From: Spirochaetota bacterium
Lineage (GTDB): Bacteria > Spirochaetota > GWB1-36-13 > JAKPDD01
DNA: 64,000 nucleotides
NCBI GenBank assembly: GCA_029552945.1
Contig: JAKPDD010000032.1
Location: forward strand, 206,377-270,376
Direction of reading: 5' to 3'
Shown: piece by piece, positions 1-64,000 of the stretch
Layout of the letters: every line of letters starts with the position of its first letter
Numbering within the stretch: the first letter of the stretch is position 1
Translations under genes and position numbers: made by a program
Notes under the pieces: generated by a model
What the model saw: the letters and a program-made list of their open reading frames with translations, nothing else
Told to the model about the DNA's origin: nothing
The model's database searches: none

Positions 1-1083
1 AATTCTCCTATAAATATCAAGGTCATCTCTTTTATATTCAAAAACTTCGACATTGGTATATTCTAGTTCTGGATTTATAATACCGTAAGAAGTAAGGTTT
101 GTTTTCATAAAAGATATTGAGTTCATCAATAATCTGCCTCTATACGTAATATTAGCACCAGCCATATTATATCCTGCTATTCTACCCTGTTCAGATGCAG
201 AGACCCATATAGGCCCAAGCCTTTTTGAGCCATAAACAATGTCATAACATTCAGTAACATCGCCCGCAGCATAAATATCTGAAACTGATGTTTTCATCAT
301 ATCATCTACAATAATACCAACATTAGTTTTTATTTCTTTATCTATGAAAGATATTTCTGGCTTTACACCTATTGCTATTATTACAGCATCAATATTTATT
401 GTATTTCCTGATTTTAAGACAGCTTTTTCAACTCTGTTTTTCTTTATTTTAAAAGAATCAACTGTATCTTCAAGAAATAGTCCAACATTATTTTTCTCAA
501 GTTCTTTATGAAAATAGTATGAACCATAATCATCAATAACAGTAGGCAATACTCTTTTGGAAAGCTCTGCAATATATACATTTTTACCCCTCATAACAAG
601 AGCCTCAGCAGCTTTTATACCAATAAGACCACCACCAATAATAAGTACATTTTCTATTGTATCTATAATAGACTCAAGTTTTTCCATATCAGCCCATTTT
701 ATAAAGGTCATTACATTTTCTTTTGTAAGATATTCCTTATATGTAGGGGGGACAAATGGAGTTCCACCACTTGCAATTAAAAGTTTATGATAACCTATAG
801 AAGAACCATCAGATATTTTAACAGTTTTTGATTTACTGTCTATTGATATTGCTTCTTTACCAAGTAATACCTTTATATTATTTTCTTTATAAAACTCAGG
901 CCTTCTTAGGTACATATCCTCTTTTTTTACAATACCAGCTATCTGATATGTAATAAGAGGCCTTCCATAAGCATATTGATCTTCTTTAGAAATTATTATT
1001 ATCTCTCTATCTTTATCATACTTTCTTATTCCCTCACAAGCTGCAATAGCAGCAGGTCCATTACCTATAATCACATAACTCAT
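1..1083 (-). CDS. FAD/NAD(P)-dependent oxidoreductase, 3' end beyond window
   Basis: The minus-strand frame is open from an ATG at 1083 to base 1, giving 361 residues without a stop, so the C-terminus lies outside the window. The N-terminal FAD-binding Rossmann loop GNGPAA sits at residues 7-12. A second, NAD(P)H-binding loop GGGLIG lies near residue 150, and the FAD-closing motif AAGDV near 270. This is the rubredoxin/nitrite-reductase-like pyridine nucleotide-disulfide reductase family. It is the last visible gene of the split glutamate synthase operon, 2 bases after the 4Fe-4S gene. By inference it passes electrons from NAD(P)H through that Fe-S protein to the synthase core. The exact electron donor is not visible. 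Confidence 0.88.
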   Translation of the reverse strand, partial: MSYVIIGNGPAAIAACEGIRKYDKDREIIIISKEDQYAYGRPLITYQIAGIVKKEDMYLRRPEFYKENNIKVLLGKEAISIDSKSKTVKISDGSSIGYHKLLIASGGTPFVPPTYKEYLTKENVMTFIKWADMEKLESIIDTIENVLIIGGGLIGIKAAEALVMRGKNVYIAELSKRVLPTVIDDYGSYYFHKELEKNNVGLFLEDTVDSFKIKKNRVEKAVLKSGNTINIDAVIIAIGVKPEISFIDKEIKTNVGIIVDDMMKTSVSDIYAAGDVTECYDIVYGSKRLGPIWVSASEQGRIAGYNMAGANITYRGRLLMNSISFMKTNLTSYGIINPELEYTNVEVFEYKRDDLDIYRRI

Positions 1084-1085
1084 GT

Positions 1086-1538
1086 TTATTCACCTCGTTC
1101 TTCAAAAACTATAGCTCTATTTGGGCAAGCCTCAACACAGGCAGGCCCTCCCTCTCTTTTATTACATAAATCACATTTTACTATCTGTTTTCTTTCTTTC
1201 CTATTAAGATCTTTCATAATCGCCCCATAAGGACATGCCATTATACATGAATAACAACCAACGCACTTAGCCGGGTCATATAATATTTTGCCTGATAGAT
1301 CTTTATATAAAGCACCTGATATACATGCATTAACACAATCTGGTTCTTCACAATGTCTGCACGTATTAGCAAATGAGATATTGCCCTTTCTCTCAACAAT
1401 TATTCTCGGTGTCTGTCTTACTTTTTCGAAAAAATACGATATAACTGGGTGTTTACTCTCTGAGTGCTCAATAGCACAAGCAACCTCGCATCTTCCACAC
1501 CCAACACACCATTCTTCTCTAAAATAAAGTTTCTTCAT
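1086..1538 (-). CDS. 4Fe-4S dicluster-type electron transfer protein of glutamate synthase
   Basis: This 150-residue protein resembles HycB/DmsB-type ferredoxin subunits. Four cysteine groups are visible: CVGCGRCEVAC near the N-terminus, CRHCEEPDC, CVGCYSCIMAC, and a final CDLC with a distal CVEAC. That is enough for up to four [4Fe-4S] clusters. It has no signal peptide, so it is cytoplasmic. It lies between the glutamate synthase core gene (4-base gap) and the FAD oxidoreductase gene (2-base gap). The inferred role is to wire the flavoprotein to the synthase. Such a subunit accompanies several archaeal-type glutamate synthases, but the specific partner here is inferred from position only. 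Confidence 0.85.
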   Translation of the reverse strand: MKKLYFREEWCVGCGRCEVACAIEHSESKHPVISYFFEKVRQTPRIIVERKGNISFANTCRHCEEPDCVNACISGALYKDLSGKILYDPAKCVGCYSCIMACPYGAIMKDLNRKERKQIVKCDLCNKREGGPACVEACPNRAIVFEERGE

Positions 1539-1542
1539 CTAA

Positions 1543-3066
1543 TTATGCTCCTGCTGGTTTTATTCCTAAAATAGACAAATAGGGTTCATGAATATCAACA
1601 GCTCTAAGGTTAAGTCTATTACCCCTTAAGCTTCCTATAGAATTTATACCCATTGCACCAAGCATTTCCTGTATCTCATGTTTCCACCCTTTAAGTAGAT
1701 TTTTAGCTCTTTCAGCTCCTATCTCAGGATTTAGCCTTTTTGTAAGGTCATCTCGTTGAGTTGCAATTCCCCAATTACATATCCCTTTATAACACATACC
1801 ACAAACATGGCAGCCGAGAGTCATTAATGCAGCAGTTCCTATATATACAGCATCAGCCCCAAGAGCAATCGCTTTTATCACATCAGCACTATTTCTAAAC
1901 CCACCCGCTGCTATAAGTGACGCATGATTCCTTATACCCTCTTTTCTTAATCTTTCATCTACAACAGCAATTGCAAGTTCTATCGGAATACCGACATTGT
2001 CTCTGATTATCTTAGGAGCAGCACCTGTTCCACCTCTTATACCATCTATGACAACAGCATCCGCCCCAGCTCTTACTATACCACTTGCTATTGCAGCAAC
2101 ATTATGGACAGCTGATATTTTAACAAAAACTGGTTTTTCATAATCAGTTGCCTCTTTTATTGAGTAAATAAGTTGTCTTAAGTCTTCTATAGAGTATATA
2201 TCATGATGTGGTGCAGGTGATATAGCATCAGAACCCTCTGGCATAGCTCTTGTAACAGAGATTTCATGATTAACTTTTTCACCTGGTAAGTGCCCACCTA
2301 TACCAGGTTTTGCTCCCTGTCCTATTTTTATCTCAACAGCCGCACCAGCTTTCAGATAATCAACATGAACTCCAAATCTACCGGATGCAACCTGAACAAT
2401 AGTATTTTTGCCATATTTATATAGGTCTTTATGTAACCCCCCTTCCCCAGTATTCCAAAAAGTACCCATTTCAGATGCAGCTTTTGCTAATGACTTACAT
2501 GCATTTAAACTTATTGCACCAAATGACATAGCAGCAAACATTATTGGAACTTCAAGCTCCAATTGAGGAGTTATTCTCGTCTTTATCTCAGGTTTATGAT
2601 TTTTATCAAAAACAACCTCTATTTTATCAGGCTTACTCCCTAAAAATGTTTTTACTTCCATTGGCTCTCTTAAAGGGTCAATAGAAGGATTTGTTACCTG
2701 AGATGCATTAAGTACTATTTTATCCCAATAGACTGGATGCGGCGTTGGTGCTCCCATACCAACAAGTAATACTGTACCATTTTCTGCCTGTTCATAAAGA
2801 TCCATCATTCTCTCTTTTGTCCAGTTATAATTAGGCCTATAAGGATTTTCAGCCTGTTTTATTCTTATTGCATTTGTTGGGCATATTGCAACACATCTAC
2901 CATCGCCAACACAGTTATGATTTATACCAAGCACTTTGTCTTTCTCTTCAAGATAATAATGTGCATTATATGCACACTGTTGGACACACGCACCACACCT
3001 GATACATCTTTCGTCATCTCTTTCTATTATAAAGTTTTCAGGTTTTAAAGAAAAAGTAAATTTCAA
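1543..3066 (-). CDS. gltB: Glutamate synthase core subunit (FMN/Fe-S synthase domain), archaeal type
   Basis: The 507-residue protein carries the synthase reaction, 2-oxoglutarate plus ammonia plus electrons to glutamate. Residues about 17-60 form a two-cluster ferredoxin (CIRCGACVQQC and CVGDGRCVAIC). The rest is an FMN-binding Glu_synthase barrel with GTGAAPKI, the phosphate-binding AAGGFRNSADV, and a cluster motif CHVCGMC that continues to CNWGIATQ. In E. coli GltB this barrel is one domain of a roughly 1500-residue protein. Here the GATase and GXGXG domains are separate upstream genes, as in archaea and some anaerobic bacteria. The GXGXG gene ends 11 bases upstream. This part of the operon is intact. 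Confidence 0.95.
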   Translation of the reverse strand: MKFTFSLKPENFIIERDDERCIRCGACVQQCAYNAHYYLEEKDKVLGINHNCVGDGRCVAICPTNAIRIKQAENPYRPNYNWTKERMMDLYEQAENGTVLLVGMGAPTPHPVYWDKIVLNASQVTNPSIDPLREPMEVKTFLGSKPDKIEVVFDKNHKPEIKTRITPQLELEVPIMFAAMSFGAISLNACKSLAKAASEMGTFWNTGEGGLHKDLYKYGKNTIVQVASGRFGVHVDYLKAGAAVEIKIGQGAKPGIGGHLPGEKVNHEISVTRAMPEGSDAISPAPHHDIYSIEDLRQLIYSIKEATDYEKPVFVKISAVHNVAAIASGIVRAGADAVVIDGIRGGTGAAPKIIRDNVGIPIELAIAVVDERLRKEGIRNHASLIAAGGFRNSADVIKAIALGADAVYIGTAALMTLGCHVCGMCYKGICNWGIATQRDDLTKRLNPEIGAERAKNLLKGWKHEIQEMLGAMGINSIGSLRGNRLNLRAVDIHEPYLSILGIKPAGA

Positions 3067-3077
3067 GGGTTAATCTC

Positions 3078-3902
3078 CTAATAGTATTTTTTTTCTATAT
3101 CAATTTTTTTATTTGAAAAATAATTTTCTTCTGGCAATGGGAAATGATTACCAGGTGAATATAATCTTCCATAAGGTCTCTTAGAAACAGGTATAAGTTT
3201 TATAAACCTTGATTTTAATATGTCTTCTGCTTTGTATTCTTTAAACTCCTGGCAGAACTCTTCTATAAGAGACTTTAATTTTTCTTTATCACTTTCATTA
3301 AGTTCAAAAATTTTAACTTCTTTACCAAGGTATGTTGGTATTTTTTCTGTTCTAATATATATAACTCCGCCATGCATACCTGTTGCACAGTATCGACCAA
3401 CTATTGGTTTATCATCATTATTAAGACCGAGCACAACCCCTATTCCACCAGCCATATACTCACCAAAAAAATCTCCGGCCTTACCACCAACAACAATTGA
3501 AGGTATCATATCCTTATATTCTTTCATATGGATCCCAACTCTATATCCAACATTCCCTTTTATAAAAATTTTGCCATTTCTCATACCATAACATATTACA
3601 TCCCCAGCATCTCCATGAATAAAAACCTTACCATTATTCATAGTATTACCAACTCCATCCTGAGCATTTCCAAAAACTTTTACTGTTGGTCCATCCATAA
3701 ACATAGCAAGGTCATTTCCAGGTACACCAGATTCAATTATTATTTCCACGTCTTTTTCTTTAAGCCCTGTGCCTATAAACCTTTGTCCCCTTGCATTCTT
3801 TATAATTACCTTTTTTATACCTTCTTTTCTTACAGCCTCTTTTATTTTAAAATTGAGTTCTCTATAATATAAATTCAGAGCATCTATTGTAATAGAATTC
3901 AT
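3078..3902 (-). CDS. Glutamate synthase GXGXG-domain subunit
   Basis: This 274-residue protein corresponds to the C-terminal GXGXG beta-helix domain of GltB, which has a structural role in holding the other domains. The repeated glycine-rich turns are visible: GNAQDGVGNTM, HGDAGDV, KGNVGYRVG, GGKAGDFFGEYMAGG and a late GMHGGVIYIR. The gene starts 2 bases after the stop of the GATase gene and is followed by the core synthase gene. No catalytic residue is expected. Similar beta-helix domains occur in formylmethanofuran dehydrogenase subunit C, but the neighbours decide for glutamate synthase. Confidence 0.93.
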   Translation of the reverse strand: MNSITIDALNLYYRELNFKIKEAVRKEGIKKVIIKNARGQRFIGTGLKEKDVEIIIESGVPGNDLAMFMDGPTVKVFGNAQDGVGNTMNNGKVFIHGDAGDVICYGMRNGKIFIKGNVGYRVGIHMKEYKDMIPSIVVGGKAGDFFGEYMAGGIGVVLGLNNDDKPIVGRYCATGMHGGVIYIRTEKIPTYLGKEVKIFELNESDKEKLKSLIEEFCQEFKEYKAEDILKSRFIKLIPVSKRPYGRLYSPGNHFPLPEENYFSNKKIDIEKKYY

Positions 3903-3904
3903 AT

Positions 3905-5016
3905 TTACTCCCCTTTATAATCATTATAGAAAATAAAAACAGGCTCTCCGGCTTCTGGATGATAAACCCTATCAATTTTATCACATACTTCAAGAACAGA
4001 AGATTCTTCACTTGAAAGGTAAACCGTATTGCCAGACTCAACAACAACAAGTGGTCTTAGTTTTATTCTGTCTGAAAGGCCTATAAGTCCACCATTAAAA
4101 CCTATAATAAAAGCAAAAGGGCCATTCAATAACGCTGATCCATATACAATTCTTAATGTTTTATAATACTCTTTTAATTTAATATCTTCCATGTTCTGAA
4201 TAACATCCCAAGTAGGTGGTGAAAATATATCACATACAGTTTTAAAAGGTAAACCATGTTTTCTTACAAGAAGATCCACAAGATAGGCAACAACTTCAGT
4301 ATCTGTAAGCATTGTACATTCATAACCAAACATTTCTACATATCTTTTATTTATACCGTAAGAAGATAATTCACCGTTGTGCACAATAGAAAAGTCAAGT
4401 AATGTAAATGGGTGAGCCCCACCCCACCAGCCAGGTGTATTTGTAGGAAATCTGTTATGTGCTGTCCATGCATAAGCTTTATAATTTTCTAACATAAAAA
4501 ACTTTGAAATATCTTCAGGGAAACCTACACCTTTGAATGCACCAAAGTTTTTACCACTTGATACTACAAAAGCACCTTCTATATTTTTATTTATATAAAC
4601 CACTCTATTTACAACATAATCCTCTTCAGTTAGTAATGATAAGCTACCTGTCTTTTTATTATCAACAATTTCTATAAAATATCTGTAATGTAAAGGTGAT
4701 GATTTTATCTCAGGGATCTGTTTGGTTGGTATCTCTTCCGCCTTTATAACTCTAAAATAATTATTCAAAAATAACTCTGTCTCTTCTTTTGCTTTATTAT
4801 GTTCATACATTAGATGAAAAGCATATTTGTCTTCATAATCCGGGTAAAGTCCATATACTGCAAATCCGCCTCCAAGACCATTCCCTCTATCATGCTGGTT
4901 AGCTATAATCTTTGTTATAAGGCTACCATCAACTCTTTTTTTGTCTTTATTAATAATCCTGCTAAACCACAGTTTGATATATCTTTCTCTGGAAATAAAA
5001 GATTATTTTTAAACAT
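3905..5016 (-). CDS. Glutamate synthase glutamine amidotransferase (class II) subunit, apparent frameshift near the N-terminus
   Basis: This subunit releases ammonia from glutamine for the core synthase. An uninterrupted frame runs only from an ATG at 4810 (301 residues), but the conserved start lies upstream. ATG 5016, with an AGGAG 10 bases before it, opens a frame reading a short propeptide and then CGLAG, whose Cys16 would be the nucleophile after processing. That frame hits a stop near 4917. The continuation, with VDGSLITKIIANQHDRGNGLGGGF, is in the -1 frame and runs into the 4810 frame. The switch can occur anywhere from the bases just after CGLAG to the A7 run at 4938-4944 (one base missing). 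Later class II features include TAHNRFPTNTPGWWGGAHPF and VHNGELSSYG. Corrected length is about 370 residues. Confidence 0.85.
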
Positions 5017-5205
5017 ATTATTTTTGCTCCTGAATATTAGAAGTATAAAATTAGATATAAAATTTAATTTATAATAGACTATTTTATGAAATAATTTATT
5101 TGAAAATAAATAAAAATAAAATAATTTAAATTTTGTTTTTTATAAATTTTATTATTTTTTAAATATATTATTTATTTTAATATAAAAATTTTTAGTGGTA
5201 AATAG

Positions 5206-6405
5206 ATGAAAAGAATACCAGTAGAAGAATTAAAACCAGGTATGATTTTTGATAAACCAGTATATGTAAACAATGATGTACTTTTAAATTCGTATCAACC
5301 CCTTAAAAAATCTGACTATGAAAGACTAATAGAATGGAAAATAGATGCTGTTTATACTGAAGGTAATTTATTACAAAAAGAGAAATTCGAAGATGAGTTA
5401 AGAGATATAATTTCAGATATAAGTGATCTTGCCAATACTTATGATACATCCGACATATACTTTTTTGCTGAAGACGATACTCTTGCAACATCAGCAATAG
5501 AAAAACATCAAGAATTTATATCTATTGTTAAAGACTGTTTCCAAAAAGTGAAAGAAAACAAAGACTTTAATTCCTCAGAGTTAAGAAATGCTGCAAATAA
5601 CCTTGTCTCACTTGTTAATAAAAACAGGAGATTATCTTTCAAACTTATTTTTGGTACCCCAAAATTAGAAGATTATCTTTATTATACTGCTGTAAACACT
5701 GCTATACTTGCTATCATGACTGCCCAAACAATGGGATACAGTAGATTACATCTTATAAATATAGCACTAGGTGGATTTTTACATGATATTGGCATGACAA
5801 AAATATCCCCAGATATACTTTATAAAAAAGAGCAATTGACACAAACTGAACTAAATATAATGAAAAAACATCCATTTTATGGATATCAGATATTAAGAAG
5901 AATTAATGCTTTCCCTGAAGATGTTAATTTAATAGTACTCCAACACCATGAAAGAGCTGATGGTAGTGGTTATCCTTACGGTTTTGTATCATCTCAAATT
6001 TCAGATTATGCGAAAATAGTTGGAATATGTGATACATATGTTGCCATGTGTCATGAAAGGTCCTATAGAAAAGCAAAAACCCCACCTCTTATTATGAAAA
6101 CTTTACTAAAAGAAGAGATCGGGAAAATGGACCCAAATGTGCTTAAAATGTTTACTTACACTGTTGGTGTATACCCTATAGGTAGTTTTGTTGAACTTAC
6201 TGATAATAGTATTGGTGAAGTTATGCTTCAAAACATAAATGTTATAACAAAACCAACTGTTAAATTATATACACAGGGAAACAAAAAAATTGATCCACCA
6301 ACAATAATTAATCTTGCTAAAGAAGAAAGAGAAGGACTTTCTATTAAAAGAGTATTAGCAAGTGAAGAGACAAAAGAATTCCTTAGGAAAATTAGGGGAA
6401 AATGA
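5206..6405 (+). CDS. HD-GYP domain protein, probable cyclic-di-GMP phosphodiesterase
   Basis: The 399-residue protein has an N-terminal DUF3391-like stretch (MKRIPVEELKPGM) and then an HD-GYP domain. The metal-binding HD pair is H193-D194 (HDIG). The second signature, HHERADGSGYP, is at residues 247-257, so the GYP tripeptide is complete. HD-GYP enzymes hydrolyse cyclic di-GMP to pGpG or GMP. No transmembrane segment or receiver domain is visible, so its input is unknown. It is divergent from the glutamate synthase operon and overlaps the 5' end of the next gene by 44 bases, which suggests cotranscription. Its ribosome binding site is weak. Confidence 0.92.
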   Translation: MKRIPVEELKPGMIFDKPVYVNNDVLLNSYQPLKKSDYERLIEWKIDAVYTEGNLLQKEKFEDELRDIISDISDLANTYDTSDIYFFAEDDTLATSAIEKHQEFISIVKDCFQKVKENKDFNSSELRNAANNLVSLVNKNRRLSFKLIFGTPKLEDYLYYTAVNTAILAIMTAQTMGYSRLHLINIALGGFLHDIGMTKISPDILYKKEQLTQTELNIMKKHPFYGYQILRRINAFPEDVNLIVLQHHERADGSGYPYGFVSSQISDYAKIVGICDTYVAMCHERSYRKAKTPPLIMKTLLKEEIGKMDPNVLKMFTYTVGVYPIGSFVELTDNSIGEVMLQNINVITKPTVKLYTQGNKKIDPPTIINLAKEEREGLSIKRVLASEETKEFLRKIRGK

Positions 6406-6712
6406 ATCAATACTATATCTTCAAGAGTTAGGCTTTAAAATACTGGAAAAAAACTTTTTTCACAAATATTTTGAAATAGATATAATAGCAGAAAAAAATA
6501 ATATTATATATTTTATCGAGGTAAAAACCAGGAGTTCTACTGTTTTTGGCAATGGTTATGATTCTATCAGTAATAGAAAAATTGAAAAAATTAAAAAAGG
6601 TGCCGAGTATTATATACATACTCAGAGTAGAGACATAGAGGTCCAACTCTGGGGAATATTTATAACAATATCAGGGGGTATTAAAAGGCTGGAGTTTATA
6701 AGAATAATTTAA
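6362..6712 (+). CDS. YraN/UPF0102 family nuclease-like protein
   Basis: The 116-residue protein begins at a GTG inside the end of the HD-GYP gene. The core shows the family pattern: LGKLGENESILYLQELGFKI, then EIDIIAEKNNIIYFIEVKTR, with the acidic residues and lysine (E, D, ExK) of a restriction-endonuclease-like fold. Family length is usually 110-130 residues. The cellular function of YraN proteins is not established; a DNA nuclease role is inferred from the fold. A shorter start would remove the conserved GxxGE segment, so the GTG is preferred. The neighbours fit a small cotranscribed unit. Confidence 0.88.
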   Translation: MKRQKNSLGKLGENESILYLQELGFKILEKNFFHKYFEIDIIAEKNNIIYFIEVKTRSSTVFGNGYDSISNRKIEKIKKGAEYYIHTQSRDIEVQLWGIFITISGGIKRLEFIRII

Positions 6713-6724
6713 AAGGAGCCAAGG

Positions 6725-6871
6725 ATGGCAACAATAAAGGAAAATGGAGTTTCCGAAAAAGCCCTGATTATAAAAGAAAAAATCAGGGATAAAAACTATA
6801 TTGATAATGCAATCAAGATCATCTCTTCCCAACTTGTTGAATATTTCTTCTTAATATACGAAGAAGAGTAA
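6725..6871 (+). CDS. Conserved-looking 48-residue protein, function unknown
   Basis: An ATG at 6725 is preceded at 6-base spacing by a strong AAGGAG, just after the yraN-like stop at 6712. The 48-codon frame ends at 6871 and runs straight into a terminator hairpin. The product is soluble and probably helical, with a basic and polar N-terminal half and an acidic end (YEEE). The ribosome binding site, the 12-base gap and the terminator position support a real gene. I do not recognise the family and assign no function. Confidence 0.7.
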   Translation: MATIKENGVSEKALIIKEKIRDKNYIDNAIKIISSQLVEYFFLIYEEE

Positions 6872-6893
6872 AAGGGATGATCTCCCCCTTTTT
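6869..6893. terminator. Bidirectional intrinsic terminator
   Basis: An AAAAGGG arm and a CCCTTTT arm flank a short loop and are followed by a T run on the plus strand; the complementary strand begins with an A-rich mirror. It lies exactly between two converging genes, the 48-residue gene and the UvrD-type helicase gene, and overlaps the stop codons of both. Confidence 0.8.
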
Positions 6894-8833
6894 TAAGAAA
6901 TTATTTCTCTTAATCTCTGTAAATAAAAATCAGTTTCCTCTCCTTCTTTATATATACCTTCAAAAAACTCATCCCCAATTTCAGAAAAAAATCTTGATAC
7001 CTCTGTATTCTTATCCTTACCAGAAGCAGAATATGAAATATAAAGCCTATTTTTTGCTCTTGTAAAAGCAACATAAACAAGCCTTCGCTCTTCCTCTATA
7101 TTATTTTCATCAATAGAATTTTGGTGTGGGATTATACCCTCTTCAAATCCTGCTATAAAAACAGCATCAAATTCAAGACCTTTTGATGCATGTATTGTCA
7201 TAAGACTTACTTTATTTTCATTTTCCCTATTATCTTCATTATTAGAAAGCATAAAAGTTATTAAAAACTTTGACAATATATCATCATTGTCATCAATTTT
7301 TATTTTTCCCATATAATCAAGAAAAAAACTAATGTTATTTAATCTTTTTTCAAGTTCTTTATCTTTATATATCATTTTCAAATAATTATAATACCCTATA
7401 TCTTCTATAAGTCTTTCTGTTGTCTCTTTCATATTTTTATTTTTTGAATACTCCTGCTTATAATACTCAATAATATTAGTAAACTCTTTTATTAAGGCTC
7501 TTGCATTTGGTTTTATTTCTTCTATTGAATCTATCTTTAGTGCAACTTGATATAAAATTCCATTGCCAGCATTCTCTTTAATTACCTCTAATGTTTTATC
7601 ACCAATATTTTTCTTTGAAACATTTATAGCTCTTAAAAAGGCAATATTATCTTTTGTATTATTAATAAGCCTTAAATATGCTACAATATCTTTTATTTCT
7701 TTTTTATCAAAAAAAGATGTTGCTCCTATTATTTTATATGGTATATTTTCTTCTCTTAATATAGGTTCAATATATTTTATCAAATAATTTGTCCTGCATA
7801 ATACTGCCTGATTTGAATATGGTATTCCTTCCAACCTATTTTTGAATATATTTTTTGCTATCCATTTTGCCTCATCAATCCTATTTATAGCTTCAAAAAA
7901 TTGTATCTTATTATCATTTTTATTGTGTGAAATAATATTCTTAGTATGTCTTTTTAAATTGTTCTTTATTAATGAGTATGAAGCTTTTAGTATTGTTGGA
8001 TTATTCCTATAATTTATATTAAGAACAATCTTCTTTGCACCAGGGAAATCATTTTCAAACATTAATATATTGTCTATGTTAGCCCCTCTAAAAGCATAAA
8101 TTGACTGGTCATCATCACCAACAACACATATTCTGTTTTTATGCCCTGCAAGTAGTTTTAAAAGTAAGTATTGTAAATAATTTGTATCCTGGTACTCATC
8201 AACAAGAATATAATCTATTCTATCATTCCATTTTTCTTTAATATCATTCCTGCTTGAAAGAATTAAGACAGGCAAATATATAAGATCGTCAAGATCAAGA
8301 CTATTAAATTTTTTTAATTCATCTGTATATCTGGAATAGATTTTTAAAAGATTTATATCTTGAATATTTTTTTCAATTTCTCTTGAATTTATAAATCTAT
8401 TCTTTATAAAAGATATTAATTTACCAATATTTTTAGGATTATATACTCCTGGATCTAATCCCATTTGAACAATAATATTACGAATCAAAACCTCTTTATC
8501 CTCTTCTGAATATATTACAAATTTTTCATTGTATCCTATGTTTTTTATTTCCTCTTTTAAAAATCTATACCCAAAAGAATGAAAAGTTGAAACAACAAGG
8601 TCTTTTTTTCTTCCAACAAGAGAAAATACTCTCTCTTTCATCTCATCAGCAGCTTTATTAGTAAATGTTAGTGCAAGAACTGATGAAGGGTCAAAAAATT
8701 TTAAAATATATGCTATTTTATAAGTTATTACTCTTGTTTTACCAGAACCTGCACCTGCAAGTATAAGCAAAGGTCTATCAATCACTTTAACTGCTTCAGC
8801 CTGGGTTTCATTTAATGATAAAAATATATCCAT
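6893..8833 (-). CDS. UvrD/PcrA/Rep-family superfamily 1A DNA helicase
   Basis: The 646-residue protein has the full SF1A motif set: Walker A GAGSGKT at residues 27-33, motif Ia ALTFTNKAADEM, motif II VDEYQDTNYLQ, motif III GDDDQSIYAFRGA, motif IV NINYRNNPTIL, motif V TIHASKGLEFDAVFI and motif VI RRLVYVAFTRAKNRLYIS. These 3'-5' helicases act in nucleotide excision and mismatch repair and in clearing replication forks. It is shorter than E. coli UvrD (720) or B. subtilis PcrA (about 740) and closer to Rep (673), so the exact paralogue is not assigned. It is a single gene converging on the yraN-like unit. Confidence 0.95.
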   Translation of the reverse strand: MDIFLSLNETQAEAVKVIDRPLLILAGAGSGKTRVITYKIAYILKFFDPSSVLALTFTNKAADEMKERVFSLVGRKKDLVVSTFHSFGYRFLKEEIKNIGYNEKFVIYSEEDKEVLIRNIIVQMGLDPGVYNPKNIGKLISFIKNRFINSREIEKNIQDINLLKIYSRYTDELKKFNSLDLDDLIYLPVLILSSRNDIKEKWNDRIDYILVDEYQDTNYLQYLLLKLLAGHKNRICVVGDDDQSIYAFRGANIDNILMFENDFPGAKKIVLNINYRNNPTILKASYSLIKNNLKRHTKNIISHNKNDNKIQFFEAINRIDEAKWIAKNIFKNRLEGIPYSNQAVLCRTNYLIKYIEPILREENIPYKIIGATSFFDKKEIKDIVAYLRLINNTKDNIAFLRAINVSKKNIGDKTLEVIKENAGNGILYQVALKIDSIEEIKPNARALIKEFTNIIEYYKQEYSKNKNMKETTERLIEDIGYYNYLKMIYKDKELEKRLNNISFFLDYMGKIKIDDNDDILSKFLITFMLSNNEDNRENENKVSLMTIHASKGLEFDAVFIAGFEEGIIPHQNSIDENNIEEERRLVYVAFTRAKNRLYISYSASGKDKNTEVSRFFSEIGDEFFEGIYKEGEETDFYLQRLREIIS

Positions 8834-9107
8834 TCATAGCCTCATTAGTTTTGTAGTTATAAATTATTCATACAAGATTTTTAAGATTGAATTAGTCTAA
8901 AATTCAAACTAAGAAAATTTTAAAACTAAAATTTATAAAAAATTAATTATCACTAATAATTAAACCTCAATAATTATATTAATTATTTATAATAAAGAAA
9001 ATGTAAACAAATACCTTTTTTAAAATATTTATAAGTTTTTATTGTATTAAATTTTAAAAATATTACCATGAACTTTTAACTAAATATAAAAAATAAAAGA
9101 GTAACAA

Positions 9108-10215
9108 ATGTTATTTCAAAATCAAAATATAGGGCTAGTCTCTCCAGGTGGTGAAATACGAGCTTTTTTTAACGCCGGCGTTTTATATGAGATGTTAAAA
9201 AATAATATTAATTATAACAAGGATAGAAGGAACATCAGGCGGAATAACATGTGTTCTACCTCTATTACAATCTGATACAGTAGATGATTTTGAAAAAGAG
9301 ATGTTAATTTTTATTAAAAGAGAAATGATATCAGGGAAATTTTGGATTGACTGGAAAGATTTCTTAATAAGAAAAATATTCCACTATAAAATAGGCATAG
9401 ACTTTGGTCTTGAAATATTTATAGACTCTTCTTTTATTGAAGATTATTATCTAAAAAAAACACCCACTCTTGAGAAAAGGCTATCAAAAACAGATATTAT
9501 CGTAGCTGTAAGTCAGATAAAGAAACATAACCCTTTGAAAAGTAGAAGATTTGTAATAAACGAAATTTTAAAAAAACATACTAATGGGAAAAAAATAGCA
9601 GCAGAAATAATAAAAGCATCAGCAACAATTTTTCAAAAGTCTGAGCCGGTAGAGTGGATAGAAAACAATGAAAAAACATATCTTATAGATGGTTATTATA
9701 CCGACAATATTCCAGTTAAAGAAATGTTTGAAGATGACAATTTTAAAAAAGAAAGAAAGGTTGATATAGTATTTATAATAAATAATTCTAGTCTTAAAAA
9801 CTATGCTCAAATTATGGAAGATATATTAAATGCTGAAAAAGAATATAATGGCCTTGCAAAATATTTTTTAACTCTAAAATCTGCAAAACACTATCTTGAT
9901 CTATCATTATCAATATCTGGTAATGACACTGAACAAATTGAAACATCAATTATGATAAATAAAATAATAAGAAGCCATCTAAAAAAAGAAGGTAAACCAA
10001 TTGTAAGTGGTACAAAGATTAAACTAAAAGAGTTTGGAGACAAAATTTTTACATTCAAACCACTATATATAATAGAGCCAGAAAATGAAGACTTAAAATT
10101 GTTAAACCAAAGCCTTGATAAAGAAGAAACAGCACTTTATAATTATGAATTAGGTAAAAAAACAGCAAGGCAATTTTTAGAAAAAATAAAAAAAGGCAAA
10201 ATAGAAGCTTATTAG
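9108..10215 (+). CDS. Patatin-like phospholipase family protein, apparently frameshifted
   Basis: ATG 9108 opens a frame that reads GLVSPGGEIRAFFNAGVLYEML, a typical patatin N-terminus, then loses similarity after about 35 codons and stops. The next frame (+1) picks up the nucleophile elbow GTSGG near 9230 and then runs unbroken to 10215. The catalytic aspartate motif appears later as DGYYTDNIPV, where the family usually has DGG followed by DNxP. Ser and Asp of the catalytic dyad are both present. The oxyanion-hole glycine stretch, usually GGGxRG, is degenerate (PGGEIRA). One extra base, or two missing, between about 9205 and 9225 would explain the break. It is a pseudogene, or a sequence error. 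It stands alone between two minus-strand blocks. Confidence 0.75.
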
Positions 10216-10265
10216 ATAATCAATATTTAAACATATTCTATTCTAAGATAAAGATAAAAAACTTA

Positions 10266-10291
10266 TAAAAAAAGGGGTTATATTACCCCTC
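10266..10291 (-). terminator. Intrinsic terminator of the ribosomal/rpoA operon
   Basis: On the minus strand AGGGGT and ACCCCT form a 6-base-pair stem with an AATATA loop, followed by seven T. The 5' arm overlaps the rplQ stop codon. Read on the plus strand the same hairpin sits 60 bases after the patatin-like gene and could serve it too. Confidence 0.85.
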
Positions 10292-10651
10292 TAATTTTTC
10301 TTCAACAAACTCTATCATAGACATAAGTGCAGAATCACCTCTTCTATTATAGAGTTTATATATTCTTACATACCCACCATTTCTGTTTTTATATCTTAAA
10401 GCAAGGTCTTCAAATACTTTTTTCACTGCTTCTTTGCTACCAAGTCTTGAAAAAACCAGCCTTCTATTACTTATATTATCAACTTTTGCTTTTGTTATTA
10501 ACCTTTCAATAAAAGACCTCAAAACCTTAGCTTTAGCATCACTTGTAATAATTTTCTCATGTTTTATTAAAGATTTTGCAAGATTTCTTATTAAAGCCTT
10601 TCTATCTTCTCTTGGTCTTCCTAATTTTTTTAATTTATTAAGGTGTCTCAT
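10283..10651 (-). CDS. rplQ: 50S ribosomal protein L17
   Basis: The 122-residue protein begins MRHLNKLKKLGR and contains the family core RKALIRNLAKSLIKHEKIITSDAKA, with a C-terminal GGYVRIYKL. L17 lies near the polypeptide exit tunnel of the large subunit. It is the last gene of the long operon, 3 bases after rpoA, and its stop codon is part of the terminator stem. Length matches bacterial L17 (about 117-130 residues). Confidence 0.98.
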   Translation of the reverse strand: MRHLNKLKKLGRPREDRKALIRNLAKSLIKHEKIITSDAKAKVLRSFIERLITKAKVDNISNRRLVFSRLGSKEAVKKVFEDLALRYKNRNGGYVRIYKLYNRRGDSALMSMIEFVEEKLEG

Positions 10652-10654
10652 TTA

Positions 10655-11725
10655 TTATTCCTCCTCTTCCTCTTCCTTTAATTCCTGAATAGCTTTTATA
10701 TACTTATCATCTAACTTCATTCCCAAATGAAGGTCAAAAGCTTCTAACTTCTTTATTATCTCTTCTAATGATTTTTGACCTAAGTTTTTAACCTTTTTAA
10801 GCTCATCTTCTGTTTTTTGAACAAGTTCACCTATATATTTTACATTTATAGCTTCAAGACAATTAGCTGCCCTTGCATTTAATTCTAGTTCTTCAACAGG
10901 AGTAGATAAAACCTCCCAGAGTCTTTCATCTTCAGGTGCTATCTTTTCTTCCTTTTCTTCAACTATCACATCTTCGTACTGAGTCTCATCAAAGTTTATA
11001 AACACAGAAAAATGCTCTTTAAGTATTTTAGCAGCATCAGCAATAGCATCTGATGGTTTAATTGAACCATCTGTCCATACTTCCATTGTAAACTTTTCAT
11101 AATCTGTTCTCTGCCCTATTCTGTAATTCTCAACTTTATATGATACTTTTTCAACAGGCGAATAGAGTGCATCTATTCCTATAAATCCTATTTCATTATT
11201 ATTTTCTTTGATAACTTCAGCTGGTACATAACCTCTGCCAAAAGTTATAACCATTTCGATAGTAAAATAGGCATCCTCATTTAAAGTTGCTAAAATAATA
11301 TCTGGATTGTAAACTTCTATGTTCGAGTCTATTTTCAAGTCAGAAGCTTTAAACTCTCTTGGCCCCTTTAACTCAAAATATATTTTTCTTTCTATAGAGC
11401 CATCAAGTAGTGCAAGTCTAACTCTTTTAAGATTCTGTATAAACTGTATAGTATCCTCATAAACCCCTGGTATATTAACAAACTCACTTGATAATATATT
11501 CATTTCATCATTACTATAGTATTTAACTGAAATACCAGATATAGCATATCCAGGAATAGAAGATAATAATACTCTTCTTAAAGAATTAGCAATGGTAAGA
11601 CCATACCCTCTTTCAAAAGGATAAGCATCTATTTTACCATAAAATTGATTTTCTTGGGAAATTTTATAAGTAATATTTTCCCTTTTAGGTCTTTTAAAAT
11701 CATACATTAAATATTTATGAGCCAT
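10655..11725 (-). CDS. rpoA: DNA-directed RNA polymerase alpha subunit
   Basis: The 356-residue protein has the dimerising N-terminal domain (FERGYGLTIANSLRRVLLSSIPG) and the C-terminal DNA-binding domain with its helix-hairpin-helix (ELNARAANCLEAINVKYIGEL, then KNLGQKSLEEI). It is longer than E. coli RpoA (329), with an acidic linker around residues 240-265 and a run of glutamates at the end. The position after rpsD and before rplQ is the classical alpha-operon order. It nucleates assembly of the polymerase core and contacts activators and UP elements. Confidence 0.98.
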   Translation of the reverse strand: MAHKYLMYDFKRPKRENITYKISQENQFYGKIDAYPFERGYGLTIANSLRRVLLSSIPGYAISGISVKYYSNDEMNILSSEFVNIPGVYEDTIQFIQNLKRVRLALLDGSIERKIYFELKGPREFKASDLKIDSNIEVYNPDIILATLNEDAYFTIEMVITFGRGYVPAEVIKENNNEIGFIGIDALYSPVEKVSYKVENYRIGQRTDYEKFTMEVWTDGSIKPSDAIADAAKILKEHFSVFINFDETQYEDVIVEEKEEKIAPEDERLWEVLSTPVEELELNARAANCLEAINVKYIGELVQKTEDELKKVKNLGQKSLEEIIKKLEAFDLHLGMKLDDKYIKAIQELKEEEEEE

Positions 11726-11749
11726 TAAAGCTCCTCCTTCAAAACTTCA

Positions 11750-12370
11750 CTATTTTGAGTACAACTCAATGATCATTTGTTCTTTAACTTGTATATCTTG
11801 TATATCACTTCTTAGTGGTAAATCTATTACTTTTACAGTATGAGCATCTATTTTTTCTAGCCAGTTAGGTAAAGATATCTCTCTATTAAGATTCTCTTGG
11901 ATTATTGAAGAATTTATTCTGTTTTCTTTAATTTTTATAACATCACCTTTTTTTATAAGTATAGATGGTATGTTAACATTTATTCCGTTAACAGTAAAAA
12001 ATTTGTGAGACACCAGTTGTCTGGCTTGTTTTCTTGATGTTGTAAATCCAGCTCTATATATTATATTATCTAATCTTCTCTCTAATATCTGAAGTAGTAC
12101 TTCACCAGTATTTCCCCTTGCTTTGGTAGCAAGTTCATAATATTTATGGAATTGAGCTTCAGAAAGATAATAAAATCTTTTAAGTTTTTGTTTTTCCCTT
12201 AGCTGCATCCCGTAATAACTTAATTTACCTTTTTTTGATGAACCCATCCCAGGTGCTTTCTTTCTTTTACTTAAAGGACATTTTGCTGTAGAACACTTAT
12301 CACCTTTTAAAAAAAGCTTCACCCTTTCTCTTCTACAAAGTCTACAAACAGGTCCTAAATATTTACCCAT
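11750..12370 (-). CDS. rpsD: 30S ribosomal protein S4 (zinc-binding form)
   Basis: The 206-residue protein starts MGKYLGPVCRLCRRE. Cysteines at the N-terminus (CRLC, then C26 and C31) form the zinc knuckle of C+ S4. The S4 RNA-binding domain is seen in RLDNIIYRAGFTTSRKQARQLVSHKFFTVNG. S4 binds 16S rRNA early in assembly and in many bacteria represses the alpha operon translationally; no such site was tested here. It lies between rpsK and rpoA. Confidence 0.98.
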   Translation of the reverse strand: MGKYLGPVCRLCRRERVKLFLKGDKCSTAKCPLSKRKKAPGMGSSKKGKLSYYGMQLREKQKLKRFYYLSEAQFHKYYELATKARGNTGEVLLQILERRLDNIIYRAGFTTSRKQARQLVSHKFFTVNGINVNIPSILIKKGDVIKIKENRINSSIIQENLNREISLPNWLEKIDAHTVKVIDLPLRSDIQDIQVKEQMIIELYSK

Positions 12371-12408
12371 TAACTTTTCTCCTTAATTTCTTTTTAGATA
12401 TAAAAGTT

Positions 12409-12801
12409 TTATACTTTTCTTCTCTTAGGTGGTCTACACCCATTGTGTGGTATTGGCGTAATATCAGCTATTGATAAAATTCTGAAACCAACAGAAGCTA
12501 ATGCCCTTATTGCTGATTCTCTACCAGCTCCAGGTCCCTTGACCTTAACCTGTAATTCTCTTACACCAAGGTCATATGCCTTTTTACCTGCAACCTCAGC
12601 AGTAACCTGAGATGCAAAAGGTGTACTCTTTCTTGAACCTTTAAAACCGTTTGCCCCAGAACTACTCCATGCAATAACATTTCCATGAATATCTGTTATA
12701 GTAATAATAGTATTATTAAAACTTGCATATATATATGCAATACCTTTTTCAACATTTTTTAGAATTTTCTTTTTTGTAGAACCGGTTTTTTTCTTAGCCA
12801 A
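12409..12801 (-). CDS. rpsK: 30S ribosomal protein S11
   Basis: The 130-residue protein has the conserved [39 protein letters not shown] and the C-terminal [18 protein letters not shown]. It forms part of the 30S platform, contacting 16S rRNA near the mRNA exit. Start and length match bacterial S11 (about 129). It is preceded by rpsM with a 28-base gap. Confidence 0.98.
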
Positions 12802-12829
12802 TTTCCCTCTCCTATATTTTATTTAACTT

Positions 12830-13177
12830 TTATTTCTTTTTACCTTTTCTTGTCCTTGCATTAGACCTTGTTCTTTGCCCCCTTACTGGCAATCCTTTTC
12901 TATGTCTTATACCCCTGTAACAACCTATGTCCATTAATCTCTTTATATCCTGTTGAATAGAAGCTTTCAATTCACCTTCAACCTTATAGTTATTTTCTAT
13001 AATATCCCTAATATTTTTAACTTCTTCATCAGTAAGGTCTTTTGTTCTTTTGTGAAAAGGAATATTTAGTTGATTTAATATTTTTTCTGAAGTATTTCTA
13101 CCAATACCAAATATCCTTGTTAATGCTATCCCTATAACTTTATTTGTTGGGAGATCAACCCCTGCTATACGTGCCAT
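12830..13177 (-). CDS. rpsM: 30S ribosomal protein S13
   Basis: The 115-residue protein reads [13 protein letters not shown], then [17 protein letters not shown], and ends in the basic tail [16 protein letters not shown] that reaches the decoding region. S13 sits in the 30S head and makes bridge contacts with the 50S subunit. It follows rpmJ by 15 bases. Confidence 0.98.
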
Positions 13178-13192
13178 ACTAACTCCTTAACT

Positions 13193-13306
13193 TTATTTCT
13201 GTCTTTGTTTATGTTTTGAATTCTCACATATAACTCTTAGAACACCTTTTCTCCTGATAATTTTACATTTATTACATATTTTCTTTACACTTGCTCTTAC
13301 TTTCAT
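13193..13306 (-). CDS. rpmJ: 50S ribosomal protein L36 (zinc-binding form)
   Basis: This 37-codon gene was translated directly from the minus strand: ATG at 13306, [15 protein letters not shown], ending NSKHKQRQK before TAA at 13193. C11, C14, C27 and H32 form the zinc ribbon of C+ L36. The infA-rpmJ-rpsM order is standard. The 88-base gap upstream, unusually long for this operon, holds a hairpin. Confidence 0.97.
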
Positions 13307-13370
13307 AAAAGTACCCCATTATATATTTTACTCTATTTTCTTAAAATAGTTTTTAATAGCTTTAATTTAA

Positions 13371-13392
13371 AAAATTTTGAAAACAAAATTTT
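13371..13392 (-). terminator. A/T-rich hairpin with T run between infA and rpmJ (possible attenuator)
   Basis: A perfect 9-base-pair stem, AAAATTTTG pairing with CAAAATTTT across a 4-base loop, is followed on the minus strand by further T. It starts 2 bases after the infA stop codon, inside the otherwise continuous operon. It could reduce read-through into the alpha-operon genes. The stem is nearly all A/T, so its strength is uncertain. Confidence 0.5.
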
Positions 13393-13394
13393 AG

Positions 13395-13610
13395 CTATTT
13401 AAATCTATAAACAATTCTCCCTTTTGTCAAATCATAAGGAGAAAGTTCCAGTAAAACTTTATCACCCGGGAATATTTTTATAAAATGCATCCTCATTTTA
13501 CCTGAAATATGAGCTAATATATGGTGCCCATTTTCTAACTTAACTTTAAACATTGCATTTGGTAAAGCCTCTATAATTTCTCCTTTCGCTTCTATAACAT
13601 CTTTAGACAT
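13395..13610 (-). CDS. infA: Translation initiation factor IF-1
   Basis: The 71-residue S1-like OB-fold protein reads [19 protein letters not shown], then [17 protein letters not shown] and ends [14 protein letters not shown], the standard IF-1 pattern and length. IF-1 blocks the ribosomal A site during initiation. It follows secY directly; adk and map, which lie between secY and infA in many bacteria, are absent here. Confidence 0.98.
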
Positions 13611-13633
13611 TCTTTTCTAAATCCCCCCTCTAA

Positions 13634-14995
13634 TTAATAATATCTTCCTTTGATTCTACCATGTTTTAAAAATCCTTCCATATTCCTTGATCTCAATTGA
13701 GACTCCATTTGTTTTAAAGTATCAAGTGCAACACCAACCATAATTAGCAAACTTGTACCACCCAATATATCAGCAACAGAATATGGAACACTCATTATAT
13801 GAGATATTATAGAAGGAGTTATAGCAATAAAACCTATTATTATAGCACCCGGGAGTATTAATCTATTTAAAAGTTTTTGTAAAAAGAGACTTGTCTGTTG
13901 TCCAGGTCTTATACCTGGAATAAACCCACCATTTTTCTGAATATTATTAGAAATCTCATTTGGATTATATAAAATAGCAGTATAAAAATAACAGAAAAAG
14001 ATTACTAATAAAAGATACAGCACATAGTACAATATACTACCAGGCGAAAGTAGGTTGGCTATCTTAGTTAATATTCTGCTGTTTGCTCCAAAAGTACCCA
14101 ATATCTGAGATGGGAACAATATAACTGATGAAGCAAATATTATTGCTATTACACCAGCTGGGTCAACTTTAAAAGGTATATAAGTATTTTGACCCTGATA
14201 CAGTTTATTGCCAACAACCCTTTTAGCATATCTTACTGCAACTCTTCTTTCCCCCTGTTGAATTAAAATCACTATAGCTATCAAAACAGCAAATATTATT
14301 CCCAATATTATGAGTTTAATTGAATTACTTTCTGCTGTGCCAAGTGTAACAGCATTATAAATTACACCAGGTATTCTTGAAACTATACCAGCAAATATTA
14401 AAAGCGAAACACCATTCCCCACTCCTCTTTCTGTTATCTGTTCACCTAACCACAAAAGGAACATTGTACCAGTAGTTAATATAAGAACAAAGTTAAAACT
14501 AAACCAAAAATCTATACTATCTCCAACAAGTATATTATACCCTGCAGTTTTAGGCAAAATAGCTGACTTAAAGTAAATTAGAATACCTATTCCCTGCACA
14601 ATAGATAATAGTATTGTAAGATATCTTGTATGTACATTTATCTTTTTTCTACCATACTCTCCCTCTTTTGCAAGTCTTTCAAGAGAAGGAATAACAACCT
14701 GCAACAATTGCATTATAATTGAAGAGCTGATATAAGGCATAACACCCAAACCAAATATAGCAAACTGTTTTAAAGCCCCACCTGTAAAAAGATTTAGTAA
14801 TCCCAATAAAGCACCAATACCACCTTCCCCACCTTTTGACAATATATTATCAAAAAATCTATTCAATTCGGCCATATCAATACCAGGGACAGTTATATGT
14901 GTGCCTATTCTAAAAACTATTAAAGCCCCTATTGTAAATAGAATTCTTGATCTTAATTCAGGGATTTTAAATATATTTTTAAAACCTTTTATCAT
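13634..14995 (-). CDS. secY: Protein translocase subunit SecY
   Basis: The 453-residue membrane protein shows ten hydrophobic segments. Family motifs include the start of TM2 (FAIFGLGVMPYISSSIIMQLL, residues about 78-98), YGRKKINVHTRYLT, GERRVAVRYAKRVVG in the cytosolic loop that binds SecA or ribosomes, and the late loop GFIPGIRPGQQT. SecY forms the protein-conducting channel with SecE and SecG. It lies after rplO as in the spc operon of most bacteria. Confidence 0.98.
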   Translation of the reverse strand: MIKGFKNIFKIPELRSRILFTIGALIVFRIGTHITVPGIDMAELNRFFDNILSKGGEGGIGALLGLLNLFTGGALKQFAIFGLGVMPYISSSIIMQLLQVVIPSLERLAKEGEYGRKKINVHTRYLTILLSIVQGIGILIYFKSAILPKTAGYNILVGDSIDFWFSFNFVLILTTGTMFLLWLGEQITERGVGNGVSLLIFAGIVSRIPGVIYNAVTLGTAESNSIKLIILGIIFAVLIAIVILIQQGERRVAVRYAKRVVGNKLYQGQNTYIPFKVDPAGVIAIIFASSVILFPSQILGTFGANSRILTKIANLLSPGSILYYVLYLLLVIFFCYFYTAILYNPNEISNNIQKNGGFIPGIRPGQQTSLFLQKLLNRLILPGAIIIGFIAITPSIISHIMSVPYSVADILGGTSLLIMVGVALDTLKQMESQLRSRNMEGFLKHGRIKGRYY

Positions 14996-15019
14996 ATTTA
15001 ACCCTTTATTTTATTCTTT

Positions 15020-15460
15020 TCACTCTATTATATTCACTTTACCACCAGCTGCTTCAATCTTTTCTATAGCAGATTTTGATGCTTTATTAACTGTAATTGT
15101 AATTGCTTTATTAATTTCACCATCACCAAGCAGTTTTACTTTTGAGTAAAGATTGTTAACAAGCCCTGCATCAAAAAGGTCTTGAATACTTATCTCATTT
15201 TTATTTACTAAAAAAAGGTCTCTAATATTTAATATCTCATATTCAACATTAGGTTGATGATTAAAACCTCTTTTTGGTATCCTTCTATATAGTGGCATCT
15301 GCCCACCTTCAAACCCCATATAAGGTCTTTTTTGTCCTGACCTTGCTCTCTGCCCTTTATGTCCTTTACCAGATGTTTTACCAAGACCAGAACCCCTACC
15401 ACAACCTAATCTTTTTTTATCTCTAACAGACCCTTTCTTAGGTTTTAATTCATAACTCAT
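15020..15460 (-). CDS. rplO: 50S ribosomal protein L15
   Basis: The 146-residue protein has the glycine-rich N-terminus ([24 protein letters not shown]), [19 protein letters not shown], and a C-terminal IEAAGGKV. L15 is a late-assembly large-subunit protein. It is separated from rpmD by 2 bases and from secY by 24. Confidence 0.98.
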
Positions 15461-15462
15461 AA

Positions 15463-15657
15463 TTACTCTCCTTCAACTTTAACTAAGTGTTGTACCTTTC
15501 TTATCATACCTAAAATATTAGGCGAAGGCACATGTTCTACAACCTGATTTATCTTTTTTAAACCTAGCCCCTGCAAAACTTTTTTATCTTTTTCTCTTTT
15601 ACCTGCCATTCCTCTAACTAAAATCACTTTTATCTTTTTAGACTTATTTTTAGCCAT
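15463..15657 (-). CDS. rpmD: 50S ribosomal protein L30
   Basis: The 64-residue protein contains [25 protein letters not shown] and [16 protein letters not shown], the short bacterial L30 form. Its place between rpsE and rplO confirms the call. A few extra basic residues precede the core strand. Confidence 0.97.
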
Positions 15658-15668
15658 TTAGCAACTCC

Positions 15669-16175
15669 TTATTGAAATATCTCTTTAAAAGATAATCCTC
15701 TCTTTTTTGCTATATCAGCAGGATTCTCTATTTTAGAAAGTGCAAGCATTGTAGCCCTTGCAACATTCATAGGGTTTTTACTACCATAAACCTTAGATAA
15801 AATATCAGTTATCCCAGCTTTTGAAACTATAGATCTTACAATACCACCTGCAATTATACCTGTACCAGGTCTTGCTGGTTTTAATAAGACCTTAGTTGTC
15901 CCAAAAATGCCCCATATTTCGTAAGGTATAGTATTGCTGTTTTCTCTTTTTTTAATGAAAGTAGTAATCATATCTTTTTTAGCAGCATTAGTTGCTTTTG
16001 CAATTGCATCTGGCACTTCTTTAGACTTACCATAACCTAAGCCTACTTTACCATTCCCATCGCCAACTGCTACTAGAGCTGCAATTCTAAATCTTCTACC
16101 ACCTTTTGTTACTTTTACTATCCTGTTAATAAAAACAGTTTCTTCCATTAAATTAGTATTTTCATTATCTACCAT
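15669..16175 (-). CDS. rpsE: 30S ribosomal protein S5
   Basis: The 168-residue protein has the double-stranded RNA-binding-like N-terminal half (VFINRIVKVTKGGRRFRIAALVAVGDGNGKVGLGYGKS) and the C-terminal half GIIAGGIVRSIVSKAGITDILSK. S5 helps maintain decoding accuracy and lines the mRNA entry channel. Gaps to its neighbours are 11-12 bases. Confidence 0.98.
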   Translation of the reverse strand: MVDNENTNLMEETVFINRIVKVTKGGRRFRIAALVAVGDGNGKVGLGYGKSKEVPDAIAKATNAAKKDMITTFIKKRENSNTIPYEIWGIFGTTKVLLKPARPGTGIIAGGIVRSIVSKAGITDILSKVYGSKNPMNVARATMLALSKIENPADIAKKRGLSFKEIFQ

Positions 16176-16187
16176 CTTTGTTTCCTC

Positions 16188-16547
16188 CTAAAATTCAAGT
16201 CCTTTTTCTCTACACTTATCAGCTAATTCTTTCACAACCCCATGGTATCTATAACCATTTCTGTCAAAAACAATCTTTTTAATGCCTTTATTAATTGCTC
16301 TCTCAGCCAAAACTTCAGCAATTCTCTTAGCAGTTTCTTTATTAGGTTTCCCCTGACAATCTTTAAGCTCTTTTTCCATAGTTGAAACAGAACAGAGTGT
16401 AAACCCTTTTATGTCATCAATTAACTGGACAAAAATATTTCTGTTACTCTTGAATATACTGAGTCTTGGTCTTTCAGCAGTCCCTTTTATTTTATTTCTT
16501 ATTCTTAACTTTCTAATCTCCCTTTTAAAAACTTTATCTCTAACCAT
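16188..16547 (-). CDS. rplR: 50S ribosomal protein L18
   Basis: The 119-residue protein reads KIKGTAERPRLSIFKSNRNIFVQLIDD and ends with the family strand DRNGYRYHGVVKELADKCREKGLEF. L18 binds 5S rRNA with L5. It lies between rplF and rpsE as expected. Confidence 0.98.
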   Translation of the reverse strand: MVRDKVFKREIRKLRIRNKIKGTAERPRLSIFKSNRNIFVQLIDDIKGFTLCSVSTMEKELKDCQGKPNKETAKRIAEVLAERAINKGIKKIVFDRNGYRYHGVVKELADKCREKGLEF

Positions 16548-16558
16548 ACTACTACTCC

Positions 16559-17104
16559 TTATTTTTTACCTGATTTACCTGCTTTTTTCTTTAATTTTTC
16601 ATCTTCGTATCTAATCCCTTTACCTTGATAAGGTTCTGGTGGTCTTATACCTCTTACATTAGCAGCAAATTGACCAACTTTTTGTTTGTCTATTCCAGAT
16701 ATTATTATCTTTGTCTGCTCTTCAACTTTACATTCTATACCTTTTGGTATATCAATCAAAACAGGATGTGAAAACCCTATACTAAGCTCTAATTGCTGAC
16801 CAGTTACCTTAGCCCTATATCCTGTTCCAACCAACAATAATCTCTTTGTGAAACCATTTGAAACACCTTTAACCATATTATTAACAAGGCTTCTATAAAG
16901 TCCATAATACATTTTTGAATCACTATTATCAGGTGAAGAATTAAAAAGGTAAATATTATTATTTTCAGTTTTTATACTTATATCTTTATTTTTTATTTCT
17001 TCTATAAGCTCACCTTTTGGTCCTTTTACTTTAACTTTGTTATCACTTATAACAACTTCTACTCCCTTTGGTATAGATATAGGTTTTCTCCCTATTTTTG
17101 ACAT
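16559..17104 (-). CDS. rplF: 50S ribosomal protein L6
   Basis: The true start is the ATG at 17104 giving MSKIGRKPISIPKGVEV (181 residues), because an AGGAGAT lies 5-7 bases before it and bacterial L6 begins this way. A longer in-frame ATG at 17152 adds 16 unrelated residues and would overlap rpsH. The C-terminal RNA-binding motif appears as ANVRGIRPPEPYQGKGIRYEDE. L6 lies near the factor-binding site of the 50S subunit. Confidence 0.97.
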   Translation of the reverse strand: MSKIGRKPISIPKGVEVVISDNKVKVKGPKGELIEEIKNKDISIKTENNNIYLFNSSPDNSDSKMYYGLYRSLVNNMVKGVSNGFTKRLLLVGTGYRAKVTGQQLELSIGFSHPVLIDIPKGIECKVEEQTKIIISGIDKQKVGQFAANVRGIRPPEPYQGKGIRYEDEKLKKKAGKSGKK

Positions 17105-17141
17105 TTGGTATCTCCTTAAATTAATAATTCTTAAACTTATA

Positions 17142-17546
17142 CTAAACAACAATACAAATTACTTCGCCACCTAAATTAAGTTTTTTAGCCTCAAGCCCTG
17201 TCATTATACCCTTTGAGGTAGAGACAACAGTCACACCTAATCCATTCATTATTCTTGGTATTTCATCAACACCAGAATAAACTCTTCTTCCTGGTTTACT
17301 TATTCTTTTAATATCAGTTATAACAGGTTTTTTATTATAAAATCTTAATTCTATATTTATTGTTTTTTTATTAGGATTCTTTTCATCTTCAACAACTTCA
17401 ACTTTTTCTAAATACCCCTGTTTCTTTAAAACCTCAAGTATTCCTAATTTTGCTTTTGAAAATCTGACTTTAACATCTTTTTTATTAGCCAAAGAAGCAT
17501 TTTTTAATTTAACAAGCATATCACCTATAACATCATGTACTGCCAT
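17142..17546 (-). CDS. rpsH: 30S ribosomal protein S8
   Basis: The 134-residue protein reads HDVIGDMLVKLKNASLANK at the start and carries the C-terminal GLGVTVVSTSKGIMTGLEAKKLNLGGEVICIV. S8 is a primary 16S rRNA binder, and in E. coli it represses the spc operon. The gap to rpsN is 11 bases. Confidence 0.98.
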   Translation of the reverse strand: MAVHDVIGDMLVKLKNASLANKKDVKVRFSKAKLGILEVLKKQGYLEKVEVVEDEKNPNKKTINIELRFYNKKPVITDIKRISKPGRRVYSGVDEIPRIMNGLGVTVVSTSKGIMTGLEAKKLNLGGEVICIVV

Positions 17547-17557
17547 TTAATCTCCTC

Positions 17558-17743
17558 CTACCAACTTGCCTTTCGAATTCCTGGAATTTTGCCTTCATTA
17601 GCCAATTTTCTAAGGCATAACCTACATATATGAAAGTCTCTAAAATAGGCTCTTGGCCTACCGCATATTTCACACCTATTGTACTCTCTTGTTTTATATT
17701 TTTTAGGTTTTTTATGCCTTGCTACTACAGATTTTTTTGCCAT
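17558..17743 (-). CDS. rpsN: 30S ribosomal protein S14, zinc-binding (type Z)
   Basis: The start is taken at ATG 17743 ([12 protein letters not shown], 61 residues) rather than two codons upstream, because the GGGG-containing ribosome binding site fits it. CEIC and CRLC form a zinc ribbon, so this is the short C+ S14, half the length of the E. coli form. It ends GIRKASW as in other type Z proteins. Confidence 0.97.
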
Positions 17744-17775
17744 TAACAAACCCCTTTAAATATCTTATTTAATTT

Positions 17776-18315
17776 TTAATTTTTCTTAAAAGGCATCCCT
17801 ATATACTTCAACAAAGACCTTGCCTCTTCATCAGTCTTAGCAGATGTAACTATTGTTATATCCATTCCAAAAATTTTCTGAACCTTATCAAAATCAACTT
17901 CTGGGAATATAACATGCTCTTTTATACCCAATGTATAATTACCCCTTCCATCAAAACTATTAGCTGAAATACCATTAAAGTCTTTAACTCTTGGCAATGC
18001 AATATTTATCAACTTTTCAAGAAAGTCATACATCTTTTTTTTTCTGAGAGTAGCTTTAAGCCCTATCTCCATACCCTCTCTTAATTTAAACCCTGCTATC
18101 GATTTTTTTGCTTTTGTTCTTACAAGCTTTTGTCCCACTATAGGAGTAATCTCTTTTTCTGCAAGTATTATAAGATCCTTTTCCTTTATAGCATTACCCA
18201 AACCAACATTAATAATAACTTTTTCTATTTTAGGTACAGCCATTATTGACTTATAATTATAGTCCTCCATTAATTTAGAGACAACTTCATTTTTGTATTT
18301 ATCATACAAACTCAT
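17776..18315 (-). CDS. rplE: 50S ribosomal protein L5
   Basis: The 179-residue protein has the conserved [38 protein letters not shown] and the end [25 protein letters not shown]5 binds 5S rRNA and contacts the P-site tRNA. Its place between rplX and rpsN is canonical. Confidence 0.98.
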
Positions 18316-18339
18316 TTTCCTTTACCTCTTATTAAATTA

Positions 18340-18663
18340 TTATTTTATAATCGTTTCACACTTTTTGCAAACTCTAAACTTACCTTCCTCAGTAATTTTA
18401 TATCCTATCTTTACTCCCTTGTTACACTTAGGACAAAAATACATAACATTTGAAATATGTATAGGTGCTGACTCCTCAACAATAGAAGGCTTTTTATTTT
18501 CAGGATTTGGGCTTCTTTTATGCTTTTTAACTATATTAACCCCTTCTATAAGCACTCTATCTTTTTTCTTTATTATTTTAGAAACTATACCTTTTTTACC
18601 TTTATCTTTGCCTGATATAACTATAACTTCATCACCTTTTTTTATTTTAAATTTATTTTCCAT
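18340..18663 (-). CDS. rplX: 50S ribosomal protein L24 with zinc-ribbon C-terminus
   Basis: The 107-residue protein begins with the KOW motif (KKGDEVIVISGKDKGKKGIVSKI). The C-terminal part holds CPKC and CKKC pairs separated by about 20 residues, the zinc-ribbon form of L24. L24 starts assembly of the 50S subunit. The gap to rplN is 14 bases. Confidence 0.98.
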   Translation of the reverse strand: MENKFKIKKGDEVIVISGKDKGKKGIVSKIIKKKDRVLIEGVNIVKKHKRSPNPENKKPSIVEESAPIHISNVMYFCPKCNKGVKIGYKITEEGKFRVCKKCETIIK

Positions 18664-18677
18664 ATTTTAAACCTCAC

Positions 18678-19046
18678 TTATATTACTTCAGGTGCTAACG
18701 AAACTATTTTCAAAAAGTCTTTATCTCTTAGTTCCCTTGCAACAGGCCCAAAAACTCTTGTTCCCCTAGGGTTAAGATTATTATCTATTATCACAACTGC
18801 GTTATCATCAAAAGCAACATAAGAACCATCTTTCCTTTTAATCTCTTTTTTTGTTCTAACAATAACTGCTTTAACAACACTCTTTTTCTTTAAAGGAGAA
18901 TTAGGTATTGCATCTTTTACAGAAACAACTATAATATCCCCAACAGTAGCATACCTTTGTTTACTATTACCCAAAATACCTATACATTGTACTTTTTTGG
19001 CTCCAGTATTATCCGCAACATTCAAATATGTCTGTCTCTGTATCAT
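18678..19046 (-). CDS. rplN: 50S ribosomal protein L14
   Basis: The 122-residue protein reads [19 protein letters not shown] and has [15 protein letters not shown]-like and [13 protein letters not shown] segments typical of L14. L14 forms inter-subunit bridges and binds the silencing factor RsfS. Length is exactly that of the family. Confidence 0.98.
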
Positions 19047-19055
19047 TAAATCCTC

Positions 19056-19325
19056 CTATTCAGTCTCTTTAATATTATCTTGAATACCTTTTTTCAATAT
19101 CTCAAGTAAAACCCATCTTTTATTTTTAGATAATGGTTTAGACTCTTCAATCCTAACTATATCACCTATATTTGCTTCAGAATTTGGATCATGAGCCATA
19201 AATTTTTTATGCTTCTTATAAAATTTTTTATAAATAGGATGCATAATTGCTCTTTCAACTCTTACAACTATTGTTTTACTCATTTTATTAGATATAACTT
19301 CACCTGTTAATACTCTCTTTTTCAA
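19056..19325 (-). CDS. rpsQ: 30S ribosomal protein S17
   Basis: The 89-residue OB-fold protein has LTGEVISNKMSKTIVVRVER, HPIYKKFYKKHKKFMAHD and VRIEESKPLSKNKRWVL. S17 is a primary 16S rRNA-binding protein. It begins one base after the rpmC stop, so the two are translationally coupled. Confidence 0.98.
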   Translation of the reverse strand: MKKRVLTGEVISNKMSKTIVVRVERAIMHPIYKKFYKKHKKFMAHDPNSEANIGDIVRIEESKPLSKNKRWVLLEILKKGIQDNIKETE

Positions 19326-19326
19326 C

Positions 19327-19548
19327 TTAATTCTCCTTATTTATTTTTCTGATTCCTAATTCATATTCCCTAAGTATTGTATAAATTCTTGCCACATCTT
19401 TCTTTATTTTTTTATACTCACTTAAATTAACTCCACCACCTATAGTATTTTCAACCCTCATATCTTTTAACTTAGTTTTATATTCTATTAAAAGCTTCTT
19501 TAATTCATTAATAGAAAGCTCTTTTAACTTTTTATTCTCTTTAGACAT
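19327..19548 (-). CDS. rpmC: 50S ribosomal protein L29
   Basis: The 73-residue helical protein contains ELSINELKKLLIEYKTKLKDMRVE and the helix KKDVARIYTILREYELGI. L29 is at the exit tunnel near the SRP and trigger factor site. It lies between rplP and rpsQ with gaps of 10 and 1 bases. Confidence 0.97.
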   Translation of the reverse strand: MSKENKKLKELSINELKKLLIEYKTKLKDMRVENTIGGGVNLSEYKKIKKDVARIYTILREYELGIRKINKEN

Positions 19549-19558
19549 TTAAAAACTC

Positions 19559-19975
19559 CTAAAAAGAGATTCTTTTTACTATCTTAGTCTTGACCCCAAG
19601 TTTATATGAAGCTATTCTTAATGCTTCAAGACAAACATCCTCAGAAGGTCCTGCTATCTCAACCAATATTCTACCCGGATGTATTCTAGCTCTCCACTCT
19701 TCGGGGTCTCCTTTACCTTTACCCATTCTTGTCTCAAGTGGCTTTTTAGTATAAGGATAATCAGGGAAAACCCTAAACCACAATTTAGCACCTTTTTTAA
19801 CAGTCCTTACAATAGCAACACGAACAGCTTCTATTTGTTTTGCATTAAGCATACAAGGTTCTAGTATTTTAAGCCCATATTCACCAAATGCAATTTGATT
19901 AGCTCTATAAGATAAACCTTTCATTCTTCCTCTATGATGTTTTCTCCATTTTACCCTTCTTGGCATACTTAACAT
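19559..19975 (-). CDS. rplP: 50S ribosomal protein L16
   Basis: The 138-residue protein starts [20 protein letters not shown]; an AGGAG 7 bases before ATG 19975 supports this start over the inner ATG. Core motifs are [22 protein letters not shown] and [25 protein letters not shown]16 shapes the A-site tRNA binding region. Confidence 0.98.
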
Positions 19976-19994
19976 TTTATATCTCCTTCAAAGA

Positions 19995-20798
19995 TTAATC
20001 TTTTTTTTCTACAGTTTTATCTTCAGCACTCTTTTCTTCTGTATCTCTAACTCTTCTTCTCTTACCTAAGGGTTTTGAAGAAGGCTTAGCTCTTCTCTTA
20101 TTTGCTACCTTTTGAGGTCTCTGTTCAAGAGACTTTTTCTCAGTATTAAATAAACTAACTTTTCCCAATCTTTCACCTTTAAATATCCAAACCTTTACAC
20201 CTATTACTCCATATTTAGTATATGCCTCCCCAAGAGCATAATCTATATCGGCCCTTAATGTCTGGCTTGGCATTCTACCCTCAGAATACCATTCATCTCT
20301 TGCCATTTCTGCTCCGCCTAATCTTCCAGAAACCATTATTTTTATACCTTTTGCCCCATCTTTAAGAGCATCAGCTATTGCTTTTTTCATAGCTCTTTTA
20401 TAGGGAGTATTCCTTTCTATCTGTAAAGCAAGGTTTGTAGCAACTATTTGTGCAGACACATTTGTGTTTTTAACACCTTCTATCTTTATATCAATCTGTT
20501 GCACAGACTTTTTATCTACTAATTTAAATATTTCTTTTCTTAAAGAATCTATTTCAGAACCCTTCTGGCCAATTAATAATGCAGGCTTACCAGTATGTAT
20601 AATAACCCTCAAAAATCCAGGATTTCTTTCTATTTTAACTCTTTCTATTTCAGCTTTTCTAAACTTCTTGTTTACAAGCCTTCTTATTTTTTCATCTTCT
20701 ACAACCCACTGCCCAACTCTTTTTGAATCCCACCATATAGAATCCCATGACCTTATTATCCCCAATCTCATAGCAATAGGACTTGCTTTCTGACCCAT
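19995..20798 (-). CDS. rpsC: 30S ribosomal protein S3
   Basis: The 267-residue protein carries the KH domain (HTGKPALLIGQKGSEIDSLRKEI) and the C-terminal GRLGGAEMARDEWYSEGRMPSQTLRADIDYA. It is longer than E. coli S3 (233) because of a charged tail of about 45 residues rich in Lys, Arg and Glu. S3 lines the mRNA entry tunnel. Its first base overlaps the last base of rplV. Confidence 0.98.
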   Translation of the reverse strand: MGQKASPIAMRLGIIRSWDSIWWDSKRVGQWVVEDEKIRRLVNKKFRKAEIERVKIERNPGFLRVIIHTGKPALLIGQKGSEIDSLRKEIFKLVDKKSVQQIDIKIEGVKNTNVSAQIVATNLALQIERNTPYKRAMKKAIADALKDGAKGIKIMVSGRLGGAEMARDEWYSEGRMPSQTLRADIDYALGEAYTKYGVIGVKVWIFKGERLGKVSLFNTEKKSLEQRPQKVANKRRAKPSSKPLGKRRRVRDTEEKSAEDKTVEKKD

Positions 20799-21142
20799 TA
20801 TTTAGCCTCCTTTTTAACTATAACGACCTTTATATGAGAAGTTCTCTTTTTAATTATATCAGCCCTTCCTCTTGCCCTCGGCATCATTCTTTTATAAAAA
20901 GGGCCTTTGGCAATATGAATAGATTCTATCACTGCTTCATCCTCTGAGAGATTAGGATCTTTATTTATAAGACTATAGAAAGCTGATTTCATTAATTTTT
21001 CTAAAAATCTTGCCGGCTTAGCATTAATTTCTCTTAAAACATTAATAGCATCCGCATATGTCATACCCCTAAGTTCTTTCGATATCCTCCACACCTTCTT
21101 AGGAGATACAATAGCATATCTTAATGTAGCTACCCCATTCAT
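20798..21142 (-). CDS. rplV: 50S ribosomal protein L22
   Basis: The 114-residue protein reads LRYAIVSPKKVWRISKELRGM and ends with the tunnel-loop region IAKGPFYKRMMPRARGRADIIKKRTSHIKVVI. L22 lines the nascent peptide exit tunnel. A one-base overlap with rpsC indicates coupled translation. Confidence 0.98.
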   Translation of the reverse strand: MNGVATLRYAIVSPKKVWRISKELRGMTYADAINVLREINAKPARFLEKLMKSAFYSLINKDPNLSEDEAVIESIHIAKGPFYKRMMPRARGRADIIKKRTSHIKVVIVKKEAK

Positions 21143-21160
21143 TTAAACTCTCCTGTATAT

Positions 21161-21448
21161 CTATTTAGTAGGTTTCTTTTCACCTTTTTTATCACCTGAA
21201 TGTCCTCTAAATGTCCTTGTTGGCGAGAATTCACCCAACCTGTGACCTATCATTTCATCAGTAACATAAACAGGAACAAATACCTTCCCGTTATAAACAT
21301 TAAAAGTAAGACCAACCATATCTGGAACTATAACAGAAGATCTACTCCATGTTTTTATTGGTCTTTTCTTCCCTTCTTTTTTAACTTCTTGTATTTTCTT
21401 GTACAATTTTGAATCAACAAAAGGTCCTTTCTTTAGCGAGCGTCCCAC
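21161..21448 (-). CDS. rpsS: 30S ribosomal protein S19
   Basis: The 95-residue protein begins [19 protein letters not shown] and carries the family segment [18 protein letters not shown]19 forms a complex with S13 in the 30S head. The order rplB-rpsS-rplV is canonical. Confidence 0.98.
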
Positions 21449-21463
21449 TTTCTTAACTCCTTA

Positions 21464-22285
21464 TTATTTTCTTTTCTTTATTATAAACTTATCAGATGGT
21501 CTTCTTCCTCTTCTAGTCTTATAACCTTTAGTAGGTTTGCCCCAAGGTGTAACAGGGTGTCTACCTTTTGTCCTACCTTCCCCACCACCATGCGGGTGAT
21601 CAACAGGGTTCATTACTGTACCCCTTACTTTAGGCCTCATACCCATCCATCTTGATCTACCAGCCTTTCCTAAGACTACTTCAGAATTATCAATATTACT
21701 AACTCTTCCTATTGTAGCATAACAATCTTTATGAATAAGTCTTACTTCACCTGAAGGTAATTTAACACTACAATACTCACCCTCTTTTGAAACAACCTGA
21801 GCACTACTCCCAGCAGCTCTTACTATCTGACCACCTCTATTTTTATAAAGCTCAATATTATGTATATCCATTCCCACTGGTATGTTTTTTAATGGCAAGG
21901 CATTCCCTATTTCTGGCTTAACATTTTCACCAGCTATTATCTCTGAACCTACTTGAATACCATAAGGTGTCAGAATATATCTTTTTTCACCATCCTCATA
22001 TTCTACCAATGATATATAAGAAGTTCTATTAGGGTCATATTCTATAGTTTTAACTATAGCTTTTATATTCCTCTTCTCTCTTTTAAAATCAACAAACCTA
22101 TATTTTCTTTTATGCCCTCCGCCTCTTCTCCTTACAGTAATCCTACCAGCAGAGTTTCTTCCGCTACTACTTTTTTTCCCTTTTGTAAGTGACTTTTCAG
22201 GTTCATCTGTTGTTAAAACTGAAAAGTCAGCAACACTCTTAAATCTTAGACCAGGTGTTATAGGTTTAAACTTTTTTAATGCCAT
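21464..22285 (-). CDS. rplB: 50S ribosomal protein L2
   Basis: The start is ATG 22285 ([15 protein letters not shown], 273 residues). An upstream in-frame GTG would place the ribosome binding site inside the coding region. The family signature [30 protein letters not shown] is complete, including the histidine of VDHPHGGG implicated in peptidyl transferase activity. The glycine-rich C-terminal tail is basic. Confidence 0.98.
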
Positions 22286-22305
22286 TTTTCCTCTCACTCA
22301 TTTTA

Positions 22306-22596
22306 TTATTGCAATACTTCAAAGAAGTTTAGTTTTCCTTCTGAAAGTGTTACTATAGCTTTTTTATAACCATGTTCATATAAATAATTTCTTCTAAATC
22401 TTTTAAATCTACCTTTAAGATTAATTATATTACACTTAGCAACCTTAACATTATAAAGTTTCTCAATAGCATAAGATATACTTTTCTTATCAGCAAGTTT
22501 ATTAACTTTAAATATGTATTTATTATTTTTTGCCATCTCTGAAGCTTTTTCTGTAACAATAGGCTCTATTATTATATCATTAATATCTAATTTCAC
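22306..22596 (-). CDS. rplW: 50S ribosomal protein L23
   Basis: The 96-residue protein reads IIIEPIVTEKASEMAKNNKYIFKVNKLADK, then IEKLYNVKVAKCNIINLKG. L23 is the docking site for trigger factor and SRP at the exit tunnel. It overlaps rplD by 4 bases. Confidence 0.97.
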   Translation of the reverse strand: MKLDINDIIIEPIVTEKASEMAKNNKYIFKVNKLADKKSISYAIEKLYNVKVAKCNIINLKGRFKRFRRNYLYEHGYKKAIVTLSEGKLNFFEVLQ

Positions 22597-23228
22597 TTAA
22601 CACCCCCTAAAACAGATTCTATTTCATTTTTTACATACTCAAAAGCATCTTTTACAATCAAAACATTTTTTGCATAAAAAAGCTCATGAGATGCAAGTCT
22701 TTTAACCGACATATAAGACAACCATGGGATATTTCTCATTGCTCTTTTAATAATAGGATCATCTTCTAGAAACAAAATTATTGTTCTCTCTTCCTTTTTT
22801 ATAATGTCCATTACAAACTTATACATATCTTTAGTTTTACCTGTTTTAGGAAGTTCTTCAACTATTTTAACAACCCCTTCCTTAAACTTAAAAATAAGTG
22901 TATGCATATTAGCAAGCTTTTTTTGTTTTTTAGGCATATCGAATCCGTAGTCTCTTGGAGTAGGACCAAAAACAACACCGCCACCTACCCACAATGGAGA
23001 CCTTATACTGCCCTGTCTTGCTCTACCAGTGCCTTTTTGCCTCCACGGCTTTTTGCCACCACCACTTACTTCACCTCTTGTTTTCGTATCAGCGGTACCA
23101 ACTCTTATATTGGCAAGTTCCATTTTTATTTTATCATGTATAAGATATTTTTTAACTTTAAAACTCTCTATATTAGATAGATTGACACTTCCAATAACAT
23201 TTCCGTTTTTATATATACTTAACTCCAT
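22593..23228 (-). CDS. rplD: 50S ribosomal protein L4
   Basis: The 211-residue protein contains the exit-tunnel loop segment (GTADTKTRGEVSGGGKKPWRQKGTGRARQGSIRSPLWVGGGVVFGP). In E. coli, L4 also regulates the S10 operon; no leader site was identified here. Its end overlaps rplW by 4 bases. Confidence 0.98.
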   Translation of the reverse strand: MELSIYKNGNVIGSVNLSNIESFKVKKYLIHDKIKMELANIRVGTADTKTRGEVSGGGKKPWRQKGTGRARQGSIRSPLWVGGGVVFGPTPRDYGFDMPKKQKKLANMHTLIFKFKEGVVKIVEELPKTGKTKDMYKFVMDIIKKEERTIILFLEDDPIIKRAMRNIPWLSYMSVKRLASHELFYAKNVLIVKDAFEYVKNEIESVLGGVK

Positions 23229-23240
23229 TATTTACACCTC

Positions 23241-23882
23241 TTATTTTTTCTTTATATAGAGCACCCCTCTATTAGGCCCTGGCACAGCACCTTTTACTAA
23301 GATCAAACTTTTATCAGTATCTACTTTTACAATTTTAATATTTTTTACAGTAACTTTTTCAAAACCCATATGTCCTGGCATTCTGTGCTCTTTCCATACC
23401 CTTGCAGGAAATGTATGGGCACCTATTGAACCAGGTCTCCTGTGAAATTGAGAACCATGAGAAGCAGGGCCACCAGAAAAACCATGCCTCTTTACAACAC
23501 CTTGAAAACCTTTACCTTTAGTAATACCAGTAATATCTACTATTTCCCCATTTTTAAAAAGATCAACATTCAACACATCACCGACGTTAAAATTTACAGA
23601 TTCTCCCTCTTTCAATCTAAATTCTTTTAAATATTTTTTAGGTGTTATAGTTTTATTTGCAAGCTTACTTAAAGCCTCAAAATAGCCCTTAGTTGGTTTG
23701 TTTACTCTTTTTAAAGTTTCAAAAGCACCTACTTTTATAGCACTGTAACCATCTTTTTCTTCAGTTTTAATCTCTAAAACCTGCATAGGAGGTAAATATA
23801 TTACTGTTACTGCTTCGAACTCACCATTTTCATTAGGCAACCTTAACATTCCTAATTTCTGTCCTATAAACCCTAATGACAT
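23241..23882 (-). CDS. rplC: 50S ribosomal protein L3
   Basis: The start chosen is ATG 23882 (MSLGFIGQKLGMLRL, 213 residues), with AAGGAA 6 bases upstream; a TTG two codons earlier is in frame. The core shows DVLNVDLFKNGEIVDITGITKGKGFQG and HGSQFHRRPGSIGAHTFPARVWKEHRMPGHMG. L3 starts 50S assembly and reaches the peptidyl transferase centre. A 70-base gap with a hairpin separates it from rpsJ. Confidence 0.97.
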   Translation of the reverse strand: MSLGFIGQKLGMLRLPNENGEFEAVTVIYLPPMQVLEIKTEEKDGYSAIKVGAFETLKRVNKPTKGYFEALSKLANKTITPKKYLKEFRLKEGESVNFNVGDVLNVDLFKNGEIVDITGITKGKGFQGVVKRHGFSGGPASHGSQFHRRPGSIGAHTFPARVWKEHRMPGHMGFEKVTVKNIKIVKVDTDKSLILVKGAVPGPNRGVLYIKKK

Positions 23883-23909
23883 CTTCAATTCCTTGTATAT
23901 TATTTTATT

Positions 23910-23942
23910 TTTTAAAATTTTACAAAATTAAAAATTTTAAAA
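23910..23942 (-). other. A/T-only 12-base-pair hairpin between rpsJ and rplC
   Basis: TTTTAAAATTTT at 23910-23921 is fully complementary to AAAATTTTAAAA at 23931-23942, leaving a 9-base loop. It lies in one of the two larger gaps of the ribosomal operon, 28 bases upstream of the rplC start. No T run follows it on the minus strand, so it may be a processing or leader structure, or chance in AT-rich DNA. Confidence 0.4.
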
Positions 23943-23952
23943 CCTTAAATTT

Positions 23953-24258
23953 TTACTTTATCTCTACCTCTACACCAGAAGGCAAAGATAACTTTTTAAG
24001 TTCTTCTACTACTGCCTCACCAGGCTCTAATATATCTATTAGCCTCTTATGTATTCTTATCTCAAACTGTTCTCTAGACCTCTTGTCAACATGAGGTGAC
24101 CTTATTACAGTATATCTTTTTATTTTAGTAGGTAAAGGGACCGGCCCCTGTATTGAAGCCCCAGCCCTTATTAAAGCCTCTATAATATTACTAACAGCAA
24201 CCTCTAAAAGCTCATGGTCAAAACTTTTTATCTTTATCCTTATCTTATTAATAACCAT
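23953..24258 (-). CDS. rpsJ: 30S ribosomal protein S10
   Basis: The 101-residue protein reads [20 protein letters not shown], then [41 protein letters not shown]10 works in the ribosome and, as NusE, in transcription antitermination. It follows tuf by 26 bases, linking the str and S10 operons into one. Confidence 0.98.
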
Positions 24259-24284
24259 ATATTTTACCTTTTCCCTATTTTATC

Positions 24285-25499
24285 TTACTTAATAATCTTT
24301 GTTACTACCCCAGCACCTATAGTTCTACCACCCTCTCTAATAGCAAATCTCAATCCTTCTTCCATAGCAACTGGATAAATCAACTGAACATTTATCTTAG
24401 CATTATCACCCGGCAATATTACCTCTTGCCCTTGTTGAAGGGTTATAGTACCAGTTACATCTGTAGTTCTAAAATAAAATTGAGGCCTATAACCACTTGT
24501 AAATGGTTTATGTCTACCACCTTCTTCTTTAGTTAAAACGTAAACCTGAGCTTCAAAGTCAGTATGTGGTGTAATTGTTCCAGGCTTTGCAACAACCATT
24601 CCCCTTTCAACTTCTTCTTTCTTTGTACCTCTTAAAAGAAGACCAACGTTATCGCCTGCTATACCTTCATCAAGCAATTTTCTAAACATTTCAACACCAG
24701 TTACAACTGTTTTCATTTTTTCATGTCTTAAACCAACTATTTCAATTTCATCATTTACTTTTATTACACCTCTTTCTATTCTACCAGTTACAACTGTACC
24801 CCTACCTGTAATAGAGAAAACATCTTCTATAGGCATTAAGAAAGGCTTATCTATTTCTCTCTTAGGTTCAGGTATATATGCATCAAGAGCTTCAAAAAGT
24901 TCAAGTATAGGTTTAACATCAGCATCATTAGGATCAATATTATTAACTGCTTTTGCTTTTTCAAGTGCTTTTAAAGCAGACCCTTTAACAACAGGTATAC
25001 TATCACCTGGGAACTCATATTTGCTTAACAATTCTCTTACTTCCATTTCAACAAGGTCTAATAATTCTGGATCATCAACCATATCTACTTTATTCATAAA
25101 TACAACTATATAAGGAACTCCAACCTGTCTTGCAAGGAGAATATGCTCTCTTGTTTGAGGCATCGGGCCATCAGCAGCAGATACAACAAGTATAGCACCG
25201 TCCATTTGTGCAGCACCAGTAATCATATTTTTTACATAGTCTGCGTGACCAGGACAGTCAACATGGGCATAATGTCTCTTATCAGTCTCATACTCAACGT
25301 GAGCAGTATTTATTGTTATACCTCTTGTCTTTTCTTCAGGTGCATTATCAATTTGATCATAATCTTTTGCTTTAGCCCTACCCATTTTAGACGCTATAAA
25401 CGTCATAGCAGCAGTCAAAGTAGTCTTACCATGGTCAACATGCCCAATAGTACCAACATTAACGTGCGGTTTTTTTCTTTCAAATTTTTCTTTAGCCAT
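24285..25499 (-). CDS. tuf: Elongation factor Tu
   Basis: The 404-residue GTPase has G1 GHVDHGKT at residues 19-26, the switch I region with [16 protein letters not shown]3 [10 protein letters not shown]4 NKVDM, and domains II and III ending [11 protein letters not shown]. It delivers aminoacyl-tRNA to the ribosome. This is the only tuf copy in the window. It lies 32 bases after fusA in the standard str order. Confidence 0.99.
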
Positions 25500-25531
25500 T
25501 TAATTTCCTCCTTAATAAATTCTTTTTAATT

Positions 25532-27607
25532 TTACTTTGTAGTATTTAACATTTCTTGTCTTATATTATGAGGCACTTCCTCATAGTGAGAAAATTGCAT
25601 AGTATAACTTGCTCTACCCTGAGTCTTGGATCTCAAATCAGTAGCATATCCAAACATCTCAGCCAAAGGAACCTCACCTGATATAATCTTGGTCCCTGTT
25701 CTATCAGATAGATCTTTTACTCTACCTCTTCTTGAATTAAGATCCCCTATAACATCCCCCATATATTCTTCTGGAGTTATTATCTCAATAGCCATAATAG
25801 GCTCAAGAAAATTTACACCGGCCTTTTCAGCAGCATCTTTAAAAGCCATAGAACCAGCTATTTTAAAAGCCATTTCTGAAGAGTCAACTTCATGGTAAGA
25901 ACCATCAAACAATGTAACTCTCACATCAACCATCGGATAACCAAAACTAACTCCTTTTAAAAGAGCCTCTTCTATCCCTTTCTGAACAGCAGGAATATAT
26001 TCTTTTGGTATTTTACCTCCTACTATTTTATCAACAAACTCAAATCCTTTACCTCTTTCAAGCGGCTCTATTTCAATAAATACATGACCATATTGACCCC
26101 TACCACCAGTTTGTTTAATATATTTTCCTTCGCTCTGTGCTTTTCCTTTCACAGTCTCTCTATAAGCTACCTGCGGCTTACCAACATTTACTTCAACTTT
26201 AAACTCTCTTTTTAATCTATCAACTATTATTTCCAGGTGTAATTCGCCCATACCACCTATTATTGTCTGACCTGTTTCTTCATCAGTTCTGACTCTAAAA
26301 GACGGATCCTCTTCAGCAAGTTTTTGAAGAGAAAGGGAAAGCTTCTCCTGATCATTCTTTGTTTTAGGTTCAACAGCAATAAATATAACAGGCTCAGGAA
26401 ACTCTATGGATTCAAGTATTATAGGATTATTCTCATCACACAAAGTATCCCCAGTAAGGGAGTTTTTTAATCCCACAAGTGCAACTATATCTCCAGCCTC
26501 ACAATCTTTTATTTCCTCTCTCTTATTTGCATGTATCATAAAAATACGAGATATTCTTTCTTTTTTATCCTTAGTTGAATTATAAACATAGCTACCAGAC
26601 TCTAAAACACCAGAATATACTCTAACAAACGACAATTTCCCCACATAAGGGTCAGTCATTATTTTAAAAACAAGACCTGAAAAAGGAGAACTATTTTCAT
26701 GTAGTCTTTCTTCCTCTTGTTTAGTATTAGGATTAATCCCTCTAATAGGCGGTATATCAGCCGGAGAAGGAAGATAATCAACAACAGCATCAAGTAACGG
26801 CTGGGCACCCTTATTTTTAAAAGCAGAACCACACAATACAGGAAACAATTTAAAATTAACAACTCCTTTTCTTATAGCAGCCTTTATTTCCTCTATTGTT
26901 ATTTCTTTTCCTTCTAAATATTTCTCCATAATAATTTCATCAATATCTGAAAGTGCCTCAAGTAATTTTTCTCTTTGTGCTATAGCCAAATCTTTTAAAT
27001 CTTCTGGTATATCAACCTCATTAAACTTAGCACCTAATTCATCCCCCTCCCAGATAAGAGCCTTCATTTTTACAAGGTCTATAACTCCTTTAAATTCATC
27101 TTCTGAGCCAATTGGGAGTTGTATAGGAACAGCGTTTGCACCTAATTTATCATGCATTGATTGAACCGAAGCTAAAAAGTCAGCTCCAATCTTATCCATT
27201 TTATTCATAAAAGCTATTCTGGGCACTCTATACTTATCAGCCTGTCTCCATACTGTTTCAGATTGTGGTTCAACACCATTAACAGCATCAAAAACGCCAA
27301 CAGCCCCATCAAGAACTCTTAAAGATCTTTCAACTTCTATAGTAAAGTCAACGTGCCCAGGAGTATCTATTATATTTATTCTATGATCTTTCCAAAAACA
27401 TGTTGTAGCAGCACTAGTTATTGTTATACCTCTCCCCCTCTCCTGTTCCATAAAGTCCATTTCTGCTGCACCTTCATGGACTTCACCCATTTTGTGAATC
27501 TTACCAGTATAAAATAATATTCTTTCTGTAGTTGTAGTCTTACCAGCATCAATATGTGCCATAATCCCAATATTTCTTATTCTTTCTATAGGTATTCCTT
27601 TAGCCAC
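25532..27607 (-). CDS. fusA: Elongation factor G
   Basis: The 691-residue GTPase has G1 AHIDAGKT at residues 17-24, [42 protein letters not shown], and C-terminal domains with [20 protein letters not shown] and [14 protein letters not shown]. Length and domains match canonical translocase EF-G. The gap to rpsG is 17 bases. Confidence 0.98.
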
Positions 27608-27624
27608 TTAAAAATCCTCCTAAA

Positions 27625-28107
<483 letters not shown>

Positions 28108-28127
28108 TTAATTATTTTTTCTTTATC

Positions 28128-28502
28128 TTAACTTTTAGGCTTCTTAGCACCATATTTAGACCTACCTCTCTTCCTGCCTTCAACACCAGCAGAATCCAAT
28201 GCACCTCTTATTATGTGGTATCTTACACCTGGCAAGTCTTTAACCCTTCCACCTCTTATTAAAACAACAGAGTGTTCTTGTAAATTATGTCCAATTCCAG
28301 GAATATAGCCAGTAACTTCATACCCATTACTTAATCTTACCCTGGCAACCTTTCTTAAAGCAGAGTTCGGCTTCTTAGGTGTTACTGTCATAACCCTTAC
28401 ACATACACCTCTTTTCTGAGGACACCCCTGTAAAGCAGGCGATTTACTTTTAGACTTTACTTTTTCTCTACTTTTTCTAATAAGCTGGTTAATAGTTGGC
28501 AT
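28128..28502 (-). CDS. rpsL: 30S ribosomal protein S12
   Basis: The 124-residue protein starts [24 protein letters not shown] and carries the decoding-centre loop [17 protein letters not shown] and the second loop [17 protein letters not shown]. It is the first gene of the whole operon of about 18 kb. The upstream neighbour on this strand is comM, not rpoBC, so the str cluster is separated from rpoBC here. Confidence 0.98.
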
Positions 28503-28729
28503 ATTACATCCTTATTTTATTGTTTATTTAAAAAAATCAGTTTCCAAATCCCACACGGCCAAAATAAAAGATAAATTTTAACTCGGTTAAATTTATAAAA
28601 AATCAGTTAACAAAGCAAAATTTTGAGCGAATTATATTAATAAACTCTCAACAAATATATAAAAAGGTTGATAAAATTTAATAAAATCATATTTACATTT
28701 TAAATTTTTAATTAAAATTTTTTAAAAAA
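28503..28729 (-). promoter_or_regulatory. Probable promoter/leader region of the str-S10-spc-alpha operon
   Basis: These 227 AT-rich bases lie upstream of rpsL. The minus strand has a TATAAT near 28627-28632 without a clear -35 hexamer. A segment with AAAAAATCAGTT occurs twice, near 28531-28542 and 28596-28607. The region must hold the operon promoter by position, but I cannot fix the start site. Confidence 0.45.
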
Positions 28730-30235
28730 TTAGTTATACTTATCAAAATTATTCCTGTATTGCACTGCTTCAAGTATATGTTGTTCCATTATATCATTAT
28801 CCCCATTAAGATCTGCTATTGTTCTTGAGATTTTAAGCAATTTATAATAATTTCTCATAGATATACCCCACTTGTCTATTAATTTTCTTAACAGAGGTAC
28901 TATTTTTTGTGGAATTTGACAGAACTTGTTTACTTCATTATTATCAAGCATAGAGTTATATTTTTTTTGTCTTGACATTTGAGTATTAAAAGCTTTTAAA
29001 ACTCTTTTTCTTATCTCTTTTGAAGTTTCCTGTTTTGAATTAACGTCTTCATATTCAATTTCAGACATTTTTATATGAATATCTATTCTATCAAGTATAG
29101 GCCCTGAAATCTTTTTATAATACTGCTTGACCTTAGTAGGAGTACAACTACAACTTTTTACAGGATGCCAGAGATAACCACAATAACATGGGTTCATAGC
29201 AGCAACAAATAAAAAATTAGCAGGGAAAGTTACACAACCTTGACTTCTTGATACAGTAACTTTCCTTTCTTCAAGCGGTTCTCTTAAAACTTCAAAAACA
29301 CTTCTTTTAAACTCAGGAAATTCATCCATAAATAAAATCCCATTATGGGCAAGACTTATCTCACCAGGAGAAGGTATTGTTCCCCCACCTGTAATAGAAA
29401 CATCACTTGAAGTATGGTGTGGTGCCCTAAAAGGCCTCTTGTTTACAAGCCCTCCTTCATAATTTATTTTACCTTTTGCTATACTGTAAATTTTAGTTGT
29501 TTCAATAGACTCTTCAAAAGTAATAGGTGGCATTATCGATACAAGTCTTTTTGCCAGCATACTTTTACCAACCCCTGGTGATCCTATCATCAAAACATTA
29601 TGAAATCCTGCAGCAGCTATCTCAAGCCCTCTCTTTGCAAAAGACTGCCCCTTTACTTCAGAAAAATCTAAAGAAGATTCAATTTCAGGTCTAAAATTAT
29701 ATTCATAAACAGTAGGAACTGCTCTTCCTTCAATTACATCAATTACTTCACTAAGCTCTTTCACAGGATAAAGATTAACATCTTTTACAACAGAAACCTC
29801 ATCCAAGTTTGAATATGGAAAAATAATATTCTTAAAACCTTTTTTAACACATTCAAGAGCTATTACGAGTACTCCTTTAAGTTGTCTTATAACACCATTA
29901 AATCCAAGCTCACCTACAATTATTGTATCTGAAAGATTAATAACAGGATTAATAAAACCAGAACTTATAAGGACACCAACAGCTAACGGAAGGTCAAGAT
30001 ATGTACCTGTCTTTTTAATATCAGCAGGTGCAAGATTACATACAATTCTTCTTAAACTAAAGTCAATACCAATATGTTTTATAGCCTCAATAACCCTTTC
30101 CTTTGCCTCCTTAACACTTGCATCTGGTAACCCTACAATTTCAAAACCAGGAAAACCATTTTTATGTAATATTTCTATTTCAACTACTGTAGGCTCTAAT
30201 GAAAAAACAATAGCACTATTCATTTTTACAAGCAT
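28730..30235 (-). CDS. comM: YifB/ComM-family Mg-chelatase-like AAA+ ATPase
   Basis: The start is ATG 30235 (MLVKMNSAIVFSLEP, 501 residues), with an AGGGGG just upstream; a longer frame to 30310 adds 25 residues not found in the family. The N-terminal Lon-protease-like domain includes GLPDASVKEAKERV and NLAPADIKKTGTYLDLP. The AAA+ domain shows Walker A GSPGVGKSM near residue 215, Walker B LFMDEFPEF, and RAPHHTSSDVSITGGG. A C-terminal lid follows (GPILDRIDIHI). ComM is a hexameric helicase for branch migration in natural transformation of Vibrio and Haemophilus. Whether this organism is competent is not shown. Confidence 0.95.
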   Translation of the reverse strand: MLVKMNSAIVFSLEPTVVEIEILHKNGFPGFEIVGLPDASVKEAKERVIEAIKHIGIDFSLRRIVCNLAPADIKKTGTYLDLPLAVGVLISSGFINPVINLSDTIIVGELGFNGVIRQLKGVLVIALECVKKGFKNIIFPYSNLDEVSVVKDVNLYPVKELSEVIDVIEGRAVPTVYEYNFRPEIESSLDFSEVKGQSFAKRGLEIAAAGFHNVLMIGSPGVGKSMLAKRLVSIMPPITFEESIETTKIYSIAKGKINYEGGLVNKRPFRAPHHTSSDVSITGGGTIPSPGEISLAHNGILFMDEFPEFKRSVFEVLREPLEERKVTVSRSQGCVTFPANFLFVAAMNPCYCGYLWHPVKSCSCTPTKVKQYYKKISGPILDRIDIHIKMSEIEYEDVNSKQETSKEIRKRVLKAFNTQMSRQKKYNSMLDNNEVNKFCQIPQKIVPLLRKLIDKWGISMRNYYKLLKISRTIADLNGDNDIMEQHILEAVQYRNNFDKYN

Positions 30236-30307
30236 ATAACCCCCTATGCTTTGTTTTAATAACTTAAACAACAAAATAAATGATTTTTCCCATTCATTAA
30301 GGATTAG

Positions 30308-30340
30308 CACTTTTAGAAACTTTAATAAACTCTTAAAGTG
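30308..30340. promoter_or_regulatory. 33-base imperfect palindrome upstream of comM
   Basis: CACTTTTAGA and TCTTAAAGTG are nearly inverted copies around an AT-rich centre, about 75 bases upstream of the comM start. It could be an operator or leader hairpin. It is the most symmetric element in the 256-base gap between comM and the UbiB-like gene. Confidence 0.35.
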
Positions 30341-30491
30341 TTAAAAATTGATCTTTTCAAAACATTTAATTGATTTTTTATTTTTTAGCTATAATATATT
30401 TTTTAATTCAATTATTACGAATCCAAGAATTAAAATAAAAACCTTAATAGTTATTCTTAATTAAATTATTTTAATTCAAAATTAATAAAAA

Positions 30492-32126
30492 TTATTTTCT
30501 ATTTCTGAAAAAAGAAAATAAAAGTATTATGCTAAAAAAAATCGAAGAGTAGTAGAAAAAATTAGAAAATTTATAATGCCCATTAACATTAGAAAAATAG
30601 TACAATAAAATAGACACTATAATAAAAAATGAGTATATTATTTGATGCCCTAATTTGTAAATTTTGTTTACTCCCTTATTAAACTCTTTAAAACTTATCT
30701 TTATCTTACCACTATTTATTGTCTCAAGTGCTCTATATAATGACTCTGGTGTCTGAGATATATAGTAAAAATTTTCTTTTATCTCCTTTTTTATTGAATC
30801 TTTTATATTTTCTCCTGGCCCTAGTAAAAACTTTCTTAAATAAGGTAAAAGTATCTGTAAAAGATTTATATTTTTATCTAACTCAGCTACCACACCTATT
30901 AACAGACCGATAGTCCTTATAAGAAAAACATAATTCCTTGGTAATTGAATATATTTTAAAACTTCTTTTAACTCAATACCTATATTTTTAAGATTATAAA
31001 TTTTATAAATCTGATCCAACGTCATACTTTGATAGTCTTTAACATTAAAAAGATCAAGTTTATTAACAAGATAAAAAAATATATTTTCAAGTTTTTCTTT
31101 ATCAGAATAAGGTTTTAAAAAACCCATATATTCAAGATGTTGTATTATAAAACCATAGTCTTTAGTAATAAATGCTTTTAAAAGTTTTCTTATATCTATA
31201 AGAGTATCAGAAGAAAGAAAAGAGGATGAGCCAAAGTCTATAATTCCTATTTTCCCGTTTTTAGTTATTATTATATTCCCAGGATGAGGGTCAGAATGAA
31301 AAAATCCCTTTGTAAAAATCATATAAGAGTAAGTCTCTAATAATTTCTGCGATATAATTTTTAATGAAATACCAGCATTCTGTAGAGACCTTATATCATC
31401 TATTTTATATCCGTCAATAAACTCAGTAACAAGTATATCACCAACAGAAAGTTCTTCAATATAATTAGGTATTAAAACATTTTTAAATCCTGCTAACATT
31501 TTCTTTATTTCTTTCATATTTTTTTTCTCATATTCAAAGTCTATCTCCTTAAATATCATAGATTCAAATTCAGGATAAATATCCTCAATATTAAGTGAAG
31601 GAAAGAAAAAATTAATTATTTTCAAAACAGATGATATTATAAAAAGATCGTTTTTTGTTATTTCTCTTATATCTGGATATAAAACCTTAATTGCAACTAC
31701 TTTACCTTTAAAACTTGCTTTATAAACTTGGGCAAGAGAAGCACTCGCAATAGGAACAGGATTAAAATCACTTAAAAAGTCCTGAGGGATTTTTCCCCAG
31801 AATTTTACAAATATTGGTTTTATAACATCAAATTCTCTTGGGGGAACTTTATCCTGAAGGTCTTTAAGTTCTTTTGAAACTTCTGGTAAAAATACACTTG
31901 ATATAACACTTAAAAATTGACCAAACTTTATAAATATACCCTGTGATTTTATACAAAACTTTTTTATTCTGACTGCAGTGTATGAATTAAGTTTATAAAA
32001 AATTTTTGAGTAAGTTTTAGAGGATAGAAAATATTTAAATACAAGAATAAAAGGTAAATAACAAAAAATTATAGAAAGTGTAAATAATATTGCTCTTAAT
32101 AGTCTAAATCTTTTTATAAAAACCAC
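30492..32126 (-). CDS. UbiB/ABC1/AarF-family atypical kinase, membrane-anchored
   Basis: The 544-residue protein has hallmarks of the UbiB family: KFGQ at residues 67-70 in the KxGQ motif, the nucleotide-loop region VPIASASLAQVYKA, the lysine strand VAIKVLYPDI, the catalytic HSDPHPGNIIIT and the metal-binding IIDFGSS. A hydrophobic N-terminal segment (residues 11-33) and two C-terminal membrane segments suggest membrane anchoring. UbiB proteins support quinone biosynthesis or lipid homeostasis through ATPase activity. A polyprenyl diphosphate synthase gene lies about 3 kb away, which fits a quinone role but does not prove it. Confidence 0.9.
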   Translation of the reverse strand: MVFIKRFRLLRAILFTLSIIFCYLPFILVFKYFLSSKTYSKIFYKLNSYTAVRIKKFCIKSQGIFIKFGQFLSVISSVFLPEVSKELKDLQDKVPPREFDVIKPIFVKFWGKIPQDFLSDFNPVPIASASLAQVYKASFKGKVVAIKVLYPDIREITKNDLFIISSVLKIINFFFPSLNIEDIYPEFESMIFKEIDFEYEKKNMKEIKKMLAGFKNVLIPNYIEELSVGDILVTEFIDGYKIDDIRSLQNAGISLKIISQKLLETYSYMIFTKGFFHSDPHPGNIIITKNGKIGIIDFGSSSFLSSDTLIDIRKLLKAFITKDYGFIIQHLEYMGFLKPYSDKEKLENIFFYLVNKLDLFNVKDYQSMTLDQIYKIYNLKNIGIELKEVLKYIQLPRNYVFLIRTIGLLIGVVAELDKNINLLQILLPYLRKFLLGPGENIKDSIKKEIKENFYYISQTPESLYRALETINSGKIKISFKEFNKGVNKIYKLGHQIIYSFFIIVSILLYYFSNVNGHYKFSNFFYYSSIFFSIILLFSFFRNRK

Positions 32127-32143
32127 CTTTATTAACTTTATTT

Positions 32144-32875
32144 TTATTTAAGGTTAAGGATAATTCTTTTATTACTAAGAATAACAATAGCTTTTCCATT
32201 TTTTACATCTTCCGCTTCATCATATTGGGGTTGAACAATAATTTCACCTTTTTTATTAATATACCCATATTTACCATTAAGCTTTATCCAGGCATATCCC
32301 TCACTAAAACTTCCACCATCTTCAAGTATCGGCTTAAATATAAAATCCCCTTTTTTATTAATATAACCGTAATAACCATCAAGTGCAACCAATGACACAC
32401 CATCTATAAAATCAGATGCAAAATCAAATCTTGGTGATATAATAATTTTACCTTTTTTATTAATAAACCCATAAACATTTTTAACAGAAATAACTGCAAG
32501 ATTATCAGAAAAATTACCAGCAAAATCAAACTTAAAGTCAATAACTTTTCTATTTTTTCTATCTATAAATCCCCACTTCCCATTGCTTTTAACTGAAGCA
32601 AGACCATCTGAAAAATTATTTACAAAGTCATAGACAAAAGGTATAATAACATTATTATTTATGTCTATAAAGCCCCACTTATTATTAAGTTTAACCCTAG
32701 CTATACCATCAAAAAAGTCACCTGCATATTGATACATAGGTTTTATTAATACTTTGCCACTATCAATATCAACAAAACCCCATAGATCACCCTTTATAGT
32801 CCTCATAATATTTAATGAGTATAAAAGAAAAGGGAAAAACATAATGAATATAAACAGTAGAATCTTATAAAACAT
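32144..32875 (-). CDS. WG-repeat protein, exported or membrane-anchored
   Basis: The 243-residue protein has a hydrophobic N-terminal segment (MFYKILLFIFIMFFPFLLYS), probably a signal peptide, followed by six WG/YG repeats. Examples are LWGFVDIDSGKV, KWGFIDINNNVI, KWGFIDRKNRKV, VYGFINKKGKII, YYGYINKKGDFI and KYGYINKKGEII, each separated by about 34 residues. The family is of unknown function and may form a beta-propeller-like or solenoid surface. It follows recA by 81 bases. Its ribosome binding site lies in a hairpin. Confidence 0.88.
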   Translation of the reverse strand: MFYKILLFIFIMFFPFLLYSLNIMRTIKGDLWGFVDIDSGKVLIKPMYQYAGDFFDGIARVKLNNKWGFIDINNNVIIPFVYDFVNNFSDGLASVKSNGKWGFIDRKNRKVIDFKFDFAGNFSDNLAVISVKNVYGFINKKGKIIISPRFDFASDFIDGVSLVALDGYYGYINKKGDFIFKPILEDGGSFSEGYAWIKLNGKYGYINKKGEIIVQPQYDEAEDVKNGKAIVILSNKRIILNLK

Positions 32876-32878
32876 AAC

Positions 32879-32903
32879 CCGAACCTCTAAATTTAAGATT
32901 CGG
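32879..32903 (-). promoter_or_regulatory. Hairpin covering the ribosome binding site of the WG-repeat gene
   Basis: On the minus strand the first nine bases, starting CCGAATC, pair with the last nine, ending GGTTCGG, with two G-T wobbles and a 7-base loop. The 3' arm contains the AGAGG ribosome binding site, 8 bases before the ATG at 32875. Folding would hide the site, as in RNA thermometers or regulated leaders. Only the geometry is seen; function is inferred. Confidence 0.5.
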
Positions 32904-32934
32904 AAAATAACAAAAAAATATAATATATAATAAT

Positions 32935-32958
32935 AAAATTTTAATAATTAAAAATTTT
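32935..32958 (-). terminator. A/T hairpin at the recA 3' end
   Basis: AAAATTTT at 32935-32942 and at 32951-32958 (a self-complementary octamer) can form an 8-base-pair stem overlapping the recA stop codon. The downstream minus-strand sequence is T-rich but not a pure T run, so termination is likely weak. Confidence 0.4.
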
Positions 32959-34033
32959 ACAACAACTCTTCTGTTACATCTTCAACTTTCTTTCTTTTTT
33001 TAGACTCTTTAGTCTCTTTCTCATCTTTTTTATTATCTTGTTTAACCTCAATAGCAGGAAGTTCATACTTCTCTCTTATAAGATTTTCAATTTTTAATGC
33101 AAAATCAGGATTAGCTTCAAAATATGAATATGTAGACTCTTTTCCCTGCCCAATTTTATCATTACCAAAATAATAGAAAGTCCCTTTTCTCTCTATTATG
33201 CCCAGATTAACAGCCTCCTCAAGAAGTGTATAGACATTATATATACCTTTATCATACAAAACCATAAACTCACCTTTCTTAAAAGGGGGGGCCATCTTAT
33301 TTTTATTAACTTTTATTTTTGTAATAGTTCCATAAGATTCTTCTTTATCTTTTAAAGCCTCTCCTCTCCTTACCTCTATTCTTATTGAAGAATAAAATTT
33401 TAAAGCCATCCCGCCTGTGGTTGTTTCAGGATTACCATAACTACCTATTTTCATTCTTATTTGATTAATAAAAATCATACATGTATTTGTTTTAGAAATT
33501 ATACCTGTTATTTTTCTTAATGCCTGAGACATCAATCTTGCCTGTAACCCTATTTGAGAATCACCCATATTACCTTCTATTTCAGCTCTTGGGACTAATG
33601 CTGCAACACTATCTATTACTATAAGGTCAATCTGCCCAGTTCTTGCTAATGTCTCTGCTATCTCTAATGCCTGCTCACCTGAATCTGGTTGTGAAATATA
33701 CAGGTCCTCAAGGTTAACCCCCAACTTTTTAGCATATATAGGGTCTAATGCATGTTCTGCATCTATAAAAGCAGCAACTCCGCCATTTTTCTGAACCTGA
33801 GCAATAGTAGATAATGCTATAGTTGTTTTACCCGAAGACTCAGGCCCATATATTTCAACAATCCGCCCTCTTGGAAGCCCTCCTATTCCTGTTGCTATAT
33901 CAAGAGATATTATCCCAGTAGGTATAACTGGAATACTTATCTTCTCTTTTTGGTCAAGTTTCATTATAACACCTTCACCAAACCTTTTTTGTATCTCTTT
34001 AATAGCAGAATCTAACAAGTTCTTATCTTTCAT
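32957..34033 (-). CDS. recA: RecA recombinase
   Basis: The 358-residue protein has Walker A GPESSGKT at residues 63-70, [33 protein letters not shown] (Walker B), [12 protein letters not shown] and the loop-2 region [21 protein letters not shown]. The C-terminus is Lys/Glu-rich, as usual. RecA drives homologous recombination and SOS induction. I saw no clear LexA-box upstream. The ComFB-domain gene precedes it by 62 bases on the same strand. Confidence 0.99.
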
Positions 34034-34095
34034 TTTTTAAAACCCTCTTTATTTTGAATAAATAGAAAATTAAAATTTAAAAAATAGAGTAAAAA

Positions 34096-34800
34096 TTATA
34101 TCAATATAGGATTTAATTCATAACTAAAATTAGTACTTATATAATTTCTTATAATTTTATCAGTGAAAAGTTCTAAAGTAAACTCCTCTTCATATTCATC
34201 ATTAACGCCAATTTTAAAATTAACTTTTTCTTTTGTGTGAGAACTCTGTTCTTTGGCCTTAATCTCTTTAGGCCAAAACGTATAATAACCACCCAATCTT
34301 ATTGGAACTATATAAGGATTAGACCATGACTGTTCTTTCATAGGAGCAAGAACATACTTATCTTGCTCATTATCATATATATATAATTCAACTTTAACAC
34401 CGTCTTTAGGTTTAAGGGATACATAATCAAGAACACGACCTAAAATATACGGAAAATTAACATAATAAAAATCAGTTGTTTCATACTCTTCCTGTCTTAA
34501 AATCTCAATGCCATTTTGAGGGAAAGAATGTAAATGAGACTTTCTTCTATCTTTTATAATATTTATAGCCTGCAAGACTAATGAATATATATCAGTTTTA
34601 TCCTGTATATCTATCTTTAAGTCAGCTTCAAGGTGTAAAATACCTCTCCCGCTACTTATATAAAATGGTTTTGTTCTATTTAAAACATAAGTAACAATAT
34701 CCTCAACACAAATAGAACACTTACAAACATCTTTTAAATCTTTTAATACATCTTCAAGAACTTTTATAACAAGATCCTCTTTAAGATTTTTTATAAACAT
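34096..34800 (-). CDS. ComFB-domain protein with a C-terminal extension
   Basis: The first 90 residues of this 234-residue protein match the late-competence ComFB pattern: VLEDVLKDLKDVCKCSICVEDIVTYVLNRTKPFYISS, with C26, C28 and C31 in the CxCxxC group. Most ComFB proteins are about 90-170 residues. Here the remaining 140 residues include an acidic, aromatic-rich region with GGYYTFWPKEIKAKEQ that I do not recognise. ComFB takes its name from the B. subtilis comF operon, where its role is unclear; some cyanobacterial ComFB proteins have been reported to bind cyclic di-GMP. It directly precedes recA. A regulatory role is inferred, not shown. Confidence 0.75.
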   Translation of the reverse strand: MFIKNLKEDLVIKVLEDVLKDLKDVCKCSICVEDIVTYVLNRTKPFYISSGRGILHLEADLKIDIQDKTDIYSLVLQAINIIKDRRKSHLHSFPQNGIEILRQEEYETTDFYYVNFPYILGRVLDYVSLKPKDGVKVELYIYDNEQDKYVLAPMKEQSWSNPYIVPIRLGGYYTFWPKEIKAKEQSSHTKEKVNFKIGVNDEYEEEFTLELFTDKIIRNYISTNFSYELNPILI

Positions 34801-34924
34801 TAAATAACTCTCTATTAAAAATTTTTATTTTTATAATATATAAAAATAAAATATAGTTTTAACCAAAACAAATAAGTTTAAAAAATAAATTAAATTTTTT
34901 ACCTACAAAATCAAAGGATAATTA

Positions 34925-35926
34925 ATGGAATTAAAAAAATATACTGATATTATTAAAAAATCAATAATAGAAATACTGGATTCATATAAAGAACTACCAT
35001 CAATAGGAGAATGGACAATTGACTCACTAGAAAAAATTAAAAACTTTAGTATTAATGGGAAATTAATAAGAGGTGCTTTAATATGTCTTATTGAAGATAA
35101 AATAAAAGGATCATATTCAGAAAATTCAATAAAAACTTCTGTTGCTATTGAACTTTTACAATCAGGGCTATTAATTCATGATGATATAATGGATAACGAT
35201 GATATTAGAAGAGGTCAAACATCAATCCATGCCCAATATAGAAATAAATATCAAAACTCTAAAAATCCACAAAAATTAGGAGAATCATTGGGTATATGTC
35301 TTGGAGATATATGTTTTTTCCTCAGTTTTGATATACTCTCAAAAATACCTAAAAAAGAGATTATGAAAGAGATAATAACTTTATTTTCAAAAGAGATGAT
35401 AACAGTAGGTCTTGCACAAATGCAGGATATATATTTCTCTGAAGTATATAATATAGACCCACAATATGAAGATATAATTAATTTATATAAATATAAAACA
35501 GCAAGATACAGTTTCAGTCTCCCACTAATAGCCGGTGCATATATATCTGAAATAAAAGATGAGATACCAACCCTGTCAATATTAGGTGAAAAAATAGGAA
35601 TTCTCTTTCAGATAAAAGATGATTATATAGATCTATTTTCCTCAACTGAAGAAATAGGAAAACCAGTAGGCTCAGATATAATAAATGAAAAAAAAACTAT
35701 AATCTTTTATTATTTAAAAGAAGAATTAAAAGTAAAAAATTTATCAGATTATACAATTAAAGAAATAAAAGAAATTATTGAGCAGAAAGGAATAAATAAA
35801 AAAATACAAAAAATAGTTGATAATTTACTAAAAGAAATAAATAATATAATAGAAAACATAAGTAACGAAAGTCTTAAAAATGAATTAAAAAAAGTCTCTC
35901 AATTTGTAATAGAAAGAAAAAAATAA
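34925..35926 (+). CDS. Trans-polyprenyl diphosphate synthase
   Basis: The 333-residue protein has both aspartate-rich motifs of isoprenyl synthases: DDIMD at residues 86-90 (in LIHDDIMDNDDIRRGQ) and DDYID at 232-236. It condenses isopentenyl diphosphate with an allylic primer. Product length (geranyl, farnesyl, octaprenyl) depends on residues upstream of the first motif, and I do not assign it. It is a single plus-strand gene between divergent and convergent minus-strand operons, ending at a terminator. Confidence 0.93.
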   Translation: MELKKYTDIIKKSIIEILDSYKELPSIGEWTIDSLEKIKNFSINGKLIRGALICLIEDKIKGSYSENSIKTSVAIELLQSGLLIHDDIMDNDDIRRGQTSIHAQYRNKYQNSKNPQKLGESLGICLGDICFFLSFDILSKIPKKEIMKEIITLFSKEMITVGLAQMQDIYFSEVYNIDPQYEDIINLYKYKTARYSFSLPLIAGAYISEIKDEIPTLSILGEKIGILFQIKDDYIDLFSSTEEIGKPVGSDIINEKKTIIFYYLKEELKVKNLSDYTIKEIKEIIEQKGINKKIQKIVDNLLKEINNIIENISNESLKNELKKVSQFVIERKK

Positions 35927-35927
35927 T

Positions 35928-35949
35928 AAAATTTTAGTTTTAAAATTTT
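35928..35949. terminator. Bidirectional A/T-only terminator hairpin
   Basis: AAAATTTTA and TAAAATTTT form a perfect 9-base-pair stem with a 4-base GTTT loop, followed by T on the plus strand. It starts 2 bases after the prenyl synthase stop and abuts the truA stop on the other strand, so it probably ends both transcripts. Confidence 0.65.
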
Positions 35950-36687
35950 TTAAAACTCAATTTTATAAAGATAAAGACCATTTGGTGGAGCAGTCGGAAA
36001 TGGATTTTTCCCCCTATTCTTAGCTTTTAATATATCTTTAATAAACTCAGGTTGAAAGTCATTACTTTTAGCTATACCCACACAAGTCCCAATAATAACT
36101 CTAACCATTCTTCTTAAAAAAGCATTACCTTTAATAAAAATATATATAAATTTTCCTTTCTTTTTAACTTTAATAGAAATTATTTTCCTAACATGATTGT
36201 CTTTTTCCGTTCTTTCTGAAAAAGAAGAAAAATCATGTTCCCCCTTTAAATATTTTAGCGTTTTTTTTAATTTTCTTATCTTTATTTTACCTCTTACATG
36301 CCAAACATACCTATAAAAAAAGGGGGGGCAAACATCATCATTGTTATATATAACATACATATATTCTCTTGACTTAGCAGAAAATCTTGCATGAAAACTC
36401 TTATTTTCATATTTTACTTTATTTACTCTTATTTGAGGTGGGAGGAGAGAGTTTAATGCCTTCTTTAATCCATCCTCTGGGATATTTTTATCAGTTTTAA
36501 AACTTATTACCTGCATAATGGCATGTACACCAGTATCTGTTCTCCCTGATGTAAATGTCTTTATAGTCTGATTATAAACTTTTGATATTGCATTTTCTAT
36601 AAGACCCTGTACTGTGGGGTCTGAGGTTTGTATTTGATACCCTTTAAAATCAGTCCCATCATAAGAAACTTCAAGCCTTACTACCAT
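35950..36687 (-). CDS. truA: tRNA pseudouridine synthase A (positions 38-40)
   Basis: The 245-residue protein has RLEVSYDGTDFKGYQIQ at the N-terminus, catalytic D51 in SGRTDTGVHA, and FLRRMVRVIIGTCVGIAK near the C-terminus, all typical of TruA. It modifies uridines in the tRNA anticodon stem. It is the last gene of the cdaA operon. The gap to the DUF2225 gene is 24 bases. Confidence 0.97.
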   Translation of the reverse strand: MVVRLEVSYDGTDFKGYQIQTSDPTVQGLIENAISKVYNQTIKTFTSGRTDTGVHAIMQVISFKTDKNIPEDGLKKALNSLLPPQIRVNKVKYENKSFHARFSAKSREYMYVIYNNDDVCPPFFYRYVWHVRGKIKIRKLKKTLKYLKGEHDFSSFSERTEKDNHVRKIISIKVKKKGKFIYIFIKGNAFLRRMVRVIIGTCVGIAKSNDFQPEFIKDILKAKNRGKNPFPTAPPNGLYLYKIEF

Positions 36688-36711
36688 TAAACCACCTAAA
36701 TATTAAAATTA

Positions 36712-37614
36712 TTATTCCTCTATTTCAAGATTAACACTCTCTTCTATCTCCTGTAAATGACTTGAAACTTCATCATATAGATCCCTAACTATATTTAACA
36801 AAGGCCCTGGTTTCTCCTTGCTGGCTTTACCTATTCCAAATATTTTACCTATAGTCTTTTTAATTTCTCTATATATCTCAGCTTTTTTAACTATATCCTC
36901 CTCTTTATAACTCATCTTATAATTAAGATAATTCATAATATAAATAAATCCATCATACCCGTAGTTTTTATCAATATCAGGGCCAAGGTCAACACCATCT
37001 AGTTTTTCTTTACCTTTCAAAGCAAGGTCATAAGCAGAATTATAATAATTCCTTGCTTTCTCATACATTATTTCCTGGATTTTAAGAAACCTTTCATATA
37101 GTTCTTTTTTATTTTCTTTTAAAACTTTTGCGGCCATATCACCAAATAACCAAGCAGCCCTTAGTGAAGAAATCCCTTTTTTTATTGTTGGCGATTCTTT
37201 TGGTGGGAAAAAAGAGTAACAGCTAATCGAAAGAATATATGATGCTGCTCCTGAATATAAGTTTCTTTCCTGTTCAAAGTCAATAATAATCGGTGCAAAT
37301 ATTTCCTGTATTATTTTTCTTCTATATTCAATAAGATTAGAGACAAGATCAATGTTATTAGGTGATATATTATTAAAGTCTCTTTGCGGGGAAGCATACC
37401 AACATGCAGGACAAACTGTAATAAAATAAGCTAATGGGTGAACCTCCCCAAACTTTGTATTTTCTTCGTATGTTCTCCTTAACTCCGGGGTTATATCTTT
37501 GGCAATAAGTCTACCTCTACCTGTAAGCATTTCCTCTCTTTTAAAAGAATAGTTACAAACAGGACAGGTTGTCTCATTCTTACTGAAAAATGAAATCTTC
37601 TTTTTATCCTCCAT
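36712..37614 (-). CDS. DUF2225 protein, probable zinc-binding
   Basis: The 300-residue protein has two Cys pairs, C17/C20 (CPVC) and C68/C71 (CPAC), spaced as a zinc site, then a largely helical region with repeats of basic and aromatic residues. DUF2225 proteins are found in spirochaetes and some Firmicutes and have no established function. It is cytoplasmic by sequence, with no signal peptide. It lies 4 bases after pdxJ and before truA, so it is cotranscribed with them. Confidence 0.88.
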   Translation of the reverse strand: MEDKKKISFFSKNETTCPVCNYSFKREEMLTGRGRLIAKDITPELRRTYEENTKFGEVHPLAYFITVCPACWYASPQRDFNNISPNNIDLVSNLIEYRRKIIQEIFAPIIIDFEQERNLYSGAASYILSISCYSFFPPKESPTIKKGISSLRAAWLFGDMAAKVLKENKKELYERFLKIQEIMYEKARNYYNSAYDLALKGKEKLDGVDLGPDIDKNYGYDGFIYIMNYLNYKMSYKEEDIVKKAEIYREIKKTIGKIFGIGKASKEKPGPLLNIVRDLYDEVSSHLQEIEESVNLEIEE

Positions 37615-37618
37615 AAAA

Positions 37619-38341
37619 TCATGCCTTTTTATTTTTTACTATATTTATCATTTCTTTTACAGCAGTATATAGGCCAACAAATACAGCCCTACTTATTATA
37701 CTATGACCTATGCTTAATTCGTCTATATCTTTAATGTTAACTATATCATAAGTATTTTCATAATTTAATCCGTGCCCTGCGTGAATAATAAGACCATTTT
37801 TTTTAGCAAAAGCCACAGATTCTTTTATCTTATTAAGCTCTTCTTCCTTTTTAAAAGGATCAATAAGGTTAGCATAATTTCCAGTATGTATTTCTATCGC
37901 ATCAGCACCAATCTCTTTAGCTGCTTCTATCTGATTTTTTTCAGGTTCAACAAAAAGAGAAACTTTGATTCCTTTGTCTTTTAAAGGAGAAAGATATTTC
38001 ATAATTTTATCCTTTAATCCAATCACATCCAGGCCACCTTCTGTAGTAAGCTCTTCTCTTCTCTCTGGAACAATAGTAGCCCACTCTGGAACTATATTAA
38101 GCACAATATTTATTATTTCTTCATTTAAAGCACATTCAAAGTTTAAAGGTTTTTTTATCTCTTTTTTTAAGATATATACATCTTCATCCTGTATATGTCT
38201 CCTATCCTCTCTTAAATGAAAAGTAATCCCATCAGCACCAGCTTTAACAACTTCAAACGCTGCCTGCAATAAATCTGGGTCTTTCCCCTTCCTTGCCTGT
38301 CTTAAAGTTGCAACATGGTCTATATTCACACTTAATTTCAT
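37619..38341 (-). CDS. pdxJ: Pyridoxine 5'-phosphate synthase
   Basis: The 240-residue barrel enzyme begins LSVNIDHVATLRQARKGKDPDLLQAAF and has GADGITFHLREDRRHIQDEDV, EIHTGNYAN and IIHAGHGLNYEN. It condenses 3-amino-2-oxopropyl phosphate with deoxyxylulose 5-phosphate in the DXP-dependent vitamin B6 route. It overlaps the ybbR gene by 4 bases. PLP produced would serve the two aminotransferases in this window. Confidence 0.97.
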   Translation of the reverse strand: MKLSVNIDHVATLRQARKGKDPDLLQAAFEVVKAGADGITFHLREDRRHIQDEDVYILKKEIKKPLNFECALNEEIINIVLNIVPEWATIVPERREELTTEGGLDVIGLKDKIMKYLSPLKDKGIKVSLFVEPEKNQIEAAKEIGADAIEIHTGNYANLIDPFKKEEELNKIKESVAFAKKNGLIIHAGHGLNYENTYDIVNIKDIDELSIGHSIISRAVFVGLYTAVKEMINIVKNKKA

Positions 38342-39237
38342 TTTAATCTCCTTTTTATAGTAACATCAACACTTCTAATATCAAAAGGCTCTATAATAAG
38401 AGAATCATTATTTATATCTATTTTTAAATTTAATTTGTAATTCCCTTCATTTGTAATTTCTTTACAATCTACATAAAAATATAATTTATTCAGATCATTT
38501 TCTTTAAAATTATCAAAATTCCCTTTTACTAAGGCATTAACACTTTTAGGAGAAAAATAAGCTTCAAAATCTTCACTAAGATTCTTTACTTTAATAGGTA
38601 TAAGTATAAACCTCTCTTCTATCTTCTTTATAGCTTTAAAATCAACCTTCACAGACGTTACTGAAAGATAAACATTTTTATAAGGATTTTTTATGGGTAT
38701 AATTTTAGAGTATATACCTGATGAATTAACTGTATAAGTTGAAGTTTCAAGTGTTTTTATATTTTTTAAAATTTTTGACGGCCCCTCGATTTTTATCACT
38801 TTAGGAGTAACAGTAATATCTTTTACAAGAAATAAATTCTGGCTATCAATAACAGGATTTATTTCAACCTCTTTTATTTCTTTTTTATCAACTTCAACAA
38901 ATATTTTTTTCTCACTTAAAGATATTCTAGCCAGGTATGGTATATCAAACTTTTTTATTATCTCAGGTTCAATATAATTTTTACCTACCATAACATCTTT
39001 TAAAGAGACTCTAACCTCAAGTGGTGGTTGCTTAAATTCATAATAAGAGTATTTACTTAAAATGATATTATAAGAAAATAACTCCTGTTTTTTTATTATA
39101 ACCATGTCATCAGGAAGATCAAAATATTTTATTTCAACAGAAAAATCAAGTGTCTTTGTTACAATTGCGTCTATATAAAACCAGAGTATTACTGAGATAA
39201 GAAAAGATAAAATTATTTTAGTTGTTTTATCTTTCAT
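38338..39237 (-). CDS. YbbR/CdaR-family protein, CdaA partner
   Basis: The 299-residue protein has one N-terminal membrane segment (residues 7-23, IILSFLISVILWFYIDA) followed by two to three YbbR-like beta domains (LVKDITVTPKVIKIEGPSKIL is the clearest). In Firmicutes CdaR regulates diadenylate cyclase CdaA. It overlaps cdaA by 11 bases, the classical pairing. Most of the protein faces outwards. Confidence 0.9.
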   Translation of the reverse strand: MKDKTTKIILSFLISVILWFYIDAIVTKTLDFSVEIKYFDLPDDMVIIKKQELFSYNIILSKYSYYEFKQPPLEVRVSLKDVMVGKNYIEPEIIKKFDIPYLARISLSEKKIFVEVDKKEIKEVEINPVIDSQNLFLVKDITVTPKVIKIEGPSKILKNIKTLETSTYTVNSSGIYSKIIPIKNPYKNVYLSVTSVKVDFKAIKKIEERFILIPIKVKNLSEDFEAYFSPKSVNALVKGNFDNFKENDLNKLYFYVDCKEITNEGNYKLNLKIDINNDSLIIEPFDIRSVDVTIKRRLK

Positions 39238-39982
39238 CTTTCATCCCTAAAATTTCAAAAATTTTCTTTCTTATACCATCTAAACCAAGATTATAGAAAA
39301 TTTTACCTTGATAAAATAAAGATATATATCCATTTTCCTCAGAAGTAGTAAGTGCAATCCCATTAGAAATCTCTGTTATACCTATTGCAGCTCTATGCCT
39401 TGAGCCTAAATATTTTGAAACATCTTTCTCTGTAATAGGGAAAAAAGCTCTGGCATACAATATTTTATTAAAGTTCATTATTATAGCCCCATCGTGAAGA
39501 GGTGTTGAAGGCATAAATAAAGATATAATAATTTCTTCATTTATTTCAGAATTAATAGGTACTGATCTTTCTTTTATATCTTTAAGCTGGTCTTCAAGGT
39601 CTATATATATTAAAGAACCTATTTTTCTACTTGAAAGATAATTAAGAGCATTCAGGACTTTTTCAATATTACTTTTTAATTCCCTATTTTTCTTTATATA
39701 TATTATAGTTTTTGAAGAGTTAATAAAGTTTTTTATCTCTTTTTGAAATATTATTATAAGTGCAATTGGTATTATCTCAATAATTTTTTCAAAAATCCAG
39801 ACAAAAGTTTTTAATATAAAAAACTTTGAAAAAATAAAAAAAATACCTAAAATAACAAGAAGTTTAAGAATAGTTTTTGTTTTTACATCTATAATCCTAA
39901 AAACAAAATTATAGATAATTACAGTTAATCCTATAATCTCAACCAGACCAGTAATATAATATATAATATTATTTAATTCCAA
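39227..39982 (-). CDS. cdaA: Diadenylate cyclase, membrane-bound (CdaA/DacA type)
   Basis: The 251-residue protein has three N-terminal membrane helices, a short coiled linker (residues 80-115) and the DAC domain. The DGA motif is at 164-166 (LHDGAIIMN) and RHR at 195-197 (GSRHRAAIGI), both required for cyclic di-AMP synthesis. Cyclic di-AMP typically controls potassium and osmolyte balance and the cell wall. It is the first gene of the operon cdaA-ybbR-pdxJ-DUF2225-truA, divergent from folC. Confidence 0.96.
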   Translation of the reverse strand: MELNNIIYYITGLVEIIGLTVIIYNFVFRIIDVKTKTILKLLVILGIFFIFSKFFILKTFVWIFEKIIEIIPIALIIIFQKEIKNFINSSKTIIYIKKNRELKSNIEKVLNALNYLSSRKIGSLIYIDLEDQLKDIKERSVPINSEINEEIIISLFMPSTPLHDGAIIMNFNKILYARAFFPITEKDVSKYLGSRHRAAIGITEISNGIALTTSEENGYISLFYQGKIFYNLGLDGIRKKIFEILGMKDER

Positions 39983-40071
39983 TTCTATATCTCATTTTTT
40001 TATTAAATTAACTCTAAAAATTTATATTTAAATTCTCTTTAATTTTAATAAAATTTAATTGATGGTACAAA

Positions 40072-41286
40072 ATGATAGACTATGAAAAAATAAGACTATT
40101 TGACTATAAAAAATCCTTTAACCTTGCAAGAGTTAAAAAAGCACTAGAAATAATAGGTAATCCTGAAAAGTATATTAAAATAATACATTTAGCAGGAACA
40201 AAAGGTAAAACTTCAACATCTTTTTATTTAAAAGACCTAATAATCAAAAATCTGAGATTAAATGTAGGATTATTTATATCGCCCCATATAAAAAGTCCAA
40301 CAGAAAGAATAACAATAAACTTCAAAGAAATAGAAACTAAAAAAATGGATAAATTATTTAATTATGTTAAAAATATATCTGAGAAAAATAACCTTAATTT
40401 AACATACTTTGAGATAATGACTATAATTGCAATAAAATACTTTAAAGAAGAAAAGGTTGATTTTGCAATACTTGAGACAGGGCTTGGTGGTAGACTAGAT
40501 GCAACAAATGTTATAAATCCAGTCCTATCAATAATAACAAGAATAGATAAAGATCATACAAATATACTCGGAAAATCTATATTTAAAATTGCTTATGAAA
40601 AACTAGGGATAATAAAAAAAGATATACCTTTTATCATAGGTAAACAAAAAATTTATATTTATTTCTATATTTTATTTTATCTAATTTTAAAAAAATTATA
40701 TAAAAATCTGAGAAACCCAAGAATAAAAATAAAAAAGACAAATTATGCAATAGAATTTTATAATAAAAATTTTAGAATAAAATATAATGGACCATATTTT
40801 GGAATAGAAAACTTTCTTTTAGCATTAAAATCATTTGTTTCACTTTTCGGTAACAATAATATTATTATAAAAGATTATACACATGATATAAAAGGTAGAT
40901 TTGAGACATACAAATTAAATAACAAACATGAAATAATATTTGATGGGGCTCATAATAAAATATCAATAAAAAAACTTGTTCAATCTATTAGAAAAAAGTA
41001 CAATAATCTAAGCTTTATTACAATATTTAACTGTCAAAAAGATAAAGACTATAAGAGAATGTTGAAAAATCTGAAAAAGATAACCAAAATTTTCATAATT
41101 CCTAATATTGAAAACATGGCAACAGAAGAAATAATAGAATTTTTAAGTAAGAAAAAAATAAAATTTCTACTAATAGACAAAAACAGTTTTGAACCTGAAA
41201 TAGAAAATTATCTTATAACAGGTTCATTTTACATATTGGAAGAATTCAAAAATAAATTTTTAGAAAAGTTTAAAATAAACCCCTAA
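40072..41286 (+). CDS. folC: Folylpolyglutamate synthase / dihydrofolate synthase
   Basis: The 404-residue ATP-dependent ligase has the P-loop GTKGKTS at residues 42-48, then GLFISPHIKSPTERI, LETGLGGRLDATNVI and a C-terminal Mur-ligase half (EIIFDGAHNKIS). It adds glutamates to folates and may also make dihydrofolate. A hydrophobic stretch near residue 195 is unusually aromatic (YFYILFYLIL). The gene stands alone and converges on a lipoprotein gene. Confidence 0.94.
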   Translation: MIDYEKIRLFDYKKSFNLARVKKALEIIGNPEKYIKIIHLAGTKGKTSTSFYLKDLIIKNLRLNVGLFISPHIKSPTERITINFKEIETKKMDKLFNYVKNISEKNNLNLTYFEIMTIIAIKYFKEEKVDFAILETGLGGRLDATNVINPVLSIITRIDKDHTNILGKSIFKIAYEKLGIIKKDIPFIIGKQKIYIYFYILFYLILKKLYKNLRNPRIKIKKTNYAIEFYNKNFRIKYNGPYFGIENFLLALKSFVSLFGNNNIIIKDYTHDIKGRFETYKLNNKHEIIFDGAHNKISIKKLVQSIRKKYNNLSFITIFNCQKDKDYKRMLKNLKKITKIFIIPNIENMATEEIIEFLSKKKIKFLLIDKNSFEPEIENYLITGSFYILEEFKNKFLEKFKINP

Positions 41287-41309
41287 TTAAGCATAAATAC
41301 ATAAAAATA

Positions 41310-42419
41310 TTACTTCAGTACTCTTTCAAACGGGAAGGTTATAAGTATATTGTAGTCCTTTATTATTATAACTTTAAACTCCCAGTTACTCATAACAAGA
41401 TCATTTGATGAATCAAATATTTTTATATTTACCTCTTTTTCAGCTATACCACCATTATTATTATAAACATAATTATCCCATATAATATACTTAGCTGTAA
41501 CTTTAATGTTTCCAAACCTATCTTTTTCAAGTGTAGGAAGACCATTTATTAACTCATTATTAACAATACTACCAAAAAAAGGTGTCTCTTGCTTATATCT
41601 TACCTGACCATATTTATCAAGTTCTAAAATACCTCTCCTGTTAACATAATAAGTATTATACTTAGGAATTGATGATAAAGATACATAAAACCATTCACCA
41701 CTATAACCTTTCTTTTCTCTTACTTTAGCCATGATTTTATTAAGTTCAAACTCTTCTTCTCCTGTTAGTTCCTGTTTTCTGTAATACTTAGCAAGATTGT
41801 AGGTATAGATCTTTTCTATAAACTTTTTTTCAGAATCATCTAGATATTTTAAAACTTTTTCATTAAAACTATTCTCATCAATCCACAGAGGCGATTCAGA
41901 AAAAACATAAAAGTCATCAAACCAATCATAATTTGCGTGTTCCCATTCTCCTTCAAGTGTAGATTGACTATCCCTTTTTTTATATATATTCATTCCAAAA
42001 TATTTACTATCACAATAATATTCTAAAATCTGATACCTTCTATAGGGATAAAAAATATGTTCAGGTCTATTTGTTTTCGAATCTATCTTTAAAGGATTTG
42101 TAAGCCCAATATTTTCATAATCTAATCTTAAATATCCAATCCCCTTATTTTTATCCCAATTATAAACATACCATTTACCAGTAAATACTACCTTTTCTCC
42201 CTGACCATAATCTGTAGAAACACTCCACTTGCCTCTATTAGGTTCACCCTCAAATTCAATAAAATATGTATTTTTGTACCTCCATTTACCAAGAGGACTT
42301 TCTAAAGCACCATTTGCATCTCTATAAATAGCATCAGGTGTTTTTTCAAGTACAACTTTTTTTTCAGAACATGAAATAAAAGCAAAAAAAGTAATTATAA
42401 AAAAAACTATTGTTCTCAT
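41310..42419 (-). CDS. Putative lipoprotein, function unknown
   Basis: The 369-residue protein has an 11-16 residue hydrophobic N-terminus and a lipobox ending at C17 (FAFISC), so it is probably lipid-anchored. The mature part is rich in Trp, Tyr and Gly, with repeated short strands such as GKWRYKNTYFIEF, GKWSVSTDYG and GKWYVYNWD, suggesting a beta-rich fold. I do not recognise the family. It is a single gene, divergent from rimM, converging on folC. Confidence 0.75.
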   Translation of the reverse strand: MRTIVFFIITFFAFISCSEKKVVLEKTPDAIYRDANGALESPLGKWRYKNTYFIEFEGEPNRGKWSVSTDYGQGEKVVFTGKWYVYNWDKNKGIGYLRLDYENIGLTNPLKIDSKTNRPEHIFYPYRRYQILEYYCDSKYFGMNIYKKRDSQSTLEGEWEHANYDWFDDFYVFSESPLWIDENSFNEKVLKYLDDSEKKFIEKIYTYNLAKYYRKQELTGEEEFELNKIMAKVREKKGYSGEWFYVSLSSIPKYNTYYVNRRGILELDKYGQVRYKQETPFFGSIVNNELINGLPTLEKDRFGNIKVTAKYIIWDNYVYNNNGGIAEKEVNIKIFDSSNDLVMSNWEFKVIIIKDYNILITFPFERVLK

Positions 42420-42553
42420 TAAAACTCCTTATAGAATTTTATAGCACCAGTTAAGCATCAGTCAAAATACTTATTAAACCAAAATGTAATTAATTATATA
42501 ATTATAATATTATTAAATTTAAGACTCCTAATTAAAATCAAAGTTTAAAAAAT

Positions 42554-43072
42554 ATGGAAAAAATAGTAATAGGAAAAATAGTTAATACAAGAGGTATAAA
42601 GGGAGATCTTATATTACTAAGTTATACAGAACCATTAGATAATATTCTAAAATATAAGACTCTTTATTTTAAGGACAATAATGAATTTAAAGAGATTAAA
42701 ATATCAAAAATATCTTATTATAGGGGAAATAGGTTTGTAATGAAATTAAATAATACAAATAATATAAATGAAGTACTGAAAATGAGAGGTAAAAATATAT
42801 ACATAGACTTTTCTGAAATAAAAGATGAATTGAAAGATAATCAATTTTTTTACTTTCAGGCAATTGGATCAAAAACATATATAGGTGAAAAATATATTGG
42901 CAAAGTTGTGTCCGTACACAATTTTGGTTCATGTGATATTCTGGAAGTTATATACAAAAACGAAAAAAACAAAAGAAAACAGGTAATGTTGCCTGTATTA
43001 GATGAGTATATTGAAATTTTTGACCTGGATAATAAAGTTATAAAATATAAGGATATAGATGGTTTGTTATAA
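42554..43072 (+). CDS. rimM: Ribosome maturation factor RimM
   Basis: The 172-residue protein has the N-terminal domain VIGKIVNTRGIKGDLILLSYTEP and the PRC-barrel-like C-terminal VMLPVLDEYIEIFDLDNKVI. RimM helps 30S head maturation and binds S19. The usual upstream partner rpsP is absent here; the gene instead begins an operon next to a divergent lipoprotein gene. No strong ribosome binding site is seen. It overlaps trmD by 14 bases. Confidence 0.95.
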   Translation: MEKIVIGKIVNTRGIKGDLILLSYTEPLDNILKYKTLYFKDNNEFKEIKISKISYYRGNRFVMKLNNTNNINEVLKMRGKNIYIDFSEIKDELKDNQFFYFQAIGSKTYIGEKYIGKVVSVHNFGSCDILEVIYKNEKNKRKQVMLPVLDEYIEIFDLDNKVIKYKDIDGLL

Positions 43073-43799
43073 AGTTCTAACACTGTTTCCTAATTTGATA
43101 AATGAATATATAAACTCAAATGCTCCTCTTAAAAGGGGTATAGAAAAGGGAATCATAAAAATAAAAGTCATAAACTTTAGGGAATATTCTGATGATAAGC
43201 ATAAAAAAGTAGATGATGAAATATATGGTGACGGTGCCGGAATGCTACTTAAATGCCAGCCTATAATTGATGCTGTTAGGGGAAACTCAGGACCTGAAAC
43301 AAAAATAATAATAACAGATCCTCGTGGAAAAGTTTTCAATAATAAAATAGCTAAAGAATTGAGTAAAGAAAAAGAGATAATGATAATTTGTGGAAGATAT
43401 GAAGGTTTTGATGAAAGAATAAACATGATATTAAAACCAGAGAGAATTTCACTTGGTGACTTTATTTTAACAAATGGTGAAATAGTTGCTCTTTCAATTA
43501 TAGATTCATCAATCAGATTTATAGAGGGTGTACTTGACTCTTATGAATCTACTTTTGAAGAGAGTTTTAATCCTCTTTTAGAATATGATCAGTACACACG
43601 GCCAAGAGAATATAAAGGATTAAAAGTTCCAGAAGCATTAATTAGTGGTGATCATAAAAAAATAAAAGAGTTTAGACTAAAAAGTGCATTAAAAAATACA
43701 ATAAAAAATAGACCTGACTTATTAAAATCATTAAATTTAGATATCTCAAATTTAAAAATAGCAAAAGAAATAATTAAGGAGATATATCATGATAAATAG
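43059..43799 (+). CDS. trmD: tRNA (guanine-N1)-methyltransferase
   Basis: The 246-residue SPOUT enzyme has VLTLFPNLINEYINSNAPLKRGI, YGDGAGMLLKCQPIIDAV, the knot segment ICGRYEGFDERI, SLGDFILTNGE and PRE-type C-terminal YTRPREYKGLKVPEALISGDH. It methylates G37 of tRNAs to prevent frameshifting. Start ATG 43059 lies inside the end of rimM. It overlaps rplS by 11 bases. Confidence 0.97.
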   Translation: MVCYKVLTLFPNLINEYINSNAPLKRGIEKGIIKIKVINFREYSDDKHKKVDDEIYGDGAGMLLKCQPIIDAVRGNSGPETKIIITDPRGKVFNNKIAKELSKEKEIMIICGRYEGFDERINMILKPERISLGDFILTNGEIVALSIIDSSIRFIEGVLDSYESTFEESFNPLLEYDQYTRPREYKGLKVPEALISGDHKKIKEFRLKSALKNTIKNRPDLLKSLNLDISNLKIAKEIIKEIYHDK

Positions 43800-44151
43800 A
43801 GGTGAAGTTTTAGCAAAAATTGAAAAAGAGTATATGACAAAAGATGAAAACTTTAAAGTTGGAAATACTGTAAAAGTTTATGTTAAAATTATTGAAGGTA
43901 AAAAAGAAAGAATACAAGTTTTTGAAGGTATAGTAATTGATATTCATGGTTCAGGTTTAAATAGAATGTTTAAAGTAAGAAAAATGGTTGGACAAATAGG
44001 TGTAGAAAGAACCTTCCCTTTACATAGCCCATCTATACAAAAAATAGAAGTGGTTAAAACTGGTAAAGTAAGAAGAGCTAAACTATTCTATTTAAGAGGA
44101 AGAATAGGAAAAGCAAGCCAGCTTAAAAATGTTTTAGAAAGTCAAAATTAA
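43789..44151 (+). CDS. rplS: 50S ribosomal protein L19
   Basis: The 120-residue protein shows FKVGNTVKVYVKIIEGKKERIQVFEG, then GVERTFPLHSPSIQKIEVVKTGKVRRAKLFYLRGR, the signature of L19. L19 sits at the 30S-50S interface. It is last in the rimM-trmD-rplS operon, followed by a hairpin. Confidence 0.98.
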   Translation: MINRGEVLAKIEKEYMTKDENFKVGNTVKVYVKIIEGKKERIQVFEGIVIDIHGSGLNRMFKVRKMVGQIGVERTFPLHSPSIQKIEVVKTGKVRRAKLFYLRGRIGKASQLKNVLESQN

Positions 44152-44169
44152 TATTATATAATTAAAATT

Positions 44170-44202
44170 AAACAGTAAAGCCTGAAAAAGGTTTTATTGT
44201 TT
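44170..44202 (+). terminator. Terminator-like hairpin after rplS
   Basis: AAACAGTAAAGCC pairs with GGTTTTATTGTTT across a 7-base loop, giving 13 base pairs including two G-T wobbles. The following bases are A-rich with few T, so it may end the transcript with help or protect the 3' end. Confidence 0.55.
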
Positions 44203-44380
44203 AAAAAATTACATCCTTTAGTTATCTTTAGAAAATATAAATTTATTTCATTTTAATTTCTAACTTTATACTCTGCTATAAAATAATATATATCCAAAAT
44301 ACCCCACTTTTAATCATTATTTTACAAGAAGTAAAGTAAATTTAAATTCAAAAAATTAAATAAATATAAAAGGAAACATT

Positions 44381-45586
44381 ATGGAAAATATTTTTGCTAA
44401 TATAGAGGATATCTTAAATGATATAAAAAATGGCAAACCTTTTATACTTGTTGATGATGAAGATAGAGAAAATGAAGGCGATCTTGTTATAGCAGCAGAA
44501 AAAGCTACAAAAGAAAATATCAACTTTTTTATAAAAGAAGCCAGAGGACTCTTATGTGCACCATTGACAAAAGAGATAGCTACTAGACTTGAACTTGAAC
44601 TTATGGTGAAAAACAATACTGACCCACACACTACAGCTTTTACAGTAAGTGTTGACCACATTAACACAGGGACAGGGATATCAGCAGAAGATAGAGCAGA
44701 AACATTAAGAAACTTATCATCACCAACATCAAAACCATCAGACTTCAGGAAACCAGGGCATATATTCCCATTGCTTGCAAAGGAAGGTGGAGTACTTGTC
44801 CGTGCAGGTCATACAGAAGGAAGTATAGACCTTGTCAAAATGGCAGGGCTAAAACCAGTTGCTGCTATATGCGAGATAATAAATGAAGACGGTTCAATGG
44901 CAAGACTCCCCGATCTTATAAAATTTGCTCAGAAACATAATCTTAATATATTCTCTATAGAAAAAATAATTGAAGAAAGAATAAAAAAAGATAAGTTTGT
45001 AGAGATTGTAAGTAAGGCTCATATGCCAACAAAGTGGGGAAATTTCGAGATAATATCTTATAGAAATAAACTAAATAACGAAATTCATATTGCATTAGTA
45101 AAAGGGAATATAAGTACAAATGAACCAATTTTAGTAAGAGTACATTCTGAATGCTTGACAGGGGATACATTTGGAAGTTACAGATGTGACTGTGGTGACC
45201 AACTCCACACTGCTATGGAAATGATTGAAAAAGAGGGTAGAGGAGTACTTTTATATTTAAGACAAGAAGGAAGAGGTATAGGAATAGCAAACAAAATAAA
45301 AGCCTATTGTTTACAAGATAAAGGACTCGATACGGTTGAGGCAAATGAAAAATTAGGATTCCCTGCAGACCTTAGAGACTACGGTATAGGAGCTCAAATG
45401 TTAAAAGATTTAGGGATAAAAAAAATAAGATTAATTACAAACAACCCTAAGAAACTAATAGGATTAAAAGCTTATGATATTCAGATAGTTGAAAGAGTGC
45501 CGATAATTATACCACCTACAGAACATAACAAGTTCTATTTAGAAACTAAAAAAAATAAAATGGGGCATATGTTAGATGAAAAATAA
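44381..45586 (+). CDS. ribBA: Bifunctional DHBP synthase / GTP cyclohydrolase II
   Basis: The 401-residue fusion carries the RibB domain in residues 1-205 ([38 protein letters not shown]) and RibA in 206-401. The zinc ligands C258, C269 and C271 are in [17 protein letters not shown], followed by [19 protein letters not shown]. Both first steps of riboflavin synthesis are thus present; other rib genes are not in the window. No FMN riboswitch pattern is evident in the upstream 230 bases. It heads a tight eight-gene run and overlaps the next gene by 11 bases. Confidence 0.97.
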
Positions 45587-46577
45587 AAAAGTATATGTAA
45601 TAGCAGAAATAGGATTAAACCATGATGGAAAGATTGACAAAGCAATTGAAATGGTTCACAAATCAAAAGAAAGTGGTGCTGATGCAGTAAAATTTCAAAC
45701 TTTTAAAGCAGAACATCTTTTAAACCCGTTAACATTTAAGGATAATAAGGCGAATTACAACATTATTTTTGACAAATTAAAAGAAGTCGAAATAAATGAA
45801 GAATTCCACAAAATTATAAGAGAAGAAACAAAAAAAATTAACATAGACTTTATATCATCTGTTTTTGATCAAGAATCTTTAGAAATAGTAAACAAATACT
45901 GTGATTCTATAAAAATAGCATCCTCTGAAATAACAAACCTTGAACTTTTAGAAAAAGTTGGTGAAACAGGCAAAAAAGTTATTATATCAACCGGTATGGC
46001 AACTTTAGGTGAAATAGAAAGAGCAATTTTTACACTCCTTAAAGGAGGTGCAACAGATATATCACTACTCCACTGCGTTTCTCTATATCCACTTGAACCT
46101 GAGCTTGCCAATCTTATGGTTATAAACTCATTAAAAAAGTCTTTTAAACTTCCAGTAGGTTTTTCTGATCATAGTTTAGGTGATACTTTAGCAATAGCAG
46201 CCGTGGCACTAGGGGCAACAATAATAGAAAAACATGTAACTTTGAAAAGAGAAAACAGGTTGTTTGACCATCCACATTCAATGGAGTTTAAAGAGTTTGA
46301 GGAAATGGTAAACAAAATAAGAGAAATTGAAATAGCATTAGGAGATGGTGTAAAAAAAATAAGTGCAAAAGAGATGGAAATAAAAAAAGCTTCCTTAAAA
46401 AGTCTATTCGCCAAAACTGATATAAAAGAAGGTGAAGTTTTAAATGATAAAAACATAAAGGCAGTTAGACCACTTATTGGTATACCTGTTGAAATGAAGT
46501 ATATGGTAATAAACTCAAAAGCTAAAAAAGATATCCCAAAAAATTCTCCTATATTCTGGGAGGATATTGTATGGTAG
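45576..46577 (+). CDS. NeuB-family sialic-acid-type synthase with SAF domain
   Basis: The 333-residue protein has the NeuB barrel ([53 protein letters not shown]) and a C-terminal SAF antifreeze-like domain from about residue 280. NeuB enzymes condense phosphoenolpyruvate with N-acetylmannosamine or a related sugar to form nonulosonic acids. The precise sugar (sialic, legionaminic, pseudaminic) is not decided. Overlaps of 11 bases with ribBA and 7 with the cytidylyltransferase gene indicate coupling. Confidence 0.92.
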
Positions 46578-47455
46578 GTGCTGTTATCCAAGCACGAATG
46601 GGTTCAACAAGACTCCCTGGTAAAGTTCTTATGGAAATAGAAGGTAAGCCCCTATTAGAACACATTATAGACAGATTAAAAGTATGTAATAAAATAAAAA
46701 AAATAGTTGTTGCAACTACGACAGAAAAAGAGGATAATAAAATTCAGGAGTTTTGTGTTAGTAAAAATATTGATTTTTACAGAGGAAGTACTGATAATGT
46801 ACTTGAAAGGTTTATAGAAGCATCAGAAAAGTTTCAAATAGATATTATAGTAAGAATATGTGCGGATTCACCATTAATTGATCCTGCAACAATAGATAAA
46901 ATGATAGAAAAACTTATAGAAAATAATTTAGACCTTGTAACAATAAACCCAGAATCAACTTCACTACTTGATGGCTTTGAAGTAACAACATTAAAATTTT
47001 TAAAGACTCTAAAAAAGCAAGCAACTGAAAAATACCACTTTGAACACGTAACATTCCTGGCAAAAGAAAAAAATATAGGGAAAATATTATATTATGAACC
47101 AGAAGAAAACCTAAGGGTAAAAGATATAAGAATTACTGTCGATACAAAAGAAGACCTTGAGTTTATAAGAGAAGTTTTCAAACATCTTTACAAAAAAAAT
47201 AATATTATAGATGTAAGAGATATTGAAAAATTACCTTTTTACATATTTAGAATAAATAGAGAAATAAAACAGAAGGCCCCAGAAGAGAAAAACTTTCTAG
47301 TAAATGTAATAATTAAGAAAGAAGATGATATTATAAACAATTTTTTAAAAACTTTAAAAAAGAATCCTTCAATACTGGTAAATAAAGCAAGAAACAAAAA
47401 AGAAATAAAAAAAAATAAGGAATTAATAAACATAAGTTTAAAATACATAAATTAG
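46571..47455 (+). CDS. SpsF-type cytidylyltransferase-like protein
   Basis: The 294-residue protein begins with the nucleotidyltransferase loop AVIQARMGSTRLPGKVL (residues 4-20), then KIKKIVVATTTEKEDNKI and VRICADSPLIDPATID, matching the SpsF group related to CMP-sugar synthetases. It probably activates the product of the preceding NeuB-like enzyme with CTP. The last 60 residues are Lys/Asn-rich and less conserved. No glycosyltransferase is nearby, so the glycan target is unknown. Confidence 0.88.
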   Translation: MVGAVIQARMGSTRLPGKVLMEIEGKPLLEHIIDRLKVCNKIKKIVVATTTEKEDNKIQEFCVSKNIDFYRGSTDNVLERFIEASEKFQIDIIVRICADSPLIDPATIDKMIEKLIENNLDLVTINPESTSLLDGFEVTTLKFLKTLKKQATEKYHFEHVTFLAKEKNIGKILYYEPEENLRVKDIRITVDTKEDLEFIREVFKHLYKKNNIIDVRDIEKLPFYIFRINREIKQKAPEEKNFLVNVIIKKEDDIINNFLKTLKKNPSILVNKARNKKEIKKNKELINISLKYIN

Positions 47456-47467
47456 AAGAGGCATAAA

Positions 47468-48691
47468 ATGAAAATATTTAATAAATCAAAAAAATTAGAC
47501 AATGTATGTTATGATATAAGAGGGCCAGTACTTGAAGAGGCTAATAAACTTGAACAGGAAGGCTACAATATAATAAAACTTAATATCGGGAATCCATATT
47601 ACTTTGGGCTTGAAGCTCCAGATATAGTTATACATGATGTTATTTTCAATATAAAAAAGGCCCAGGGTTATTCTGACTCCAAAGGAATATTTTTAGCAAG
47701 AAATGCTATATTACTGGATGCTAAGAAAAAAGGTTTCGGCGATGACCTTACAATAGATGATATATATATAGGTAATGGTGTAAGCGAGCTTATAGTAATG
47801 TCGATGCAGGGACTACTTGATAACGACGATGAAATACTTATCCCTTCCCCTGATTACCCTTTATGGACTGCAGCAGTAAATCTTGCGGGGGGAAATGCAG
47901 TACATTATATATGTGATGAGCAATCTGATTGGTACCCTGACATAAATGATATAAAGAAAAAAATTAATTCTAAAACAAAAGGTATAGTTATAATAAATCC
48001 AAACAATCCAACAGGTGCTGTATATAGTAAAGAAATATTAGAAGAGATTGTGAAAATTGCAGTAGAAAATCAACTTATAATATTTTCTGATGAAATATAT
48101 GAAAAGATAGTATACCCAGAAACAACACACTATAATATAGCATCTCTAACCAATGAAACACTAGTAATTACATTTAATGGACTTTCAAAATCCCACAGGA
48201 TAGCAGGATTTAGAGTAGGATGGATGATACTATCAGGAAACAAAAAAAATGCTCAAGGTTATATAGAGGGCCTTAATATACTCTCAAGTATGAGATTATG
48301 CAGTAATGTGCCAGCTCAATATTCAATAATGTCAGCCCTAGGTATAGAGGAAAAGGGACTTATAAAAATGATAAACCCTGGTGGTAAATTATATGAACAG
48401 AGAAACTATATATTTGATAAATTAAATGATATACCAGGTATAACATGTGTTAAACCCAAAGGAGCTTTTTATATTTTCCCAAAGGTTGATATTAAAAAGT
48501 TTAATATTTCTAATGATGAAAAACTTGTTCTGGATATATTACAACAAGAAAAAATATTACTAGTACATGGTAAAGGATTTAATTGGAAAACGCCAGACCA
48601 TTTTAGAATAGTATTTCTCCCACCAATTGATGTACTCCAGGAAGTTGTAACAAGACTTGCTAATTTCTTTAAAAATTATAAACAAGAATAA
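47468..48691 (+). CDS. alaA: Alanine aminotransferase, AlaA-like
   Basis: The 407-residue class I aminotransferase resembles E. coli AlaA (405) throughout: DIRGPVLEEANKLEQEGYNIIKLNIGNP, QGLLDNDDEILIPSPDYPLWTAAVNLAGG and IINPNNPTGAVYS. The PLP-binding lysine is K241 in FNGLSKSHRIAGFRVGWM. It transfers amino groups between glutamate and pyruvate. Why it sits between the SpsF-like and maf genes is not clear. A second alanine aminotransferase, alaC-like, is at 62459. Confidence 0.93.
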   Translation: MKIFNKSKKLDNVCYDIRGPVLEEANKLEQEGYNIIKLNIGNPYYFGLEAPDIVIHDVIFNIKKAQGYSDSKGIFLARNAILLDAKKKGFGDDLTIDDIYIGNGVSELIVMSMQGLLDNDDEILIPSPDYPLWTAAVNLAGGNAVHYICDEQSDWYPDINDIKKKINSKTKGIVIINPNNPTGAVYSKEILEEIVKIAVENQLIIFSDEIYEKIVYPETTHYNIASLTNETLVITFNGLSKSHRIAGFRVGWMILSGNKKNAQGYIEGLNILSSMRLCSNVPAQYSIMSALGIEEKGLIKMINPGGKLYEQRNYIFDKLNDIPGITCVKPKGAFYIFPKVDIKKFNISNDEKLVLDILQQEKILLVHGKGFNWKTPDHFRIVFLPPIDVLQEVVTRLANFFKNYKQE

Positions 48692-48692
48692 A

Positions 48693-49259
48693 ATGAAAAT
48701 AATTTTAGCCTCATCATCACCAAGAAGAAAAGAGATACTTGAGAAAATAGGGCTAAAAATAGAAATTATCAAACCAGAAATAGATGAAAAGATAAACAGA
48801 GTCGATGATATTATTGAAGTAGCATATTTAAAAGCAAAAAATGTTTTTGATAAATTAGAAAGAAAAGATGATTTAATTGTAATAGGTGCTGATACTGTAG
48901 TAGTAGTCGATAATTATATATTAGGAAAACCGAAAGATAAAAAAGATGCCTTTAATATGATAAAACTTCTAAGAGATAAAATCCATTACGTATATACAGG
49001 ATTATCACTAGTAACAAAACATAAAAGTATACTAGACATATCAAAAACTTCAATAAAAGTAGAATATATTTCTGATGAGCAAATAAAAAGATATATTGAA
49101 AAGGAAGAGATACTTGATGCTGCTGGTGCTTACAAAATTCAAGGTCTGTTTTCATGTTTTATAAAATCTATAGAAGGAGAATATTATAATGTAGTTGGTT
49201 TACCATTAAACAAACTTTATAATATACTAAAAAAAGATTTTGGACTTGATATAATTTAA
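48693..49259 (+). CDS. maf: Maf-family nucleoside triphosphate pyrophosphatase
   Basis: The start is ATG 48693 (MKIILASSSPRRKEILEKIG, 188 residues), one base after the alaA stop; an upstream frame from 48657 overlaps alaA and adds 12 spurious residues. Conserved segments are ASSSPRRKEIL, VIGADTVVVVDNYILGKPKDKKDAF and the final SIEGEYYNVVGLPLNKLY. Maf enzymes hydrolyse modified nucleotides (dTTP, UTP or m7GTP). Confidence 0.95.
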   Translation: MKIILASSSPRRKEILEKIGLKIEIIKPEIDEKINRVDDIIEVAYLKAKNVFDKLERKDDLIVIGADTVVVVDNYILGKPKDKKDAFNMIKLLRDKIHYVYTGLSLVTKHKSILDISKTSIKVEYISDEQIKRYIEKEEILDAAGAYKIQGLFSCFIKSIEGEYYNVVGLPLNKLYNILKKDFGLDII

Positions 49260-49295
49260 ATTTTCAATTTTATTAATAATTATGGAGAAATAAAA

Positions 49296-49667
49296 ATGTA
49301 TATGATAAGTGTAGAAGATAGCTTTTCTTCAGCCCATAGTTTAAGAGGATATGAAGGTAAGTGTGAAAATCTTCATGGCCATAATTGGAAAGTTAGAGTT
49401 ACCCTTAAAGGTGAAAAATTAAACAATATAGGGATATTGATCGACTTTAAAAATGTAAAAAAAATACTAAAAGATATATTATTAGTTTTAGACCACAAGT
49501 TTTTAAATGAAATAACACCTTTTGATAAAATAAATCCTTCTGCTGAAAATATAGCATTCTTTATATATGGAGAACTAAAGAAAAAATTAGAGGAAAATAT
49601 TAAAATAGACAGAGTTGAGATATGGGAAAGTGAAAAAGCATTTGCTACCTACTATGAAGGAGAGTAA
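49296..49667 (+). CDS. queD: 6-carboxy-5,6,7,8-tetrahydropterin synthase
   Basis: The 123-residue protein has the zinc histidines H14, H27 and H29 and the catalytic cysteine C23 in the pattern CENLHGHNW. This CxxxHGH arrangement is that of QueD rather than eukaryotic pyruvoyl-tetrahydropterin synthase. The late VEIWESEKAFATY holds the conserved Glu. It makes the pterin precursor of queuosine. Other que genes are not in the window. Confidence 0.93.
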   Translation: MYMISVEDSFSSAHSLRGYEGKCENLHGHNWKVRVTLKGEKLNNIGILIDFKNVKKILKDILLVLDHKFLNEITPFDKINPSAENIAFFIYGELKKKLEENIKIDRVEIWESEKAFATYYEGE

Positions 49668-49669
49668 GA

Positions 49670-50098
49670 TTGTTTAATGAAAAAATTTTAGAAGAAAAAA
49701 TTTATATTTTACTTGATACTAAGTTAGAAAATATCACAAAATTAACAATTGAGATTGAAAAATATTCCAAAAATTTTATACCGGACTCTCAAGCATACGA
49801 ATTTGCTGTTGCTATAGATGAGTTTGTAACAAATGTAATAAGTCATGGGAAAATAAGAAGAAACATTATAATAATATCAATTTTTTTTAAAAACAATGAA
49901 ATGATAGCAGTAATAAAAGATTGGAGCGATAGGTTTATACCACCATTAGTTGTTGATAAAAAAAAGTTCTCATTTGATAAACTAGAAGCAGGTGGTTTAG
50001 GGCTTTTTCTTATTCAGGAATTTGTAGATGAGGTAAGATTTCTTTATGATGAAAAGACAAATGCTAATCTTACTGTAATGAAAAAATATGTATTCTAA
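49670..50098 (+). CDS. RsbW-like anti-sigma factor kinase (HATPase)
   Basis: The 142-residue protein starts at TTG 49670, 2 bases after queD; no ATG in frame fits. It has the N-box FAVAIDEFVTNVISHG, G1-like VIKDWSDRF and G2 GGLGLFLIQEFVDEV, characteristic of short stand-alone kinases that bind ATP and regulate sigma factors or phosphatases. No anti-anti-sigma partner is next to it. It overlaps the following lipoprotein gene by 11 bases. Confidence 0.88.
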   Translation: MFNEKILEEKIYILLDTKLENITKLTIEIEKYSKNFIPDSQAYEFAVAIDEFVTNVISHGKIRRNIIIISIFFKNNEMIAVIKDWSDRFIPPLVVDKKKFSFDKLEAGGLGLFLIQEFVDEVRFLYDEKTNANLTVMKKYVF

Positions 50099-51470
50099 TA
50101 AAAATTTTATCTTAAAATTTTTACTTTTTTCATTTTTTATTTTAAGCTGTAAAACTGTAAAAGAGATAACAAAAGAAGAAGATATTGAAGACCTTAAAAA
50201 AATACCTCAAAACGCACTCTTTTTTGCAGATAAATCTAATGTAAAGCTTTTAATTCTACCTGAGTTTAATAACATGTTAATACAGTATTATTTTAAAAAA
50301 TACTTTGAAGTATGGAATAATAATTATATAATCCCAAATCTTAAAGAATATTATGAAAACTTTTTTAAAGAAGAATATTATGGTGAAAACAAGCAAAAAA
50401 TTGAACAAGATTTTATAGAAAAAATAATTAAGAACTCAGATATTAACAATTATCCTTCACTATCATCTGAAGGAATTACAGTAAAAACAACAGAATTAAG
50501 AGTTATTCCAACACATAAACCATTTTTTAAAGACTTTAATAAAGCAGGGGAAGGATATCCTTTTGATTATGCTCAATCATATATAATAAACGGGAACACT
50601 CCCCTTAAAATACTTCATATGACAGAAGATAAAGAGTGGGCTTTTGTTATTGGGATATTTGGCCAAGGATGGGTTAAAACAAACGATATTGCTTTTGTAA
50701 ATAAAGATATAATAAATAAAATAGTAACTCATAAAGAATGGATAGTTATAATAAGGGATGATGTAACTATAAAACTGGAAGAAAAAAACTTGTTTTTATA
50801 TAAAGTTAACATTGGAGCAATATTCCCATTGATAAAAGAGAAAGAAACTAATTTTGTTGTTAAAGTAATAGTGAGTAATGAATATAGGGAAGGCGTAGAA
50901 AAAGAAGTCCTAATCCCTAAAAATGTCTCCAATAGAGGATTTATGGAATTAAAAAAGGGAAACATAGCAAAAATAATAAATAATATGATAGGTAAACCTT
51001 ATAGTTGGGGTGGCCTATATGGTAACAGAGATTGTTCTGGTTTAGTAAAAGATCTTTTTTCTGTTTTCGGAATATACTTCCCAAGATTTTCCTATCATCA
51101 ATTTCAAACAGGAATATATTTTACTATAGACAACCTTCCTTTAGAACTTAAAGAAGAGATAATCAAAAAAAATGGTTTTCCATTTTTTACTTTAATATGG
51201 ATGCCAGGTCACATAGCAATATATATTGGGGAGTTTGAAAACAAAATTGTTATATTCCACAGTTTATGGGGGATAAAAACTATAAAAGATGATAATACTG
51301 AAAGTAGAAAAATAATAGGAAAAGCTGTAATAACAACTCTTGAACCTGGTAAAGAAAATAATAATATAAAAAGCACAATACTTTCAAGAGTATCAGGCAT
51401 ATCAAATATAATCCCCCCTTTATATATACAGCAAATGATTATTAGATCTAATTTAATTATTCAACAATAA
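50088..51470 (+). CDS. NlpC/P60 (C40) cell-wall hydrolase lipoprotein with SH3-like domains
   Basis: The 460-residue protein has a lipobox at C21 (FILSC), a middle region with SH3b-like strands (VIRDDVTIKLEEKNLFLYKVN, KVIVSNEYREGVEKEVLI) and a C-terminal NlpC/P60 domain. Catalytic residues are C316 in NRDCSGLVKDLF and H375 in MPGHIAIYIG. Such enzymes cut peptidoglycan stem peptides outside the cytoplasm. It ends the plus-strand run and its last 14 bases overlap the 3' end of mutS2 on the other strand. Confidence 0.9.
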   Translation: MYSNKNFILKFLLFSFFILSCKTVKEITKEEDIEDLKKIPQNALFFADKSNVKLLILPEFNNMLIQYYFKKYFEVWNNNYIIPNLKEYYENFFKEEYYGENKQKIEQDFIEKIIKNSDINNYPSLSSEGITVKTTELRVIPTHKPFFKDFNKAGEGYPFDYAQSYIINGNTPLKILHMTEDKEWAFVIGIFGQGWVKTNDIAFVNKDIINKIVTHKEWIVIIRDDVTIKLEEKNLFLYKVNIGAIFPLIKEKETNFVVKVIVSNEYREGVEKEVLIPKNVSNRGFMELKKGNIAKIINNMIGKPYSWGGLYGNRDCSGLVKDLFSVFGIYFPRFSYHQFQTGIYFTIDNLPLELKEEIIKKNGFPFFTLIWMPGHIAIYIGEFENKIVIFHSLWGIKTIKDDNTESRKIIGKAVITTLEPGKENNNIKSTILSRVSGISNIIPPLYIQQMIIRSNLIIQQ

Positions 51471-53751
51471 ACTTAGTTAGACCACCATCAGGACTATGTA
51501 TATAATTTTTTATATTATACTTTTTCATAATTTCAATAACTGTATCCTTTAATATACCTTTACCACGGCCATGAATAATTATTCCCTCACCACCCCCTTT
51601 TATTATTAAAGACTCAATATAGTTTTCTATCTCTTTAATAGCCTCCTCTCTCTTTTTACCTATTATATTTAACTCATAAATATCTTTTATAGGGGCATCA
51701 ACTCTAACATTAACATTTTCCTCAACTCTGCCAATTAACTTTATTATATCACCCTTCTCTACTTTTATTTTTATAACCCCTGCCTTAACAGTTATAAAGT
51801 TTTTTCCTATATCAATAATCTCACTCTCTCCAATACCATTTACTAAAACCTTATCGCCAATATTAAGCTCTATATCTTCAATCTGGGTAATATTACTAAT
51901 CTCATTATATTCTTTATAAATCCCCTCTTTTTTAATCTCATTAGATATACTATCAATATCTTTTAATATATCTTTTAATGAATTTTTATCCTCTAAACTC
52001 GATTTTTTTATTTTATCAAGTATATACCTTCTCTTTTCTTTCAAAAACTCTACCATTTCAAGTTTTTCTCCTGCCTTGATCTTATCAAGTAGTTTATTAA
52101 TCTCTTTCTCCTTTTTTTCAAGTTCTTGCTCTTTTTTAAGAAGATTTGTTAACAAGTTTTCATAATGTTTCCTTTTACTTTCATAAACTTTTATCTGTTC
52201 ATTAAGTTTATCAAGAACATCTTTTAGTTCATAATCTCTGCTGGTTGGGAGACAAAGATCCATAGCTCTTTTTATTATACTTTCATGCAAATTAAGTCTT
52301 GCTGCTATTTCTATTCCCATACTCCTGCCAGTAACACCAGTAATAAGCCTGTATCTAGGAGTAAGTGTTTTTGAATCAAACTCAACAGTTGCATTTTCAA
52401 CACGTTCTTTAAAAAAAGCAACATTTTTTACTTTTTCAAAATGAGAGGTTATAACAGCTCTTATTTTTCTCTCAAGAAGATATTCTATGATAGCTACCCC
52501 TAAACTTGCACCATCTTTAGGATCTGTACCTGCTCCTATCTCATCTATAAGGACTAAAGAGTTCTCAGTAGCTTTTTTAAGAATAAGATTGATTCTTTTT
52601 ATATGTGAAGAAAAGGTACTGAGATTCTGTGATAAGTTCTGCTCATCTCCAATATCTATAAAAATATTATCCACATATGATATTACACTATCCTCATCAG
52701 CAGGTATAAAAAGACCAGAATTAGCCATTAAAGTCAAAAGTCCAATAGTTTTTAAAGCTGCTGTCTTCCCCCCAGTATTAGGACCTGTAATAATTAAAAT
52801 ATCAAATTCTTTACCAAGTTTTATATCAATAGGGACAGGATTTTCAATAAAGGGATGTCTGGCCCTTTTTATATCCCAGTAATTATCTATAATTGGCTTC
52901 TTTAATTTATTCTCAATAGCATAAAGAGATTTTGAACAATTAAGATCAATAATCTTTAAAACTTCAATTGTTTTTTTAAAGTCATCAATTTTATTTTTTA
53001 TTGAAATAGATAATTTTCTTAATATTTTTTCTATCTCCTTCTTTTCTTCAATAACCATTTCTTTATACTTAGTATTTTTCTCAACTATAATATCTGGTTC
53101 TATAAAAACAGTTTCTCCAGTATTTGAGTAATCAATTATAAAACCTTTAATCTGATATTTATAAGACGTTTTAACTGGTATAACCCATCTATCACCCTTA
53201 AAAGTAAAAAATCTATCTTGCAAAAAAGGCTTAAACTCAGGATTATCCAATATTTTTCGTAAACTTAAAGATATCGATTCCTTTAATTTTCTAATCTGTG
53301 TTCTTATATTAAACAATTCATCAGAAGCATTATCCTTTATATTACCTTCTTCATTTATTACCTGATTTATTCTTGTAAAAATAGTAGTAAAATCTGATAG
53401 TTCAGAAATAATACTTACAACATTCTCAGAAGTTGAATTAATAAAATAATCTTTTAAAGACTTAACATTTTTTATAAATTCCTTTATTTTTATAACTTCT
53501 TCGATAATTAGTATTCCATCTTTCTCAACTTTTAGAATAGAAGATCGTATATCTGGTATTATAAAACCGGGAAAATTATTTTCAATTATATATTTTACAA
53601 AAGAGTCAAGAATATTAAGATTATTCAATAAATCTTCACGAGCAAGAAGTTTAATATTATCAACTTCTTCTTCGCCTAATTTACTTAAACAAAACTTTTT
53701 TATCTCTTTTTTTAATCTACTAAACTCTAAAGATATAAGGGTATGGTTCAT
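51457..53751 (-). CDS. mutS2: MutS2 family ATPase/endonuclease
   Basis: The 764-residue protein has Walker A GPNTGGKT at residues 323-330, LVLIDEIGAGTDPKDGASLG, the signature STFSSHIKRIN, a coiled-coil region (about 500-560) and a C-terminal Smr domain with HGRGKG at 727-732. It lacks the MutS mismatch-recognition domain. MutS2 limits recombination and, in some bacteria, rescues collided ribosomes. It converges on the NlpC/P60 gene and is preceded by a secreted-protein gene with a 4-base overlap. Confidence 0.96.
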   Translation of the reverse strand: MNHTLISLEFSRLKKEIKKFCLSKLGEEEVDNIKLLAREDLLNNLNILDSFVKYIIENNFPGFIIPDIRSSILKVEKDGILIIEEVIKIKEFIKNVKSLKDYFINSTSENVVSIISELSDFTTIFTRINQVINEEGNIKDNASDELFNIRTQIRKLKESISLSLRKILDNPEFKPFLQDRFFTFKGDRWVIPVKTSYKYQIKGFIIDYSNTGETVFIEPDIIVEKNTKYKEMVIEEKKEIEKILRKLSISIKNKIDDFKKTIEVLKIIDLNCSKSLYAIENKLKKPIIDNYWDIKRARHPFIENPVPIDIKLGKEFDILIITGPNTGGKTAALKTIGLLTLMANSGLFIPADEDSVISYVDNIFIDIGDEQNLSQNLSTFSSHIKRINLILKKATENSLVLIDEIGAGTDPKDGASLGVAIIEYLLERKIRAVITSHFEKVKNVAFFKERVENATVEFDSKTLTPRYRLITGVTGRSMGIEIAARLNLHESIIKRAMDLCLPTSRDYELKDVLDKLNEQIKVYESKRKHYENLLTNLLKKEQELEKKEKEINKLLDKIKAGEKLEMVEFLKEKRRYILDKIKKSSLEDKNSLKDILKDIDSISNEIKKEGIYKEYNEISNITQIEDIELNIGDKVLVNGIGESEIIDIGKNFITVKAGVIKIKVEKGDIIKLIGRVEENVNVRVDAPIKDIYELNIIGKKREEAIKEIENYIESLIIKGGGEGIIIHGRGKGILKDTVIEIMKKYNIKNYIHSPDGGLTKFIVE

Positions 53752-54452
53752 CTAGATACTACTGAGTTCTCATATTCAGTCTTTAATAAAACTCCTGACT
53801 TTGAATAAAACTCTTTTTTTGATAATTTATCACCATCATAATAATATTTTACAGAATACTGAAGTGTTTTCCCATCTATGTTGTATCTATAATATTCTTT
53901 TATAACAGTACCACCTCCATAAAAAAACTTTTCATATATTTGATCCCTCTGGTTTATTCTTTCAATAATATCATAGTTATTATCTTTATATGTAAATTTT
54001 GTTTCTTCAATTTTAATAAGTTCTCTCTTTTTTAACGAATAGATAAACAATATTGTTTTAGAGATCCTCTTTTCTTCATTATATTCAAAGTTTATTTTAG
54101 CAAGTACTTTATCATCTTTATCTTTAAACTCTTTTGTTGCCAGCAAACCTTTCTCATATTTATAAGTTATATAATTAAAAAAAATATTGTTATATCTATC
54201 TACAAGATAGGTATTTATATTACCTTTAGGATCGTAATATCCGACAGATTCAACAAGATTATCGTTATTATATGTTACAACAAAATAAAATTCATTTTCT
54301 TTAAGTTCATTCTGATTTTTTTCCTCACTAAAATTATCTGTTTTATCAAAATTAAGCTTATAATAAAAGAAATATTTTTTACTTTTTGCTTCTTGTCCAA
54401 AAATATTGAGAAATAAAGTTAATAAGATAACTACTTTGAATACTACACGCAT
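53748..54452 (-). CDS. Secreted protein with YD/RHS-like repeats, unknown function
   Basis: The 234-residue protein has a signal peptide (MRVVFKVVILLTLFLNIFG) and then repeating aromatic strands such as YFVVTYNNDNLVESVGYYD, YKYEKGLLATKEFKDKD and VKYYYDGDKLSKKEFYSKSG, resembling YD or MORN-type repeats. I do not recognise a family. It overlaps mutS2 by 4 bases but its role need not be linked. It is probably periplasmic or outer-membrane facing. Confidence 0.7.
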   Translation of the reverse strand: MRVVFKVVILLTLFLNIFGQEAKSKKYFFYYKLNFDKTDNFSEEKNQNELKENEFYFVVTYNNDNLVESVGYYDPKGNINTYLVDRYNNIFFNYITYKYEKGLLATKEFKDKDDKVLAKINFEYNEEKRISKTILFIYSLKKRELIKIEETKFTYKDNNYDIIERINQRDQIYEKFFYGGGTVIKEYYRYNIDGKTLQYSVKYYYDGDKLSKKEFYSKSGVLLKTEYENSVVSR

Positions 54453-54556
54453 ATAACCGCCTTTTACAACATAATATCAAAATATCAAATTTATTCTCGT
54501 CTATTTTTATTATCAAGTTAATAATTTTAAAAATTAAATAAATTAAATAAAATTGA

Positions 54557-55318
54557 TTATTTTATATTCTCTTCTATAGTCTCTCCATTAGTACTATCTT
54601 TCCTATCATCTCTCTTTTCTTGTGGCTTACCCATACTTCTTTGAGTAATAAAATTTTCATTAAAAGGAATTTCAATCCTTGCTATTGTTCTATCTTCTTT
54701 AGTCATTATCCTGAAAAGATTAGGGTCCACATTTTCTGCTTTCAACATAGTTGTAACAAGTGCAAGGCCCATTCCTGCCCCTTCTGTATTATCTTGATTT
54801 TCCATATAAAAGTCCATCAATGTCTCATATTTCATAATTTTAGACATTTTTTCCCTGAGTCTTTTTTCCTCTTGGGGTGTTATAGGTGTATTATTAACCA
54901 CTTCAATTCTCATACCATTAGGTTCATGGTAAAAACTTATCCTAACATAAAGCCCTTTTTTCTTTGCTATTTGACCATATTTTAGAGCCATCTCTTCTGT
55001 CATATAATTTTTATATTCACTCATGCCTTTTTCATAATCATCTGGATTAAATAAATCAAGCCCTTTTTCTTCAAAAAATATCCTTTTTAAATTCGCCTTT
55101 GTACCATTAATAGCAAGTTCTTTAACAGCAGTATATATCATACTTTTAAGATTTTCTTTATTATATTTTTTTAGAATATTTTCGACAACATAATCTAATT
55201 TTTTTTCTATATCATCAGACATAGAATATGAGATAACTCTTATAACTTTACCATTGTCTATGGCTATATATATATTTTTCTCAATATCAAAATATGTTGG
55301 CAACTTTCTATTTTCCAT
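54557..55318 (-). CDS. Histidine-kinase-like ATPase domain protein
   Basis: The 253-residue protein carries a GHKL ATP-binding fold: N-box KELAINGTKANLKRI, a central VVNNTP and the G2 loop EGAGMGLALVTTML. There is no membrane segment, no phosphoacceptor histidine domain, and a disordered acidic tail. Similar stand-alone HATPase proteins occur in spirochaetes; their partner and function are unknown to me. It is flanked by 104 and 97 bases, so it may be transcribed alone. Confidence 0.78.
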   Translation of the reverse strand: MENRKLPTYFDIEKNIYIAIDNGKVIRVISYSMSDDIEKKLDYVVENILKKYNKENLKSMIYTAVKELAINGTKANLKRIFFEEKGLDLFNPDDYEKGMSEYKNYMTEEMALKYGQIAKKKGLYVRISFYHEPNGMRIEVVNNTPITPQEEKRLREKMSKIMKYETLMDFYMENQDNTEGAGMGLALVTTMLKAENVDPNLFRIMTKEDRTIARIEIPFNENFITQRSMGKPQEKRDDRKDSTNGETIEENIK

Positions 55319-55415
55319 TTCTTAATCCCTTATTTATAATAACTCAAAAATCTAAATTTTTTTACATTAATTATATTATACTAATAATTTAGATTTTATC
55401 AAGTTTTTTTAATTG

Positions 55416-56009
55416 TTAATAAATTAAATTATCGTATATTTTTTTAGATTCTTTTCTTATTTTTTCATGTAAATTGTTTTTTTTATTATCCATAGTAACT
55501 ATACCAAAAAGTTCTTTAACTTCAAAAACCCATATAGCCTCCGGCATGCCAAACTCAACACAAAAAAAATCAATAATTCTTATGTTGTTAGCATAATAAC
55601 TACCTGCACCACCAACAAAATGAATATATGCTGAGTTAAATTCATTTAAAGCATTAAGTGTTTTAATTCCCATACCACCTTTCCCTATAATAAAAGCCGG
55701 CCTAAAAAACTCTATAACTTTATCCTCATAAGGCTCTTCTCTAATACTCGTAGTTGGACCTGCTGATATAACTTTTTTACTGTTCATATCAACTATAGGG
55801 CCACAGTGATAAATAGCCCCATTTTTTATATAATTTTTGATTTTTGTCATAAGCTCAATATTTTTATTCTGAACTATCGATTCATAATAGAACTTATGAG
55901 CCCTATCTCTTGATGTAACAATAATCCCATCAATATAAACATGATCACCTACAGTAAGTTTATCAACTATACTATTATCATTTAATGGGAGTTTTATTTT
56001 ATATTGCAT
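55416..56009 (-). CDS. Class I fumarate hydratase, beta subunit
   Basis: The start is ATG 56009 (MQYKIKLPLNDN, 197 residues), behind AAGGAGAGGG; the frame to 56033 adds 8 residues. The Fumarase_C region shows DGIIVTSRDRAHK, IYHCGPIVDMN, AGPTTSIREEPYED and IGKGGMGIKTL. With the alpha subunit it makes an iron-sulfur fumarase or tartrate dehydratase. It overlaps the alpha gene by 16 bases. Confidence 0.92.
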   Translation of the reverse strand: MQYKIKLPLNDNSIVDKLTVGDHVYIDGIIVTSRDRAHKFYYESIVQNKNIELMTKIKNYIKNGAIYHCGPIVDMNSKKVISAGPTTSIREEPYEDKVIEFFRPAFIIGKGGMGIKTLNALNEFNSAYIHFVGGAGSYYANNIRIIDFFCVEFGMPEAIWVFEVKELFGIVTMDNKKNNLHEKIRKESKKIYDNLIY

Positions 56010-56809
56010 TTCCCTCTCCTTGCAACCCAACATAAGTAAGATATTGTAACAAAAAATGAAGCAGGGTGTCTTGCTGCAAATCCTATTTTAACCCCCAGTA
56101 ATGTAGGTGAGCCACCTAACCCCATAGGGCCTATATTTAAAGAGTTAGCTTTTTCCAATATCTGGCTTTCAAGTTCAGCAATAATGGGATCTTTATTTTT
56201 ATCATCAAGTGATCTAAACAACTGTTTTTTAGCTATTTTATACCCCAATGCCCTATCACCACCTATACATACACCAATTATACCAGGTGCACATCCTAAC
56301 CCTTGAACCTCTGTCAAATGATATAAAATAATTTTCTTTACACCTTCAATACTTCTTTCTGAAGTAATATCATTAGGTATAGAATATTGATTACTTACAT
56401 TCTCACTACCCCCACCTTTTAAAAGAAGATTTATCTCAATATCATCTCTATTTTGAAACTCAAAATCAACATAAGGAAGATATTCCCCTAAATTATTCCC
56501 ATAATTCCTATCTCTTATAGGGTCAACAGAATTAGGTCTTATAATTCCATCTTCTGTTGCCATCAATAATGCTTTTTCTATACTTAGATTAATCTCTTTT
56601 ATCCTTGATGTTTGCGAAAAAGGTAATTTTACCAAAAAATATGGATAACCAGTATCTTGACAAATAGGGATACAATTGTCTTTTGAAATTTTTATAGCAT
56701 CTTTCATAACACTCGCCAAATGCCCATCTATATTTTTTATCTGTTTTTCAACATCTGGCGGTAAAATTGTAGAAACATTTTTAATAAGGTCATAAATACT
56801 GTCTATCAT
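55994..56809 (-). CDS. Class I fumarate hydratase, alpha subunit
   Basis: The 271-residue protein has PICQDTGYPYF (C50), GGGSENVSN, GCAPGIIGVCIGGDR (C173, C181) and a late cysteine at about 260-268, enough for a [4Fe-4S] cluster. It hydrates fumarate to malate; L-tartrate dehydratase is a close alternative. The beta subunit gene follows. Its ATG shares one base with the end of the Hpt gene, implying a joint mRNA with a signalling and an ExbD gene, an odd context. Confidence 0.92.
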   Translation of the reverse strand: MIDSIYDLIKNVSTILPPDVEKQIKNIDGHLASVMKDAIKISKDNCIPICQDTGYPYFLVKLPFSQTSRIKEINLSIEKALLMATEDGIIRPNSVDPIRDRNYGNNLGEYLPYVDFEFQNRDDIEINLLLKGGGSENVSNQYSIPNDITSERSIEGVKKIILYHLTEVQGLGCAPGIIGVCIGGDRALGYKIAKKQLFRSLDDKNKDPIIAELESQILEKANSLNIGPMGLGGSPTLLGVKIGFAARHPASFFVTISYLCWVARRGKCNIK

Positions 56810-57534
56810 TATATCTCTTTTATAATGTTTTCGAATTTTTCTAAAAACTTAGAATCTTTTTTTATAATAAAGTCCGGAATATTACTATTAACATCATTTG
56901 ATGTTAAAAGAATGGTCTTTATATTACTTTTAAAAGGTATATCTTTTATTATTTTTATTAGAGTTATACCATCTATATATTCCAGTTCTTTAGAAGTTAT
57001 AAGTAGAGTTACAGGTTCAAGTATAATCCTTTTTAAAGCTTCTATAGGGTCATCTGAAATTAAAATACTATATTTATTTTTAAGCTTATTTATAATAGTG
57101 TTCCTTATTACTTTTGAAAACTCAATTATCATTACATACTTTCTATCTTCAACTATCCCCTTTTCATTAATATCTTTTCTAATCTCTTTCCCCTCTTTAT
57201 ACAGTAAAACTAATTCAGACATTCTATCTATATCTTTATAAAGTAAATCTAACTTTTTAACAACATTATCCGGTGAATCAAGATTAATAGATATTATATC
57301 TTCCATTCTGTGTGCAATAATACTTATTTCATCAAAACCAAGAGTCCCTGCAGTCCCCTTTATATTATGTAACGTCCTGTATACGTCTTTAAGAACCTCT
57401 ATATTTTTACTGTTATTTTCTATTTCTAAAAGACCATTATTAAGAGCATCTATCCTTTCCTGAAATGTTTCTAAAAACTCATCTTTTATCTCCCTTATAA
57501 TCTCTTCACTTAAAATTTCATTTAATGGGCTCAT
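56809..57534 (-). CDS. Hpt domain fused to a degenerate receiver domain
   Basis: The 241-residue protein has an N-terminal histidine phosphotransfer domain with H56 in LHNIKGTAGTLGF, then a receiver-like fold from about residue 130 (VMIIEFSKVIRNTIINKL). The usual phospho-aspartate strand reads LLITSKELEYIDG, where the Asp is replaced, and the acidic pair near its start is incomplete, so this receiver is probably not phosphorylated. The late KKDSKF keeps the lysine. It would relay phosphate to an unseen response regulator. It overlaps exbD-like by 17 bases. Confidence 0.82.
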   Translation of the reverse strand: MSPLNEILSEEIIREIKDEFLETFQERIDALNNGLLEIENNSKNIEVLKDVYRTLHNIKGTAGTLGFDEISIIAHRMEDIISINLDSPDNVVKKLDLLYKDIDRMSELVLLYKEGKEIRKDINEKGIVEDRKYVMIIEFSKVIRNTIINKLKNKYSILISDDPIEALKRIILEPVTLLITSKELEYIDGITLIKIIKDIPFKSNIKTILLTSNDVNSNIPDFIIKKDSKFLEKFENIIKEI

Positions 57535-57937
57535 TCTTCTCCTCCCTGGGCTTTATAGCAAGAAATATCTTGTCTATCTTATTTTCTTTAATAAGATCCA
57601 TAATTTCAATTATAGAGTCATAAGTAGTATTTTTATCACCTTTTAATATTATTTTATTAACACCAGATGTTTTTAATTTTGAAATCTCTATTTTAAGGTT
57701 TTGTTTATCTATTATCTTATTGTTGATAGATATAACTCCTTTGCTATTTATCGATATTTCTCCTGTTTTATCATCTCTTTGGAAATTGTCAATATTTTTA
57801 GCAGATGGTATCTCAACCTTCTGAGCTGAAAAATTAGGTGATGTCCTTGAATATGCTATCATAAAAAATAGTAAAACTATAAGTGTAATATCTACTATTG
57901 GGGTAATTATTATCTCTTTTATAATCTTTTTTTTCAT
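57518..57937 (-). CDS. ExbD/TolR-family protein
   Basis: The 139-residue protein has one N-terminal membrane helix with the critical aspartate D16 in TPIVDITLIVLLFFMI and a periplasmic domain (KVEIPSAKN, ILKGDKNTTYDSIIEIMDLIKE), typical of ExbD/TolR. These work with ExbB/TolQ, which is not in the visible neighbourhood, so the partner must be elsewhere. It opens the operon with the Hpt and fumarase genes. Confidence 0.88.
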   Translation of the reverse strand: MKKKIIKEIIITPIVDITLIVLLFFMIAYSRTSPNFSAQKVEIPSAKNIDNFQRDDKTGEISINSKGVISINNKIIDKQNLKIEISKLKTSGVNKIILKGDKNTTYDSIIEIMDLIKENKIDKIFLAIKPREEKNEPIK

Positions 57938-58039
57938 GTTATTTTTTAGTTTTCTTACTATTTTAATTTAATATCATTTTTAGCTAAATTATATAATTAT
58001 AATTTAATATATTAATTATAATAAACCAGGGAGGTTATA

Positions 58040-58336
58040 ATGGAGTTTAACGAAATTTTTAAAAAGTTTATGGAAACAGCAATAGGACTTGGCACAACTG
58101 CTGCGGAAAAAATGTTTGATTTTGCAGAAACAATGGCTGAAAAAGGAAAAGCATTCAAAGAAGAGAAAAAACCAGAAATTGAAGAATTTATTAAAAACTG
58201 GAAGTCAAAGTTTCAGGAAACAACAGAAAACCTTCTTAAAACATTAAAAATAAAAGATGAAAGAATTGACAATTTAGAAAAAAAAGTAGCAGAACTTGAA
58301 AAACAGGTAGAAGACCTTAAAAACAAAATTAAATAA
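58040..58336 (+). CDS. Small phasin-like coiled-coil protein
   Basis: The 98-residue protein has an amphipathic helical N-terminal half (FMETAIGLGTTAAEKMFDFAET) and a C-terminal coiled coil with heptads (KDERIDNLEKKVAELEKQV). It resembles phasin-like or PhaF-type small proteins, but no polyhydroxyalkanoate genes are in the window. Ribosome binding site GGGAGG precedes the ATG at good spacing. Cytoplasmic, probably oligomeric; function is not assigned. Confidence 0.75.
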   Translation: MEFNEIFKKFMETAIGLGTTAAEKMFDFAETMAEKGKAFKEEKKPEIEEFIKNWKSKFQETTENLLKTLKIKDERIDNLEKKVAELEKQVEDLKNKIK

Positions 58337-58514
58337 CAACCACAAAAAGACTTTTAAAAAAGTATTTAAGGTCTCCAAAATAAAAATTAACTGGGAAATA
58401 GACGATTTTATAAGTTTAGCTTACTCTTTTAATTATGAGACTTTAGAAAAAACTAGATTAAATCAATTCGCTATTTGTTTTGATAACTTTTTAAATAACG
58501 ATCTAACACTTATA

Positions 58515-59195
58515 ATGAATTTTATAAAAGATCCAAAATTCTATGAATACAGTTTATATGCTGGTTTTATTCCAATGTACAATACAATAAATTTAATTTT
58601 TAAAGGAAAGCCATGGAAAAAAGAATATACTTTACTCAAAATACATAAAAAAAGAGCTGTCCTTTTTTTTGAAGATTTAGTAATTCATAAAACAACAAAA
58701 AAGAAATCTCAAAAATATATACTTACAATTGATAAAGATTTTAATAGTGTTTTTGAAAAAACTAACTCCTATCATATTAAAAAAAATAACTTTTGTTGGT
58801 TTTCAGAAAGCTTGAAAAATGCTATCTCAAGTTTAATCAAAAAATCAAAGAAGTTAGCATCTTTTCATTCAATAGAACTATGGAATAAAAACACTGGTGA
58901 AATTGTTGCAGGTGATATAGGGGTAGTAATAGGCTCAAGATATCTTAGCATGACAGGTTTCTATTCTGAAAACGGTTCAGGCTCTGTTTTATTAGTGTTT
59001 CTAGGTAAAGTCCTTCAAAAATTAGGAATAAAAGCCTGGGATTTAGGAATGGACCTACCCTATAAAAGAGATTTGGGAGCAAAACTACTTCAAAAAAATA
59101 CCTTTTTAGAAATTGTTGAAAAAACGAGAAATCAAAAAATCAATTTTAAAATAGACAGGTATGAATATTCTGATTTTTTAAAAGATATTAAGTAG
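58515..59195 (+). CDS. Leucyl/phenylalanyl-tRNA-protein transferase-like protein
   Basis: The 226-residue protein carries the LFTR core: YAGFIPMY, SIELWNKNTGEIVAGDIGVVIGSRY, SMTGFYSENGSGSVLLVFLGKVLQKLGIKAWDLGMDLPYKRDLGA. Aat adds Leu or Phe to N-terminal Lys/Arg for N-end-rule degradation. The ATG at 58515 has no ribosome binding site. The same frame is open upstream to about 58308 with coding-like sequence but no ATG, GTG or TTG, so the true start may be unusual or upstream of a lesion. Confidence 0.75.
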   Translation: MNFIKDPKFYEYSLYAGFIPMYNTINLIFKGKPWKKEYTLLKIHKKRAVLFFEDLVIHKTTKKKSQKYILTIDKDFNSVFEKTNSYHIKKNNFCWFSESLKNAISSLIKKSKKLASFHSIELWNKNTGEIVAGDIGVVIGSRYLSMTGFYSENGSGSVLLVFLGKVLQKLGIKAWDLGMDLPYKRDLGAKLLQKNTFLEIVEKTRNQKINFKIDRYEYSDFLKDIK

Positions 59196-59199
59196 TCAT

Positions 59200-59223
59200 A
59201 AAATTTTATAAAGTTAAAATTTT
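59200..59223. terminator. A/T-only hairpin between converging genes
   Basis: AAAATTTTA at 59200-59208 and TAAAATTTT at 59215-59223 form a 9-base-pair stem identical to that at 35928. It lies between the LFTR-like gene and the converging pgsA-like gene. No T run follows on either strand, so termination is uncertain. Confidence 0.4.
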
Positions 59224-59259
59224 AAAACAAAAAATTTTAAATTAAACTTAATAATTGTT

Positions 59260-59820
59260 TCAAAACCATCTTTTAATTATTTTTATGAATCTTAAAAAAT
59301 ATGATATTGACGATAATACAATAAAACCAAATGATATAAAGTAAAGATAAAAAGCACACCAGCTTAAAAAATTGGTATTATAAAATACTTTTAGAAAAGC
59401 AAAAACCCCTAATATTGATAAAAAAAATGAGGTTAATTTACCCCATATGTTTGATGATGGGACACTCCCCATTTTATTAGATAATAAAAATCCTAAAATT
59501 AGTATAAAAAGATCTCTTCCTATAAGTACATAAACAATAACTGGGTTTATATTAGCTTTAAAGAATATATACAATAAACCAACTCCCAAACATATTTTAT
59601 CAGCTAATGGATCAATTACTTTACCTGTTTCAGTTACCATATTAAGTTTTCGACTTAAAAAACCATCAAAAAAGTCTGTAAGAATTATAATGAGCATTAC
59701 TATCAAGGTTTCATAAAACTTTGAATAAGAAAAAAAGTATATAAAAGGGGCCATTAATACTATACGAGAAATTGAAATTATATTAGGAATTTTCAAAAAA
59801 TCTCTATAACAAATTTTCAT
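59260..59820 (-). CDS. pgsA: CDP-alcohol phosphatidyltransferase (PgsA-like)
   Basis: The 186-residue membrane protein has the family motif D49-x2-D52G53-x2-S-R57-x8-G66-x3-D70-x3-D74; the usual Ala before Arg is Ser here. Four to six hydrophobic segments follow. PgsA makes phosphatidylglycerol phosphate, though other CDP-alcohol transferases share the motif. It is 2 bases after a HEAT-repeat gene. Confidence 0.85.
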   Translation of the reverse strand: MKICYRDFLKIPNIISISRIVLMAPFIYFFSYSKFYETLIVMLIIILTDFFDGFLSRKLNMVTETGKVIDPLADKICLGVGLLYIFFKANINPVIVYVLIGRDLFILILGFLLSNKMGSVPSSNIWGKLTSFFLSILGVFAFLKVFYNTNFLSWCAFYLYFISFGFIVLSSISYFLRFIKIIKRWF

Positions 59821-59822
59821 GA

Positions 59823-60779
59823 TTATCTACTCCTAAGCCTTACAACAAGATCATCAAGCCTCTTTTTTAAAAATGGATAAGGATAATTCATCGCAATTAT
59901 TTCAAGTCTATCTTTTCCCTGAGGGAAAGGTAAGTCTTCAAGAAGATCAAGCGAAATCTCATTAAAATAGTTTTTATTAAGCATACTGACTATGAACTTA
60001 TAGAAATCTTCGTTATACCCCCCCAATTTTTGAACAGTATAAGATATAGCAAGTTTCTCATGAACTGTATCTACAATATTAAACCTATTTGAAAGTGTTT
60101 TTACAATTTCATCTTTTTTATCAGTAGGTGTTACTCTACTTAAAGCAAGTATTGATACAAATCTTATCTCTTTTAAAGGATGTTCAATCGCCATTTGCCA
60201 TATATCATTAAAAGCTCTTGGGTCCCCTATCTTTCCTATCCCTATTATTGCTGTTGATTTTATATACAAACTCTTAGAATTATTAGCAAGTAAAATAAGT
60301 GGTGTTATACTGCCATCATTTGTTGCTATCTTAGAAATACTTGCTGCAAGAAGATTTAATATATAAGGATTTTCTTCATCTCTTAGATATTGACTCAATG
60401 CCAGAACATCATCAGATGAAGCAACTTCTCCTAAAGCCCATATAATCCATTTTTTATCTTCTATCTCATTAGTTGATTTAAGCATTTCAAGTAACTTTGA
60501 TGTTGCAGCCTTTATTTTATATTTTCCTATGTAAATTATTGCTGATGTTTTTATTATGTTCTCACTATCAGATAATCCTTCTATCATAATCTCTTCTATA
60601 TTATCATTCTTATATCTATCTTTTAGTATATCAATAAAAATATCTTCATTTATAGCTGGTGGATTAACCATTTGCATTCTTATTATATATTTATCCCATA
60701 AACTATTTGAAAAAATTGCCGAAGAATTTAGAATAGAACTTATAAAAATAAAAACAATGGGGTATATGTTTTTTTTCAT
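59823..60779 (-). CDS. HEAT-repeat protein with signal peptide
   Basis: The 318-residue protein has a hydrophobic signal-like N-terminus (NIYPIVFIFISSILNSSAIFS) and helical repeats of about 31 residues: IKTSAIIYIGKYKIKAATSKLLEML, KKWIIWALGEVASSDDVLALSQYL, IKSTAIIGIGKIGDPRAFNDIWQMA and IRFVSILALSRVTPTDKKDE. HEAT repeats serve as protein-binding scaffolds. The protein is probably periplasmic; no enzymatic motif is visible. It is cotranscribed with the pgsA-like gene. Confidence 0.82.
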   Translation of the reverse strand: MKKNIYPIVFIFISSILNSSAIFSNSLWDKYIIRMQMVNPPAINEDIFIDILKDRYKNDNIEEIMIEGLSDSENIIKTSAIIYIGKYKIKAATSKLLEMLKSTNEIEDKKWIIWALGEVASSDDVLALSQYLRDEENPYILNLLAASISKIATNDGSITPLILLANNSKSLYIKSTAIIGIGKIGDPRAFNDIWQMAIEHPLKEIRFVSILALSRVTPTDKKDEIVKTLSNRFNIVDTVHEKLAISYTVQKLGGYNEDFYKFIVSMLNKNYFNEISLDLLEDLPFPQGKDRLEIIAMNYPYPFLKKRLDDLVVRLRSR

Positions 60780-60814
60780 TTTAATACCTCTATTTAAATA
60801 TAATTAAAATAAGA

Positions 60815-60836
60815 TTTCGGTTCTTAAAAACCGAAA
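60815..60836. promoter_or_regulatory. Perfect 8-base palindromic arms in a divergent promoter region
   Basis: TTTCGGTT (60815-60822) and AACCGAAA (60829-60836) are perfectly complementary across CTTAAA, inside the 106-base gap between the HEAT-repeat gene (minus) and the next plus-strand gene. Its GC core stands out from the surrounding AT sequence. It fits an operator or a leader hairpin; which is unknown. Confidence 0.45.
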
Positions 60837-60885
60837 AATTAGTAAAATTAATTTTTGCCTGAACTTTTTATAAGAGGAAAATAAG

Positions 60886-62457
60886 ATGAAGAAAGAAACA
60901 AAAAAAGAAAATTATAATGTAGGGAAATTAAGAATACTTATAGGATTTATAAAAGTAAGGTTATTTGGAATACCTGATAGTATCTATGAAAGAGTAGTTA
61001 TTTTAAAAAAGATAAGAAAGAGTTTAAAAAAGTTTAGTTATAGTTTTGTAAATTTTTCAAGAAATAAGCTAAAACCAGAGTTGGGGAAATTACTCATAGA
61101 TATATATTCAGTTTTAATACCTTTAAAAGAATATCTGAAATTAAACAAACCATCTGAGATAAGAGAATTCACTAGGTACCTGTTTAAATATCATGCAAAT
61201 GACCAACAAAAAAAATTGCTTGAAAACCTTACATCTAAAGAATACATTAGAGAATTAATAAAAAATAAAGGAGCGAAAGATGCTGCAAATGAGATAAAAT
61301 CAATCTACAAGAACTTTAAAAATAGTTTTTCATCCGAAGTTTTACAAAAAATTAATCATATTTTTTCACTAGGCTCAAGTCTTCAGGATTTTTTACGCTT
61401 TGATATATTTTTAATATTAAAAAAGTTCTATCCCTCAATAAACGAAAAAAACCTATTAAACCCTGGCCCTGATAGAGAAATATCGATTGAAATTATAGAA
61501 AATGAGTTAAAAGACTTCATAGACTCACTATACTTTATAAATCCTAATATAAACTATTATCCTTTTATAAAAATATACTCTGAATTTATAAATCAACCAC
61601 TAATAGCAGAAGAGGAGTTTTTAAAAGTATTTTCTAAAATATCCTATCTAATAAAAACAGACATATTGGTACTTACTCTACAATATTTATCAAAAGATGT
61701 ATATTATAAATCATTATCTTCCTTTACGATTAAAGAAGTATCAGAAGAGTTCTTTAAAGACCTTGTAGAATTTATAAACACTACACAGGATGAGGTCCTT
61801 AATGAAGTAAAATACTTAAAAATCAATACAATCCTTAAAGAACTTTTTGGATCATCAGATTTTAAAGAAACAAAGGCTTATACAAAAGATCAGAATGAAT
61901 TTCTGATAAAAAATGGCCTTGACCCTTTTTATTATCATGAACAGTTTAATGTATTGAAAAAATTTATGCTTGATAAATATAATCAGTATATAAGAAAAGC
62001 TATTCATACATTTATAATAAAAGCCTCTTTTTCAAGCCTCTCTTTACAGGAGGAGTTTAATAACTTATACTATGCTATGAATGGAATAATAGATAAAATA
62101 TTGGAATTAGAAGATAAAATGAATAGAGATGAAGGATGGCCAAGATTAAAGACCTTAATATTAGGTAAGTCAAAGGATACAAGTCTTGTATTTCTTGCAA
62201 GAAAAAATATCCTTGAAATAAACAATAAAGTAAAAGATATAATATACTCCTTTATAAATATAGGAAAAGAACTCAATTCAAAATTAAAAATAATAGTAAC
62301 AGCCTTTAATAAAGGAGAAAAAGAACCTATACCAAACATAAAGACATTTGCTGGTAATACAACTCCAATGGTAGTAAAACATTTAGCTGATGCTTTTAAT
62401 GATATTAATAAGTTTTTAAAATATTTATCCCTAACATTAGAAGAAACAAAGGAATAA
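60886..62457 (+). CDS. Large helical protein of unknown function
   Basis: The 523-residue protein is rich in Lys, Leu, Ile and Phe, with long amphipathic helices and no signal peptide or cysteine motifs. I recognise no domain. A conserved-looking segment near the end, KTFAGNTTPMVVKHLADAFNDINKF, may help family searches. A good AGAGG lies before the ATG. It overlaps nothing and ends one base before alaC, suggesting a two-gene operon. It might be one of the large uncharacterised protein families restricted to spirochaetes, but this is a guess. Confidence 0.75.
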   Translation: MKKETKKENYNVGKLRILIGFIKVRLFGIPDSIYERVVILKKIRKSLKKFSYSFVNFSRNKLKPELGKLLIDIYSVLIPLKEYLKLNKPSEIREFTRYLFKYHANDQQKKLLENLTSKEYIRELIKNKGAKDAANEIKSIYKNFKNSFSSEVLQKINHIFSLGSSLQDFLRFDIFLILKKFYPSINEKNLLNPGPDREISIEIIENELKDFIDSLYFINPNINYYPFIKIYSEFINQPLIAEEEFLKVFSKISYLIKTDILVLTLQYLSKDVYYKSLSSFTIKEVSEEFFKDLVEFINTTQDEVLNEVKYLKINTILKELFGSSDFKETKAYTKDQNEFLIKNGLDPFYYHEQFNVLKKFMLDKYNQYIRKAIHTFIIKASFSSLSLQEEFNNLYYAMNGIIDKILELEDKMNRDEGWPRLKTLILGKSKDTSLVFLARKNILEINNKVKDIIYSFINIGKELNSKLKIIVTAFNKGEKEPIPNIKTFAGNTTPMVVKHLADAFNDINKFLKYLSLTLEETKE

Positions 62458-62458
62458 A

Positions 62459-63679
62459 ATGAATATAGAAGTTTCATCAAGAATCAAAAGACTCCCGCCT
62501 TATATATTTGGCGAAATAAATGCTTTAAAGTTAAAATTAAGAAGAGAAGGAAAAGATATAATAGACCTTGGGATGGGAAATCCTGACAAACCTGCACCAA
62601 AAGAAGTGATGGCAAAAGCAATAGAAGTTATAAAAGACCCAAAAGCACATAGATATTCAGCCTCAAAAGGGATAAGTCATTTACTAAAAGAAGTTGCAAA
62701 GTTTTATAATAAAAAGTATGGGGTTGAATTGAATCCTGATACTGAAGTTATTGCAACAATAGGAAGTAAAGAGGGCCTCTCACACTTAGCATTAGCATTA
62801 TTAGGTCCAGGGGATTCGGCTCTGGTTCCAACTCCTGCATTCCCTATACATATATGGTCTATAATATTGGCTGGAGCCAATGTTATAACAGTTTCATTGG
62901 AAAAAAGTGGAGAAAACTTTATCGACCATCTTTTCAAGACATATGAAATATTATGGCCTAAACCAAAGGTTCTAATCCTTAATTTCCCCCATAATCCAAC
63001 AACAAAAGTAGTGGATATAGAGTTTTTCAGACTTATTATAGACTTTGCTTTAAAAAAAGAAATAATAGTGATTCAAGACTTTGCTTACGCTGATATTGTA
63101 TTTGATGGATACAAAGCACCAAGTATACTACAGGTTCATAGAGCAAAAGAGGTTGCTGTTGAATTTATAACTATGAGTAAGTCTTTCAGTATGGCAGGTT
63201 GGAGGATTGGATTTTGTGTCGGTAATGAAGAAATAATAAAAGCACTTTCAAAAATAAAAGGTTATTATGATTATGGAATATTTACTCCCATCCAGGTAGG
63301 TGGTATAATAGCATTAAGAGAATTATGGGATAAAGCACCTGATGAATATGCAAGAATATACCAGGATAGACGTGATACACTTGTAGAAGGGCTTAATAAA
63401 ATAGGATGGGAAATTCAAAAACCAAAAGCAACAATGTTTTTATGGGCAAAAATACCAGAAAATTTCATAAAAGCAGGGTCTTTAGCATTTTCGAAGTTTT
63501 TACTTGAAGAGGCAGAAGTATGTGTATCCCCTGGTATAAGTTTTGGTGAAGAGGGGGAAGGATATCTTAGAATTGCTCTTGTTGAAAATGAAAAGAGAAT
63601 AAAACAGGCAATAAGACAGATAAAAAAGGCTTTAGATAAAAAAGATTACAAATATGTGTTGGAAAAATATAATAAATAA
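62459..63679 (+). CDS. alaC: Alanine aminotransferase, AlaC-like
   Basis: The 406-residue class I aminotransferase closely follows E. coli AlaC: IKRLPPYIFGEINALKLKLRREG, DLGMGNPDKPAPKEV, TIGSKEGLSHLALALLGPGD, FPHNPTTKVVDIEFF and QDFAYADIVFDGYKAPSIL. K241 in TMSKSFSMAGWRIGF binds PLP. It interconverts alanine and pyruvate; related enzymes also act in diaminopimelate synthesis. It follows the unknown helical protein by one base and ends at a terminator. Confidence 0.93.
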   Translation: MNIEVSSRIKRLPPYIFGEINALKLKLRREGKDIIDLGMGNPDKPAPKEVMAKAIEVIKDPKAHRYSASKGISHLLKEVAKFYNKKYGVELNPDTEVIATIGSKEGLSHLALALLGPGDSALVPTPAFPIHIWSIILAGANVITVSLEKSGENFIDHLFKTYEILWPKPKVLILNFPHNPTTKVVDIEFFRLIIDFALKKEIIVIQDFAYADIVFDGYKAPSILQVHRAKEVAVEFITMSKSFSMAGWRIGFCVGNEEIIKALSKIKGYYDYGIFTPIQVGGIIALRELWDKAPDEYARIYQDRRDTLVEGLNKIGWEIQKPKATMFLWAKIPENFIKAGSLAFSKFLLEEAEVCVSPGISFGEEGEGYLRIALVENEKRIKQAIRQIKKALDKKDYKYVLEKYNK

Positions 63680-63721
63680 GTAAAATTAAATTGATTTTGG
63701 AAAAATTAATTTTTACTTTTT
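63678..63721 (+). terminator. Terminator hairpin after alaC
   Basis: AAGTAAAATTAA (63678-63689) pairs with TTAATTTTTACTT with one bulge, then TTTT follows. The stem begins at the alaC stop codon. It lies upstream of the next gene, whose own ribosome binding site is at 63858-63867. Confidence 0.6.
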
Positions 63722-63869
63722 CTGATATTTTTTAAAATTTTTTATTAAAATTCTTTTAACTTTAGTACAAGTTTTATAATAACAGCTTCAAACATAAACT
63801 AAAACAAGATGTTGTAATTAAATATAAGTTAAAATTAATATTTAATTCTATTATATAAAAGGAGGGAAA

Positions 63870-64000
63870 ATGAAAAAATATCTATATTTTTTTATTTCTT
63901 TTATTATTTATACCTTTATTCCTATTGGCAGAAAATAATGATTACACTGATAAGGAATCAAAAAACATAGTAATAACTCTCTCTCAATCAGTAACATTAT
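63870..64000 (+). CDS. Probable TolC-family outer membrane protein start, truncated at the right edge, apparent frameshift
   Basis: ATG 63870 is preceded by a strong AAGGAGGG. It begins a signal peptide (MKKYLYFFISFII) but this frame stops within about 24 codons. One base on, the next frame continues the signal peptide (IPLFLLAENN) and then KESKNIVITLSQSVTL, which looks like the N-terminus of an outer membrane efflux (TolC-like) protein. One extra or two missing bases in the T-rich stretch 63885-63905 would restore it. The gene runs off the right edge, so the family call rests on only about 20 residues. Confidence 0.55.

Follow-up and report, generated by a model that had tools for sequence, protein, structure and literature searches.

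Frame break after the presumed catalytic cysteine of a split glutamate synthase amidotransferase gene in a Spirochaetota genome: a probable accidental one-base loss

The window (the whole 64,000-nucleotide stretch of DNA that was analysed) carries on its minus strand an operon in which a frame-broken glutamine amidotransferase gene, referred to here as gltB1, stands with the genes for two further subunits of a split glutamate synthase, the GXGXG subunit and the FMN core. The features of the locus are as follows.

5027..5031, minus strand: AGGAG, ten bases ahead of the ATG at 5016 and probably its ribosome-binding site (sequence).
3905..5016, minus strand: gltB1-type gene, class-II glutamine amidotransferase subunit of split glutamate synthase, frame-broken (GATase_2, 1.2e-08; 41 homologous open reading frames).
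4915..5016, minus strand: zero-frame open reading frame of 33 codons, with a short propeptide-like N-terminus and CGLAG (sequence).
4969..4971, minus strand: TGT codon, presumed catalytic N-terminal cysteine of CGLAG (cysteine in 41 of 41 homologous open reading frames).
4957..4959, minus strand: GGA codon, last glycine of CGLAG, with the best-scoring frame change directly after it (HMM junction scan).
4936..4942, minus strand: run of seven A (A7), a formal A_AAA_AAA heptamer (sequence).
3905..4957, minus strand: -1-frame part, the rest of the subunit (translation, Pfam).
3078..3902, minus strand: GXGXG-domain subunit gene (gltB3-type), intact (Pfam GXGXG, 3.6e-35).
1543..3066, minus strand: FMN/Fe-S core subunit gene (gltB2-type), intact (Pfam Glu_synthase, 1.5e-139).
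1086..1538, minus strand: ferredoxin-like 4Fe-4S protein of the operon (sequence, Pfam).
1..1083, minus strand: FAD pyridine-nucleotide oxidoreductase-like gene, named by reading, extending past the window start (the same gene as L058 10165-11460, minus strand).

Translation from the ATG at 5016 opens with MFKNNLLFPEKDISN and CGLAG, the full start being MFKNNLLFPEKDISNCGLAG. The zero frame gives MFKNNLLFPEKDISNCGLAGLLIKTKKELMVAL and ends at the TAA stop at 4917-4915, while the -1 frame is open from 5002 until its stop at 3905 and reads ...IINKDKKRVDGSLITKIIANQHDRGNGLGGGF.... The remainder of the subunit, to 3905, is in the -1 frame and matches class-II glutamine amidotransferases, with a GATase_2 score of 34.6 bits for this part against the Pfam cut-off of 19.9. 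The presumed catalytic cysteine is thus in the zero frame and the domain in the -1 frame, and the two are not joined in one frame. Family matches on both sides show that the break is not a chance reading, and the frame switch after the catalytic cysteine, as the original prediction described it, is present in the sequence. The start resembles those of split glutamate synthase amidotransferase subunits, for instance ...YGEKDTSGCGLIGF in locus L002, which share the N-terminal cysteine after a short leader and the QHDRGNGLGGGF motif. The gene order gltB1-gltB3-gltB2 is also the same in L002, L003 and L005; these relatives differ from gltB1 in that none is frame-broken after CGLAG.

Of the phylum's 392 genomes, 54 gave matches at E 1e-20, the genome of the window among them. 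The original prediction proposed a comparison with orthologous genes, and in all 41 homologous frames compared the cysteine motif and the domain are in one frame (36 by pattern, 5 by eye). These 41 are the frames of at least 200 residues matching at E 1e-20 in loci L002-L057; outside the set stand L017, truncated at a contig end close to which it has a stop, the weak-match loci and matches beyond L002-L057. The nearest relatives, in L002, L003 and L005, are about 55% identical to gltB1, so a recent lineage-specific site could escape this comparison. The class was represented by two genomes, and the one other than that of the window gave only a weak 34% match. A GTDB scan gave two relatives in Endomicrobiaceae (52-53%), an IMG/VR scan gave no relative of gltB1, and among solved structures there was a single weak match, the GlmS amidotransferase. 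Separately, the glutamate synthase core gene in another genome (G056) is frame-broken at L008, around 3466, as its matches lie in two frames.

The intact neighbours compare with L002, L003 and L005 at 62% identity for gltB3 and 45% for gltB2 (over 202 residues). A decayed pseudogene was considered and rejected: there is a single lesion, the rest of the gene is open, and its identity to relatives is comparable with that of the neighbours. The GXGXG and FMN/Fe-S core genes, with their Pfam matches, are intact, as the original prediction had stated for the rest of the operon.

To place the frame change, a profile was built from 36 relatives and a -1 step was tried at each position from codon 10 to codon 33. 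The score is highest, at 525.5 bits, when the step directly follows GGA, the last glycine codon of CGLAG; a junction at A7 reaches 519.1 bits, 6.4 lower. The best break is therefore near 4957, 14 bases before A7. With five sets of relatives and two weightings, the upstream junction always scored better, its margin over A7 ranging from 4.4 to 20.8 bits; restricting the set to the four closest relatives moves the peak one codon later. Ahead of A7 the -1 frame reads IINKDKK and the zero frame LLIKTKK. Relatives carry, for example, IINTDKR or FIHRDGR at this place, and the -1 reading is the closer one in 34 of the 36 (97 identities versus 21), the exceptions being L007, which favours the zero reading, and L013, which ties; at the first place of the LLIKT segment L occurs in none of the 36, nor does I at the third. 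A simulation drawing residues from the family columns overstates the certainty of the placement, which rests on the profile scans and identity counts.

Since the family follows the -1 frame even upstream of the run and all profiles agree, A7 is probably not the site of the base loss. Loss of a base within A7 itself, which would still be an accident and overlaps the best explanation, gains in prior probability from the finding, given below, that five of six other breaks in the assembly lie at A/T runs. Such a loss would, however, give LLIKT at residues 6-10 from the cysteine, unlike the family, and every profile prefers the upstream junction; we regard it as unlikely.

The run does form a slippery heptamer of the X_XXY_YYZ type in the zero frame (ACA AAA AAA GAG). 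The original prediction was right about this phase and two positions off in placing the run at 4938-4944; it lies at 4936-4942. It had further considered a programmed -1 frameshift here, which would fix the level of amidotransferase with respect to the core. The formally correct heptamer and an AGGA 14 bases upstream speak for such a shift, but the AGGA belongs to the conserved codons of the cysteine motif, and A_AAA_AAA is common: it occurs in frame 146 times in 157,884 coding nucleotides and in 78 of 150 sampled genes, with about 0.08 expected by chance in the 88-nucleotide overlap of the two frames. None of the 41 homologous frames, of which the nearest are about 55% identical, shares the break or a shift site, and neither the profiles nor the 36 relatives show the family keeping to the zero frame as far as the heptamer. 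The 70-base stretch that begins with A7 folds worse than shuffled sequences (z 0.87), and a wider region around the run folds like them (z -0.19). Downstream structure is not required at every programmed shift site. Programmed -1 frameshifting of the dnaX type uses an A-rich heptamer, and gltB1 shares one in the right phase; it differs from the dnaX type in having neither a conserved site nor a significant downstream fold, and in that the family reading switches before the heptamer. A literature search found no described ribosomal frameshifting in glutamate synthase and no gltB frameshift pseudogene, although a printed case may exist. Conservation, the junction profile, the frequency of the heptamer and the fold all led us to reject a programmed shift at A7 maintained by selection, and we consider it extremely improbable.

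The reading that we prefer, with a probability of about 0.88, is that of an ordinary gltB1 gene broken by an accidental net loss of one base between the last glycine codon of CGLAG and A7, rather than a programmed frameshift. The break itself, its placement from the family and its lack of conservation are results; that the break is accidental, and which kind of accident it was, are inferred. No glutamate dehydrogenase (PF00208) was found in the genome by a search that matched 14 of 14 control genomes, 12 of them over the cut-off. The genome has one glutamine synthetase (PF00120) and one full-length core (PF01645), and no second gltB1 copy able to substitute was found in it at E 0.001. Glutamate synthase thus apparently has no route other than this operon, and from the domain counts a true loss of gltB1 would be costly, although a strain taking up glutamate could lose the gene. 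If the mutation were real and unrescued, the cell would make a 33-residue peptide and no glutaminase subunit, leaving a core that might use free ammonia at best.

Alternatively, a base genuinely lost upstream might be partly compensated at A7, by -1 slippage of the ribosome or by RNA polymerase adding an A. This would yield little enzyme, with the segment after CGLAG altered to LLIKTKK in place of IINKDKK, and the restored protein would still score 519.1 bits with the family profile. The run is in the right phase and ahead of the zero-frame stop, the apparent lack of another glutamate synthase route would favour rescue, and there are precedents. A cassette of seven A gave 10% frameshifting in E. 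coli (PMC3711429), and AT-rich endosymbionts are known to rescue broken genes through A tracts (PMC5009743 and PMC3017870): in aphid and ant endosymbionts, 12-50% of transcripts are corrected via slippage at long A runs (PMC5009743), and for Blochmannia vafer genes broken in long A runs, rescue is discussed as possible (PMC3017870). The Buchnera and Blochmannia cases of these two papers share with gltB1 an AT-rich genome, an otherwise intact gene and an A run near the break. They are long runs, however, PMC3017870 counting tracts of 9 or more, whereas the gltB1 run has only seven A, its break is placed outside the run, its genome is 1.87 Mb, and the break is known from one genome. In E. coli constructs A_AAA_AAA is also far less shifty than A_AAA_AAG, according to the review PMC5009743. 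No fold stands out at A7, and as A_AAA_AAA occurs in more than half of the sampled genes, an A run near the break needs no explanation. Partial rescue of this kind seems to us decidedly unlikely. Very unlikely, too, is a real indel in the only glutamate synthase amidotransferase that is tolerated through leaky ribosome or RNA-polymerase slippage at A7, as one instance of this AT-rich genome generally tolerating -1 breaks at A/T runs.

To set the break in context, 835 kb of the same genome were surveyed by codon usage. At least six other -1 breaks were found; five of them lie at A/T runs 6-9 long and the remaining one at a TA repeat, and A/T runs of at least 6 hold 3.7% of coding bases. Pfam was run on five of the six, which are listed below.

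L062 9360-10123, plus strand: xylose-isomerase-like protein, frame-broken (Pfam support complete).
L064 2372-3693, minus strand: NuoF-like subunit, frame-broken (Pfam support complete).
L071 8554-10094, minus strand: MASE3 histidine kinase, frame-broken (Pfam support complete).
L072 4967-6276, minus strand: SpoIIE-type phosphatase, frame-broken (Pfam support one-sided).
L081 4378-4700, minus strand: protease Prp, frame-broken (Pfam support one-sided).
L109 9425-10173, plus strand: membrane-protein-like gene, frame-broken (codon-usage survey and reading).

The survey flagged 18 borders (22 in an earlier form with looser flags), of which 6 were judged to be breaks inside genes and 8 to be ordinary neighbours or non-AUG starts, while 4 were assigned to neither class (window 58394, plus strand; L094, minus strand; L108, plus strand; and L092 14486, minus strand); the border at L065 was likewise assigned to neither class. 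The six breaks and gltB1 all shift to -1, but the direction is weak evidence because 8 of the 12 other flagged borders share the same phase. In simulations the survey found 37 of 40 mid-gene breaks and 7 of 40 at codon 20; with detection this poor near gene starts, it missed the gltB1 break and undercounts the total.

Several of the borders involve unusual gene starts. At L102 5929-6456 (plus strand), an infC-like frame (IF3, by reading) has no ATG, GTG or TTG near the expected start, and AAGGAGG followed by ATA ATA makes a non-AUG start likely; infC of E. coli has a non-AUG start. A motility-factor-like gene (by reading) at L094 916-2343 (minus strand) has no usual start codon and overlaps the end of the preceding gene, the border reading GGATTAAAG and resembling the gltB1 break. 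The ispE-like gene (by reading) at L065 6481-7350 (minus strand), after a serine acetyltransferase-like gene, has no clear start codon. In the window, at 58024-59195 (plus strand), a phasin-like short open reading frame is followed by a frame whose coding signal precedes its first usual start codon.

Scaled up, the 7 breaks in 835 kb correspond to about 16 per genome. Breaks at A/T runs arise from sequencing and from replication slippage alike. True pseudogenes number 12-136 per truth genome in PMC8011154, and as 16 is within this normal count, the number cannot separate error from mutation. Lone frame breaks validated by BLASTp are expected to be sequencing errors, according to PMC3711429, and the GeneTack singletons described there resemble gltB1 in occurring in a single genome, with intact relatives and no conserved shift site; no difference was found between these singletons and gltB1, whose cause would be error or mutation. 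Unlike most of the other breaks, the inferred one has no long homopolymer at its site, which is therefore atypical for an error; a real mutation, or a break at A7 after all, may accordingly be the case.

For the gene being otherwise undamaged and apparently on the only route, an error in the assembled sequence is favoured and somewhat probable; that the strain sequenced truly acquired the mutation recently is possible, and we think it the less likely of the two. With the profiles placing the break upstream and the relatives intact, the one-base loss or assembly error that had been put forward as the simpler reading is the one we favour: gltB1 appears to be an ordinary frame break, with assembly error preferred over recent mutation or leaky rescue.

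A perfect slippery heptamer next to a break in frame can seem convincing, yet such heptamers are ubiquitous at 29% GC, and family reading can put the break away from the adjoining heptamer. Were the sequence true in the living cell, gltB1 would be a case of frame rescue at a short run, in a central nitrogen gene and outside the insect endosymbionts.
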